In this document: positions 1 to 64,000 of the stretch, piece by piece
Position numbering within the stretch: position 1 is the stretch's first letter
Layout: each line of letters starts with the position of its first letter
Source: Strobilurus pachycystidiatus
Lineage: Eukaryota; Basidiomycota; Agaricomycetes; Agaricales; Physalacriaceae
Length of the DNA stretch: 64,000 nucleotides
Reading direction: 5' to 3'
Assembly (NCBI GenBank): GCA_019915135.1
Contig: JAHLMK010000015.1
Span: 682,001 to 746,000 of the forward strand
Notes under the pieces: model-generated
The model's database searches: none
Told to the model about the DNA's origin: nothing
The model's input: only the letters and a program-made list of their open reading frames with translations
Position numbers and translations under genes: made by a program

Positions 1-788
1 ATGTTCAAACTTCATGGCCTGTGATCTGAGGTACTTTGACGCAGGTAATGGATATGTATGTCCGAGGTTCTACCAGTCAGCATAACCTACCGAGCAAGCA
101 ATGCAGTTCCCCAGAGAACACGTCCTTGGGTGACGTGCGTGGAAGTACATTTCCTCCCTCCCAAAACATCTTGACGGGAGATGTATATTTCTCCCGTCAA
201 AGGTTCCAGCGTTGGCATAAAGATAAATATAATGTATTAACAAGATGTTCGCGCCATCCCAATGATGACGCGGTAAGAATACAAACTGCACTAACAACAT
301 AGCAACAATGGAAGCGATAAATAGAGTGCTCGGGTGAACAGGGTGCCAAGTACAAAAAAGAAGAGCGCGTCAGGATATACTCGGTGTGAACCGAAGGACA
401 GACTTGCTGACGGTCTACGTACCCCAATGGGTGCGATAAATATGTCACCCGGATGCGAACATCGACCTTCACTTGCTTCCGGATGCCACTGGAGGCTGTG
501 GAGTCGCCGACTTGTCGCGGGACTAAGAAACATCAGAGGAAATACAGTGAAGGAAAAGGAACCAACCTTCATTGCCCGCGCCAGGTCACGGTGAGACATA
601 CCGGCCTTCCCGAAAAGGCCGAGGCGGTTACGAAGGCTGGTAGCCAGGATGGTCTGGCTCATGATGAGATGTGAAAGGACAGGAAGGAAATGATTCACCT
701 TGTGATTGTACTGGCCTAACTCCACATCCGAAACCCTAGCAGGACGAAGTGTCGTCGAGGTCTTCTCGGGATCTCCCTGGTGACAACG
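1..788. other. Left-edge intergenic region
   Basis: No gene is supportable here. The short open frames on both strands overlap each other, lack splice logic and match nothing I recognise. Around 119-200 the DNA holds a motif of the form GGAAGTACATTTCC and a perfect hairpin. The motif is the inverse of a repeat seen again near 25.8-26.6 kb. Confidence 0.6.
171..200. repeat. Perfect 11-bp inverted repeat (hairpin)
   Basis: Arms TTGACGGGAGA (171-181) and TCTCCCGTCAA (190-200) are perfect complements around the 8-nt spacer TGTATATT. It lies about 30 bp from a GGAAGTACATTTCC motif. Confidence 0.75.
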
Positions 789-2512
789 TTAGCGAGAAGT
801 CATATATTGAACAAAAATAGTCACCTGCCCCGCGACGTCAAGCAGCGCCGTGACATCTTCAACGAGTTTGAGGCCGACTGCCAAAGACTTGCGGCCGCGT
901 TTGGTGATCTCCTTAGGAGGAGCATGTCCGCGAGGGCTGCGACGGGGACGACTGTCCTGCGCCTCCTCCGGGACTACTGCCTGCCCACCAGTCACCGCTG
1001 AGATGCACACGACGTACTCACTGGCATTGCCATCAGACTTGGTCGATTCTTCGAATTCCTCAACCAGTGCTGTCACCGCCATGGGATCGTGGCCGCTATC
1101 GATGAGAAACTGTCGAAACTGATCCGTCGTCATTCTTTTCACGACGTCAGCAAAGTCGCCCGAGTTCGCCTCCGCGGCGCTGGACTAGAATAGAAGAGTC
1201 AGCCACTGCAGACGGAGGACATACATTTCCATACCTGGGCCAAGCGTTCTTGGCGAGCTTTCGAGATGTACTGCCGCTTGCGGTTCCGAGGATTAGCCTA
1301 TTTTATGAAGTCAGCGACACAAACTTCCCGCAAGTGAACTGATACTGACTTTGCGAGCAACGAGGTGATCTTCCTGATCTTCCGTAGGAGGACACGTCCG
1401 CTAAAACGTCACGGAACCGATGAGCTGCGCAACAGAAAATAGAACCCATTGAATCAACCCACCTTGACAGGGCGCGTGTCCTCGGAGAGTTCCTCGCTTG
1501 AGCGACGGCGCTGTGTAAGAACCCATGAGTTCGGTAATTTTGAGTAACCGAAGACAAAGAAATAACATACCTTGCCAGAGAGGCGCATGTCATAGGCCTG
1601 TACCGCTTCACGATGAACATGGTACGCCCCTCCGGTCCTCATGCGAGCGACCTTGGAGGTGTACGGTGGGAACGTGGGTGGAAGAGGGAAAGGTGAGCTG
1701 TCCGGAGTTGGCCGATCGGAGGAACGGTCCGGTGTCGACAGCAAGGTGGAGTTCAAGCTAGGCGTCGGAGAAGGAGGAGCTGTTCCCACAGAGTTGGGGC
1801 TGCAGAAAATCTGGGAACCTTCAGCAGACATACTAGGAGAGGCATTGTCTGCCATTCCGTGAATCTGTCTTCGCGCAAAGTGACGCGTGCGGTCTGAGAT
1901 TGGTTTGTTACGTGTAGGGCTCAAGTCCACGGCGGAGAGGATGTCATCGGGATCGGCGATGCCCGACGCGACGTCGGCGAGATACTGTGGAAGAGCGGTG
2001 GAGTGAAGGACGCGTCGAAGCCACTAAGAGCTGTATGTCAGCCAGCCAAGACCTAGAGACTGAGTACTCAGCTCACCAGAATTTCGAAACACTTCCACTC
2101 CAGCAACCCGGTGATGTCCATGGGATCGGCTGGGCGGGGGCGGTTGAATTTGCATCCAAACCTTGACAACAAGCTTTCGATGAAGATCATCACGGCATAT
2201 GGCCCCTGCCTGAGCGCCTGACGGTACTCGTCGCAGTAGGACTCGGCCCATTTGGCCTGCACGGCTGGAACCTGCAACGCGCATCAGTAAAGCTTGCTTG
2301 CGAACGATGCGACGCTTCGGAGCAGGGATTATAGACCAAGACTTACCGGGGTAGACCTCATGGTCGCCTCCGGAGTGTGCAAGCACTGGAGCCGTAGCTT
2401 GTGGTCCTAACGTTATTTTGATTAGCGTCGAGTTCACGATCGAGGAACGCGCGCGCGTCGAGTTCACGATGCTTACCGGGACCTGAAAATCCGTGTCGAA
2501 AACGTCGGTCAT
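789..2512 (-). CDS. Hypothetical protein, 8 exons, 433 aa
   Basis: I do not recognise the family. Reading leftward from ATG at 2512, exons 2477-2512, 2347-2406, 2077-2271, 1571-2023, 1463-1510, 1350-1400, 1235-1297 and 789-1184 join in frame through consensus introns to a TGA at 789; the exon lengths sum to 434 codons. Residues about 15-95 look like a folded, helix-rich region (segments PVPAVQAKWAE and YAVMIFIESLL). A proline/serine-rich linker follows, then a basic stretch (NPRNRKRQYISKARQERL), and an acidic helix (TALVEEFEES). No signal peptide or membrane helix is seen. The splice model rests on frame and motifs only, so individual exon edges may move. Confidence 0.6.
2425..2470. repeat. 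16-bp direct repeat inside an intron
   Basis: GCGTCGAGTTCACGAT occurs at 2425-2440 and 2455-2470, a 30-bp period, inside the first intron (2407-2476) of the leftward gene. The spacer is an alternating GCGCGCG run. Probably slippage. Confidence 0.7.
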
Positions 2513-3419
2513 GGCAAGCTGGCTGGAATTAAGAGCGGTGATAGAAATGAGGAGACCAAGTAATCTACCCTAAAGCGGATTTTTAATCAGCAGAAGGGAG
2601 GCTTGGGACAGCTATGCAGTTGCACGGGTACTTGCGAAGGGAAAAAACCCGGCAGAGGACTGGCAGAGACGGCTTGCAGCCGATTCCGGAATCACCTGAT
2701 TCAGGAACTTAACAGTCTAGACCATGACGACATCAATCATGATGGTTCGTCTGCCCTGCGTCTGCCCAAGTCCACTGGCTCGGGGACCGAGTGCTTAACT
2801 CTCCCAGCTGCCTTGCCGGCCACTCGCTTTTGCATGTATGATACCTTGTGTAGTGATATGAGCTATATATTGGAGATGCCAAATGAGTTTGCAGGCACGA
2901 GCAGCATGACCCGCAAGTGAGAACATCTGCACGTATATACTCACTCTAAAATCACTTTCTGTGGCCATTTCTACCCGTCTAAATAGACTGTGTAAGTAAC
3001 TAAGTAGCATACAGAGTGGTTTCAGGTCAAATAAAAAAATTCCGGGGAGTGCGCCTTGAATGAACATGCTTGCGGTTACATCTCGTTAGGTGCAACTGAA
3101 CACGATCTTTGCATTTTGAAGCACCATTTTTAAATGGCTTACTGACTCATCCCACCTTGTTCTAAAAATCTCTTAAAAAATCTTTCACCCTCTTGACACA
3201 AAAGGTCAAACTTCCACTCTTCAGATAGACCGTCGACTGCCAGCGAGTGCGGTTCTGTAAATGCGAATATTCCGTTGTCGTGAACTGGCCACACTATTTT
3301 TGGGACCGGCTGCTCGGGCCAGAGCCCTCTCGTGTACAGGCTACGCAAGACCGGCCCGAATGAGCGAGTTGCTCATCCGTAAGGTGAGTGCGTCATCAGT
3401 TGGTTTGCCTTAGCACATC
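2513..3419. other. Intergenic region
   Basis: This spacer separates two divergent genes. A 69-residue leftward frame at 3139-3348 reads rather protein-like (KIVWPVHDNG, EEWKFDLLCQEGERFFKRFL) but has no recognisable partner exons. It could be a relic. Nothing else is supportable. Confidence 0.5.
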
Positions 3420-4118
3420 ATGGACTCTTTTCTTGGGCAGCAAGCTGTCGCTCCCTACTGCTCCGTTTCTCTTCCCACCGCACAAGCACAACTGCCTTCC
3501 TCGGATGCACGACCACCTCCACGCTCTGACGAAGACAAACGAGAGCAGGCGAGACTTGTTCGCCGCGCCTACGAGCATCGGTGCGTCTTGATTTGTTTCC
3601 TTCCACTCTGTGTTCACAGCCGAGTCACAGGCACGCCGAACGGCGCCGCGAAGAGGCCAAGGAGCGCCGCCGAGCTGAACGCGCTGCTCAGCGACTTCTG
3701 CCAGCAGCGGAGCGTGAAGCCATCCAGCAGCGCCGCCGTAACTACGAGGCCGCTTATCGCAGCAGGAATCGTTGGCCCTTGCTGAAGAAAAGTGAGGCGC
3801 GTCGTGAGCGGTACGTTCATTTTCTCAGCTTCCCGATTTGGACTTCTCATCCGCTCCAGCAACCACCTCGATGCATGGGCCGCCACCCACGATGTGGTTA
3901 GCACCAATCCACCGCCGTTCCTGCCTCGCGCTGCTTCCCTCAAGAACTCGCACGAGTACTCGCCGCTAGAACTCGTCCGTCATGCAGAGACCTGCGAGAC
4001 ACGCAGCCGGGACCGCTTAACGGCCTTCGAGATGGGGATCAAGCACGGGCATGCCGGCCAGTCAAAGCCAAAGGTCTCCAGGAGACGCAAGGACAGCGGA
4101 TACACCGATTACGATTAG
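3420..4118 (+). CDS. Hypothetical protein, 3 exons, 199 aa
   Basis: Exons 3420-3580, 3631-3810 and 3860-4118 join in frame through two introns of 50 and 49 nt (gtgcgt..cacag, gtacgt..tccag), giving 199 residues and a TAG stop. The middle exon is a highly charged arginine/glutamate-rich helix (ERRREEAKERRRAERAAQR), probably coiled coil. The C-terminal part has a conserved-looking block (ESPLELVRHAETCET-like, near residues 145-160) and a basic tail ending TDYD. Family and function are unknown to me. The 5' LTR of the retrotransposon begins 316 bp downstream, so the gene is not interrupted. Confidence 0.7.
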
Positions 4119-4434
4119 TGCCGCGGCCCATTTGTACTTACGTATTGCTCGTGTTCACTGTATAATACTTTCATGCTCCCTTTTTGGCCCGAAAACTCGA
4201 TTCCCCAACGTCAAGGCTAAGTCTAGAATCAGAGACATGTCAGCCAAGTGCAAGTTTCAGGCTGACAAGACCATCACACAAGAAGTGGAGGTGTAACACA
4301 AGGTATATATTGTAAACTACAAGAGCTACAGGAGTGTGATTAAGTGGTACACTATTTTCTGAATTTTCTACGACTACGACGGAGACACAAACAGATATCA
4401 GGATAACACGACGACGGCAACACTACGACAACGG
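4119..4434. other. Spacer up to the retrotransposon insertion site
   Basis: Noncoding. The last 60 bp are rich in CGACGAC/CAACGG words (acgacggcaacactacgacaacgg). The same character resumes right of the element (acgggacaacgatcgatgac), so the element landed in one simple-sequence-like patch. Confidence 0.6.
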
Positions 4435-6103
4435 TGATACGCAGGGTACTATTCCAGTACTAGAAACGGGGAATTTTGCGATTCCTGAACAGCCCAAAGA
4501 CCTTAGGAACCTCCAGTCAAGTACTTAGGATAGAGCACGCAGGAGTTACTGCCTTGACGCGGGCAAGCCTCCAGGACAAGGTCCAGGCGCCTTAACAAGT
4601 CCTTTAGGACAGGCGCGATCGAAACCTTCGATCACCTTCATCCGAATATCCTTATCCGCGCGTTGGATCCCTTTCAAGATCCCGTACCTTTGCGTGTACC
4701 TTGTACTACAGACGATGTGCTATAACCATTCGCACCCAAGGAGGGTCCAAGGTCTCCAGGCGGTTCAGTTCGAGCGACCCAAGACCTGCGCACCTCAACC
4801 CAAAGACCTGGAAGGTCCCGAAATAGTTCAAGGACGTCACAACCCTTTTGGGGAAACAATCTTCGGAGCTGTCAAGGACTCCGAACCGACGCCTTCCGCT
4901 ATGCCGATCGATCATGATCCACGATCAAGGACCACCCCGAAAGCAGGGTGTATTACCACTTTAAGAAAGCACTCCCCTGTAGTGTCTGCGCTCGAAAGGA
5001 CGTTCTTAACGATCTCCATCCAACCTATCCACAAGAAAGCAGGTGTCCGTAGGACCTTGCAACATAAAGATACCTAAGGATCGAAGTCCTTATCGGACCT
5101 TGATCTCCTGGGCACAAGGATTGTACCATACCGCCAAGGTGGCGTATATGGCTAAAGGACCAAGCGGCCTGTCCGCAGTTGTTTCGACCAGGGATAGCCA
5201 ATAAGAATCCAGCACTTGTATGACTCGAAAGTCCGATGTATCCGATCCTAGAATAGATGCTTACTCAGTAGGAACCCACCAGTAGTATAAAAGGGCCCAA
5301 AGGACCCATATTTCAGCAGCTTAGAGCCCCCTCCAGTAGCCGCTAGTCAGACGCAGCCATTGTAGTGAATCTATCTCGAGTTTCGACTCATTTCTGCAAA
5401 GTACACAAAGACCCCAAAGACCTTTCCAAGATTTAAAGACATCAGGTGTTGCCAAACTCCTTGAAAGACTCGAAAGAACCTTATTCCGACGTACCAAGTC
5501 AAGTACCAACGAATCTACTTGGTGTTAGAACCTTGTATTCGCAAGAAGGCCGGTTTGCAAGTGGTTCTGCCCTGCACTCACGCTCTTTCGTGAAGTACTT
5601 CCCTTTGAGGAATAAGTCGAGTTTGAACGAGTGTTGTCAACGTCTGAGACACCTTCCGGAACCTTTGGTCCCGGTGCAAGACACTAGAAGTTTGGTTTAA
5701 GTGCAAGAAGGAGTCCTTATCGTTAGCAGTCCAGTGGCGTAAAACCTGCGGTAGCGGCCTGACGATTCCAAGACAAAGTCCTTGTACACCAGAGCACTTG
5801 ATAGGTAGAAGCTACATTGCCTCGCGCTGTTTAAGGTCTTCATACGTCAAGAGGTTCGGCCTACGACTTCAAGGTTTTCTTGTGTCATTTCGATCAGAAT
5901 CCCTACACCCCCAAAAACAACTCGTAGTTTAACTACAGCGATTCGGAATACATCTCTATTTCTCCATTACCCAAAAGCACCTTGTTCTCTCGAACCTTTG
6001 TGCACCCCAGCTCCCTTACAAGGAGTACTAGTTGTGATAAGGATTGATAGTGTGGTTAGACGATAGCTTCTTTTTCAGAGGTCTATTCCGAACTTGCACA
6101 TCA
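4435..6103 (+). repeat. 5' LTR, 1669 bp
   Basis: Direct repeat of 19158-20826 at a constant offset of 14723, with no gaps. It starts TGATAC and ends CACATCA. TATAAAAG at 5286-5293 suggests U3 is about 880 bp, with transcription starting near 5315. The LTR is long for a fungal gypsy element. It contains no convincing coding frame: the longest, 127 residues at 4694-5077, starts at GTG. Confidence 0.95.
5286..5293 (+). promoter_or_regulatory. TATA box of 5' LTR
   Basis: TATAAAAG in a GC-containing context (gtagTATAAAAGggccc). It is correctly placed to initiate the genomic RNA of the element about 30 bp downstream. The identical copy is at 20009-20016. Confidence 0.7.
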
Positions 6104-6108
6104 TATTT

Positions 6109-6128
6109 TGGAGCCCACCGCGAGGGGG
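6109..6128 (+). other. Primer-binding site
   Basis: TGGAGCCCACCGCGAGGGGG begins five bases after the 5' LTR. TGG is the complement of a tRNA CCA tail, and the following bases would pair with a tRNA acceptor stem and T arm. I do not assign the amino acid. Confidence 0.75.
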
Positions 6129-6170
6129 TGTAAATTTTGATTTCGAAAAAGACTTCTAAGTCGACCTTGA

Positions 6171-8039
6171 GATCGGAATCTCCATAAACAAAAGACACTG
6201 GCTGCAAGGAACTCTGGTCGTTACACCAACAGCCAGAACCGCGCAAATCCACAACCCCCAAAAGGAGACCCAGTTATTGCCGGATCTTCAAATCCAGCAA
6301 CCTCTGGTATCACTAGTCGCCTAAGAAGCAATCGCCCAATCGCCGGCTCACTTTACAACGGTTTACCTAGTGAAGTAGCTCAAGCACAGCGACGCTTTGC
6401 AGACCCGACTACTCCCAAGAACCAAAAGAAGAAACGTACGCAAGTACCACCTTCAACACCTACTGCCTCTAGGATCAGATCTTCTTCAGATCCTGAATCA
6501 CCTTCGAGAACTCCAACCAGTACCCGAAGACATTCGGACTCTAGAACATCGCCTAGTCCCGCATTTGTGACACCTTTCGGAAGTCCTTTGACTGACCTTG
6601 AAGACCCCGAAAGTCCAGAACCTATTACCCCCTTCATTGACTTTAACACGTCTACCCAAAACACGATACCAGTTCCAGTAATGGCAGTACGAGCAATTGT
6701 ACCTTCCGAGGAACTTAGTGCTGAAGCTAAGAAAGAGATCCAAGGCAAGAAGATTCCGATACCATTCTCAAGGGATGCTCCCAAATTCAAGGGACACTCC
6801 GGCGATGATGTGAGGGAGTTCTTCACGATGTGCAACTGGATCTTTGACCAGACAGGAATCGCCGAACAAGGTACTAAGTTGGAAGTAGCCGCGCTATACG
6901 CCGGCCACGAACAACGCCTAAGGTGGCACAAAAACCCAGACTACTTGAAAGGTGTCTGGGCGGACTTCCAAGAATCAGTTCTCTCCTCATACTCAAAGGG
7001 AAAGAACGATCCTACGTACGTCCCGGCCGACCTAAAGGATGCCTTGGACCCGTACCTGGCTAGGCCCATAGCCAACAAGCAAAAGTGGGAAAGCTTTCAG
7101 CGCGAAGTGCTCCATATCATGGGACATCTTATCACGTCGGGAGAACTTACCAATAAGGGTGCTATAGAAGATATCAAGTCCTCTATCACAGAGGGAGTTT
7201 GGCATAATGTCCTTGGGGACCTCAGGCGCGATGCGAAAGCTAATGCAACAGCCGGGACAACCCCCACCTATGACTTCACGTTGTCAGAGGTCGAGGCAGC
7301 AATCTCCAACTACTTCTTGACCGATAAATGGATGAGCAAGAGTGCGAAGGATAGTCCTTATAACAGAGAACTTATTCCCGCCTCTACCACCCGAATCAAG
7401 ACAGAGGAGTTGGATGAATACCTGAATAGGGTAGCTAGCCTTCAGGATATTATCCAGAAAGGAGAAAAGGAACGCGAAGAGGCTCGCAAGGCTGATCAGA
7501 AGATGATGGCAGAACTTCTCCATACCTTACAGCGTGGAGGTCCGCAAGGACTCCGCACACAAGGTTTTGTACAAGAAGCCTCGCCGGTTTATCTACAAAC
7601 ACCTGCTCAAGGTGTCTCAGTCCCGACCAACTTACCGAACGGACTCTACAAAGCTCCCCCGGGCGCGTTCCCAGGAAACAAGTTCGTAGTTAACGATGGA
7701 AGGTGCTACTTCTGTCGCGAGCTAGGACACATTGTAGCAAATTGTCCGACAAAGGAAATGTGCGAAAGCAATGGTCATATCTACAAGCCTGGCGGTACCA
7801 ACATATATCATGTAACGAATGGAACTACTAGTCAACCTATTCAAAGGGTTAGTCCCAAGCAGCCTCTCAGCCCTTGGGAACAAGTTCAGAAGTTTCAACA
7901 AGAAAATGCACCTAAGGTATCGGCGTTCCAATCTCAAGAAGATGAGTTCGCACCTGAGGTCGCGATGTATGTTCAAACCCCAACCCAAGAAGAAGAGTTT
8001 GCCCCCGACGCCTATCAGGGTTTCGGCAGGGCTCGATGA
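6171..8039 (+). CDS. gag: Gag capsid/nucleocapsid polyprotein
   Basis: Structural protein forming the cytoplasmic particle in which the RNA is copied. The frame is open from 6171 (after TGA at 6168-6170) to TGA at 8037-8039, but the first in-frame ATG is at 6681. The ATG-less 510 bp still read as a proline/serine-rich protein (TPKNQKKKRTQ, SSSDPESPSRTPTS), so translation may start at a non-ATG codon or after splicing. From 6681 the protein has a helical capsid-like region (FKGHSGDDVREFF, MCNWIFDQTGIAEQG), a coiled-coil segment (QKGEKEREEARKADQKM) and a CCHC zinc knuckle, CYFCRELGHIVANC (C-x2-C-x4-H-x4-C). The stop overlaps the start of the protease frame by ATGA. Confidence 0.85.
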   Translation, partial: DRNLHKQKTLAARNSGRYTNSQNRANPQPPKGDPVIAGSSNPATSGITSRLRSNRPIAGSLYNGLPSEVAQAQRRFADPTTPKNQKKKRTQVPPSTPTASRIRSSSDPESPSRTPTSTRRHSDSRTSPSPAFVTPFGSPLTDLEDPESPEPITPFIDFNTSTQNTIPVPVMAVRAIVPSEELSAEAKKEIQGKKIPIPFSRDAPKFKGHSGDDVREFFTMCNWIFDQTGIAEQGTKLEVAALYAGHEQRLRWHKNPDYLKGVWADFQESVLSSYSKGKNDPTYVPADLKDALDPYLARPIANKQKWESFQREVLHIMGHLITSGELTNKGAIEDIKSSITEGVWHNVLGDLRRDAKANATAGTTPTYDFTLSEVEAAISNYFLTDKWMSKSAKDSPYNRELIPASTTRIKTEELDEYLNRVASLQDIIQKGEKEREEARKADQKMMAELLHTLQRGGPQGLRTQGFVQEASPVYLQTPAQGVSVPTNLPNGLYKAPPGAFPGNKFVVNDGRCYFCRELGHIVANCPTKEMCESNGHIYKPGGTNIYHVTNGTTSQPIQRVSPKQPLSPWEQVQKFQQENAPKVSAFQSQEDEFAPEVAMYVQTPTQEEEFAPDAYQGFGRAR

Positions 8040-9208
8040 AGGAAGGAGTGCAGTTAGCACATACTCCTCCGGAGAGCCAGTTCACTGTAGAAACTCGTCA
8101 AACTCGTCAGAGTACAAAAGCACCTAGTGCACCTTTGGATTCAACTCCACAAAAGAAGGTAACCTCATGGCCTAAGGACCGGGTGTCCGTGGTCATTCCA
8201 AAAGCAGCACCGCCTAAGGTATCATTCTCCAAGCCGGAAGTCACTCAAGAAGTAGAACCTGTTGACCAGGAACTTCTTGACGAAGTCCTGGCGATGGAAG
8301 AACCAGACCCGGTGCCGCAACCAAAAGCAGATTCAACTCTGTCAGAAAAGAACCAACCAAAGGTTCAACCTAAGGAACCTAAGGTCAAGAGTTTCCAACG
8401 TCGTAGCCTGGCAGAAGAACTCTTGCACAAGAATCCCAGTTGGCGTGAAGCCTGGAAATTCTTGTTACCCGAAGCCCTACTAGCTACCAACCCCCCTTGG
8501 CAGCAGAGCATTTCGGACTTCATCAGGAAACGCAACACGCCGGTGGCTGTATTCAAAACGGAAGTAGTGGCCGAAACGGTCCAGGATCACTTCCAACCCG
8601 AGCTATATTCAGTCAACTTTCACGAACAAGGTGATTTACCTATTGGTGGGATTGTAGTCCACGATGCGGTAGAACAGTTTGTAAACCTTTCCGGAGGTCA
8701 CTATACTGGTCCCTTTCAAATGATAAGTGGCAATATGGCGCCGGAAAATGCAGATCTACGAACCTTTTGGCCCTTGATCAACAAGAATGGTAAAAAGGAG
8801 AGTTTAGTGGATGGTGGGTCGCAGATCGCCTCCATTTCGCTCAAGGCAGCATTGGAACTAGGAATAGCCTATGATCCCACTTTCACCATTACTATGGAAA
8901 GTGCGGACAAGGGACGAACCAGTACCTTGGGATTGGCTCGTAACATACCTTTTGACTTTGAAGGAATTGTCTATTACCTTCAGTTGCATGTGTTGCAGGA
9001 TCCCGCCTATGAGGTCCTACTGGGACGACCTTTCGAGATCGTTTCAAACCTGGTCATCACCAACCTTCCCAACGGGAACGCAATCGGAACCCTTACGGAT
9101 AACACCAATGGGAAGAAGTTATCGCTACCTTCTTACCGTCGAGGACAGATCCCAAGACATATGATTCCAGGGGGACAGACGGGTTTTCACGGGAACCTAA
9201 GGACGTAG
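8036..9208 (+). CDS. Retroelement aspartic protease (separate frame)
   Basis: This 390-residue frame starts at ATG 8036, overlapping the gag stop as ATGA, and ends with TAG at 9206-9208. The first half is a proline/lysine-rich linker. The retropepsin core lies near residues 250-355: a catalytic turn LVDGGSQI, then FDFEGIVYYLQLHVL and a flap/C-terminal region EVLLGRPFE. The catalytic turn is D-G-G rather than the usual D-S/T-G; related fungal elements can carry such variants, so this does not prove loss of activity. It would cleave Gag and Pol into mature proteins. Frame relationships suggest restart after gag termination rather than fusion to gag. Confidence 0.85.
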   Translation: MKEGVQLAHTPPESQFTVETRQTRQSTKAPSAPLDSTPQKKVTSWPKDRVSVVIPKAAPPKVSFSKPEVTQEVEPVDQELLDEVLAMEEPDPVPQPKADSTLSEKNQPKVQPKEPKVKSFQRRSLAEELLHKNPSWREAWKFLLPEALLATNPPWQQSISDFIRKRNTPVAVFKTEVVAETVQDHFQPELYSVNFHEQGDLPIGGIVVHDAVEQFVNLSGGHYTGPFQMISGNMAPENADLRTFWPLINKNGKKESLVDGGSQIASISLKAALELGIAYDPTFTITMESADKGRTSTLGLARNIPFDFEGIVYYLQLHVLQDPAYEVLLGRPFEIVSNLVITNLPNGNAIGTLTDNTNGKKLSLPSYRRGQIPRHMIPGGQTGFHGNLRT

Positions 9209-12200
9209 GAAATTCCTATGAAGAAGCCGTGTTGATCCTTGAAAGGTCACCAGAAGGAAACATCGAAGTAAAGCAAAGTTGGATACCTGGTGATAACAGG
9301 GAGACCTTCGGGGAAGGGGACTTAACGTCCTTATACATGAAGAAGTCACCCAATAGGGTTCATCAGGCAGCCAAAAGGCTAAGGAAGCAACACGCCTTCA
9401 TGCACGCATCGATGCACCAAGCATCGACACATATGACAGTCCCAGAACATATGGTGACACCTACGGGACTATTAAAGGTCCCAACCAAGACTCAGGGCTT
9501 TCGCAAGGTATTCAATATCAACCAGATTGCGGAAGACCAAGAAGAACTTAAGTCCTACGCTACTGCGACTTTGAATCTCTTCTATGGGGTACCAAAGGAG
9601 CTAGAACAAGTCTTTACGGGCTTGTCGGTAACCTTACCAAAGGATTACATGGCGGAGGCCCAACAGGAGTTCCTAAGGTTGGAAAGTCAGATCCCTAAGA
9701 GGGGTGTATTCGTAGGAAAGAAGTACAAACCAGTAGCCTTGAAAACCAAAGCTCACCTTGGAACCTTACCGGAAGAATTCAGGATCAAGCGCCACATTCA
9801 TGGAGACCCACTAGCTGGGATGCCGGAATTAGTACCTGATCCACCACCCTTCGTACCCGCAGGTAGGTATACTGCCGAAAGGAGGGAACAGATACAAGCC
9901 GACCACGTCGGGGACTTCCTGACGGATGCAGAAAGACGGATTATAGACTCCATCTTCTGTAAACAGAACGAAGGCTTTGCCTGGGAAGAATCTGAGAAAG
10001 GACACTTCAAACCAGAGTTCTTTCCACCAGTGGATATCCCGGTAATACCGCACACACCTTGGGTGTTGAGGAATATACCAATTCCACCAGGAATCTATGA
10101 CGAAGTCTGTAAGATTATCAAGCACAAACTAGACTCGGGAGTGTATGAGCCTTCGAACTCCTCATACCGCTCCAGGTGGTTCTGTGTTGTTAAGAAGGAT
10201 GGAAAGAAACTTCGCCTAGTGCACAGTCTGGAACCACTCAATGCGGTGACCATTGCGCACTCAGGGTTACCTCCAGCCACGGAGGAACTAGCGGAGTCCT
10301 TTGCAGGACGAAGTTGTGGAGGGACCTTGGATCTGTTCGTTGGATATGACGAACGGCTCCTTGCCACCGCGTCTCGCGATATGACAACCTTCTCGACACC
10401 TTACGGAGCGTTAAGGTTAAAGACCTTACCAATGGGCTGGACTAATTCAGTACCTATCTTTCATGACGATGTTACAACGATTCTCAAGGATGAAATACCA
10501 GCCTTTACCAGACCTTATATCGACGATGTGCCCGTCCGCGGACCCGCTACGCGATATGAACAAGCTGATGGCACCTACGAAACGCTTCCAGGTCATCCTG
10601 AAGTAAGGCGTTTCGTTTGGGAACACCTTGTGAACATGAACAGGATCATACAGCGAATGAAACATGCCGGAGGGACCTTTTCTGGTCACAAGGCTATCAT
10701 TTGTGCAGAAGAGATTGTGGTAGTGGGACATGTCTGTACCTACGAAGGTAGAAAGCCAGCTGAAGATCGCGTTAAGGTGATCTCGGATTGGCCCCCTTGT
10801 AAAGCGCTCACGGAAGTCCGTTCGTTCTTAGGAACAGCTGGAATCTTCAGAGCATTTGTAAAGGACTACTCTAAGAAGGCGTTACCTTTGACCAGGTTAA
10901 CCAAAGACATTACTAAGTTCAGATGGACAGACGAGGAGCAGGAAAGTATGGATACCTTAAAGGAAGCCATACGAACTTGTCCGATGCTGAAACCACTGAA
11001 TTATGAATGGTACACGCCAATCACACTGTCGGTAGACACCTCTTACCAGGCAGTAGGTTTCTATCTGTCCCAGGTAGATCCCAAGGACCCCAAGAAACGA
11101 TACTTTGCAAAGTTTATGTCTCTGACATTAAACGAAAGAGAGGCAAGGTACTCGCAAGCCAAGCGAGAACTATTCGGGCTCTTCAGAGCTCTGTCCGCGT
11201 GCAAGTACTACCTTCTAGGGTGTAGAAAACTAGAAATTGAAGTAGATGCAAAATACATCAAGGGCATGTTATCCAACGTGGACTCCTTAGCGAACGCAAA
11301 CCTGCAAAGGTGGGCTGAGGAGATCTTGATGTACCACTTCACGCTTGTACACGTACCAGGAAAGGTCCATGGCCCGGATGGTTTAAGTCGCCGTCCAGCT
11401 TCAGAGCATGATGTAGTAGTACCCAGACCTCATATAAACATAGAGGATGACGAAGTCAATACCTTTGAGTACCAGGAGCCCAAGGGTCTGCCTGTAGAAA
11501 AGCAACCTTTGGACTTTGAGACTTTCCGGAATGACATCGACAGTAGGGGAGGCTACTTCCAAGAAATAGTGCGGAGTCCTTTACCAGACCATATAAAGGT
11601 TTCTAAAGCGGTAAGGACTTCGGGACTAGTCAACGTTAAGGATATCGAAGGTTGGATGCATATCACGGAGTTCCCAGAGCTCAATAAGAGCAAACGGGAA
11701 CGGTTGTGGGAGACCTATTTGCCCAAACTTCAATCTTACTTACAATCGGAAGATGTACTTGAGGACGAAGACTTGGAGAAATGGAGCAAAGACTTCTTTG
11801 TCCAGCATGAAAGGTTATACCGAACACATTCGGACTCCCACCCCCGTCGAGTGCTACTTCCAAACGAACGAATCCCGGTTTGTAAAGCTCTACACGACCG
11901 GGCAGGACATAAAGGACAATATTCCGTGTTACAACTCATCATGAAGCGATTCTGGTGGCCAGGTATGGAGGTCGACATACGATGGTATGTAAGGACCTGT
12001 GTACTATGTCAGAAACGCCAGAAACGTAACATAAAGGTTGCACCAACGATTACTTCAACTCCAGGTATCTACGAAAGGGCTTATATAGACACCTTCCGGA
12101 TGCCTAAGGCAGGAGAGGAATCCACCCGAAAGAAACGGCCTTCAAAATGGGCCGGCTTCAATGCTGTGACCGTAGCAAGGTGTGGATTAACAAGTTGGCC

Positions 12201-13074
12201 AGAGGCAAGGGCTCTCAAGGAAGAGACCGCCGAGTCACTGGGAGAATGGATCTTTGAGGACATTCTATGCAGGTGGGGTTGTATCAAGGAAATTGTAACC
12301 GACAATGGGCCAGCAATCAAGAAGGCCTTAGTACATATTGAACAGAAATATGGTATTACCGGTATCTTGATCACGGCGTACAATAAGCAAGCCAACGGAA
12401 AGGTTGAACGAGGACACTGGGATATCCGTCAATCTCTCTTCAAGGTATGCAGGGGTAAACCCGAGCAATGGCCAGAGTTCCTACATGAGGTCCTTTGGGC
12501 AGAGCGCATTACCATAAAAAGGAGTCTAGGTACTTCAGCGTTCCAGGCAGTAACCGGTTGTGAACCAATCATGCCAATGGACCTGGAGGAATTGACTTGG
12601 CTGGTCGAAGCACCAGGCCGACTGGTCTCCCATTCGGACCTTATTGCCTTCCGAGCTAGGCAGCTCATCAAGCACAAGGAAGATACTGTCAAGCTAAGGT
12701 CGAAGGTCCTTCTAAATAAACAGAAGGCCGCGGCGAAGTTCCTAGAGGACTTCCAGAACAGTATCCCTCGCTACAAATTCAAAACTGGTGAACTAGTGCT
12801 AGTAAGGAACACTAGGATCGAATCAGAAATGAATGCGAAGTTCAAGGAAAGGTTTATGGGACCTTACGCGGTAGTAACAAGGACCTCAGCAGGAAACTAT
12901 GTCGTCTGCGAGTTGGACGGGACGATCTACAAAGACAAGATAGCTCAGTTCCGTGTAATACCTTTTGTATCGCGACGAGATCCTATAGACCTTGGAAAAC
13001 AGTTCTTTGATCGACTACACTTCATAAGTAAGCCGATCACAAAGACCTTAGATGTCCTTGCCAGAACTACGTGA
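9103..13074 (+). CDS. pol: Pol: reverse transcriptase, RNase H, integrase
   Basis: The frame is open from 9103, overlapping the protease frame by about 100 bp in the -1 phase, and ends at 13074. There is no early ATG, consistent with -1 frameshifting. Domains in order: reverse transcriptase (PYGALRLKTLPMGWTNS and the catalytic YIDDV), a Ty3-type RNase H (SVDTSYQAVGFYLSQ, then ERELFGLFRAL-like and HVPGKVHGPDGLSRRP), a zinc-binding H2C2 region (LHDRAGHKG ... CVLCQKR), and integrase with the DDE residues in AYIDTFRMP, IVTDNGPAIKKA and NGKVERGHWD. The GPY/F module (RFMGPYAVV) follows. I see no chromodomain after it. The roughly 1280-residue length is ordinary for Ty3/gypsy. Confidence 0.95.
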   Translation, partial: HQWEEVIATFLPSRTDPKTYDSRGTDGFSREPKDVGNSYEEAVLILERSPEGNIEVKQSWIPGDNRETFGEGDLTSLYMKKSPNRVHQAAKRLRKQHAFMHASMHQASTHMTVPEHMVTPTGLLKVPTKTQGFRKVFNINQIAEDQEELKSYATATLNLFYGVPKELEQVFTGLSVTLPKDYMAEAQQEFLRLESQIPKRGVFVGKKYKPVALKTKAHLGTLPEEFRIKRHIHGDPLAGMPELVPDPPPFVPAGRYTAERREQIQADHVGDFLTDAERRIIDSIFCKQNEGFAWEESEKGHFKPEFFPPVDIPVIPHTPWVLRNIPIPPGIYDEVCKIIKHKLDSGVYEPSNSSYRSRWFCVVKKDGKKLRLVHSLEPLNAVTIAHSGLPPATEELAESFAGRSCGGTLDLFVGYDERLLATASRDMTTFSTPYGALRLKTLPMGWTNSVPIFHDDVTTILKDEIPAFTRPYIDDVPVRGPATRYEQADGTYETLPGHPEVRRFVWEHLVNMNRIIQRMKHAGGTFSGHKAIICAEEIVVVGHVCTYEGRKPAEDRVKVISDWPPCKALTEVRSFLGTAGIFRAFVKDYSKKALPLTRLTKDITKFRWTDEEQESMDTLKEAIRTCPMLKPLNYEWYTPITLSVDTSYQAVGFYLSQVDPKDPKKRYFAKFMSLTLNEREARYSQAKRELFGLFRALSACKYYLLGCRKLEIEVDAKYIKGMLSNVDSLANANLQRWAEEILMYHFTLVHVPGKVHGPDGLSRRPASEHDVVVPRPHINIEDDEVNTFEYQEPKGLPVEKQPLDFETFRNDIDSRGGYFQEIVRSPLPDHIKVSKAVRTSGLVNVKDIEGWMHITEFPELNKSKRERLWETYLPKLQSYLQSEDVLEDEDLEKWSKDFFVQHERLYRTHSDSHPRRVLLPNERIPVCKALHDRAGHKGQYSVLQLIMKRFWWPGMEVDIRWYVRTCVLCQKRQKRNIKVAPTITSTPGIYERAYIDTFRMPKAGEESTRKKRPSKWAGFNAVTVARCGLTSWPEARALKEETAESLGEWIFEDILCRWGCIKEIVTDNGPAIKKALVHIEQKYGITGILITAYNKQANGKVERGHWDIRQSLFKVCRGKPEQWPEFLHEVLWAERITIKRSLGTSAFQAVTGCEPIMPMDLEELTWLVEAPGRLVSHSDLIAFRARQLIKHKEDTVKLRSKVLLNKQKAAAKFLEDFQNSIPRYKFKTGELVLVRNTRIESEMNAKFKERFMGPYAVVTRTSAGNYVVCELDGTIYKDKIAQFRVIPFVSRRDPIDLGKQFFDRLHFISKPITKTLDVLARTT

Positions 13075-13415
13075 CCTTGAGCACCCAAGAAGGAACTACA
13101 GCTTCAAAGGAAGCTAAGGTACCATACCAGATGACGGGGACGTCATCAGAAAAGTAAAGAGAGAATAGAGGGACATCGGTCCATTTATTCAAGGACTATA
13201 AAAATTTTTATTTTAAAACTCATTCTGTGCCCAGCTGGCTACAAAGGTAGCTAAGGTAGCATTGAACTAAGGACAGAATAAGGAAGCAAGACAAGGCACG
13301 AGGCATCAGGGAAGTGGCGGGGTGCGAATAAAGAAAAGCTTAAAAGTGATAAGCCCGTAGGCGATGTGGTAAGCGCAGAAAAGGAAGCACCACTCACCGA
13401 ACAACCACCACGACC
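13075..13415. other. Spacer between pol and ORF3
   Basis: Noncoding. It includes an A/T-rich stretch (ctataaaaatttttattttaaaac) at about 13196-13220 that could serve as a TATA region or terminator. Its position 200 bp before the ORF3 ATG makes it a candidate internal promoter for a subgenomic ORF3 transcript. Confidence 0.4.
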
Positions 13416-15526
13416 ATGCTCCCTCAAGAGAACGACCCCACTGTGGACGCGAAGGTAAGTGCCTGGCACGATCACAGCGTAGAACGAGGCGGTGAACTTA
13501 CTTACCAAAAGGAGCAGTCACCGCCGCCATCACAGCCGCCGACGAAAGGCGACCAGGAGCCTCCCGCAGTCCAGGAGGAGAAGGAAATGGAGGTGCAAGG
13601 GCAGGAGCAGGTGAGTAGTGACGAAAAACGCGTTGAGAAACGGCGAAACTCACCACTGCCACCCCCCTCTGCTAGCTCCCGTCCATTCCCTGCGAAGCCA
13701 GGCCGGACCATGTCAAAATGACGCGTCCCCTGTTCGACTACAGCGGTTTCTTGACGAACAGGACCGCGCCGCCGGAACTAGACGCAGGTATCAGCCTGCA
13801 CCTGGCCGAGTTGCTGTGCGCCAACCCAACGACGACACGGGAGATCTTGCAGAAGGCCGGGTACTACGACTACCTGCACAATGGGGTCTTCTGGCTGACG
13901 TTCCAGGACGCGCTGGCGGCGAAACCAGCCAGCAGGGCCACTCCGCTCGAACGAGTGGAGACCGCGCTCAGCACCGCGTGGCGCGCCACCTCCGCCTACA
14001 AAAAGCAGGTCCGTCCCACTCGAGCAACCATGTTCCTGAACAACGACCGCGTAGCCCCAGAGCTCGCCATCCGGCTCTCAGAAGACGACGCTCAGCGTTG
14101 TTTTCTGGAGTTGGACTATCTCTGGATGTTCGTGAATGATCAGGATCGCGCCAACTTGTTCTGGGGCGCCTTGATAGTGGAGATGCGCAAGCAGCGCGAC
14201 AACCTCCCCATCCACAGGTCGTTCCTCAAAACGATGGACGAACTCATCGAGAGCGCGATTGCCGAGCTGGGTATCACGGACTACCAGCGCGAAGGGACGC
14301 CGAGTCTCGACAGCAAGGTCGACGACGAGGGAACTCCGCGCCCCACGATGCAACAGCTCGCGCAGGAGGCGTCGCCCAGTCCCCACGACTCGCGAGCCCC
14401 GTCTCCAGCATTCTCGTCACACCACGAACCCACGCCCGAGATGGAACCTCCCCAGCGACGACCAGTTGTCGCGGCGGGTAAAGGTGGCCCCAAATCGGTT
14501 ACCAAGTACGTCCGCCGAACCATCGCGCCGCTAATCCTTGCTGACGCCTCGACCAGGCCAAAGGCCGTCGTCGTGAAGGTGGAGCCAAAGGACAAGGACA
14601 AGGACGTCGCCCCCACCCGGAAGACCTCGGTCGCGCGCGCCACCACCGGTGGAAGCCAAAAGCGCAAGTTCGTCGAGGAGGAACCAGAGGAGGAGGACGA
14701 GTTGGACGAAGACGCCGAAGCCAGCGACGAGGAGGAGGACGACTTCGTCCTCGACGTCCGCGACAAGACCAACCCGCGCATCCCCCTCCACCGCGACGAT
14801 GGTGTCTGCGTCCCCTGCATCAAGCAGCGGTTGACGTGCACCTACTTCCGGATCCACGCCACGCCCGCCGAGAAGAACAATAGCTTCACGTGCGACCAGT
14901 GCAAAGAGAAGGACGGACAACATGGTCCGTGCTGGGTCGCGTGGAGGCGAAGTCAGGTCCCCGCGCCGTGGAAGGAGGTCGCGCTGAAGGTCCGCGCCCA
15001 GTTGCAGGCCGAGGCGAGGAACAAGCCCGACTCTCAGATCCGGTCCCGCCGCCATCAGGACTACTCCGAAGCCGCCCAAGCTATCGCGAAGGAAGCGGAC
15101 CAGCGGTGGAAGGAGGAGAAGCAGCGGAAGAAGGACGAGCCCCCGGCGAAGCGCCGTCGCGTCGAGAGCACCGCGGGAAAGAAAGGCAAGGCCAAGAAGG
15201 AGGAGACGTCGGACGAAGAAGGAACTGGCGACTCCGACATCGAGGAGGTCCAAGCGCCCCGTACCCGCCTCCAGAAAGGAAAGGTCAGCGCCGCCCCGCC
15301 TCCCGCCTCCACCAAGTCCTCGAAGGGGGCCACCACCTCGATCAGCACGGTCCAACGCCAGGACAAAGGCGAAGGAGCTAGCCGTCAAGGTGTGCCGTCC
15401 TCCGCCTCCGCCAGCCGCATCGACCCCGCCGAGGACGTGGACAAGGTCCTCGCGATGTACTTCTCCCTCAGTGAGAAGAGCCGCCGAAAGTTCAGGAAGA
15501 TAGCCGAGATTGCGGTGGGACGTTAG
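13416..15526 (+). CDS. Retrotransposon accessory ORF3, spliced, 662 aa, Cys-rich
   Basis: Exons 13416-13454, 13512-13610 and 13676-15526 join in frame (introns gtaagt..aaaag and gtgagt..gctag), extending the long exon upstream of its ATG at 13718. The N-terminal third is helical (ILQKAGYYDYLHNGVFWL, FLELDYLWMFVNDQDRANLF). A low-complexity acidic and lysine-rich centre follows. A cysteine cluster comes next: CVPCIKQRLTC, then CDQCKEKDGQHGPC, resembling fungal zinc-cluster or GAG-pre-type fingers and likely binding zinc. The tail holds a basic nuclear-localisation-like PAKRRRVES and a final helix. Codon use is strikingly GC-rich compared with gag-pol and the antisense genes. It occupies the env position but has no signal peptide or membrane helix; a nuclear or nucleic-acid-binding role is inferred. 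Confidence 0.8.
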
Positions 15527-15913
15527 TAGCGTCCCGCCGCTAATCTTTTCTTTTTTTTTATATACACGAATACCAGTCAGTGCCAAACGGACACTTTTCA
15601 TATACGCATCCCCCGCCCCGTTGTATTTTATAAAAATATACAACTTCTTGTACTCCAAAGAACCGTGTGAAAACCACCAAGGTGCAAGAACAAGGAACCT
15701 TAGTGGGAACCTTAAGTCAAGGGGAGAATCCAGGACTCTCCTTGGAATATCAAAGGTCGCGAAGTTCGGGGGCTGAGAACCTTAGACGATGAAAAGGTCC
15801 ACAAGAAGCTGTGTTACGAGTAAAGTAATACAGACAAAGCAATGTGACTATAAGGAACATTCGTAAGGCAGAAAAGAAAAGCGACCTTTAGGTCAAAAGA
15901 AGTCAACTAAGGA
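15527..15913. other. Spacer between ORF3 and the antisense genes
   Basis: Noncoding convergent spacer. It starts with a T-rich segment after the ORF3 stop (ttttctttttttttatatac), a likely 3' end region. It holds the internal polypurine-like motif at 15713-15727. Confidence 0.5.
15713..15727 (+). other. Internal duplicate of the polypurine tract
   Basis: TAAGTCAAGGGGAGA here is identical over 15 nt to the tract that directly abuts the 3' LTR (19143-19157). A weaker shared word, CCACCAAGG, lies 39 bp upstream here and 32 bp upstream there. It could be a second plus-strand primer site or a scar of cargo acquisition. Confidence 0.7.
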
Positions 15914-17050
15914 CTAAGCAAAACGACTCCAATCAGGAGGGACCGCAAGGTTCGCAAGGCGCGCATAGAAAGGTCCTGCGTGGCTAAGGTCGATTGCTAT
16001 CATACTAGCCGCAAGGAGTTCGTAGTCTACTTCGGTGGCCTCCGACCAGTCGATGAGCCAGAGTAGTGGATCGATGATAGGCAGCGACTGGTTGGGGCGC
16101 TGGAAACACAGAAGTTACAAACGGACCTCAAACTACGAAGTTGTTCACGGACCCGATTGGCGGGAAGGTCAATCTCGGGGATCAACCGACGCATATTGGG
16201 AGGTCTATCCAACGCGTAGGCGTCGTCCCAGCCGTAAAGAGCAGAGTTCTGACGTTGGAACTCTGGCCACCACTTCATAACCGTGACAAGGTCGGCAGGA
16301 AGGTCCCCATACTGAACAGGAAGGACCTTCAGGTCGTCAGACCCGATGTAAAGCGAGCGAAGGAGTGTGGAAAAGCCGGAGTAACCACCAAAGTGGGCCT
16401 CGACCTACGTCTAAGGTCAGCGCCGACCACAAGACATGAAAGGAAAAGACCAGGTTTAACTCACCATGAAAGGTCCAATGAACTCTTGGGTAAACCAAGG
16501 GTGACTCGCAAGGATGTCCATGTTAAGGTCCCCCAGGTGGAAGCGGGCGCCTTCACCGTCAAGGGTATTGCCTTCGGCGAACCAAGCTTTGCAAAGTTCG
16601 ACGGCGGTGTAGTACAAAGGAAAGAAGTGCGCTTTGAAGCCGTGAGGAATGGCCCTGTTCTGGAAGTGAAAAGCGGGTTCCCAGATATAACGAAAGCGGA
16701 CCTAAGGACCATCCGTTAGTCAAGAAAGGTGTCGAGGCGAAGTCAACTAGACCTACCAGGACGTGCAAAAGGTAGCGCAAGGTTGGAACGTCTAGAGGTT
16801 CGTCGCGACCAAAGGCATGAACCGGAGGCTTGAGCTGGGGAAGGAGGCGAGTGTCGTCCTCCGTAGCTAAGGTCCCATCCGGATGACGAACTACCGCAAC
16901 GAAGTAGCGTGTATAGTTGTACATCTCCATGGCGCAGCTCAGCGCAAGGTCCGCTGTGACTAAGTCATGTTGAAAGGAGGTCAAAGGCGAGCGAAGTCGA
17001 ACGCCTTGAATGCGGGTATCTGAAAAGGAAGGCAGGACGGGCGCGGGCAT
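15914..17050 (-). CDS. Antisense retrotransposon gene B, 4 exons, 322 aa
   Basis: Antisense to the element's genomic RNA. Exons 16757-17050, 16465-16701, 16153-16404 and 15914-16099 join in frame from ATG at 17050 to TAG at 15914-15916. The introns are gtaggt..ccttag, gtgagt..cgtag and gtccgt..ttccag, 53-60 nt. The product is aromatic-rich and looks globular: VRFRYIWEPAFHFQNRAIPH, FHLGDLNMDILASHPWF, MKWWPEFQRQNSALYGWDDA, IDPLLWLIDWSEATEVDYE. I recognise no known domain. No signal peptide or clear membrane helix is present. It lies tail-to-tail with ORF3 and 374 bp downstream of antisense gene A. It shares the AAGG/CCTT-rich composition of gag-pol, arguing that it has long been part of the element. 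Confidence 0.75.
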
Positions 17051-17424
17051 GATCAAAGATGAGATTCCTGTCGCCACGACCGACTTAAAAGAAAACCTCC
17101 GCCAGTCAAGAAGGTCCGAACACGCCGATAAAAGGACAAAGTTTAAGCGCCACCAATCTAAAGGTAGGTACGATCGGCGATAGCCGATCGAACTAAGTTC
17201 GATCTTAGGCCTACCAGGAGGCGGTCAGGAAACTTTGAGGGTTCAAATCGAAAGGAGTTGGATTATGCACCAACTGGGCCTAGAGTAGTCTAAGGAAATA
17301 AAGTGACTACCGCTCCTACAAGTGGGAAAGGAATCCGAAACCAGTATGAAGACGAAGTAGTGAAAACTATGAGTAGTACTGGTTAAGACTTGGCGAAAGT
17401 TAAGCTAAAGTAGGACCTTGTAGT
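17051..17424. other. Spacer between the two antisense genes
   Basis: Noncoding, and presumed to hold the promoter of antisense gene B and the 3' end of gene A. Two overlapping perfect hairpins lie at 17171-17204. Confidence 0.5.
17171..17204. repeat. Two overlapping, mutually exclusive hairpins
   Basis: Stem 1 is CGATCGGC (17171-17178) with GCCGATCG (17183-17190), loop GATA. Stem 2 is GATCGAAC (17186-17193) with GTTCGATC (17197-17204), loop TAA. They share GATCG, so only one can form at a time. Confidence 0.75.
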
Positions 17425-18959
17425 CTACTGAGCCTGGTCAATCGCGTCTAAGGCCGAGATATAAAGGTCGCGAGTCGACTGCAGGACTTGGATACGGCCC
17501 CGAATCTCGTTGAAAGTCGAGATAATGTCGTGCCGGTACTGGCGCTCCAAAATGACCAAGTTGGGCGAGATGTTGGGGTCGTCAAGACCAGACAACCTTG
17601 ACATACGCTTGTGGACTTGGGCCAAGGCAGCAGACAGACCATTGATGTACTGGTTCGCTAAGGGGAAGTAACCAGGAATCAATAAGGCAAACCAAGGAGC
17701 GAGGAAGAAGCACCTTACCGCCTTCAAGTTGTTTAAGAACGACGGGTTCGACCCCAAAGGTCGAAGGCCGGGCAGCCTTTACAACACGGCGAGCGTTCTC
17801 ATCGTTAAGCTTACGCTTAGGAGGAGCTTCTTGACCATTGATCGCGCCCAAGGTTTGAAGGGCTTTCTGGTAAACACGGGCGTTAATGTCCATACCGGGA
17901 AGAGCTGCGAAAGGAAGGTAACGGACGGAAGATGACTATTAAAGAAGTCATAAGGACGTCCGGGACAAACATAGGATTCAAAGGAACGTACCGCTTCGGC
18001 TTCCTTTGACAAGGAATTGGCGAGTTGGAGCTGGCGAAAGGCTTCAATAAAGGAAGATGAGACTGGCAAAGAAATTGAGCGCACAGTATCACCGACGACG
18101 ACAACGGAGTCCTCACCGTCGCTCTCGCCAGCTGCCACATCGTCAGCCCAATTAAAGTACTCCGGACGAAAGAAGCGCGCACAAGAGTCGGGATCCATCG
18201 CGACGTCGCCGTCTCCCGCCTCGGCTCGTTTCTCCATGGCCTCGGTAACGACCTCGGGCGATTTCTTCGTCTTCTAAGCGAAGACATCCAGAGGTTACAG
18301 TAGGAAACCGACGAGTAACGAACGGACATACCTTGCCTTTCTCAAGCTTGTCCGGCTTGAAATAAGCGTTATCCGGATGCATAGGGTGACCCGGGGACAG
18401 GCCAGGGAAGTGGGCGTTAGACGCCTTCTTGCAGCTGCTCACCAAAGGTTGGAGGATATGAGCGATGTGGTGCGTCGGCGTCTGAGGGTGAATCCCCAGC
18501 AGGTGTACCAGCATCCCTACATAGAGGCGAAGGTTGAAAAAGAACACCGCCATGTCCGTCGACACCTTGGAACCATTCGGAAAGGTGCGAAGGTCATGGG
18601 CGACGGCCTAAAGAAAACAAGGACAGGATGAAGTCAGGATCAGGAAAAGAACACAGCGAAGGAGTACACACAAGGACTCTCTCCATGATCTTGTCAACAT
18701 AGCCGGTGATCTCCAGTGCCACGTCGGGATTCGAACACGCCTTCTTGAGGTCCAGACGATGGACCTTGGGAATGATGAGCGTAAGATGCATGCCGAGGTA
18801 CATAAGGAAGTCGGGTGTGTTGGCTGGAGGGTCGTAGTCGAGCGCATAAGCAACGAGACCGGCGCCAAGGTCGCGCGTAGTGATCAGGTCCTTCGCGGAC
18901 GGAACGTGCGGCGTTGTGGGAAGCAGTTTTGCGATGGGGGTCCAAGTTTTGGGAGCCAT
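17425..18959 (-). CDS. Antisense retrotransposon gene A, 5 exons, 431 aa
   Basis: Exons 18672-18959, 18332-18607, 17992-18273, 17719-17935 and 17425-17657 join in frame from ATG 18959 to TAG 17425-17427; the lengths sum to 432 codons. Introns are 56-64 nt with standard donors (gtgtgt, gtatgt, gtacgt, gtaagg). Visible features are a hydrophobic N-terminal domain (PDFLMYLGMHLTLIIPKVHR), HLLGIHPQTPTHHIAHIL, a lysine-rich patch (KKSPEVVTEAMEKRAE), an acidic serine stretch (AAGESDGEDSVVVV), PPKRKLNDENARRVVKAARP (nuclear-signal-like), and a C-terminal coiled coil (LERQYRHDIISTFNEIRGRI). I do not recognise the family. Transcription would start in 18960-19157 or within the 3' LTR, running toward pol. 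Confidence 0.75.
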
Positions 18960-19157
18960 GATAGGATAAAGGCAGGAATGAAAGGTCTGAGGACAAGTCC
19001 CAGAACCTTTTATAACGGAACGAAGTTAGGCAAAAGAGGGTCCATCGGGCGATAGAAACCAAAAGGGGACTTCGTCACGGCGGCCTGGTACCCAGGATAA
19101 AGGTTCTGAACCACCAAGGACTATGTCGCGGACGACATTTCATAAGTCAAGGGGAGA
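18960..19157. other. Spacer before the 3' LTR
   Basis: Noncoding 198 bp between the ATG of antisense gene A and the 3' LTR. It must hold that gene's promoter or 5' leader as well as the polypurine tract. Confidence 0.5.
19143..19157 (+). other. Polypurine tract
   Basis: TAAGTCAAGGGGAGA ends exactly at the first base of the 3' LTR (TGATAC at 19158), the place where plus-strand DNA synthesis is primed. Confidence 0.8.
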
Positions 19158-20826
19158 TGATACGCAGGGTACTATTCCAGTACTAGAAACGGGGAATTTT
19201 GCGATTCCTGAACAGCCCAAAGACCTTAGGAACCTCCAGTCAAGTACTTAGGATAGAGCACGCAGGAGTTACTGCCTTGACGCGGGCAAGCCTCCAGGAC
19301 AAGGTCCAGGCGCCTTAACAAGTCCTTTAGGACAGGCGCGATCGAAACCTTCGATCACCTTCATCCGAATATCCTTATCCGCGCGTTGGATCCCTTTCAA
19401 GATCCCGTACCTTTGCGTGTACCTTGTACTACAGACGATGTGCTATAACCATTCGCACCCAAGGAGGGTCCAAGGTCTCCAGGCGGTTCAGTTCGAGCGA
19501 CCCAAGACCTGCGCACCTCAACCCAAAGACCTGGAAGGTCCCGAAATAGTTCAAGGACGTCACAACCCTTTTGGGGAAACAATCTTCGGAGCTGTCAAGG
19601 ACTCCGAACCGACGCCTTCCGCTATGCCGATCGATCATGATCCACGATCAAGGACCACCCCGAAAGCAGGGTGTATTACCACTTTAAGAAAGCACTCCCC
19701 TGTAGTGTCTGCGCTCGAAAGGACGTTCTTAACGATCTCCATCCAACCTATCCACAAGAAAGCAGGTGTCCGTAGGACCTTGCAACATAAAGATACCTAA
19801 GGATCGAAGTCCTTATCGGACCTTGATCTCCTGGGCACAAGGATTGTACCATACCGCCAAGGTGGCGTATATGGCTAAAGGACCAAGCGGCCTGTCCGCA
19901 GTTGTTTCGACCAGGGATAGCCAATAAGAATCCAGCACTTGTATGACTCGAAAGTCCGATGTATCCGATCCTAGAATAGATGCTTACTCAGTAGGAACCC
20001 ACCAGTAGTATAAAAGGGCCCAAAGGACCCATATTTCAGCAGCTTAGAGCCCCCTCCAGTAGCCGCTAGTCAGACGCAGCCATTGTAGTGAATCTATCTC
20101 GAGTTTCGACTCATTTCTGCAAAGTACACAAAGACCCCAAAGACCTTTCCAAGATTTAAAGACATCAGGTGTTGCCAAACTCCTTGAAAGACTCGAAAGA
20201 ACCTTATTCCGACGTACCAAGTCAAGTACCAACGAATCTACTTGGTGTTAGAACCTTGTATTCGCAAGAAGGCCGGTTTGCAAGTGGTTCTGCCCTGCAC
20301 TCACGCTCTTTCGTGAAGTACTTCCCTTTGAGGAATAAGTCGAGTTTGAACGAGTGTTGTCAACGTCTGAGACACCTTCCGGAACCTTTGGTCCCGGTGC
20401 AAGACACTAGAAGTTTGGTTTAAGTGCAAGAAGGAGTCCTTATCGTTAGCAGTCCAGTGGCGTAAAACCTGCGGTAGCGGCCTGACGATTCCAAGACAAA
20501 GTCCTTGTACACCAGAGCACTTGATAGGTAGAAGCTACATTGCCTCGCGCTGTTTAAGGTCTTCATACGTCAAGAGGTTCGGCCTACGACTTCAAGGTTT
20601 TCTTGTGTCATTTCGATCAGAATCCCTACACCCCCAAAAACAACTCGTAGTTTAACTACAGCGATTCGGAATACATCTCTATTTCTCCATTACCCAAAAG
20701 CACCTTGTTCTCTCGAACCTTTGTGCACCCCAGCTCCCTTACAAGGAGTACTAGTTGTGATAAGGATTGATAGTGTGGTTAGACGATAGCTTCTTTTTCA
20801 GAGGTCTATTCCGAACTTGCACATCA
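19158..20826 (+). repeat. 3' LTR, 1669 bp
   Basis: Same length as the 5' LTR. I compared the translated frames and the last 400 bases directly and found no substitution. It ends ATCA and is followed by ACGG. Confidence 0.95.
20009..20016 (+). promoter_or_regulatory. TATA box of 3' LTR
   Basis: Second copy of TATAAAAG. From here read-through transcription would run into the 3' end of the leftward gene at 20964-21926, giving antisense RNA. Confidence 0.55.
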
Positions 20827-20963
20827 ACGGGACAACGATCGATGACGACAACAACGGGGGAGTAACAATGGAGATAAGTAACGAGATATGCAGAGAAATG
20901 ATGGGTCCATTGATTGACAGTCCAAAAGATAGGCGGCGGAGGGCCGCCGTAAGGTGCAACCGT

Positions 20964-21926
20964 TTACACCAACCGGCAGACGCCGCGGTTGCGGGCAACG
21001 ATGAACCGGCTGCGAGCCAGGGTCCAGGAGTCGGCATGGCGGAAGGCCGCCTTCGAGACACCAGACGTGTGGAAGGTAACAAAACCCCTGCAGGTTTGTG
21101 TCAGAAAGAAGATCAAGTTCAACTGATAGCGACATACCAATCATCGTGAACACCGATCCAGGTCCCAACGGTGACGCTGTACCAGTCCGAGTTGACGTTG
21201 ACAGGGATGGTGTCGAGATCCATCGCGTCAATGGCTGTGATGGTCCGTGCCGTCATGAAAGAGCGAGCAGTAGCGGGCATGTCGCCAGCCGGCTGATCGG
21301 CAGGGATCACGATGCCGCCATGGTCAGCCGAGTCGGCGGCAACGTGTGCGGCGGCGGGGGCGGCGAGGCCGGGAGGCGGGGCGGTGTTTGCGACAGGCGC
21401 AGGAGCCTCCGCCGCAGGAGCCTCCGGCACGTCGTCAGCCCAGGAGGCGGCACACAGCGGGACTTGATGGGCGGCGACCTTCCCCATCAAGGACGTGGCG
21501 CAGCGAGTGCAAACTAATTAAATGTTAAGTCCCATTTAAAACAATTACATAAGAAGACGTACCAAGGGCGGTGGGTTCAGAGTCGCAAGACGACGAATCG
21601 GGGGAGGGAGTGGCTGAAAGAAAGGTAAGGCCGTCAGTTGGGAGATCAACAGGCAAAAGACACGGAAAGGACTTACCGGACTTGGGATCAGCAATAGGCT
21701 GCAGTGATTCGGCGACAACAGTGCCTTCTACCAAGAAAAGTTAGTGCACGTCGAGACTCGAAGGTGTCAAGCTGGACTGACTCGATTCTAGGGGGAAATC
21801 AGGGCGTGAATCAAATTGGGCAAGCGATGCCGACTTACCGGTCCCGATAGGGATCGTCATCCCGAGTTGACGCATCCGGGCAATGATAGCATCGAGTTCA
21901 GTGACGGAGAGCTTGGAGGTCGACAT
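20964..21926 (-). CDS. Small protein with viroplasmin/RNase H1 N-terminal-like module, 229 aa
   Basis: Exons 21839-21926, 21677-21727, 21563-21613, 21138-21513 and 20964-21087 join in frame from ATG 21926 to TAA 20964-20966. The middle is alanine/proline-rich (PPPGLAAPAAAHVAADSADH). The C-terminal 60 residues (DWYSVTVGTWIGVHDDWG, then TSGVSKAAFRHADSW and a final RNRGVCRLV) match the layout of the caulimovirus viroplasmin / RNase H1 N-terminal module: WY.VTVG..GV...W, then .SGVSGA.F... and a terminal RVV-like strand. In RNase H1 this module binds RNA/DNA hybrid; here no RNase H catalytic domain follows. Stand-alone copies are common in mushroom-forming fungi, to my knowledge. The retrotransposon ends 137 bp beyond the stop. 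Confidence 0.75.
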
Positions 21927-22204
21927 AGTGGTGCTGGAGTTGGTGGGGGGACAGAATCGAAAGGCAAGAAGCAAAAGAGTCAAGTCCGGGTTCTTAAGCA
22001 CGGCGTTTGAGCGGAGTTTGAAAGTAATAGTGGCTGAAAACTCTATGGGCCAACTGTACAGCTCTCGCCGAGGCCGATGGCCTTCAGGAAATACAGTTCC
22101 ACACTGTCTTACACCCATTGTTGATTTCCTCAACCTTGTCCTGATATTTCCCAACATACATCCCATTCCCTCGCGCTTGACGCAAATCCGTACCTGATTG
22201 TCCC

Positions 22205-25200
22205 ATGCCGGCCTCCAAACAGCCTAAAGCTAAGGGCCAAGCCAAGAAAGGCAAGGTCCCCGATGACGGCAGCGCCAGCGAGGACCTTCGCATGTGGACT
22301 ACGCCCGACCAGCGCGCACTGCTGATTAGCCTCCGTCCGAGCTACTACGACGCGCGAGCGCACGCCAAGATTGCCGCCTTCTGGCCACGCATGGAAACCG
22401 ACTTCCTCGTCAAGTATTCGGCTCCCGATCTATGCGCGCAATTCGAGTTGCCCATTGATGGCTCGATCACCGGCATCCTCAGGGAGAAGAATATGAAATA
22501 TCCCCAGACGTCTCTGGGGAAAATCAAAAGGGTATGTCATTGACTGAGTTTATCTTGGGAAATTCGATTCTAACTTCTAAGTTCCACGACAGAAGCTACG
22601 CACGTGGTTCTCCAACAACGATGAGATCAAGCGACCCCGAGTCCGCAAGAGGGACACGTACCACTGGGGAGGCGTGGCTGGTCGCGCGCACAAGCCGAAG
22701 GAGATATTCTCCAGAGCACACTGGGATGATCTCATTCGGCCGCACTATGAGCGCATCCGTGCCAGCGATCTCGCCACCGAGCTGCGCACTGCCCAATGTG
22801 CCATTATCAATCATCGCCGTACTTCCGAAAACCTCCCCCCGCTCTCTCCAGAGGACGTTACCGACACGATGACGCAGGATCTCGACGACATTGACGATGA
22901 CGACCTGCCTGCACGCGAGCATCTCATAGTGTCTAGCGAGGCAACCGAGTTGGCGTGGCAAGAGCTGTCCCAGGAGCAACGAGACGAGTATGAAGAGGCG
23001 GCGGAAAAGGCAAAGGTGGAGAACGCGGCGCGGAAAAAGGCAGCAAAGGAGCGGAAGAAGATGGGTGGCGACGCACTTCCGCCCACAGCAGCGGAATATG
23101 CCGAGTAAGTCTTACAGCGCTCGACTCTCTCTAAGAATGGAGTTCTGATATGTGTTATAGGAACTTACTCACACGGCCCGTTCATTGTGACGAGTTCTTC
23201 AAGGAACTTGTGGATGGAACGGAACACACATATGTCCTTCTCAGTGTTGGTCCGAACGATCTTGGTGTCGTTCAAGTCGAGAGGTACGTGATATGTCTTC
23301 TTCAAGTGTAACACTTGTCTTGACATGGGTTTATCAGTACGTCGTGGGGACCGAAGAATCCCCTTGGAGCTACGTTTGTTGACGTGCACGAAGATTGGGA
23401 AAATGCCGTCAAGGAGCCTTTCAGGGCGTTTGGCAAGACTGTCTTTCGTGAGTCGTACATCTTTCTCTTCAATCCGAGGTTATACTGACCGGTATTTTAC
23501 AGCTCCCGAGGTGTGCAGACGCCGCAACACCAGGCTCCCGCCGGACGCCGTCTCACCAGAAGACTCGTCCCCGTCTGCTCAGCCTGTATCTCCTGCCCGG
23601 GGACAAGAGAGCGTCGCTCCTCCCGGAAACTCCCCCACACGTCCTCTGCTATCTCTGCCCGCCGAATCTGCCCATTCTGACCCACCCGCGGCGATGCCAC
23701 CTGTTGTACTATCCTCTACCGTGCCTCATTCTGCTGAAGATGACGTGACGCACCCTGAAGCAATTGATTTGAGCCCTTCCCAACCATCTACGGTCTCGAT
23801 TAGTACGGTTGAGACTTCGCCTGCGTTGACTGCGGCGCACGCCGCTACGCTGGCTGATCCCTTCCCTCTGCCTGCAAACCTTGTCGTGCCCGGTCCGCTC
23901 TATCCTACGGCAGATGGACTGGATGTCTCTCCTCCGGCGGGCGCGGACTTGAGCAGTTTTGATTTTGCTGACATCTCTATGTTTGCGGCGGACAACTCGA
24001 TGAGCTCAAACTCCATGTCTTGGGGAATTGGATTGGAGCCTGACACCATTCCCTCCCCACCTTCCATGTCCTGGGGCCATGGATTTGGTGACCCTTCTTC
24101 CACTTCCAGTTCCATGTCTTGGGGAAATGGACTCAACAACGCCACCACCACCCCCGACTTTGGTGATTCCTTAAGCGCCGGTCGATTCCCGGCTCCGGGT
24201 GGTCTGGATTCCGGTTTTGACATCGGCGGCCGCTCTGAGGAGGCGCAGGTCGACATGAGCAACGTTCTCGCCGCCATGAGCCAATACTTTGCCGACCTCA
24301 GTGTTCCCGCGGGATCAGACGTCAATCTCCTCCCTCCCTGTCTTCCGCCCATTGTCCCCCCGGGCTTTGATGTCTCTCGTATCTTTTCAAACGGAACGCC
24401 GGCGTTGGTGGACGAAGGGTCGATCCCAGTAGCGAAACAATATGACAAAGCGCAGGTTGGTGAGCACACTCCGTCGGCTGAAGGAGAAGAGTCGGGAGTA
24501 AATGGGGAGAGCACTGAGAGGGATGATCACGGTGAAGGATCGAGTGACAAAGGCGAAGGACCGAGTGACGGAGGCGAAGGACCGAGTGATGGACGAGGCG
24601 ACGGCGGGGACCTGGAGTCGAGACAGAAACCTTCCAGGAAGGGACCCACCTCCAAGAAAAAGTCCGACGCCACTGCGAAACAGCAAACGACAAAACGCAA
24701 GGCCGTCGCATCAATTCCCAGCCCACGTGTATCCAAGAAGACTCGCGTCGCACCTCCTCCCCTTCTGTCAGCAGATGCTGGCAATCGCCGCCAAACTGGA
24801 CGAACGCGTAAGCCAAAGGGACGGGAACCAACGATCCTGACTGCTGCTAATAAGGAGAACGTCCCTCCTTGGCTGGATGGGCTCGTGAACGGAATGCGAT
24901 CGGTCGCTATGGGTCAAGATGCCGACGAGTGGGACAGGACAGTACTCCTGTACTCTCAGTGGGAGCGAGCTATGTTTGCTGAGGATCCTTACAGTTTGGT
25001 ACGTAGGCTTGGCGCTACATGTATTCGTCTCAGCTGACCCTTAGTTTTAGCGTGTCCTGCCCGCCAGTGCATTCAAACCGGTCGAGCTCGTTAACTGGGC
25101 AATGGACGGTCACGACTTCGAGGAGACGCCGATCACCTCCGACAACTTCAACAAGTTCCAGGATAACCTACTCCGATGGTGGGACGAAATCCAGCCTGCT

Positions 25201-25401
25201 GGACGGCATCGCGAGGCGGGTCACATTCTACCCCGCAAGACCTATGACGCGGGACAAATTCGCACCCTTCGCCGAGGTGGAATCCATGGGCTTGTGAATG
25301 TGTTACTCGGTCTGTTCTGGTGGGGAGTGTCTGGCGAAGAGATTGCAACATGGCGCGCCGCTGTAGCAGACTTCAAGTCTTGCATTGAAGCCATGAAGTA
25401 G
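22205..25401 (+). CDS. Hypothetical protein, 6 exons, 972 aa
   Basis: Exons 22205-22531, 22593-23104, 23161-23283, 23338-23447, 23503-24998 and 25051-25401 join in frame (973 codons). The N-terminus is lysine-rich, followed by a globular block (LLISLRPSYYDARAHAKIAAFWPRM, LRTWFSNNDEIKRPRVRK) that looks DNA-binding-like. Near residue 235 is an HMG-box-like helix (LAWQELSQEQRDEYEEAAEKA). The long fifth exon is low complexity. It holds three SMSWGxG repeats around 24013-24130 and GEGPSDGG repeats near 24540-24600, then a basic PAKK/RKPKGR-type region. The C-terminus (NFNKFQDNLLRWWDEIQPAG, IHGLVNVLLGLFWWG) looks folded again. This resembles multi-copy proteins of unknown role in Agaricomycete genomes; I assign no function. 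Confidence 0.75.
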
Positions 25402-25546
25402 GATGTCTAGCAAGCTGTCAGGTATGATGTTTATGATAGTGCAGTTCCTTCTTTATTCTCCTTCGACTCCTTTACGATATACTCTGCCTAATTCTGTCTG
25501 GTGTCTTGTCCTCCCTCGGGTTATCTGATCTCTCGTAGTATTTATT

Positions 25547-25604
25547 TGTGTCTCCGTCGTTTATTTATCCCGTCGTGTGTCTCCGTCGTTTATCTATCGT
25601 GTAG
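25547..25604. repeat. 29-bp direct repeat, two copies
   Basis: TGTGTCTCCGTCGTTTAT starts at 25547 and again at 25576, in a T-rich stretch just after the 3' end of the upstream gene. Confidence 0.75.
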
Positions 25605-25810
25605 TTATGCTTCTTGTACATACAGCCTTGTATCTTGGTGCAGTTTCTTGAATGTAAAACTTATTTATTAAAAGTCGTGACCCGCCGCCTTGGTGAGGCA
25701 GCCACCGACGTCGTCCGATGCTGTCATGAGACGCTCGGGAGTTCCATTTCCTCCTTGAACTTCCATTGTCACTTAGTCTCCTCGGCGCGCGCACCTTAAG
25801 TGACAATGCT

Positions 25811-26045
25811 GGAAAGAAGTGTACCTCCCGCAGGTTGACCACCACACCAAGTGGCGGTTGCGGGGAAATGTACTTCCATCGGGATGGAAAACTGACAAGA
25901 CAGCAAGCGGCGCGGTTGCGGACATGTATTTCTCTTGAACTGGACCGCTGACGCAACCGCAAGTCACGATAGCGGAAATGGACTTCCCTGCTTTGGTGAG
26001 CCACGGTAGGGTCAGTAACGGTTCCGGACATGTACTTCCATAAGT
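25811..26045. repeat. Degenerate ~55-bp tandem repeat, five units
   Basis: Five units are phased on a core like GGAAATGTACTTCC, with GTAC or its variant at 25821, 25870, 25925, 25980 and 26032 (spacings 49, 55, 55, 52). Two units are preceded by GCGGTTGCG (25854-25862, 25912-25920). An inverted copy, CGCAACCGC, at 25952-25960 makes a 9-bp-stem hairpin with the second. Related cores occur at about 26540, 26595 and 26630, and inverted near 142. Confidence 0.7.
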
Positions 26046-26461
26046 TGCACGTAATCAGTATGTTTGTCGCGACAATGTCAATACCTCTTCCGTGGGATTG
26101 GTCCAGTCAAGGCAGAAATTGTACAAAGTTGGGTTTTAATCAGTGCTGAGGACGAGGCCATCAAAAGTTGATATAGAAGGGTAGTTGGCAACACAAACAG
26201 GAGGAGAAGCTGATATCAGGCATGCATGTCGTGTTCAGCATCCGAGATATCTGACACTAAGTAAGTTCAGTATCCGACATATCTGACACGAGAAACTGGC
26301 AAGGTTCGTACCTGAGAAACCCTTGTTCTGCTCCGTTAGCTAAGGGCGAACTGGAGATTTCGGTGATAGAAGGTAGATGGGTGCCCCGGACGCATTATGA
26401 GATCCTAACCGACGATGTTGATCGACTGCCAGCCCATTATGGAAGAGCGTATGTGCCCCCT

Positions 26462-26490
26462 GGCGCTATAGCAGCGCCCGCAACGGGCGC
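26462..26490. repeat. GC-rich alternative hairpins
   Basis: GGCGCT (26462-26467) pairs with AGCGCC (26473-26478). GCGCCCG (26474-26480) pairs with CGGGCGC (26484-26490) across a CAA loop. The two stems overlap and exclude each other. Confidence 0.7.
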
Positions 26491-26815
26491 CGGCAGCGAG
26501 GAGCGAGCGCGGCCGCGCCAGGGAATGGAAGGATGCAAAGTGCATTTCCTGCTGAAGGTGTACGCTCTGCTATGTCCGGTGATTAGCGGTCGAAATGGAT
26601 TTCCTGTTCAGTGGCTACGGCCGGGAAGAATTGTATTTCTACTACGGTATAGCCTGTCACAATACGTTGACGACGGCAGCTTTGCCGGCTACGCAAGCAC
26701 CTGACCCTCCTGTTGACACTTCAGGTTCTCTAATATTGTGCTGGCAAGCACCAGCTGTAGCGAATGCGGTTTCGAGCAATTTAAACGCCAACGCAGAGGT
26801 GATCATTCTGAGCTC

Positions 26816-27397
26816 GATCTTCAAGATAGACGCTGAGCCCATTCAGGCGGGACCTTCAACCCATGGAACCACAGAACGATCCAACAACGTACCAAAACGT
26901 GTCATGATTCCCGCAATCAAAGACCACATTGTGAACCACTTGAGTATGCTATCTTCCCTTCACACTACATATTCGGGCGCGACTGAAGAAATTTTCCAGA
27001 ACGCCACGGCGTCACAATTCATTACACAAACTTGGGCCAGCCTCAACTACCATGGTCAACGCTACCCTCCACCCTTCGTGAACACAAACTTGAGCTCGAG
27101 GGATGGCCAGAAGACGTGCCCCTTCCCGGGAAGGCAGGCTACACCCGGAAGGGCATCGAGGATATGAATGCGCCACATATGCGGCAGGTGTATATGGCAT
27201 TGTCGGGGATTGGACTTCGTAAGAAGGGCAAAGGGAAGGAATTGGCACGTACACAAGCTGCTCCGGGACGGGGAAAGGACGACGAACCACCAGCAAAGAA
27301 GGCCAAACTAGTGGACTCATCGAAAACATCTCTACGCAAACATCAGCTGGTGTTCAAGCAAGTTCCAAACGGACAGTACAATACATGGTCGGGTTGA
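26816..27397 (+). pseudogene. Broken copy: C-terminal part of the 909-aa family protein
   Basis: This segment matches the C-terminal fifth of the protein at 55718-58757. It carries AGPSTHGTTE and PKRVMIPAIKDHIVNHL (intact copy: AGPSDGATAD, KNVMVPAIKEHFMKLL). After an intron-like interval it has QLPWSTLPSTLREHKLELEGWPEDVPLPG (split across positions) and a lysine-rich tail, ending near 27397. The N-terminal and central regions are absent upstream, where only repeat DNA is found. It may still be transcribed as a small spliced gene, but a truncated paralogue is the simpler reading. Confidence 0.65.
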
Positions 27398-30016
27398 TTT
27401 TCGAACTTGATGGGTCTAAACGCAATGAATACGTGCACGTGCACCCAATTCTACTATACTCAGATATAGCACGGTGTATGTAGATAGGTCACATAAGGTC
27501 ACTACTTGACGAGAGTTCAAAGAATTTGAATCTGCTATATAGGTTGGGAATGCGATATGACGTTATAACCTTTTCCCCGTTGTCCAAGAATCAAGCCGTT
27601 ACGAATCGAATCTACCTACCGTGGGTGAGGAACGAAGGATAGAGAAATTAACGCTTTCATGCCCTAAGACGCTTCCATCACCGAAATTCAACCTCCCCAT
27701 CCCTTGCAACACATCTTTCTCCTCGCCCTCCAGCTCGATTCCCTAGCTCCACATCTTGTGGGCCAACAAGCCAAAAATGCTCGAAGGACAATCTGCGCGT
27801 CGGCGGCACGAGGCGCTGGGATTCTGATCCTGCGAGGGTCAAGAGCGCGGAAGGCAGATTAGACGACAATGTGGTTGTAGGCAAGGTTGAACTATCACTC
27901 GGAACCGGAGAAGAAAGAGGAGTATGATGAAGTGGGCGGAGAGGACGGGCAAAATGAGACGGTCCTTCTGAGGCGGTGAGAGAGATGGGACTGATAAAAA
28001 TTGGGGAGAAGGGACCGAGAGAGGATGGCGTTGGCAAAGAAGCTGAACATGAAACTACAACCTTCCGAGGACGTGCTCGGGAATGTGAACGAGCGCATGG
28101 AGTCCGCCGACGTCTGGGCGCGGCGTGTTGGAGATGGCCTTAAGACGAAGGGCACTTCCGGATGGAGGAGCCCAGGCGAGCGACGCACTTTAAGCAGTGG
28201 GATATGAATCTGGATTTGGGTGAAGAAGGGAGACGGTGTATACTACGGACTATTAGCCAGAAACGCGAACAAGCTGCAGGAGTGAGCTTGCAGAAGGGCA
28301 GCATCCAACTTCCAAGGAAAGAGTAAGCCGGATGGCGAGCAAGAGAGCAATGAAGGGCGTCGCATAACAATCAGCAGTCGGGGATGAACTCAACAGCGGA
28401 TGTACCGAGTCTCTGTGGGAATTTTGAGAGGTATTGGTCCGAGCGACGCATTCAATGGGTGGATTTGCAGTGCGGGAAATCGCGTTCTGATTCCAAATGA
28501 GTAAGGAGTAAGGATAAGTAGGTCGGCCAGGGAGCAAGACGGACAGTGGAGGAATCCATGACACGATGGGACCTGGCAAGGGAAGAATTGTGATCGGCCA
28601 GCTTTGTGTTCGACCATCACGACCACAACAATCAAAGTATTCCGTCGGCAACTTGCTGGACCTCCACGATTCGGAATGCGGGACACTCACAAGAGGACTT
28701 GACTTCAAGACCAAACAACTGGCGCTGGAGCCTGGCGCGACCTCCGCTGACTCGATGTGCCGCCAAGATACAAAAGAGCATAGGGTACGACGATACGGTA
28801 CGTTGCAGCAAATCATCCTTCTGTGCATGTGTTGACGGCTGCCCAGCAGTAGGCCTGCCGTTTACACGTCGACATAAGGACTTCCAACTCTTGGACTCGG
28901 ATGGCCTCTGGCCTCGTCCCGTTCTCTCTCATACGCGACGTCCAACATGCCTAAGCCTCTCATAAGCTGAACAAGATTGTTTGTGTTGGCTCGCTTGTCA
29001 CCATTTATCTCGACGCGTCTGCCTCACACCCTACGTCTTCCGATCCCTCCGCCACCGCTACTCAGCACGTCATGCAGGCATTCCCACCACAACAAACACC
29101 CGCCATTCCTCGTACAGTTCTGATAAGGGTTATTTCGGCAACTATGTCCGCAGGATGCAGGACAGCAAAGACCCACCCCCTGCTGTTCAAACGAAGGCCA
29201 AGCTCAACAAGAGCATTATTACCTACTGAGAGCGCGATGGAAGCAGATGGTGGGGTATAGAGAGCACGTTTGAGGGTATTGGGTAAGTTCATTGATTGAC
29301 CTGCTCTCTTCCATGTACTTAGATCTTATCAATTGTATCTCTGTCTGCGCAGACGACAACCGCCAATGACGCTCGCTAACAAAATTACGATTCCTGTCAG
29401 TGTCTTGTAAACCCGCCCTTCCCTCCTCGCGTCATCGATTCTTTCTTCATCTCACCCAAACCAATACGACATCAACAAGAATCAGGACCAGTGCCGTCTA
29501 AGACTCGGCCACGAGTATCATAATTCCGAGATTAGAATAATCCGTTCAAATTTCTCTTCTCACTCTCTTCAAAGTATTCTCAATCGACAAACACAGGTTT
29601 TCTGGGCGCATCCAAGCCAGAACCTGCTTGCAACATCTCCAACCCCTTGAGGATCGGCTATATGCACCACAGAGATGCCATACGCACGTTACGCAAGACT
29701 TTGCGGACCAAAGACTGCACTTGCGCATGACCACGTACGTGGCCATTCAAAGGTGGTTCACTGTCAATTTCCAATGTTAGATGTCTAAGGTGGTTCGCTG
29801 TCTTTCCAATGTTAGATGTCTACTCAACGTTGCGGTGTTTCACATGCCGCTTACAGGCGTTGAGATGAAGGCCTTTTACGGAGCTGAGGGAGGAGGGCCA
29901 AATTGGGTAGCGGTGTATTCATATTACGGCGCTTATATCACAGAGACCTCCTTCAATTCTAACATCCACATCTACGCCCCAACCTCACTCGAAGCGCCCA
30001 CTCTCCCCACCAGCTG
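27398..30016. other. Gene-poor region
   Basis: No gene is supportable. Frames near 28025-28320 (a KKLNMKLQPSEDVLGNVNE stretch) and 28580-28830 read a little like protein, but I could not connect them by splicing or recognise them. They could be relics. A short segment at 27559-27643 is repeated near 30838-30918. Confidence 0.5.
27559..27643. repeat. ~85-bp dispersed repeat, copy 1
   Basis: Similar to 30838-30918, including the shared block ACCGTGRGTGAGGAACGAAG and, upstream, TCCAAGAAYCAA. It lies 160 bp downstream of the C-terminal family fragment. Confidence 0.65.
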
Positions 30017-30922
30017 ATGAGTTCGCTTGAACAGCCACCCCGTCGAGATGGCGCACCGCCGGGAGCGTCACTGCTGGAAACATCTGGGTCTCCACATACC
30101 GCGCGGACATCTGGAAGTCACCATCGACTAGCTTTCACGGCAATGATCGTGGAGGAGTGCTTAGGATACTGGGCAAAAATTTCTTTCAAGACGCCGCCGC
30201 TTGACTCCACGAAAATCACCCTCCAACGTGTTCTAGACGATGGAACAACATGGCTGTGGGTGCCGGAGGATGAGGGTAGACTCGAAGCGCTTGAACCGCT
30301 TACGAAGTTGATGGAGTGGGACAGGGAGCATCCAAACCTCGAGGCGCTTACTGAGCACTTTCAAGGACACGCGATTGAGGAAGTCCACTACCCAGTACCC
30401 TCTCGCACTCGTTGTCAGATCATGCTTGCGCGTCAATCCTTTGCATTGCGCGTGCGTGTCATAGCCTGGTTGATAATGATGTCTCCTGCGGTCCGGGATG
30501 GTCGCGAGTCCCTGGGACTCTCAGACTGGGGTCGGTGGTGGTTTTGCCGTGCATTGGACGCATTTTGCGAATTGACTGAAAATTTCGATGATATGGACCA
30601 AGACGAATCCGACGCCGGGGAGATTGCTTTTCACACTTCTTGGAACATCTGGAGGAAACCGGTCATCGTCACTGTTGCCCCATCAACCGCCCTGAGTTCC
30701 GAGACTGGTATTGCGTCCAACATTTCCTATCACAGGTGTCTACGTTACGTCGACCTAAGTGATGTTCACCTTTACAATGGCCCTAAATGTCCTTGTTGTG
30801 ACAGCTTGTTGGTATCTGAACGCCTCTATTTTGCTATGGCAATATGGCCTTCTCCCCATCTTCCAAGAACCAAACAGTCACGAACGGAAGTTACCGTGAG
30901 TGAGGAACGAAGGATAGAATAG
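30017..30922 (+). pseudogene. Truncated copy: N-terminal domain of the 909-aa family protein
   Basis: ATG at 30017 opens a 301-residue frame homologous to the first exon of the gene at 55718. Shared blocks are VLDDGTTWLWVPEDEG, SRTRCQIMLARQSFALRVRVIAW, GRESLGLSDWGRWWF and VDLSDVHLYNGPKCPCC. Homology stops right after the CPxC motif, where the intact gene has an intron. The reading then runs into the dispersed repeat at 30838-30918 and ends. The remaining two thirds are missing. It may encode a stable N-terminal domain, but loss of everything after the first exon argues for a decayed or rearranged paralogue. Confidence 0.65.
30838..30918. repeat. ~85-bp dispersed repeat, copy 2
   Basis: Second copy of the element at 27559-27643. 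It forms the end of the truncated N-terminal family copy and supplies its last 20-odd codons. Confidence 0.65.
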
Positions 30923-31041
30923 AAATTCTTCAACTTGTGTGACTGCCACTGACCGGTCCGACAATCGCGTCTGCCGCTCTTGATTGCCGGCACCCAATCT
31001 AACTTCTCTTTACACCACCACCATTGCTCATCGGAAGAAGT

Positions 31042-32680
31042 ATGACTCAAAGGGTGTCGACAGTCTCAGGCGATACTCTGCCGGGAGGGATACACAACAA
31101 CACTAGGAATGACTGTGTGCACATACTTGCTGGCCGCATGTTCGACTCTCAACGTGAAGAGTTCCTTACCAGCCAGGTTATTACGGTGTCTCGAGGGACG
31201 GGGCTAATTGTCGATGTCTATCCATATACGCCGTCCTTCATGAGCACCGCTTCGGAAACAATAAATCTACTGCATCTTACGGTCTTACCTGGTTTCGTAG
31301 ACACACATGTTCATTGTCAGTTCCCGTTTCTCCAATTTGAGGTGCGGTCTTTCACTTCATGAACACTCGCAGTTTTTCTCCATTCGTACGCGGAAACCTC
31401 TTGGGAAGATCAAGTCACGAAGGAGAGTGTCGCAGAGCGCACTATCCGAGCGACTATACATGCAAAGAAGACCCTTATGGCGGGTTTCACGACTGTCCGG
31501 TCTGTTTCCCCTGTAATCTTACACAGAGGTACCGTACATTGAAACGACCACATCAGTGACTTGGGCACCGAAGGCGCCGGAGATGCAGACATGGGTCTTC
31601 GCCGTTGCTTGGCCGGTCCAAATCCAATGATACCTGGACCGCGTTACTTCACAGCTAGTCGGGCTATCGTTCCCCCAGGGAGTTATGGTAAGCGATGCGT
31701 GAATGTTCATCGCCTCCTGCAAACATATCTTCTAGGTCCGAGAAGTACAGTCTACCCTAGTGCGGAAGGTGTAGAAGGCATAACAGGCGCTGAAGTCGCC
31801 GGAGGTGTTGAGGCATGCATCAATGCTGTAAGGAGACAGATTGGCGCTGGTGCTGACTGGATCAAGGCAAGTCTGACATCGTAATACAGCACCTCATTCA
31901 CTCATTCTCTCATGTATGTCAGCTGTACGGCGGTAAGTACATCAGACGTTCATATGTCTACAACTACCTCAGGCATTTTTAGACTATCCCACTCGTGCTC
32001 GCATGGCTAGAGTTTCTCCACGAACAGCATCGTCCTCTTTACCCACCTTCACCAAAGCAGAAGTAGATGCTATGGTCGACATTGCCCATCAAAGCGACGT
32101 CAAGGTCGCCGTCCATGTCAACACGTCCCGCGGATTGATCAACTACCATAGAGTCGTAGACTCCATCGAACACGGTTGTCTTCTACACGAAGGGGATGCC
32201 ATCGCGTTAATCGCTTCAGATGATTCTGTGGTATGGGTCCCAACCCTCGCCGCCTACTACCAATTCTCGGGTTCTCGACCTGAGATGTGGAACGGGATGC
32301 AAAAGACATTCAGGGCCGCACTGGAAGCTGGGATGGACAACATAGCGTGTGGAGGCGACACTGGCGTGTTCAATCACGGTGAGAATGCTTTGGAGATGAA
32401 GATCATGGTGCGATTAGGCGCGAATTACAAAAGAGTCCTTCGATGGTGTACGCTTGGTGGATGGAAGTGCCTTCGTCCTGCTAATTGGGAAACGAGTCGC
32501 GAAGGTATTGGTGGCGGCGACCACGATCATTATTTCGGCGCCATCAAGCCAGGTTGGGCGGCTGACTTGATAGCACTCGAAGGAGACATCGACCAAGATT
32601 TTGAAGGCACATTGGACAGAGTGAATTTTGTTATGAGAGGAGGAAAGGTTTATAAACGTGGTGGAAAGGAAATGGTTTGA
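31042..32680 (+). CDS. Amidohydrolase (prolidase/imidazolonepropionase-like)
   Basis: Metal-dependent hydrolase of the amidohydrolase superfamily. Spliced from ATG 31042 to TGA 32680. The metal-binding set is visible in order: PGFVDTHVH (HxH), GFTTVRDLG, the bridging lysine in GADWIKLYGDYP, VAVHVN, SIEHG and the aspartate in GGDTGVFNHGENALEM. The C-terminal PGWAADLIALEGD and VMRGGKVYKRGG are typical of the small beta domain that closes the family. All catalytic ligands are present and every intron splices in frame, so I consider it functional. The intron after the catalytic lysine codon starts with GC (31867-31922). Exact substrate cannot be read from the sequence; fungal relatives are often annotated as Xaa-Pro dipeptidase-like. 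Cytosolic, no signal peptide. Confidence 0.85.
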
Positions 32681-32817
32681 TATCTATACGTACATGCGAC
32701 AGTACAGCAGCGAGCAAATAATTTACAACACAAAACAAAACAGTAACACTGAGAGGAAAATTACAAAGAAACATACTAGATCAATGACAAGCCAAGAATA
32801 CAAGAACCTCTGGCAGT

Positions 32818-36097
<3,280 letters not shown>

Positions 36098-36220
36098 GAT
36101 GGTGGTAAAAGCAAGAACGGTAACTTGACGCGACAGCACGCGACGTGACAATCGTTACGGCGGAGTTTCAAAGGCTCTCCTGAGCCAAGATCTCATTCGA
36201 CCACCTTGGCCAGAGCAACC
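36098..36220. promoter_or_regulatory. Bidirectional MCM4/ORC3 promoter with two ACGCGAC boxes
   Basis: Only 123 bp separate the two start codons. ACGCGAC occurs at 36128-36134 and 36138-36144, exactly 10 bp apart (one helical turn). ACGCG is the core of the MCB element bound by MBF-type G1/S factors (Mbp1/Swi6 in yeast, established). Its use here to co-express two licensing genes is inferred. Confidence 0.65.
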
Positions 36221-38803
36221 ATGATCGCCGCGTCGCCTGTCGATTTGGATGATCCCAGCGAGGTGAGCCCTGCCGAAAAGTCAAGTCTCTACTTTCTCTG
36301 ACGCGCGAAACCAGACCACGTTTGCCATTCCGTACTGCGAAGGTGGCGACAATTATTGGCTTGTGTCTCCCAGCGGCTGAACGATGAGTAGACAGTGACG
36401 ACGACTGGGACGAATCATTTGAAGATGACCACGACGCCGGGCCGGATTTGAGGTGGAAAGCGTACACGCAGGCTTGGGAGAAGTGCCTCGACAGGATACA
36501 AGTGCGTTCTCTGTCACATTCCGGCCGCCTACTGACGACGGCGCAGACCATCGTCCGCAAACTACACGAGCCTGTCGTAAAAGCCATTTCACACGAAATC
36601 GAAAAAGCCTATTCACAGACACTCCCAGGTCTGCCCCATCCCGAACTACCAGTTATCGCAGTGTCCAGTGAGCTTGCACTCGTCTGCATTTCGCTCATTG
36701 TCTGATTTGTGCGTAGATCCCGCCGGAGGCACAGCCTTCCTAGACGAACTTCGACGTGAATTGGATCCTGAAGAGGACGATGCAGAGCCATCCATGTTCA
36801 CCAACCACATCTCCCCGTCCCAATGCCTCAATCTTACGGCAGGGATGAAAGCGCTGATAACTGGCTTCACCAATCGACCACCGGATAAAAAGAAAGGTGT
36901 GTGCTCATCAGCTCAGCAACTCGTCTTCTCACTCTGTCTTCCAGTACGCGCTTTACCGGCTTCAACCTCATCAGCAAGCTACGATATCACACTGCTAGAC
37001 GCGTGGTACATGGCTGTAAGAACAGACAGAGGTAATCAGCGTTCTTCCTACGTATTCAAGTGCGAGCTGACGAGTTTTAGAACGACGGAAGAAACCACTC
37101 CCAAAGCTCCTCGTCATGCTACACGACTTTGAACGCTTCGATCCCTCTGTGATGCAGGACATGCTCTATATCTGCAGCTTGCATGTTCCACAAATCCCCC
37201 TTGTTTTCGTTGTATCCCTGCTGTCACCGCAGTCACCGACCTACCTGCATGTAACATATCCACGCTCCACGCTCGCAGTCCTCCGAATACGACAGTTTTC
37301 TGTTCCGTCAGGTCCTCGCCTTCTCGAGGAGATCATTCTTGGGGTGTGTATACCTCCCTCTACGCTGAGCACCAATACTCACTTCTACGAAGACTTTCTT
37401 TAGCCGACACGAAGAACCAGAGACTGATATTGTGCTTGGCACCTCCGCATTAGACTTCATCGCCGATTATTTCGAGCGCTATGATTCTTCCACCGAGGGC
37501 TTGATCCGTTTGATCAAGGTATGCCCAGCTTGAACTCTGATAGATCCATGAATCTCATGAAACCAGTTAGCCTACCTGAAACATTTCACCAACGAGCGTC
37601 TTAGCTTGCTCTGTTTCGAGACGCCAGACCTTCAATCTTCAGCACTTCCTGACGTCTTATGCACACGCCTGGCAACCGAGAGAGACGATATCAGCTCATG
37701 GACGCTCGTGACACTATCTAATCAAGTGGTCACCGCTCGAGACGTGTTCGCCGAGGCCGCACAAAAGAAGCACTTGGGCTTCGGGCTGATGAAGCTAGTG
37801 TATGACTTCCTCGGGGAACAGGGGATACGAGATCCAGAGGTCACACTTTTGGGTATCGCTCGTAACCTGTTAAACTCCAAGATGGTCGAGGTTGTCAAAT
37901 TGGCCGAACTGATTAAGTAAGGATGCTGTCATTTCACTACATTTTCCCCATGAATGCTCATGAATTTGTAGGAATGTGGCCCCTCCAGACTTGTCTTCTC
38001 TATTGTCGGAAGTCCACGAGTACATGAGTGATGCGGACTCGGAAGACGTGGAAGATATGCCGGCGCTGCTGAAAGAAGAGGGCTCGCGCAACTTCGTCCA
38101 AAAAGCGAAAGCCGCATCCTCCCGACTCTCGGATTGGCTTGTTGATTATATGACGTGAGTTGCATGCCCTCCAAGTCGCAAATCATTAGCGACTCATGCA
38201 TCCCTCAGCGAATGCGCGCGCCCATTTGAAGAGTTGGTACTATGGGAAGTATGGTATACGGGTCTGACGCCGTACCCGGCAGAGGTACGCACCGTTTTGT
38301 TTTCTCCTTGCTAACTCATTCTCAACTCGCTCTCCCTATCCTAGCTCATCAACCCCTCCATCCGATCCACGCTTGTCGGCGGACTCCTCCGCCCACATGA
38401 CTTCACCTCTGGCCCAGAATCCCAATCAATCGCCGACCACCCGGACACGAGCATCCTCTTCCAGCGGTATCTCGAGAGCGGGCGTATGATCAACGTGTAC
38501 GACTTGTTTGAGTCATTCCGTGGCGTGCTGGAGATGCAAAGGCAGGACGCGAAGAAATCTGCACGGGGCCGTGGGTCCCCGAGGAAGGTGTATGGGTCGC
38601 CCAAGAAAGGAAAGGAGACAGATAAAGGGAAAGGGAAGGAGAAGGCGACGGACAAGAAGGAGGAGGCGAGGTGGCAGTTGAACTGTCAGGCGCGCTTCAT
38701 AAGGGCGCTGCATGAACTCGACTATATGGGCTTTGTTAAGCATACAGGAAGGAAGCAGGATCATGTTATGAGGACAGTTTTCGAGATTGGTGGTGATGAG
38801 TAG
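36221..38803 (+). CDS. orc3: Origin recognition complex subunit 3
   Basis: Subunit of the six-protein complex that marks replication origins and loads MCM2-7. Spliced from ATG 36221 through about eleven exons to TAG 38803. The recognisable ORC3 order is an N-terminal segment (LRWKAYTQAWEKCLDRIQ), an AAA+-like region (LPKLLVMLHDFERFDPSVMQDMLYICS split over positions, then PLVFVVSLLSP and YPRSTLAVLRIRQF), FIADYFERYDSSTEGLIRLIK, LAYLKHF, and a C-terminal winged-helix region (FQRYLESGRMINVYDLFESF, FIRALHELDYMGFVKHTGRKQDHVMRTVF). A lysine-rich insertion lies before the last helix. As in other ORC3 proteins the ATPase motifs are degenerate. The first exon is only 14 codons. Confidence 0.9.
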
Positions 38804-39940
38804 ATGCTACGGTTTACATTAACGTTTTCTAGTACCCTCCGCGCACCTTTGCTGTAGACTGAATGCCAAGCTAAACAATCGAGACTGATTTTATAGCAGG
38901 GAATCATGCTGGAAGCGGTCACTGATCGTTCATTCAAGATACTAATAGACGGATAGTGAGCGCTTCGCGCCCAGATGAGACATCAGTGATCAAGATTCAA
39001 CATTGCCGCCTCTTGCTATTTTGAGACACCGACGGGATCCCTTTTCAATGAGTTACGACCCACACAGTTCAGACTGCTTGCTACCTTCTTTCGGCGCCCG
39101 TGATGTCGCACTTATCTAGAGCACAATCTGACGACTCAGTCAGATGACCACTCGCAGCACGTATTACTACACATTCCATTCTGTGAATGCGCCGGCACAA
39201 GCAGGCTCAGACTTTAATATGTGGCCACTTTCAAATCATGTTGCAGCGTCATAGAGACTTCCGACGATCTTCTCAATTTGCCCGCCACCGTTTCTCCCGG
39301 GCACAGGAACGTACGGGATCCGTTTTCGCCGAACACTGCTTCCCTACGACCTGGGTTCGCAGGGAATGGGTGCGAGTCTGGGCCCACGGGGCGAAGTTTT
39401 GGCGGGCCAAAATCTATACATATGCTAACTTATGGCATGTAGTAGATCTATTGGTTGAGTACAACACGTCTTTCTCTCATGTCAACGCCACACTTTCAAG
39501 CTTCCCGATTTGGTCACCGACTCACAACAGTCTCATGTACAAATGAGTCAGAGAGGTCCATCCCATTACACCGATAAACTAGAATAATAATGCAGAAGAT
39601 AACGTACTTGAGAGGCAACAGCAATATACACAAGTGCGCCAAGGTAGTCTAGTGAGGATGCAAGTAGACATATAATACAGTACAGATGGTATCATAGAAG
39701 GCATGCATGGTATACATATGGGTAATCCGTCAGAGAGAGAGAGAGAAAAAAGCTACTACGTGTACAACAACGAGTCGATCCGAAAATCTATCGTGGCCCG
39801 ACGCGAGGCCACGGTGGAACCATGACAGTCTGGCGAAACAAGTCCATATCTTGTCGATAGGAAGAATCACGTCAACGAAGTGTTATATGCTTCTTGTGTT
39901 TTCGTGAGCTGATCCTCTAGAAACGTTAACGACAAAACAC
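38804..39940. other. Intergenic region
   Basis: This is the convergent spacer between ORC3 and the Zn2Cys6 gene. Short frames at 39187-39546 have no recognisable content. A (GA)n microsatellite lies near 39732-39745. Confidence 0.6.
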
Positions 39941-42117
39941 TCACTGGTATTGAGCGCACTCACTCATATAAGGACTTTCGGGCGAGAAGAAATAGAGCAA
40001 CTGGAATCCGACGCGAAGAGTCTCCTCGATACCCGCGATGCTGAAGTTCTTGCTATCATCGAGGAGGACGTGCGAGCTCCGTAGACGTAGGATCTCTTCG
40101 ATGAGGGCTTGAATCGCGATGCTAAGAAGCGCCTAGACACGGTAGAGGTTAGTATATGAATACCCAGCAGGAGAAGAAGATCAATTGACTCACCCCCGTG
40201 ATCGGATTCGTGCACGTCGCGTCGGTGAGAAGAGTATAGCCCCAATGGATCATAGAGTGCGCAGCCAGTACACAGTCTCTCCTTGCCCTAAACTCGGTCG
40301 AAGCCGGAACCTGGTTTAGCTTGATGGTCGCAGCGTACACCAGGGCGTGTACGAAGAACAAGGTGGGCTTCGAGTGCTGTTGAGAAAGCGGGGGCAAGGA
40401 CTGTCCGAGCTGCACTACCAGCCTACTCAAAACCTGGTACGTGTGCGGGAAGTTTTGCGTGTTACGACCTAAAACCATTCAGGTCAATAATAATTCGCAT
40501 AGCCATGTCGGATATGACTTACCGGCTATCCATTGCCCATAAAAATATGTCGACTGCTGAAGGAGGACAGCCGCTTGCGCAGTCAGCGCCAAGACGGATT
40601 CCGAGACGTCAGCGGTCGTATTCTGTCGGAGGAATGAAGTCACGGTGTTTGAAGACGGCTGTGGTAACACGTTCTAGTCCCAGAGTCAGCAACTTACAGC
40701 TAAAATAAAAGAACAGCTTACATTCTCGTATTGCTTCTTGTCCAGCGGCCACGGAGTGTCAATCTGGAACCCCGGAGCCTCAAGGGGACCGCAGACCTCC
40801 GAGGGAGCGTCCAAAGCAACGCCGAGGTTCTTGCACAGGATAGCCACCTGCCAGAACCCGTCTATCCGCTCGCCCTCCTCGATGGTGTTCTTGGCAGGCG
40901 GAAGTCTAACCACGGTTGACTCATCACCGGAGGAATACAGGACAGCAGCCGGCCGTCCGGGTTCTGAGTGAATCTTGTGCAAACCGCAACCTAGGGCGAT
41001 AGAGAGGGCGCTACCTGCGTGAATACGCGCCTCCAACAAGTTACCCAGCCGTAGGAAGTAGTACGACAGCAAGACCTCCGCCTGGATGGTGTGCATGTAC
41101 TTTTCTGGGTGATCAGACGTAAGCCCCCATGCGGTGTGCTTAAGCGCCACAGTCAAGTAGGTCCGCTGATTCCCAGCGCAGTGCTGGCGCTCTGGTGATA
41201 GAGGTTCTGATAAGTGACACCCCCATAGGTAGATCACAGTCAGAACCGAGGTGCATGGTCGATTAGAATCTCCTAAACGGAGCGCCTGGGTTGCAGAGCT
41301 GTAAAAGCTCGACGAATGGAGGAAGAATCCGAGTTCTGGCGCGTATTTGAAGAACGTGTCGATGCTATTGGGCAGTTTTTGATTAGCATGTGTATTTGAA
41401 CGAATCATTTTGACGACTTACAGACTCCGCGCTATATGAGGTGGCGGTTCCTTTGAAAATAGTGAGTCAAGGTATTGACTTTGTGGGAGGAGGAATTGAC
41501 AAACATCTTGAGCGTAGGGAGGCGACGTGCGTCTACCTGAAGACTCCGACGTTCCGCCTGTTTCATAGTATGAGTATTGTAATGGGCGTGAAACAGGGAG
41601 GGGAAGTTTACTCGGCGGGGTACCGGGTGACAGAAGCGACGAGTATGGAGAGGAGGTGCTTGCGCCCCATGGAGCGTCGGATGTAGATGGGGGATACAGA
41701 GTCAACCCTGGAGCGTGCTGGAGAGGCGGGGCGGTCTCGTCGTATGGATGGTGTAATACGACGGGGGCTGGGAGTTCAGGCTGTTCGAGGTCTCGTAGAC
41801 GGGCCTCTAGACGGGCGACCTGGTCCTCGAGCTGCTTTGTCCTAGACCGCCTCGGACTGTCCGCGTATTCACACTCGTCGTCCTTGGGGTGTTTGAGGCA
41901 CGGTCCGCATATCGGTTTCGCGCCGTCGCATTTCTGAGGAAGAGTGGATTAGTAAGGATGGTGAAGCACGCGACAGAGAAACATACGATTTTGAGAAATC
42001 TTAGAGAGTGTTAGTAAGAAGGTAAGAGGTGGTAAGTACTGTCACGTACCGGCAGGTCAGACAGGCCTTTCCCCGTTTCAAAGGTTTCGATTCCGTCGTG
42101 TGGCGAGCTGCAGCCAT
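39941..42117 (-). CDS. Zn(2)-Cys(6) fungal transcription factor
   Basis: Nuclear sequence-specific regulator. From ATG 42117, exon 1 (42050-42117), a 13-nt microexon (41987-41999) and exon 3 (from 41933) together rebuild the zinc cluster: cysteines at residues 19, 22, 29, 36, 39 and 48 (CLTC, KIKC, ICGPC, DEC). A basic linker and a coiled coil (TKQLEDQVARLEARLRDLE) follow, the usual dimerisation element. A serine/proline region comes next, then the fungal-specific middle homology region (FFKYAPELGFFLHSSSF, YLTVALKHTAWGL, RIHAGSALSIALGCGLHKI, RIDGFWQVAILCKNLGVALD). The last exons end in LLYFFSPESPYM and a short tail to TGA at 39941. Target genes cannot be read from sequence; the nearest neighbours are not an obvious cluster. 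Confidence 0.85.
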
Positions 42118-44927
42118 GCAGGGGGGCGATGGTAGGAATGGAGTCAAGATTGGAGAAAGTCATCTTGGAGGGTCTTTATATAGTGGGCGATCGACCAGAA
42201 CCTTGACTTTAGCACCGGATCTGGAAATAGCATGTCGAAAGACCCTCCGTCGATGCAGTGAAGAAGGCACAGCATGCATCATTGTGGACAAAGGGAAGCC
42301 GAAGGGAACCATCACTCCGGATCTCGGCTACTATACTCGCGTCCCGTGACCACTTGCCGTGTATGTCGACTGATGACGCATCGCGGCACAGTAACCGTCG
42401 CTGCATGTTCAGCCCGAGTCATTCCCGGCCTTTCAACCAGCTTTCGTCCGTACTTCTAGCTTGCATCTTGCATCCATTCTCGCCTACCGTGTGCTATCTT
42501 GCTCAGCATCTGTGATCTATGACTCACTTAATGGACCTTGGCCGCTTGACAGATTGGCTTGCTAATCCAATTTCGATTCTGACCGTCGCCTTTCGCATCG
42601 GACACATACGCAAGCACTTCCATTTATCAGCCGCTCGGTACGTCGGCTCTCCAACTGCTCCCGCCCTATGAAAACATCCTGACATGGCTCAGGATCACCC
42701 TCAGTGGTGGTCTTGGCTTCGCGGCGTCCCCTCCCGACATGGATTTCCACTTTGGTCGTCAGTGCGCAGTACCGGGTGAATCACACTCCTCGTGTCTTCT
42801 TCCTCGGCTGTACCCGCGACGGATCAAAGCCTCGGAGTAGTCACCCATCCCCAACTTTCTCTCGCTTCAGTCGCACTTTTTCGCTGCACCCCGCGCTTTG
42901 GGCAAAGGGGACACGCCTCGAGGCGCCTTCTGAGTCATTCTGAGTCGGAGCGACTCTCAACCTTCGCGTTCTGCACTCCACAATGACATGGACTTGAAAT
43001 GGACCCACGTCAGATCTCAGGTCTGGAGGCGAATCAGATCCTCGTACCCAACACCTACGATCACCTCATGTCGACCTGAGTTTCAACTTGAATCTCTTGG
43101 GTTCTGCAATTGGCAGCAATCGAACCATAAATGATACCGCACTGGCTCCGACGGAGGATAGACTGCCGATCCTTGCACTGCTTTTTTCAGGCACTAGGAC
43201 CCTGCACTCCAACGGCGTATGATTTTCTGGATCGCGTCCGGAGGATAACCTTATTCAAGTGCTCAAGCTGCGCATAATGGAGTAGTGCATACGTGTACTA
43301 TGTTCTGCGGAAGGCGGTGAGCTCCAGAACGTTTAGTGGATCGACTTTAATGTATGTAAATACACAATCCATAGCGGAACGTGCCATCTGAGTCACCTAC
43401 TAAATGTTATTGTACATCAGCTGTACATGGATCGACAAACCATGTCCGGTGTTTTCGGTGTGCAAAACTGTCGAAAAAAAGTTCGGCTTCTCCAAGCCGT
43501 CCCCATGACATTCGGAGCTGCCCCAATCCCGCTCAACTATTAAGACTACAAATTGCTCTCCATAATATTAAAAGCGCCACATCCGGAGAATGCTGGTGCG
43601 GAAAGCCTCTGATGGCCGAACAATAGTAGCATCAACATAGGGGCCAAATCACCCCCAACATACAGACTATGAGAACAATTGAATGGCAAAGGCCGCATCA
43701 CCACTGCCACGAAGCCCCACGACGATGGTGATCGTGCATTCCCGAGGGAACGTTCCGAATGATTGGCGAAGGGGACCCCTTGATGTATTCGGATTTGAGG
43801 TCCAAAATGATCCTTCAGCAGCCATCAGGAATCTATCAGCATACTGACAGGTGATCTAGATTCAGAGTAGGTCCTTGTTTACGTTCGCACGAACCTGAGA
43901 TACCTTTCACCTATTCACGAACGCTGCGGGAGGGCTGAGAGACGTTCATTAATCAACCACTACCTTTGCGAAGTTTCTGACTACCTCCGCAGTTAACACA
44001 TGCACCTTCCGGTCGGGGGCGGGCAGAAGCGGCGAGAAAGAGAGAACACCCGAATGCAACCCGAACGCGAGGTAGAGAGCGCATGACCGTGGCAGAGCTG
44101 CCGTCACTGTCAGTCCAAGGGGCGGAGCGCAGAGTTGACGCGACTCGGGAGAAGGCCGACGGCTGGAGACCCATTCGATACCCAGAGTGAAATGAATCGC
44201 GGAGTGGACGCGCGCGCGTACGGCTGAAAAAACCGCTTGCACTTGATTTTACCTTCTGTTAGACGCGACTCTCAGCGTCGCCTGGTGTGAAGACAAGCTC
44301 TCACCGCAGTGCGAATCGGACGGGGGAGCCCACACTACGTGGACGCGTCCTACTTCGCTACGTAGCCTATAATTATTGTTAGTCCCCGAACATCCCGAGA
44401 GTGAATCCTGAAAATTTCACGTACCACATGCGCCGCGTCAAAAGAACGTCAGGCGGTACGTACGCTGAAAATTTGCGCGTCTGGATAGGTGTCTGGCGTC
44501 TGGTGAGCACAACGCGTCCATGTGGCTGAGCACCAACCAGACGACGGGAGCATCTTCGCACCGTGGGTCCTTACGGAAAGCATTCTATGGGAGCAGTCAG
44601 TTAATGATGGGCCATACATGAATCCATCATTGCGCCCTGAGGAGCCATTGAGTGTATCGCGTACTCGCGCAATTCGTTGGTGATTCGTGAATGAGAGACG
44701 TCTGGAAATCTGTTGAATGACTGTGCAACCGGCCATACGGGATCAAGGCATTGAAGCGGCTCGCCATCGGTATCCAAGGTCGAACGACACCCAGATTCAG
44801 TCCCCATGCTGTCGAAGAATCATTTCGTGGTCTCCTATAGAGTCAACAATAAAGTAAGAGGGGTTCAGACAGCTAGGACGGAAACAACAATCACATAAAC
44901 ACTGATAGCTCCAACGTCGAGCAACAT
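42118..44927. other. Long intergenic region
   Basis: 2.8 kb without a supportable gene. The frame at 43381-43626 (cysteine-containing, TKCYCTSAVH ... GECWCGKPL) is a possible small protein but has no ATG context or neighbours to support it. The rest shows short overlapping frames only. Much of it may be upstream regulatory DNA of the Zn2Cys6 gene. Confidence 0.55.
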
Positions 44928-45469
44928 TCAAGAAGTTAGACGTCCGTAAGATACATAGGAGTGACGAGCGTGCCAGTGGCGCTTCATGTTGCTATTCACA
45001 TTAAATCGCCGCCCACATTGAAAAAATGGGCACACAAAAGCTTGAAAGCCGTTCAAAACAAATCACAGATCCATACGAAAAGCTCACGGGTATCGCCAGT
45101 ATGCACGTTCAGGTGCAGCTGCAGACTACTTGGGCGCCTGAAGCGTTTGTTGCACGTTGGACAGATCTTCAGCTTGTACGCTCGTATCCGTTCTCCTTCA
45201 CTGTACACCACCTTCCTCGGCGATGGCTCTTCGTCGCCTGGTGAAATACTCTCGTCTCCGTTATTTAGGCGGTCGTCATTCGACTGCGGGCAATGTGGCG
45301 GAGTAGAGGAAGGTGATGAACGCCTCGGCTGAGAGGGTTTGACTAGCCCTGGCAAGAGATCTAAATGTACAAAGTATGTGTAAGCACAGTTGTAGACGAC
45401 AAGGGTTCATTGCTTACCGGAGAACAGTTCATGGATGCCTGGCAGCGACGTTGCAATTTTCATAGTCAT
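44928..45469 (-). CDS. Two-finger C2H2 zinc finger protein, 145 aa
   Basis: Exons 45418-45469, 45088-45360 and 44928-45040 join in frame from ATG 45469 (a second ATG is at 45463) to TGA at 44928-44930. The C-terminal half carries two adjacent C2H2 fingers: CPTCNKRFRRPSSLQLHLNVH, continuing TGDTPF, then VCPFFQCGRRFNVNSNMKRH (ending HWHARH). The TGxxPF linker is created exactly at the exon 2/3 junction, which supports the splice model. The N-terminal part is serine/proline-rich and disordered. This architecture (short protein, tandem fingers at the extreme C-terminus) is common among Agaricomycete DNA-binding regulators. Probable nuclear transcription factor, targets unknown. Confidence 0.8.
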
Positions 45470-46329
45470 CGCCAAGCTGGGGGCAAACAGACCACAAGAA
45501 GCGTTGATATACAGAGCTCTGTGCGTCGGATGTCCGCCGGAGATGGCGTCTACTTGCTCAGATGGCTCCGAGGCCAATACCACGCATGATCCACATAGAA
45601 AGGACGATTAGAGGGTATGTTCGCCTGGGGAGCGCAAGTGAGCAGGATAACGTTAAGGCGTCTAGCCTCATGCCTCATATCGACATAGGAAGATGTCACT
45701 TTTGCGTCAGCGAATATCCGTCGTACAAATGCGAAATTCTATGAATTCAGCGCCCATCCGTCCTGTGCTGATCCTATGTGAAAGAAATTCGCACTACCAT
45801 CTCGCCGGTGAAAATGTGAGAATAAGTTGAGAACGAGAAGCTTGAGGGAGTCAAGTGTACGCTTGTTGTCCTAGAGCACGCAGACTCCGGGCCGGTCTGT
45901 AAAGCACCTCGTACTTTCGAGACTCCGACAGGAAGAGTAATGACTGTGAACTTCCCAGGTCTGGACGATCTTGACAATCCAATCTGAGTCTTACCAGACC
46001 AGTGCACCTAATCTGGTACGCGGAAGATACAGGTGCCCGAAGCTCTCAACTTGAGCCGCTAAGATTTCAAAGATGTTCCTGCTAAGTAATGTTGTCAGGT
46101 TATACTTAGGCGAAGACAAGTCATGAGTAAGCGCAATCGTTAGATCACGGAATGCCTTCCGTTTGAATGGGAGATGCGGGTGAAGAACTTCCGAACGTCT
46201 GGACCGACCCATGGATTTTGGTTTGATTCGCCGATGATTGACAGATTCAGAGCACAGTGATAGGCATAGCAGCATTGTCTAATGTCTAGCATGCCGATGG
46301 AGATTTTGATCTATTTGAGTCCATGGTGG
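45470..46329. other. Intergenic region
   Basis: No gene is seen. A leftward frame upstream of the C2H2 start stays open for about 50 codons but meets TAA before any ATG, so I keep the start at 45469. Confidence 0.5.
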
Positions 46330-47220
46330 TCAGGCATGTAGTGCATTGACGAGTCGGAAAGACCCATATGCAACGCTCGCCGCCCCAACATAGATAACCA
46401 TCCGGATGTTGAGTGGGTTTTCCGTCAAGAACGGGTACGGGACTATGTAGTACGCATGGCCGTCAGAAGTGATCTTGCGCCACAAAGTCATCACTCACAA
46501 TGACCATTAATGGATGCGCAGTACTCGGCCCAAACAGCGTAAAGGAGTGCATACGCGCCAACGATGGGTATCGCATACCCCACGGCGTCCTTTCCGTATT
46601 TTGTCTCGAAGAGGGTAAAGTCGAGCAGAAGGGAAATGGCGGGAACGGCGTGGAGGGCTAAATCAACGGATAGGGGAATCCGCAGGAGCTTGAGCATCTC
46701 GGTGGAGGCGGTGGGTTCAGTGGATTCGGCTGCTTGGATTATGTACTGCGGGAGGAGGAGGATAAGGGGCCAGTACACTGAGGCGACTACTGCCTCCACC
46801 TATGGGTTGATGCCGGTGTGAGTTACATGGATAAGACGGAAGGGAATACAACACGCACGGGTAGCGCGACCATGAGGAGACCGCGTTTGAATGTTTTGAG
46901 GCCTGAGCTTGTTGAGCAGGTGTTGGGACGTGATGCAGGGAAGTGGTATCCTACCAGGAGAACGAGGAAACACGTCTATAAACGCGCTTGCAGACATAAC
47001 GAGGAAAGCTAGGGAGAGTCTGCGTGTACTTTTAGAATATTTCTACATTGAATAGAGGTAAATCGCCCTACCCCTGGATAGTCAAGAACTGGAAATGGCC
47101 GCCCATTTGGGTGTTCACCATAGCCGTGATGGGGAGCGCGTCAAGAGCGTGAAATCCCCACGCCATGATCGCCGCTGAGATAGAGTGGAGAAGGAATGAG
47201 AACACGTAGTTGTTCGCCAT
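46330..47220 (-). CDS. FAR-17a/AIG1-type membrane hydrolase
   Basis: Multi-pass membrane protein, spliced leftward from ATG 47220 to TGA 46330-46332. Exons encode MANNYVFSFLLHSISAAI and a GGHFQFLTIQG loop, then LAFLVMSASAFIDVFP, LKTFKRGLLMVALPVEAVVA, ILLLPQYIIQAA, VDLALHAVPAISLLLDF, IPIVGAYALLYAVWAEYCASINGHFPYPFLT (split by an intron) and IYVGAASVAYGSFRLV. This is the pattern of the FAR-17a/AIG1 (ADTRP) family. In the human members a conserved threonine and histidine form the active site that hydrolyses branched fatty-acid esters (established). The candidates here are Thr47 (FLT) and the histidine in LHAVPA. Location is probably the ER or plasma membrane. Substrate in fungi is not established. 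Confidence 0.85.
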
Positions 47221-47894
47221 GGCGCGCCGTAAAGTGGAATGGCGAGGGAAGAGAGTAAGTCAAGCCTGTCAGTGTCAAGGGAAGATGTCGGTTGATTTTG
47301 CCGTGATTGCCGCCAACCTTCCGACGATCCCGACTCCACCTCTGTCATAAGTATCTTGCCTCAAGTACTGTAACAAGTTGTGCGCGTCTTGTGTACATCC
47401 AAGTCCCAAAAACATCTTATGCCTCGGTAGCTCAAAACCCAGGATAGAGTAAGCAGATCTAACAGTATCATGTTTTCAGGGATCTGAATCAGGCATGATA
47501 CGAACAAGGGTTCTACTCGAACGGTGGTAGGTACCAACGAGGACGGGCCCACATACACGGATGGGTGGTTGAACAGATCCATTGTCTCCCGGCTCACATA
47601 TCTATCTGTCCATCTGCCATCCCCTTCCGCATCTTCGAGTTCATCTCGCACCCCCGGCCGCCGACGTTGCTCTTGTTGCGATTCCATCCCGCACATCAAA
47701 CCCAACATCACCCACCTCGCACATTTCAGCGGCGGAGAGTTATTACAAGTGTGTTTCCAGGCTGTAGCCATCTGTTCGACACATCTAGTCATTACTATAG
47801 CTTCGTCATAGCATACAACATACACCGACCTCCAAAGGCCGCAACTAAATATTAGTATAGAAAGTAAAATATACAAGAAAACCCCGCAAGAAAA
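47221..47894. other. Intergenic region
   Basis: Contains the 5' side of the AIG1-like gene and the 3' flank of CCC1. The overlapping frames at 47361-47876 are uninformative. Confidence 0.5.
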
Positions 47895-48960
47895 CTAATC
47901 AGATGATCCCTCTAGTGCTTTCACAATTCCGAACGCTGCCCCTGCAGCAATACCACCGACAAGCAGTGTGCTCACGGCGCCCCAGATGATAGTGAGAGCA
48001 TTGGTACCAGCACCTGTCACTCGAGCTTTGACAGCACCAAAGATGAGAAGAACGATGCCAGTGACGATACATGAGTAGATGAGGGCTGTGGCGGCCTTGG
48101 GGATGAAGAAGTAGGGGAACAAGGGGATCAGGCCACCCAGAAGATATCCCATGCCGATTGTGAATGCGGAGATATATAGGCGCTTTGTTGGGACTTCCTC
48201 TGCGAACGAATGTCAGACGGTGAAGGACGCACGGTGAAGAGATGACATACCGAGGCCCTCGCCGAACTTCAACAGGAACGCCGTCAAGCCCACGTCCTTG
48301 CTCCACCTCAAACCGCCCGACTCCTCGTCCGACCCTGATGCGTACCCATTGTTGCCTCCGTCAACCTCGACGTCGCGTAGGTTCTTTGCGACCGCCCGGG
48401 ACGTAACTTCATCGACGCCAACTGGACCGAGAACGTCTGCAACTTCGCGTTCCATCTCGCCGGAACAGCTCCGGATGACACGCTCTGCGGTTTGCTTGTG
48501 AAGGTAGCGGTAGTGGTCGCGCTCTGCTTGGGATGCAAGGAAACCGCCGATGCCCATCGAGATGGCGCCGGCGATGAGCTCCGCAATACCGCCTAGCACA
48601 ACCAGCTTCGATTCTCCGAGGGAAGAGAGTCCCGCTGTCAAGGCGAAGGGTACAGTAAGTCCGTCGGACAGGCCAATGATCCTATGCGGAGAGTCAATGT
48701 CAACCGCCGTCGCGACCGCTGCACAGAGTGACTTACACATCGCGCACAACGTCTGGATCGACGAGATGGCGGTCGTCGTTTTTGAGTTCTTTGCAGCAGA
48801 CGCCGTCGGTCCTGGTGTCGCGCGCGCACTTGGCGGCGAGTGGGGTGGCGTCGGGGGTTGCTGACGCCTCAATGGGCCACACTGGCGGTTTGTTTGTCTT
48901 GACCTGCGAGTCGCGTGGCGGGAGGGCGACGGATGCGGCGGCGGCTGGGGTGGAAGACAT
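47895..48960 (-). CDS. ccc1: CCC1/VIT1-family iron or manganese transporter
   Basis: Vacuolar-type Fe2+/Mn2+ transporter that stores metal in the vacuole. Spliced leftward from ATG 48960 to TAG 47895-47897. A cytosolic N-terminus is followed by the family signature IIGLSDGLTVPFALTAGLSSLG (split by an intron), then KLVVLGGIAELIAGAISMGIGGFLASQAE, a metal-binding loop with paired glutamates (EMEREVADVLGPVGVDE), and the terminal helices YISAFTIGMGYLLGGLIPLFPYFF, ALIYSCIVTGIVLLIFGAVKA and STLLVGGIAAGAAFGIV. Five membrane helices as in the family. The sequence does not reveal whether iron or manganese is preferred. In yeast, CCC1 is induced by high iron; I see no operator to confirm that here. Confidence 0.9.
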
Positions 48961-49739
48961 TGTGTGGGATGTGGAAGTAGGTGGTGGGAGGCGGTGAAGA
49001 AGGCGAAAGCTTGCCGAGGATAATTTATCGCTGAGCGTGACGTCATTACGTGATCGGCCTCCGCCCAGTAAGCCAATGAGACGGCGATGATTTTGTGATT
49101 GGTTCAAAGGCATTTGCCTCCCATTGGCCAGTTCGCTGCCCCTGGAACGCGAATCAGACGCGTTGTTTTCTCTTCGGCATCCTCCTGTTCACGCCTTGTC
49201 AGCAACTTCAGGTAACAGAGGGCTTCCCCTTTCCCCATCACTCTGTACCGTCCCGAGATCCAATGGCAGTCGTCGCGATGGACTACCACTCCCGCATTGG
49301 ACACTGCGCCCACCATGGAAGCTAGCCAGACCGTACTGGGCGACCAGCTGCCACGTTGGGCGACCGCTTTGCCACAGTGCGTATCTTGTCGATTACAGAG
49401 CGCAAATCCAGACCGAACTCCTAGGTCACCCATCTACGAGGATACTCGCGTTCTATTCTACGCTACCGCCGCCTGCGTAGTGACGTGTATCGACAGTCTT
49501 TGCTGTCCAGTGATTGTCGTATCTACAGACGGTCGTCATGAAACAATACCTCAGCGTGTCCTTCGTCTTTTCCAGCATACACGTAACCGTCTTCGCCTCC
49601 CGCGCAACCAGCTCCATGTACAATCTTCATGTCCATTACCGAGATGGTAACGGTGACTGCGTGAACGAAATCTTGCATGAAGTTGGTCTCTCTCTTCCTG
49701 TTGTTCGATGTCGTATCTTATCGGCGTTCAGAACGTATT
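48961..49739. other. Intergenic region
   Basis: Promoter side of CCC1 followed by frames with no clear identity. Parts of 49514-49680 (YLSVSFVFSSIHVTVFASRA) could be a very decayed membrane segment of the ABC transporter relic to the right. Confidence 0.45.
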
Positions 49740-49965
49740 GTTGGATGCATATACAGACGCGGACGACGCCCTACGTTTGACACCCTCGACCGATACCGGC
49801 TTCCGGGACGCTTCTTCCGTTCAGTCAGAAGATGTAGTTAAAAGCCAGTACTCAGGATTGAAGACGAACTGCAATTCAAGAGAGGCGCGATCAACCTTAT
49901 CGTTGGACCTACCGGTTCTGGCAAAACGTCTAAGTGCTGGATTTGCAGCTGCACTGGCGACATAT
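49740..49965 (+). pseudogene. ABCC-type ABC transporter fragment
   Basis: One frame gives LLDAYTDADD and TGFRDASS, matching the start of a first nucleotide-binding domain. After a frame change the DNA reads IEDELQFKRGAINLIVGPTGSGKTS, containing a complete Walker A (GPTGSGKT). The homology ends within about 30 bp, with no Q-loop, signature motif or Walker B, and no membrane domains intact on either side. This is the pattern of fungal ABCC (YBT1/bile-pigment-type) transporters. The fragment is a relic of a gene deleted or rearranged away. Confidence 0.7.
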
Positions 49966-51020
49966 TTGGTGTACGTTCTTGGCCAGGAAGCAGGCTTTTC
50001 ATTGAACGTGGCTAGTGAGTGATGCTATGTCCAGCCAGCCTGAGAACAGTATCTCATCACGCTCTTGGTACTCGTAATCAGTAGTTTGATCATCTTGCGG
50101 GACTAGGATCGTGAAGATGTTCGCGATACAGTGTATGTTCATTTTGGCCATATCCTCCGGGTTTGCCTGATAGACGTGACCAGGAAACAGCTTGAGCGCA
50201 TTCACCACTACTTGCGATCGAGCAAGAACCTGCTTCAACTGAGCGTGGGACGCCTCTAGCGTATCGGACTGCAAGTAACAGTCTAATTGTGAAGAACCTC
50301 TCCACTCCTCAGGCATTGTTAAACACTGCCAATGGAAAGCTAAGAACGTTAGTTAACGAGAGTAGTGTTTGTGGAGCATTGCTTGCCATGGTACCCTCGA
50401 GATAGGCTTAGTTATCATTCAAATTTTATAGTCTTCCGTGTCATTGCCCTCTCGTCTTGCAGGCTGATCAGAGGTTTGGGGATGAGGATCATGGAGAAGG
50501 CGGGCCCGCCCGGGAACAGATTTAGTCAAAGGCGTATGACATACTGCTGAGTATGAAGCATGATGTATAAGTAGCAGAAAAGCTAGAGAAAGGAACCAAA
50601 ATAGACGGACAATCACAGGATCGAAATGTTGATGTGTGGCGCCGTGGCAGTGCATCCTTCTTGATCTATGACCACCAGGGTGATTTCTCATGGTTATCGC
50701 GCTATCAGGCCGTCTGGACCATCAGCCTCACCATGAACTTCTATCTCATAGCGTGTCATTTCTCTTTTTCTTCCCCTCCCCAGCACGTCATCTCAGAATA
50801 AAATGGTGCCACTCTTCCTCCTCGGCTCACCCGCGCTTCGAATGGCGTTGGCACTTTCCTTATGGAAGCTGCTTCCTTTCCCATGGAATGCCAGAGCCAC
50901 TTAGAGCCCACCATCGAGAAAAATGCGTAATATGTCCGACCTGATGGACAAGGTGTAGACTCCCATTAAAGCCAGGAGATTAGAGCTTCCACGGCTCCGC
51001 GCAAACTGCTAGATTTCCTC
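49966..51020. other. Intergenic region
   Basis: A leftward ATG-started frame at 49999-50316 (105 residues, containing LKQVLARSQVVVNALKLFPGHVYQ) is the only candidate. It has no recognised relatives or splice partners, so I leave it as possible. The final 300 bp presumably contain the promoter of the urea permease gene. Confidence 0.45.
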
Positions 51021-53555
51021 ATGTCCTCGACGACCCCTCCTCTCCCTCAGGGCATCGGCTATGCCGTTGTTCTTGGACTCGGACTTCTCTTCGCGCTGGT
51101 GATGAACGGGATCAGCTGGATACAACTTCGTTTCTCGGAATTTTCCCCCAATTCTGCTACGGAGTTCAGCGCGGCCAGTCGATCGTTGAAGACCGGGCTG
51201 GTGGTTGCTGGGATCATCAGTTCTTGTATGTGGACATCTATATCTGCGCGCTAGTCTTGCTAAGTTGGTGATCTAGGGACGTGGAGTTTAACACTACTGC
51301 AAAGCGCTACTCAGTCCTACAATATGGGTGTATCAGGTGGATGGTGGTAAGCACATCAACTTTCCTTCATGTTGAGCCCCGATACAAGGCTAAAGATGCT
51401 CCTAGGTACGCTGTAGGCGGCACCCTTCAGATCGCCTTATTTTCGGTTATCGCAAGTAAAGTCAAAATGAACGCCAATCGGGCGACGACCTTCCCTGAAG
51501 TACATCTCCCTGCAACACCTCTCATCATCGCGCCTTACCCCTCCATCAGGTTGCATACATCCGATTTGGCACCGCCGGTCACCTATCCTTCCTCTGGTGT
51601 GGCATCGTATGCAATGCCATTGTGTCCTCGTGTATTCTCCTTGGCGGAGGCACTGTCGTTACTGCCTTGACAGGAATGAACGCCTACGCCGCACTATTCC
51701 TCATCCCAGTAGGCGTCGCAGTATACGTTGCCACGGGTGGGCTGAGGGCCACCTTCATCAGCGATGCCACGCACACCTTCTTCCTGATCGGAATATTGCT
51801 ATGCTTCTGCTTTACGTGCGTGCCTAAAGTTTATGTATTCAACTCATTCTCACCATTATGCTAGAGTATTCGCATCGTCCGATGTCATTGGGAGTCCGAA
51901 GAAACTCGCTGAGCTCCTTGCTGTGGCGGCGGAGACCGCACCTGTTGACGGGAATTATCATGGGTCGTATCTGACCTTCCGGTCACGACAGGGTGCGATA
52001 TTTGCTGTACAGGTAAGCGCGCCGAGACGCTCCTCGTCACTTCCCGACTGACACCTTCGCCTAGTCTATCATCACAGGCTTTGGTCTAGTAACTTGTGAC
52101 CAAGGTCAGTTTCGTACTATTAAATGTCAGTTTCACCGCCGCTAAGCCCATCTTGTAGGCTATTGGTCCAGAGCCATCGCATCCAACCCGTCTACCACGG
52201 CAAGAGCTTACTTCCTTGGTGGATTCGCGTGGTTTTCCATTCCCTTCGCGTGCGGAACTAGCCTGGGACTTTCGGCGCGTGCGCTGGGGACGTTTCCCGA
52301 CTTCCCTATCTTATCGGCCTACGATGTCAGCGCAGGTTTAGTCGCTGTCGAGGCGGTATCTTACCTTCTTGGGACGGCTGGTGCGGTGTTGATGCTGCTG
52401 CTGGTGTTTCTAAGTGTCACATCCGTATGCCATCCTTGCTTGTATCCGGCTAATGAGCTAACAAGAATATAGGCGCTGAGTGCTGAAATGATCGCCACAT
52501 CGACACTGCTTTCATACGACGTGTATCGTCATTACTTCAAGCCGAACGCGTCAAGCTCGGACCTGGTGGCTGCATCAAGGATATTCATCGTGTTCTGGGG
52601 GGTGTTTTCTGGCGCATTGGCGTCTATATTTCACGCTGTTGGAATTGTGAGCATCATTGTCTTTCTGCCACCCCTGGTACGACTGAAGCTTCGATTAGTC
52701 TCTTGGTTGGCTATTCTACTTCTTGGGCGTCTCGACCGCATCAGGCGTGTTCCCTATCGCATTGACGTTCTTGTAAGTCTTTCTGAGCCCAACTCAGTCT
52801 GGTCTAACTCGGGCATCGAAGATGGAAAGATCTTAGCGCTGCGGGTGCCGTTGCTGGCTCTGTCGGCGGAATGACGATCGCACTAATCGTCTGGCTAGCC
52901 ACAGCTAAGGGTATTGGTGGGGAAATAACGGTGACGACGCTGAGTGATCAATGGGTGTCGTTTGCTGGTAATGCGGCTGCCATCATTTCTGGTGGGGTAC
53001 TGTCGATCGGACTCTCCTTGTGGAGACCAGCGAACTTTGATTGGGAGAAGACGAGAAGGATGAAGGTTGCTGGAGATGAATCTGGAGATGGCTCGTTGAG
53101 GTCGGTCAGGCAGACGGATGAAAAGGAGAAGAGTGATGCTCCGCGGAGTCCGTCATTGGACTCGGAGAGTACGGGTGAAGAAAGGAATGTTGATGGGCTC
53201 GACATGAAGGCTCTGCAGCACACGTATAAGATCTATCTATGGATCTTCGCAGTCTTGACATCGGTCATTACCTTTGTTCGTATCCCTCCCTTCTCTTCGG
53301 CTTCGTGGCTAATAGAGGTCTACAAGATTGTACCTGTCCCGCTGGGAGCAGCTCCGTACGTCTTCTCTGACAAGTTCTTTGCGGGTGTCGTCAGCGTGAT
53401 GTTTGTGAGTTTTTTCAGTTAATTTCAAGGCGCACTCACTCATACTCTACTCGCAGATCTGGTTGTTCCTTGCGACATTCCTCGTTGTGTTCCTTCCTGT
53501 CATAGAGTCAAGGCATGCCATAGCACGTATCACAAGGCATGTTCTACGTAGATAG
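51021..53555 (+). CDS. dur3: DUR3-like urea (sodium/solute symporter family) permease
   Basis: Plasma-membrane active transporter of urea (and, in yeast, polyamines). Multi-exon, ATG 51021 to TAG 53553-53555. Successive helices are readable: GIGYAVVLGLGLLFALVMNG, SWTWSLTLLQSATQSYNMGVSG (across an intron), WWYAVGGTLQIALFSVIASK, IVSSCILLGGGTVVTALTGMNAY, VGVAVYVATGGLRATFISD, QGYWSRAIASNP, LSAEMIATSTLLSYDVYRHYF, GWLFYFLGVSTASGVFPIALTFLWKDLS (across introns). These are SSF-family features, and the LTGMN and GG(I/L)(R/K)ATF blocks are typical of DUR3. Near 52820 the frame works only if the intron runs 52772-52822. A serine-rich cytosolic loop lies before the last helices. I saw no GATA-rich promoter cluster, so nitrogen control is not shown. 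Confidence 0.88.
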
Positions 53556-53746
53556 ATGGAATGTAGCAATTTACTGGGAAAAGTATCGATTTCGGTTAGT
53601 TACAAGGGCACCCAATCGGTAGCGGTGTTCGTGTCCTTACTTACTACTGAGTTCCGGTAATCAATCCACCTTTCTCCCGCACTGTCATGTGAAGGCCAAT
53701 GCCGGTACACCGTATATAACACTGTAGCACCCAGAATCTCTCAGCA

Positions 53747-55285
53747 ATGCCCCGCGAGTCGTACTCATATATTCGCCCAGGATTGCCGCACGCGGACGAC
53801 TACAAGTTTCCGCCACTTCTTGTCCTCAAACCATCACCATCACCGGACACACTTCCGCCCTTACCTTCACCGCCGCGTTCGCCGTCGTGGCTGTCATCAG
53901 AATGGCGGCACTCGACTCATATCTTGCCTGCGGCCTATCCGAGAACGGAACGAGAGGTGGAACTACCGCAACGGCCTGCATTTGACGCCAGCACATCCAA
54001 GGAGGAGCGTAACAAGCGCATCGACGAAATGGAGGCGAGACTACGCGAACTCAGAGAACAGGAGCTGGGCGCAGAGAAAGGAACGCGGAAGGACGCGCTG
54101 TGGATATGCATGAACAGATACGTGCGCCACAAGCGGGACGGCAAGGGCGTAACGCTCTTCTTTGCTCATGCCAATGGTTTCAACAAAGAGGTGCGCCACG
54201 GATCTCTGATTGTAAATTTTTCTCACATGAAAGCAGATCTGGGAACCGACTATACGCAGCTTGCTGGATCGCAAACAGAACGTGTCCGAGATATGGGCCT
54301 GGGAAGCAGTCAACCACGGGGATTCGTCCCTCTTGAACAAGGGAAAGCTTAGCTCAATGTGTGCGTCGTTTTCCTCATTGTTAAATTCATGCTAATCACC
54401 GCTCTTTGCAGTTCATTGGCACGAAGCCGTTCGCGATCTGCTATATTTCCTCGTCCGTTACCTGCCAACCGAGATCGCGACCGACTTGCCCCTTCATGTT
54501 CCCCCAATTTCCTGCCCCGAGTATGTTATTCGCTGCGCAGAGGGTTTCAAGAAGCGCAAACTGGTCATGGTCGGGCATTCGTTTGGCGGCGGTGTCTCGG
54601 CTTTGGCAGCGATAACCCACCCGATATTGTTCTCCTCCCTCATTCTTGTCGATCCCGTCATTCTCTGCCCCAAACCTCTCTATGCTCCGGTCATCGGCAA
54701 TTACAACACCTTGGCTGTCGGTGCGCTGGGCCGACGGAGCGTCTGGCGGTCCAGAGAAGAAGCGCACGCCCAATTCAAGTCGTCACCCTTCTTCCAGCGT
54801 TGGCATCCAGATGCCCTCGCTGCTTATGTAGACCATGGACTTTACGACATGCCAGACGGACATGTAGCGCTCAAGATGGACCCGATTCACGAGGCAGTAC
54901 TGTTCTCAGACACCTGGACAGGCGGCGAGGAGGCTTGGGTGAGGCTGTATCGTGGAGAACTGGATGAAAGAATTGAGTTGCGGTGGCTTTTCCCAGGGAG
55001 AGGTCAGAGGGAGTAAGTCAATAGCTGCGCTTGTGTGTCTACAATTCTAACGAGAATCATAGACTCGGAGGACCAGGACACTCTCAACCCCGTGGCTGGC
55101 TTCGTAAGGCCAATAGTTCAAACGCAATCATGGACGGGGCTGGCCATCTGATAGCGCAAGAAAGGCCGGACGACTTAGGTTGGTAAAGCGACCTTTCTAA
55201 GTACTTTTGCTGATTTCCTTTACCAGCCGACGAGGTCGCTATGTTCGTTCATGCAAGATACGGTGGCGAGAAATCTAGATTATGA
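53747..55285 (+). CDS. Alpha/beta hydrolase, LPX1-like, with C-terminal SRL
   Basis: Serine hydrolase. ATG 53747 to TGA 55283-55285, spliced (introns after FNKE, after GKLSSM, in EL, and in DLA). The N-terminus is long and proline-rich with a coiled coil (EERNKRIDEMEARLRELREQE). The hydrolase fold starts at GVTLFFAHANGFNKEIWEP (FAHANGF oxyanion region) and continues with IWAWEAVNHGDSSLLN, the nucleophile elbow GHSFGGG and the catalytic histidine in DGAGHLIAQERP. These features match the yeast peroxisomal lipase LPX1 group. The last three residues are S-R-L, a peroxisomal targeting signal type 1. A TATA-like GTATATAA lies about 35 bp upstream. Peroxisomal lipid hydrolysis is inferred. Confidence 0.85.
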
Positions 55286-55717
55286 AGACACTTGAAAGAT
55301 CGCTTGCATTTGTAGACCGAATACCTGAGATTGGAGGTCACAGTCAGGTTTCAAACTCTCCATTCATGGTCAGCGCTTGGCTGTAACACTAGGACTGTGT
55401 CCGATCAATCGGTTTCTCAGCATCTTGCTGATCAGCCAGAGGCGCGAGGTGAGCGCGAGGACCTGCATCCCGTTAAGTATGTTGCGAGGTTTTTCCGAAC
55501 CCGGGCACTCCTCATTACACAAATTCAATCGTTTCGTGTACTCAATTCGTCCACATGTCATTGCGGCGCTTGAGGGCGAGTCACTGACAGAATGCGAGAT
55601 GGACGCTTTGAATAGTCAGACAGGTGCTAGGATGGACACCAAGCGGGGTAAGCAACATCATGACCTCCTCGTGTTCATCTAACGGTATATTATAGCAATA
55701 TCTCCTTCACATTGATT
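55286..55717. other. Intergenic region
   Basis: Short unrecognised frames only. Contains the promoter of the following gene. Confidence 0.5.
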
Positions 55718-58700
55718 ATGACACCCATATCCTACTCCCCAGTTCCAGTGACTCGCTCGATGACTTCGGTTGAACCGAGAACACGTCTTGGAGGTGCTTC
55801 TTCCGGCAGCGTTGCGGCATTGCCAGACCCGCCGGAGTCTCAGACCACTGCATTGGTTACTGGACGTCGCAATCGCATAGACTTCATGCGAAGGGTAGTC
55901 AGAGAGTGTCTATCACCTAATGCATCCCACAACTCCATTTCATCTACTCTACATCGGCTTCTGGAGGATGGAACAACATGCTTATGGGCGCCAGGGGACG
56001 AAGGGAAACATGTTGCGTGGTGGAAACCAGAGAGTTCGAATTCGTGGTCCAAGAAATACCCTTGTCATGACGCACTCGCCCGCCACTTCAAGGGACACGA
56101 GGATGAGAAGGATTATTGCCCTCCGCCTTCCCGCTCTCGTTGCCAGGCCTTGTTGGCAGAGAAATCATTTGCTCTGCGCGTGCGTGTCATCGCCTGGATG
56201 ATAGTCATGTCCCCGGCAGTTCAGCTTGGCCGCGAGGCCCTGGGGCTCTCTGACTGGGGCCGATGGAACTTCTCACAGGCAGTAACATCGTTCAGGTGCG
56301 TGACATTTGACTGCGCCCGTCTTGACGAAGATAGAGACGACGAAGGGAAACTTTCTCGTCAGGACCTGTCGGAACACCTGACGGCGTCTGATCATCGTCA
56401 TAAGGGCTTTGAACGAGATGAATGGTTCGATGATTGGTATTCTGTCCAATACTTTCTGTCGCTGGTGGACTGTTACATCGACCTCACCGACGTTCACATC
56501 GCGACAAGCGCTGATTGTCCCCGTTGCTATCTCTTGTTAGTATCTCTACCAGGTTTCTTCGTCACATATATTGACTCGTCGCACTTAGGACAAGGGATTA
56601 CTATGCAGCATCGGCTACACCCGAGTCGGCTACCCCTTCATACGTTCCGTCCCTCACCCTTGTGGTAATCCGTGCCATATGGAACTCCCTCGCACCCGAG
56701 GACGGCGACTCGGATGACCGCTGGCTCTATTTCTTACGAGGACGAGCATGTCGCATTTACCCGGAGATTCTTTGCACGACTCCCTCGTTCCCATCTATCC
56801 AAATCAACGCTGATGTATCAGACCTTCACTTCCAGACGTGGGTCAACAAGTTTCCTCTCAAACTACGATCTGCAGTCACGTCCCTTTCATCTTCGGAATG
56901 GCTAGCTGCGGCAAACGCTTTGAACGAGAGTTTGGAGCGAGCTGCTGGTACTTTTGCGGATCGAGCGGAACGTGATGAACGCCACTATCTGCTGCGCTAC
57001 TCAGGAGTTTGGATCATGACGATGTATCTGCTCATACGTGCCGCGCTCGACCTCGAGCCGCTTCATGGATCTGGTGTGGACGAACTCAGCGACAGTCTGG
57101 GTAATCTTATGGTGGCGCCAGTCAACTATTCCCCGACAAAGCCACACCAGTTCCTTGCCCTCATTCAAGCCTACGATCACAACTGGTCTTGTTCGAAGCA
57201 CAGATGGATGACCATCAAATATGATCATATCATCTCATACACCATTGCGTATGATTGTCTCTACCCCAGCAAATCACTCGCTGTCGAGTTTAGTCGGGCA
57301 GCACCTGGTACTCGCCACTGCATGGCCTGCTTGAAGATGGCACGGGATCGCTTTGGTGTCTCTTCAAGGACGTCAGAAGAATGCGAGGGTTCAACCAGAA
57401 GTACTCTCTCGACGGCACCACTATCAGTGGATTCAGCAATGAACCATCCGGTATGTACATTTTCTCGTCAGGAATTTGTTTTTGACGACTCCCAGACCAT
57501 CGCTAGAGAGTCCATTGTATTCGAGCAGGACCAGTCGTCGTCGCCTTTGCTCTCGTCAGATGGCTCGAATGGATTCTCTGGAGTCATTGAGGCACGCCGC
57601 ACTCGCTTCGTTCGATCTATACCCGATTTGTTGACTTGTCATCGCTTTCAGGCTAGTGATAATTCGACTATGTTCAGCACCGGTGCTGTTCAAACGGAAG
57701 ATTCCGGGGTATGTGCTCACGATCCCAACTCACTGGCATGATACTTATCAACTGGTATGATATTTGACACAGGCCTCTCCAGTCAAGTATCTGATGCCTT
57801 CACCGGACGGAAGTACATATCCTTACGAATATACGCAGGTTTGTGCGTGCTCTCCGCCTAAGACTATACTCATCAAGATACAGGAGGGATCATCGAGCAA
57901 CGCCCGTGCGGAACAGCTGGAGAACACACCAGTATGCCTGTTCGACCTCATCTCTATCTGTTCCTTGCTGATGACCGTATTCGTATCTGTTTAGGTATCA
58001 TCGATATTGACAGATGGAATCTTTGAATCGTCCATGCAATACAACTGGGACGCTGTCCTTGGTCTCTTCAATATGGAAAAACAGGGCGACCCGACTCAAA
58101 AGCAGGCAGGACCCTCTGATGGCGCCACCGCCGATCCAACTGAATCTTGGTCACCTACACCTTCTGAAATAGTTGGTCCGACATTGACCTTGGTATCGGC
58201 GGCAATGCAATCGCCTGAACAGTCCACGCCACCAGGACATGGCAACAGCACCCCCAAAGCCCGGCCGATTCGCCAACTGTCTAAGAATGTCATGGTTCCC
58301 GCTATCAAGGAACACTTCATGAAGCTTTTAGGTGAGCCATACCTCCCTCCCGTTAATTCGAACACGAGCAGATTTGGCCTTTCTAGTGCAACACGAGGTT
58401 CCACTCCGATACACGCACCTCAACAGACCTCAATTACCCTGGGCAAACTTGCTACCTGCACTTTATGAGAAGAACCTGGAGCTCGTGGGGTGGCCTGAAA
58501 ACGTTCCCCTTCCTGGCTCATCAGGCTATAATCCTAAGGGCGTCGAGAACCTTACCGCGGAGAACATGCGACGGGTGTACAAGACTTTACCGAGAATCGG
58601 GCTTGGAGCTCGTCAAAAGGGAAAGGGGAAGGCGCACCGCCTTATTGTAGAGGAGGAGGATATCGGACCCCCTGCGAAGAAGCCTAAGACTACGGCATCG

Positions 58701-58757
58701 GGGAGCATACCCTTACATCGGTTTCAGACAGGCGTATTCAAGCTCGATAAGCCTTGA
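55718..58757 (+). CDS. Unknown family protein, 7 exons, 909 aa (intact member)
   Basis: Exons 55718-56535, 56589-57450, 57496-57708, 57773-57838, 57884-57931, 57995-58331 and 58372-58757 join in frame (910 codons). I recognise no known domain. The N-terminal 280 residues form one conserved block shared with the copy at 30017: LLEDGTTCLWAPGDEG, FALRVRVIAWMIVMSPAV, LGLSDWGRWNFSQ, IDLTDVHIATSADCPRC. The central part is helical with several cysteines (GTRHCMACLKMARDRFG). A serine/threonine-rich linker spans exons 3-6. The C-terminus (MVPAIKEHFMKLL, RPQLPWANLLPALYEKNLEL, WPENVPLPGSSGYNPKG, NMRRVYKTLPRIGLG) is shared with the fragment at 26.8-27.4 kb. It ends in a basic KKPK-type tail. No signal peptide. 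Probably a lineage-specific, duplicating family; nuclear location is a guess. Confidence 0.8.
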
Positions 58758-60073
58758 CTTGCATCCTACTTACCAGTTACTCAGATCTTATAGTAACCAC
58801 CCATTTTGTACATATGCTCACAATCAACTACATACAGTCAAGTCGTGTATATAGGCACCCGGCTTGTTTTTTTTTTTTTGTTTTTTTTGGCAAATTAGCT
58901 TAGCTCAGGGCGCTTCATTTGAACTTGCTCTCTCGAGTCCTCAGGCCTCATGATCGCTCGGAATTGCATATCTGGAGCTGGTCTGTGCACGACAATGCAC
59001 ATCTACCGTATATTCCTCAAGACACAAATTGTATCTCCACGAGTTACGACCTTCTGCCGACTGAAGTTTGAACTATGTACTAAGGATGATTCTAGCCCGC
59101 TCAAGCTATTGTCTTGGTAGGCTTCCATTCGAGACGCCCACATCCCCTGGTGCTCCAGCCTTACGGCTTCCCGAATCTGTCTTCATGTTGTCGACAGTGC
59201 GAGCTAACTTACCTATTGTCAATGTCATCGTCGGCTTCGACGGCTCTCAGTCACATACTTTTGTGACTGGCCGCGACTCTAGGGCAACTCTATGGAAACA
59301 GTCTCGTATACTTCGCTCATCTGATCTCACTAATCTAAATTGGAGGTCCTTGCGCAATGTATGGCTAGAGCTCCAGCCTCCGAGTCTAGGTACACTTCGA
59401 TAAGTAGATCGCAATATCTGGTTTTGCTTGAGCAACGAATCAATATGTTGCGGTGGCAGCATGAATCTGGTCCTGGATTCCCGTGAATCATATGCTTGAT
59501 TGCAGACCTTTGTCAACTTACATCTAGCCTTCTCATTGAACATCACTTGGAGACTTCACGTAAATCAGTAAGTGGAGGCTCGGGGATCTTCTGCAATAGA
59601 GAAGACGGTGAGGCCTGTGGCCTGAGTTGCTGATATAGACCGGTAACAGGAATAGCGCCATGGTCCATTGCATCTGAGATCGTCTCTACGCGCCTGAAAT
59701 TACTGAGAAGAGCAACGAGGGATCTTATTGTGTGCTTGTATCGAGAGGACGGCGTTATCACGCAGCAGCGATTAGTACCACCGAGCTGATTGTTCCAGGA
59801 AAGGCAAATGGTTGCCTCCACGTTGTGACTTGACAACTAACCACCACCTTGAGAGAACGCAGCCACTGAAAGCGCCATTGTTCTTTTGTTAGGCGGGGGA
59901 CGCCCTGACTTTGGGTTGTCACATGGGTGATTGAGCCATCTATTCTTCTTCTCGCTGCGTACTCATCACCTCTCGCAGTGACTTGCTCTTGCCCAATCGT
60001 CTTGACGGCGTCGAACTCCTCCTCCAACCTCTCGAGCACACCCTCACCCTCTCCTCAACCACCATCTTCCATA
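58758..60073. other. Intergenic region
   Basis: A poly-T run interrupted by single G lies at about 58866-58888. The frames at 59068-59403 and 59247-59546 overlap on opposite strands, and neither resembles a known protein. The end of the region is pyrimidine-rich and is the likely promoter/leader of the next gene. Confidence 0.5.
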
Positions 60074-60703
60074 ATGTCCATTCGCCTTATCAAGACGCCC
60101 TTCGCTGTTCGCGACGGCGCTGTCTCTGCCTTGCACTCGGTCGACACCAACGTTCCATCATCGTCCACGAATCGGAACGGTCCAACCAAACCCAAAGGCT
60201 CACGCAAAGCTGTCGCCGGCTTCAGAGGAGGCGCCCTTGCCTCCTCACCGCCTCCCACATCACCGGTCCACGAGAAACCCTCCCCATCACCATCCTTTCC
60301 CAGGCGTACCTCCATCAATCATCGTCGCACGAGTCCCTACGCAGACGCATATCCCTATCAGGGAAAGTCTCAGAGTGCTAGAGCTGCTCAGCGTTGCACT
60401 TTTGAGACGCTACACGAGGAAGAGGAATCAGAGAGCGAAACATCAGAGCGTGCAGGTTCGCACGAGAGGCAGTGCGCCATCACACGACACGCATCACCCA
60501 ATCGCCGAACGCTTGCGTCGCTGTACAAACCCTTGCCTAGTGGTCGCAGCATGTCGTGCGAGCAGACAGAACCAGTGAACTACTCGAAGCAGGTGGCGGG
60601 TTTGTTGTTGAAACGCGTCAATGAAGGACGGATACCTAGAGCGACCCGCGGCAGTAGATGTTACGTGAAGAGTGGGTTGTCTACAGTGGCGGCGAGTCTT
60701 TGA
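60074..60703 (+). CDS. Hypothetical protein, 209 aa
   Basis: Single-exon frame from ATG 60074 (preceded by CCATA and a pyrimidine-rich leader) to TGA 60703. The protein is basic, serine/proline/arginine-rich and mostly disordered. It has a short acidic run (HEEEESESETSE) and a C-terminal helix (YSKQVAGLLLKRVNEGRIPRA) that ends in a rather conserved-looking stretch. I do not recognise it. The open frame extends upstream to 59927, but without an in-frame ATG. Confidence 0.6.
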   Translation: MSIRLIKTPFAVRDGAVSALHSVDTNVPSSSTNRNGPTKPKGSRKAVAGFRGGALASSPPPTSPVHEKPSPSPSFPRRTSINHRRTSPYADAYPYQGKSQSARAAQRCTFETLHEEEESESETSERAGSHERQCAITRHASPNRRTLASLYKPLPSGRSMSCEQTEPVNYSKQVAGLLLKRVNEGRIPRATRGSRCYVKSGLSTVAASL

Positions 60704-61156
60704 CTCTTGAACGAACCCAGATGACCTTGATGATAGATCGTGTCGCGTTCTTTATTGTATGTACCCTATTATCGTACCCTCCTTTGCTGTGTCCAATGCT
60801 AGCTTTCTGTCCGCCAGACTTAACAGAAGAACATGAATCCGCGATGTGTACCTTCCGCCTAATATACAAGCGAGCGATGGATGGATCATGGCGCCGAGAA
60901 TTGATACTGTAGGAACTGATCCTGAGCTGGGCCCATCACTCAATAAAGGGGCAGGGGAAGAACGTTCCTGTTTTCCACGCTTTTATGAGCGCCAAGGATA
61001 ACTCAAGAGTATGTTATATCAGCGTGCGCCACGCCAAGATGTCACTGCTTGCCACATCATGTAGGCGCAGAACGCACGTTCGTCTCTGGATCTGTATAAT
61101 AGCTCTGTAAAGCAGGCTGACTCGCCAGCCCTTCTTTTCCGAGCTCTTTGAGTGTC
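60704..61156. other. Intergenic region
   Basis: Spacer with promoter of the phosphate permease. No feature recognised. Confidence 0.5.
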
Positions 61157-63436
61157 ATGCCCGCCTTGCATCAGTGGGACTACCTCTTCGCCTTCGGTAC
61201 CCTTGCGGCGTCCTTAGACGCGTACAACATCGGTTTGTTCTGCCGTTGCTCTCCAACTTGATTTCTGACGCTCTAGGTTAGGTGCCAATGATGTTGCGAA
61301 TGTAAGACGTTTCGTCACAATACCCGACTCCTCTCAATTGATGAACTCTTAGTCTTTCGCCACCTCTGTAGGATCGAAGTCCTTGACCCTCTTTCAAGCA
61401 TGCTGCGCCGCCGCGGTCATGGAATTTCTTGGTGGTGTCTTGGTAGGCGCGCGAGTATCTGGAACTATCAAGAATAGTATCATAGTAATTATGCCTCCTT
61501 CATCGCGGCATGAACGCTTTCTAACTCGAGACTTTACTAGTCCCTTGCTGCGTTCCAAGACAACGCGGGAGTACAGCTCCTCGGATTCACTGTAAGCATG
61601 ACTTGCTGCTGCCGTGATTGGTGGCATTCACTTGGACCTCCGTTGACCGCTTACAGGTTGCCCTCTGCTGCTCGGCGACATGGCTGATGATTGCCACCCG
61701 TTACTCTTGGCCTGTTTCGACTACCTATTCCAGTACGTCGTCTCGCAGTGCTTTCGCAACCACTCGCTCAATGACAGATTACAGTTATCTCTGCACTGGC
61801 CGGAGTCGGTGTAGCCATCGGAGGAAGAGACGCTGTCAATTGGGGATGGAACGATGCAAAGGGTCTGGGTGGAATCTTCGCAGGATTCCTCATCGTAAGT
61901 CTATTATGTTTATTGTTGTAGAGATGCTGATCTGTCAATAAGGCGCCCGGGATTTCTGCCGGTTTCGCAGCTATTACTTACCTGCTCACGAAGTACCTTG
62001 TGCTCCTACGAAAAAACTCACTGCGTGCAGGTTTCATATCTGCACCAGTGTTCTTTTTCACCGTCACAGCCATTCTGACCATGGTCATCAGTGAGTTCTT
62101 TCACCTCCGCTGCTATCAGAAAGTACTGATTCCTCGACAGTCTACAAGGGATCACCCACGCTCAAGCTGGGCAATTTGGAGCCCAATGTCTTAGCTGCTG
62201 CCATCGTCGGCAGTGCTGCCGTCGTCACCGCACTGTCAATATTGTTTTGGTTGCCATACGTCTACTGCAGGACCGTTCGGAATGACTACAGTAAGCATCG
62301 TGTATGACCGACGCGCCTATGGTATTGATACTTCTCCAGCTTTGCGTTTCTATCACTTCTTCCTCGGGCCTCTTCTTTGGTGGCGTCAAGCCCCCGCCGA
62401 TGCACAGGACTCGACAGTTACTGCTGTGCCTGATTACCGTGTAAGAAAAGATGAGGGGGTTGAACAAGAACAAACTCGCATTCAAGGTAAGTTATCGCTG
62501 TTTTGAGTTTTCGTCTCTCACTCACACTCGTCGCAGATGCTGAGCGGCAGTCTCATTCCGACTCTTCTGACGACGAGAAGAGACTAAGTGGAGATGTGCC
62601 GGCCTCGCCTGCTCCTCTTCCTGCCGCTCTTCGCGAAGTTGACTCTCACCCGATGGAAGGCTCTTGGTTTTTGCCGAAGAATCTCTACATCATTGCCCGT
62701 TACAAGTCCGTTCCGTTCATTTGGCATGCTATATCGCACGGTACATCTGGTATGTTGTCTTCTGGGGCGTATCAGCTTCACCTGCTCACTTTACTTAGTC
62801 GACGTGCACGCCAGACAAGGCAGCGGACTCGAGGACATACACAGGCGTGCCCGTCAATATGACAACAAAACCGAGCACCTGTACTCTTTCCTTCAAGTGA
62901 TGACTGCTTGTACCGCGTCTTTCGCCCATGGAGCTAACGATCGTGAGTGAACTTTCGATGTCTCTGAGACCACTACTCACGTGCTCTGGCGCACAGTCGG
63001 AAACGCCGTTGGACCATACTCTGCGATCTACGCCATCTGGAGCAGCGGAGCACCCGCTGGAAAGAACAGTGAGACCCCGATTTGGATCCTGGTCGTCGGC
63101 GCTCTCTTCCTCGTCATTGGCCTCGCTACCTACGGCTATAACATCATGAGTGTGCTCGGAAACAGACTCACCCTCCACTCTCCCTCTCGCGGATATAGCA
63201 TGGAGTTGGGCTCGGCCATAACCGTACTCCTGGCATCGCAGTACGCCATTCCTGTCTCCACGACTATGTGTATTACGGGTGGCACTCTGGGTGTTGCTCT
63301 GTGCAACGGAGACATCAAGTCCTTCAATTGGAAAGCCCTTGGCTGGATAGTGCTCGGATGGGTTCTAACGGTCCCAATTGCTGGAATTACCGCGGGTTGT
63401 GTCATGGGAATCATTCTCAATGCGCCTCATTTCTAG
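61157..63436 (+). CDS. PHO4-family phosphate permease (PHO89-like)
   Basis: Sodium- or proton-coupled inorganic phosphate transporter of the plasma membrane. ATG 61157, stop 63436, many short introns. Two inverted halves each carry the family signature: IGANDVANSFATSVGSKSLT near the N-terminus, and SFAHGANDLGNAVGPYSAIY after the central loop (both GAND motifs assembled across introns). Between the halves lies a cytosolic loop of about 150 residues rich in serine and acidic residues (SHSDSSDDEKR). Helices include LFQACCAAAVMEFLGGVLVG, GFISAPVFFFTVTAILTMVI, WILVVGALFLVIGLATYGY and the second-half PVSTTMCITGGTLGVAL, which mirrors PVSTTYSVISALAGVGVAI in the first half. Length and order match yeast Pho89. 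Phosphate-starvation control is plausible but not shown. Confidence 0.9.
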
Positions 63437-63690
63437 TCTCGCAGTCTTAGCTTCGTCACAAGGAAGTTTTATTTAAATAAATTCACTTCGTCTACATAGT
63501 CTATCTCTCTAGCGCGTACATCAATGTAGAGTGTCAGATAGCGGCGTAGATTAATATGAGTTGGATGAGTTGGCAACCTCAATATTCACAATCTAATCTC
63601 TACCCCGTCCATCCCGTCCCCTCATTGGGCCCACGAGGGAACAACACTGCGCTGATCGTCCTTCTACACACTCTTTTCCACACCATCACC

Positions 63691-64000
63691 ATGTCGTTCA
63701 GGATGCCTGCGTCCCCAACGTACGACCCCATATTTATGACTGCTTCCTCCGCCAAGATATACCACACCCACCCCACTTCCTCCGAATGGAAGTACTATGG
63801 CCTCCGCGGGATTCTGGTCTTCTGCACTGAACCAGAGCTCTCCTTCAGGCTCATTGCTTGTGACGAGGGAGGGCCTTGCAAGATCGTCTGGACATACAAG
63901 GTCCCCACTGGTAGCGAATTCGTTTATCATGTGGACGGGCTACCGAGCTTCCACTGGTTCCAGGGGTTGGTGAGTGAAGAAATTGTAGTGATTCGGCCGT
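63691..64000 (+). CDS. WH1/EVH1-domain protein, 5' part (cut by window edge)
   Basis: ATG at 63691 opens a frame reading SAKIYHTHP, WKYYGLRGILVFCTEPELSF, CKIVWTYKVP and PSFHWFQG. The YxGLRGxLxF, then xVWxxEL, then FHxF pattern is that of the WH1 (EVH1) domain of WASP-family actin regulators. A donor site (gtgagt) follows at about 63970, so the rest of the gene lies outside. If correct it would be the start of a Las17/WASP-like or related WH1 protein. The C-terminal proline-rich and VCA regions cannot be checked here. Confidence 0.6.
   Translation, partial: MSFRMPASPTYDPIFMTASSAKIYHTHPTSSEWKYYGLRGILVFCTEPELSFRLIACDEGGPCKIVWTYKVPTGSEFVYHVDGLPSFHWFQGLVSEEIVVIRP

Follow-up and report, generated by a model that had tools for sequence, protein, structure and literature searches.

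The DNA analysed here, referred to as the window, is a stretch of 64,000 nucleotides from Strobilurus pachycystidiatus (genome 51.8 Mb, 61 contigs) and corresponds to bases 682001-746000 of contig C15. Fifteen matches to DUF6533, a domain of mushroom-forming fungi, are in keeping with a basidiomycete, as is a Fungal_trans domain. Window positions 4435-20826 are occupied by a Ty3-type LTR retrotransposon that consists of gag-pro-pol and three further genes with predicted introns, A, C and B. The 5' LTR (4435..6103) and the 3' LTR (19158..20826), both on the + strand, are 1669 bp each with 0 differences between them, and their match stops exactly at these positions; the LTRs begin with TG and end with CA, and ACGG flanks the element on each side (4431-4434 and 20827-20830) as a 4-bp target duplication. 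These ends confirm the 16.4-kb element with matching 1669-bp LTRs that had been proposed in a preliminary description of this DNA. A TATAAAA motif is located at 5286 in the 5' LTR.

The primer-binding site TGGAGCCCACCGCGAGGG (6109..6126, + strand) begins after a five-base gap from the 5' LTR and comprises 18 nt complementary to the 3' end of tRNA-Lys plus CCA. A pattern search for the complementary tRNA end gave 13 matches in the genome, and ARAGORN, when introns were allowed, assigned all four tRNAs read to Lys; these tRNAs contain introns. The gag open frame (6171..8039, stop to stop, + strand) encodes a CCHC knuckle. It is followed by a protease frame (7958..9208, + strand), which lies in the -1 frame relative to gag and has a weak match to gag-asp_proteas (E 0.017), and by a pol frame (9103..13074, + strand), in the -1 frame relative to protease, for RT, RNase H and integrase. 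Pfam reported RNase H and, after it, H2C2 in pol, with no report for RVT_1; among solved structures Ty3 Gag-Pol is the closest (E 1.3e-37 over RT-RNase H), with a match to PFV integrase further along the frame (E 2.8e-8). The order of RT, RNase H and integrase and the sequence relation to Ty3 indicate that the element belongs to the Ty3/Gypsy group (Metaviridae), and it has the TG..CA LTRs, tRNA primer site and short target duplication of that group. An assignment to the chromovirus branch was rejected, as no chromodomain at the integrase C-terminus was found among the Pfam matches of pol with E up to 1. The three successive -1 frames of gag, protease and pol show one zero-frame slippery heptamer per overlap on the + strand, GGGTTTC (8018-8024) for gag/protease and GGGTTTT (9181-9187) for protease/pol; the whole gag frame holds six zero-frame slippery heptamers in 621 codons, and the RNA folds 3' of the two sites are not stronger than those of shuffled sequences (z -0.24 and -0.83).

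Three predicted accessory genes downstream of pol

Gene A is on the sense strand and is predicted to be spliced from three exons (13416..13454, 13512..13610 and 13676..15526, +) to encode 662 aa. The other two genes are antisense. Gene C has four predicted exons (exon 1, 16757..17050; exon 2, 16465..16701; exon 3, 16153..16404; exon 4, 15914..16099; all -) and encodes 322 aa, and gene B has five (exon 1, 18672..18959; exon 2, 18332..18607; exon 3, 17992..18273; exon 4, 17719..17935; exon 5, 17425..17657; all -) and encodes 431 aa. The protein lengths equal those given in the preliminary description, the splicing being a prediction. All nine predicted introns are of the GT..AG type and 53-65 nt long, the seven antisense ones measuring 53-64 nt. 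A TATAAAA at 13197..13203 (+) upstream of gene A is a predicted promoter, and CTATAAAA, the TATA region before this gene, was found in 10 of the 12 other copies read. A second TATAAAA at 19008..19014 (-), 55 nt before the ATG of gene B, is a predicted antisense promoter; the start of gene C in the window is preceded by TTTTAA only, not by TATAAAA.

Pfam gave no significant match for any of the three proteins (B hits 0 families, and C only Ssr4_N at E 0.22), a profile search of the PDB gave nothing significant for A or C, and protein database searches with B and C (8000 and 1744 candidates) found nothing. The same kind of search with exon 3 of gene A returned two proteins, 67% and 45% identical, the longest contigs being 3.1 and 4.2 kb; viral contigs contain no match to pol, A or C, and neither phage records nor prokaryote genome contigs contain a match to A. 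Exon 3 encodes six cysteines that are invariant in five of the five A proteins, spaced C-x2-C-x6-C-x17-C-x2-C-x9-C in the window, with basic clusters near them. The DNA-binding signature of the Zn(II)2Cys6 family is C-x2-C-x6-C-x(5-12)-C-x2-C-x(6-8)-C. The cysteine cluster of A resembles this fungal cluster but has longer loops, and the Pfam model Zn_clus matched just one of the five A proteins, at E 0.39. On the basis of the six-cysteine cluster and the basic runs, the gene A product is likely a nucleic-acid-binding protein.

Gene order and introns could be compared with a second family in the same genome, represented by the loci L044 and L057, in which A on the sense strand is likewise followed by C and B on the antisense strand. 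Gene C of this family (two copies) encodes 322 aa at 50% identity to the window protein, with saturated synonymous sites and with the three introns in the same places and phases. Because its splice sites were picked for their similarity to the protein of the window, matching places were favoured; where separate second-family C matches change frame, they do so at the same intron places without any similarity-guided choice. L044 also has TATAAAA 54 nt before the start of gene B and 42 nt before gene C. Of the evidence for the antisense genes being real, the conserved C introns and the matching TATAAAA boxes are the strongest. The splice search gave no open model for gene B of L044, and exon 3 of this gene shifts frame in both L044 (about 5020-5040) and L057, pointing to either an extra intron or a shared frame shift.

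Copies in the genome and selection on the accessory genes

The genome carries dozens of copies of the element. A search with the LTR listed 41 matches (the best 40 of 209 candidates were scored), many of them paired about 14.7 kb apart; the LTRs of the 30 best-scoring loci are 99-100% identical to those of the window, and the ten pairs in which both LTRs were compared differ within the pair by 0 to 2 bases and 0 to 10 gap columns. In nine of these ten pairs the 4-bp target duplication is perfect, with CG as its two central bases (ACGG, ACGC, GCGC or ACGT; flanks of L011-L038), and GCGC flanks three of three solo LTRs read, so CpG targets are preferred for insertion.

The best 37 of 138 candidate copies of pol are 97-100% identical. 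A search for copies with the same three genes had been suggested as a check on the preliminary description, and other copies do carry them: gene A adjoins pol in 25 of the 37 copies and is missing from the other 12. Exon 3 of gene A, searched against the same genome (best 71 of 87 candidates), is an open frame of 612-617 aa at 32 loci; that it stays open there, and that the intron places and phases of gene C are kept at 50% protein identity, puts the gene models far beyond chance. By our own grouping of that search, about 42 gene A loci belong to the window family, and about 10 of them are broken or short. Two more distant A groups, of about 43% and 37% identity, also appear among the best 71 candidates. 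At one pol copy (L056, C18:747500-749370) the match to the element ends at 13122, and 5 kb beyond is a stretch, interrupted by stops, that resembles gene A at 40%.

The coding sequences were then compared between copies. Pooled pN/pS is 0.188 for gene A (12 sequences), 0.146 for exons 1-4 of gene B (12 sequences), 0.138 for gene C (6 sequences) and 0.136 for part of gag (10 sequences; 0.144 with the 8 stricter rows). Codons with synonymous changes only outnumber changed codons by 222 to 156 in A, 18 to 9 in B, 34 to 18 in C and 28 to 12 in gag, giving P < 1e-5 for each against an assumed neutral synonymous share of 25%, values that are too small because related copies are not independent. Frame and splice sites are kept in six of six A and C gene pairs read. 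The 11 other copies of gene A, and hence the 5 other copies of gene C, were drawn from loci already open in the exon 3 search, and the finding that 12 of 12 gene A copies are open is therefore not independent evidence. The loci L009 and L010 represent the window element. The copies of gene B were not chosen by frame, and 12 of 13 have exons 1-4 intact; from this sample L037 was dropped (a 29-nt gap in exon 3), and L014 and L024, matched only in part in this region, were left unused. From the gag sample L025 and L038 were dropped for gaps, while L023 and L035 were kept for the value of 0.136 and dropped for that of 0.144; the one-base insertion of these two near 6185, which by our reading precedes the first in-frame ATG, was excluded from the comparison. 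Among the gene A copies, chosen from the open ones, omega is 0.080-0.203 across the 64 pairs, of 66, whose dS exceeds 0.05, and dS reaches 0.62.

These comparisons support purifying selection on A, B and C between copies, about as strong as that on gag. Selection had been proposed in the preliminary description from intact frames in one recent copy; the conclusion stands (rounded pN/pS 0.19, 0.15 and 0.14 for A, B and C vs 0.14 for gag), although it is the comparison between copies that shows it, which intact frames alone would not have done. It is conceivable that B and C serve chiefly as antisense RNA damping the element, as a form of copy-number control, with their proteins secondary. Both genes are antisense to the genomic RNA, B has a TATA box, and for plant elements one source discusses antisense RNA as a means of silencing (PMC7264820), but the codon counts of B and C point to constraint at the protein level and the introns of gene C are conserved, which makes this reading unlikely.

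The 12 pol copies without gene A (of the best 37 of 138 candidates) were all read. Ten of them (L045-L054) share one 5.1-kb deletion, in which 13317 is joined to 18403 and A, C and most of B are gone; of the remaining two, one lacks A only and one is different. In the window the left (13307..13317, +) and right (18403..18413, +) edges of this recurrent deletion are marked by the 11-base repeat CAGGGAAGTGG. One shared junction in 10 copies indicates a single deletion that has spread to at least 10 places, from which it follows that the module is not needed in cis. Taken together with the purifying selection on complete copies, this is most simply read as trans action of the products; the same spread could also mean that the accessory module is simply dispensable. 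The loss of the genes from these copies is also what would be expected if the three genes were captured host cargo, serving the host or nothing and carried along by a young burst. This we regard as quite improbable: pN/pS is about as low as for gag, the second family has the same gene order with dS saturated for C, and the A alleles reach the dS given above even though the LTRs of the family are about 99% identical. Of the earlier label "cargo-bearing", the extra genes are borne out, while "accessory" is the apter word, as the genes behave as parts of the element.

Exchange of gene A between elements

Gene A is 81-100% identical to that of the window (full and partial matches), while pol is 97-100% identical in the same best 37 of 138 candidates; in the C23 element the values are 82% for A and 99% for pol. 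Over 23 elements with pol at 97-99%, the identities of pol and A are uncorrelated (Spearman -0.15, P 0.50). These identities are whole percents, the window and C3:3044789 (where A was seen only as protein) were left out, and the range of pol identity is narrow because the pol set is the best 37 of 138 candidates. Nearest relatives also differ between blocks along gene A.

The clearest case, with a single element read per A type, is a pair of second-family elements at C3:564 kb and C1:3885 kb. Upstream of A their identity is 96.5% over 780 bp, and downstream it is 96.8% over 4167 bp; it is lower, 89%, in the stretches adjoining the gene (320 bp on the upstream side and 250 bp on the downstream side), and the A proteins are only 32% identical. 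The edges of the swap lie about 190 bases before exon 3 on the left and about 50 bases past the stop on the right. By these comparisons gene A is a swappable cassette that has been exchanged whole between elements. The most likely route would be template switching between two co-packaged RNAs during reverse transcription, as deduced from the way LTR elements replicate.

Exchange of alleles would be explained if A were an envelope-like or particle surface protein. Its position after pol, sense orientation and predicted splicing fit such a role, and it is the most variable part of the aligned region; the highest 19-residue hydropathy mean in A, however, is 1.01, with no membrane-like segment and with basic clusters instead, and we hold this identity to be very improbable. 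On the same hydropathy, an Env-bearing element, with a membrane protein gene after pol, was rejected as a class for the window element. That A is merely faster-evolving or hypermutated, as might be suggested by its divergence, the highest within the accessory region of family-1 copies, is scarcely credible given the switching of nearest relatives along the gene, the independence of A identity from pol identity and a second-family swap with 97% outer flanks against 32% protein identity.

As a tentative idea, which we consider possible though doubtful, gene A could be a specificity gene whose ancient alleles are held under balancing selection and shuffled as a whole cassette. It would then form a "serotype" or self-recognition system, acting only on matching elements or escaping a matching host silencer.

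Proposed role and relation to known elements

Both introns of gene A are retained in all 33 matches that span them, the window included, as judged by match length, so the RNA that is reverse-transcribed is likely unspliced. Given this and the TATAAAA at 13197, gene A is likely made from its own transcript. The introns of C and B run opposite to the genomic RNA; they cannot be spliced from it and would hence survive transposition. We consider it reasonably probable that this Ty3-type family has moved recently and that purifying selection maintains its three extra genes, which likely encode trans-acting nuclear factors that would control the RNA or DNA of the element itself. Gene A would be transcribed from its own TATA promoter, and C and B in the antisense direction from their own predicted promoters. 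The product of A may be an exporter or regulator of the unspliced genomic RNA, as CERV is for Cer1, and copies that lack the module likely rely on the products of complete copies.

Extra genes after pol are known from several LTR elements, cited here from the available parts of the sources. In the plant elements Grande, RIRE2 and Retand, antisense genes lie between pol and the 3' LTR and are kept in most copies, and nuclear or DNA-binding roles have been proposed for them (PMC11963269, PMC7264820). The TRP28 domain (PF04195) is present in 97% of Retand clusters, whereas B and C here are without it; a Retand-type element was rejected for the window, the Pfam search of B and C having found no antisense TRP28 gene. 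In the available texts on these three elements the word "intron" is absent and allele swapping is undescribed (PMC11963269, PMC7264820); one of them does refer to env-like genes being spliced and recommends that antisense and spliced transcripts be examined (PMC7264820). Boty of Botrytis and Sclerotinia has an antisense gene, brtn, between pol and the 3' LTR (PMC7264820, PMC8365987). Compared by description only, and as far as the available text goes, it has one extra gene vs three here. LTR elements of bdelloid rotifers have extra ORF3 genes after pol, expressed through spliced messages, and diverse retroelement types have these genes in common (PMC5408684); these elements, however, are from animals, the known types include env, DEDDy and GDSL, and antisense genes are undescribed in the available text (PMC5408684).

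For Cer1 of C. elegans, CERV is made from a spliced mRNA while the genomic RNA stays unspliced (PMC10309623). According to the available part of that source CERV shares sequence with GAG (PMC10309623), whereas A lies after pol as a gene in its own right, for which a promoter is predicted, and we advance as a hypothesis that A may do a CERV-like job for unspliced genomic RNA. Among fungal elements, Ty3 elements of the basidiomycete Postia have captured a dUTPase as an extra coding domain, which differs in lying within or beside Pol, with antisense genes undescribed in the available text (PMC2864245). The crapaud family of Podospora, also of the LTR type, has diverged variants confined to one segment, but in the available account this is the 5' half of the LTR and not a protein gene such as A (PMC10787394).

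In the open-access literature searched, no three spliced accessory genes and no gene swapping were found described for a basidiomycete LTR element. The element appears to belong to a known general kind, with extra genes after pol, and to be set apart by the number of its intron-bearing genes (three, of which two are antisense) and by the exchange of gene A. Retrotransposons are usually described as gag-pol parasites. Here complete copies with a selected, intron-bearing module of three genes coexist with stripped copies that likely live off them, which offers a natural system for accessory gene function and for the survival of introns through an RNA life cycle, and raises the question of why, in a family otherwise almost uniform, gene A is reshuffled in the form of ancient alleles. 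Such accessory genes are likely to be counted as host genes by gene prediction. Ordinary host genes near the element include those for an MCM helicase (window 34045-35657) and a VIT1-family protein (48213-49103), and a Fungal_trans domain is also present in the window.
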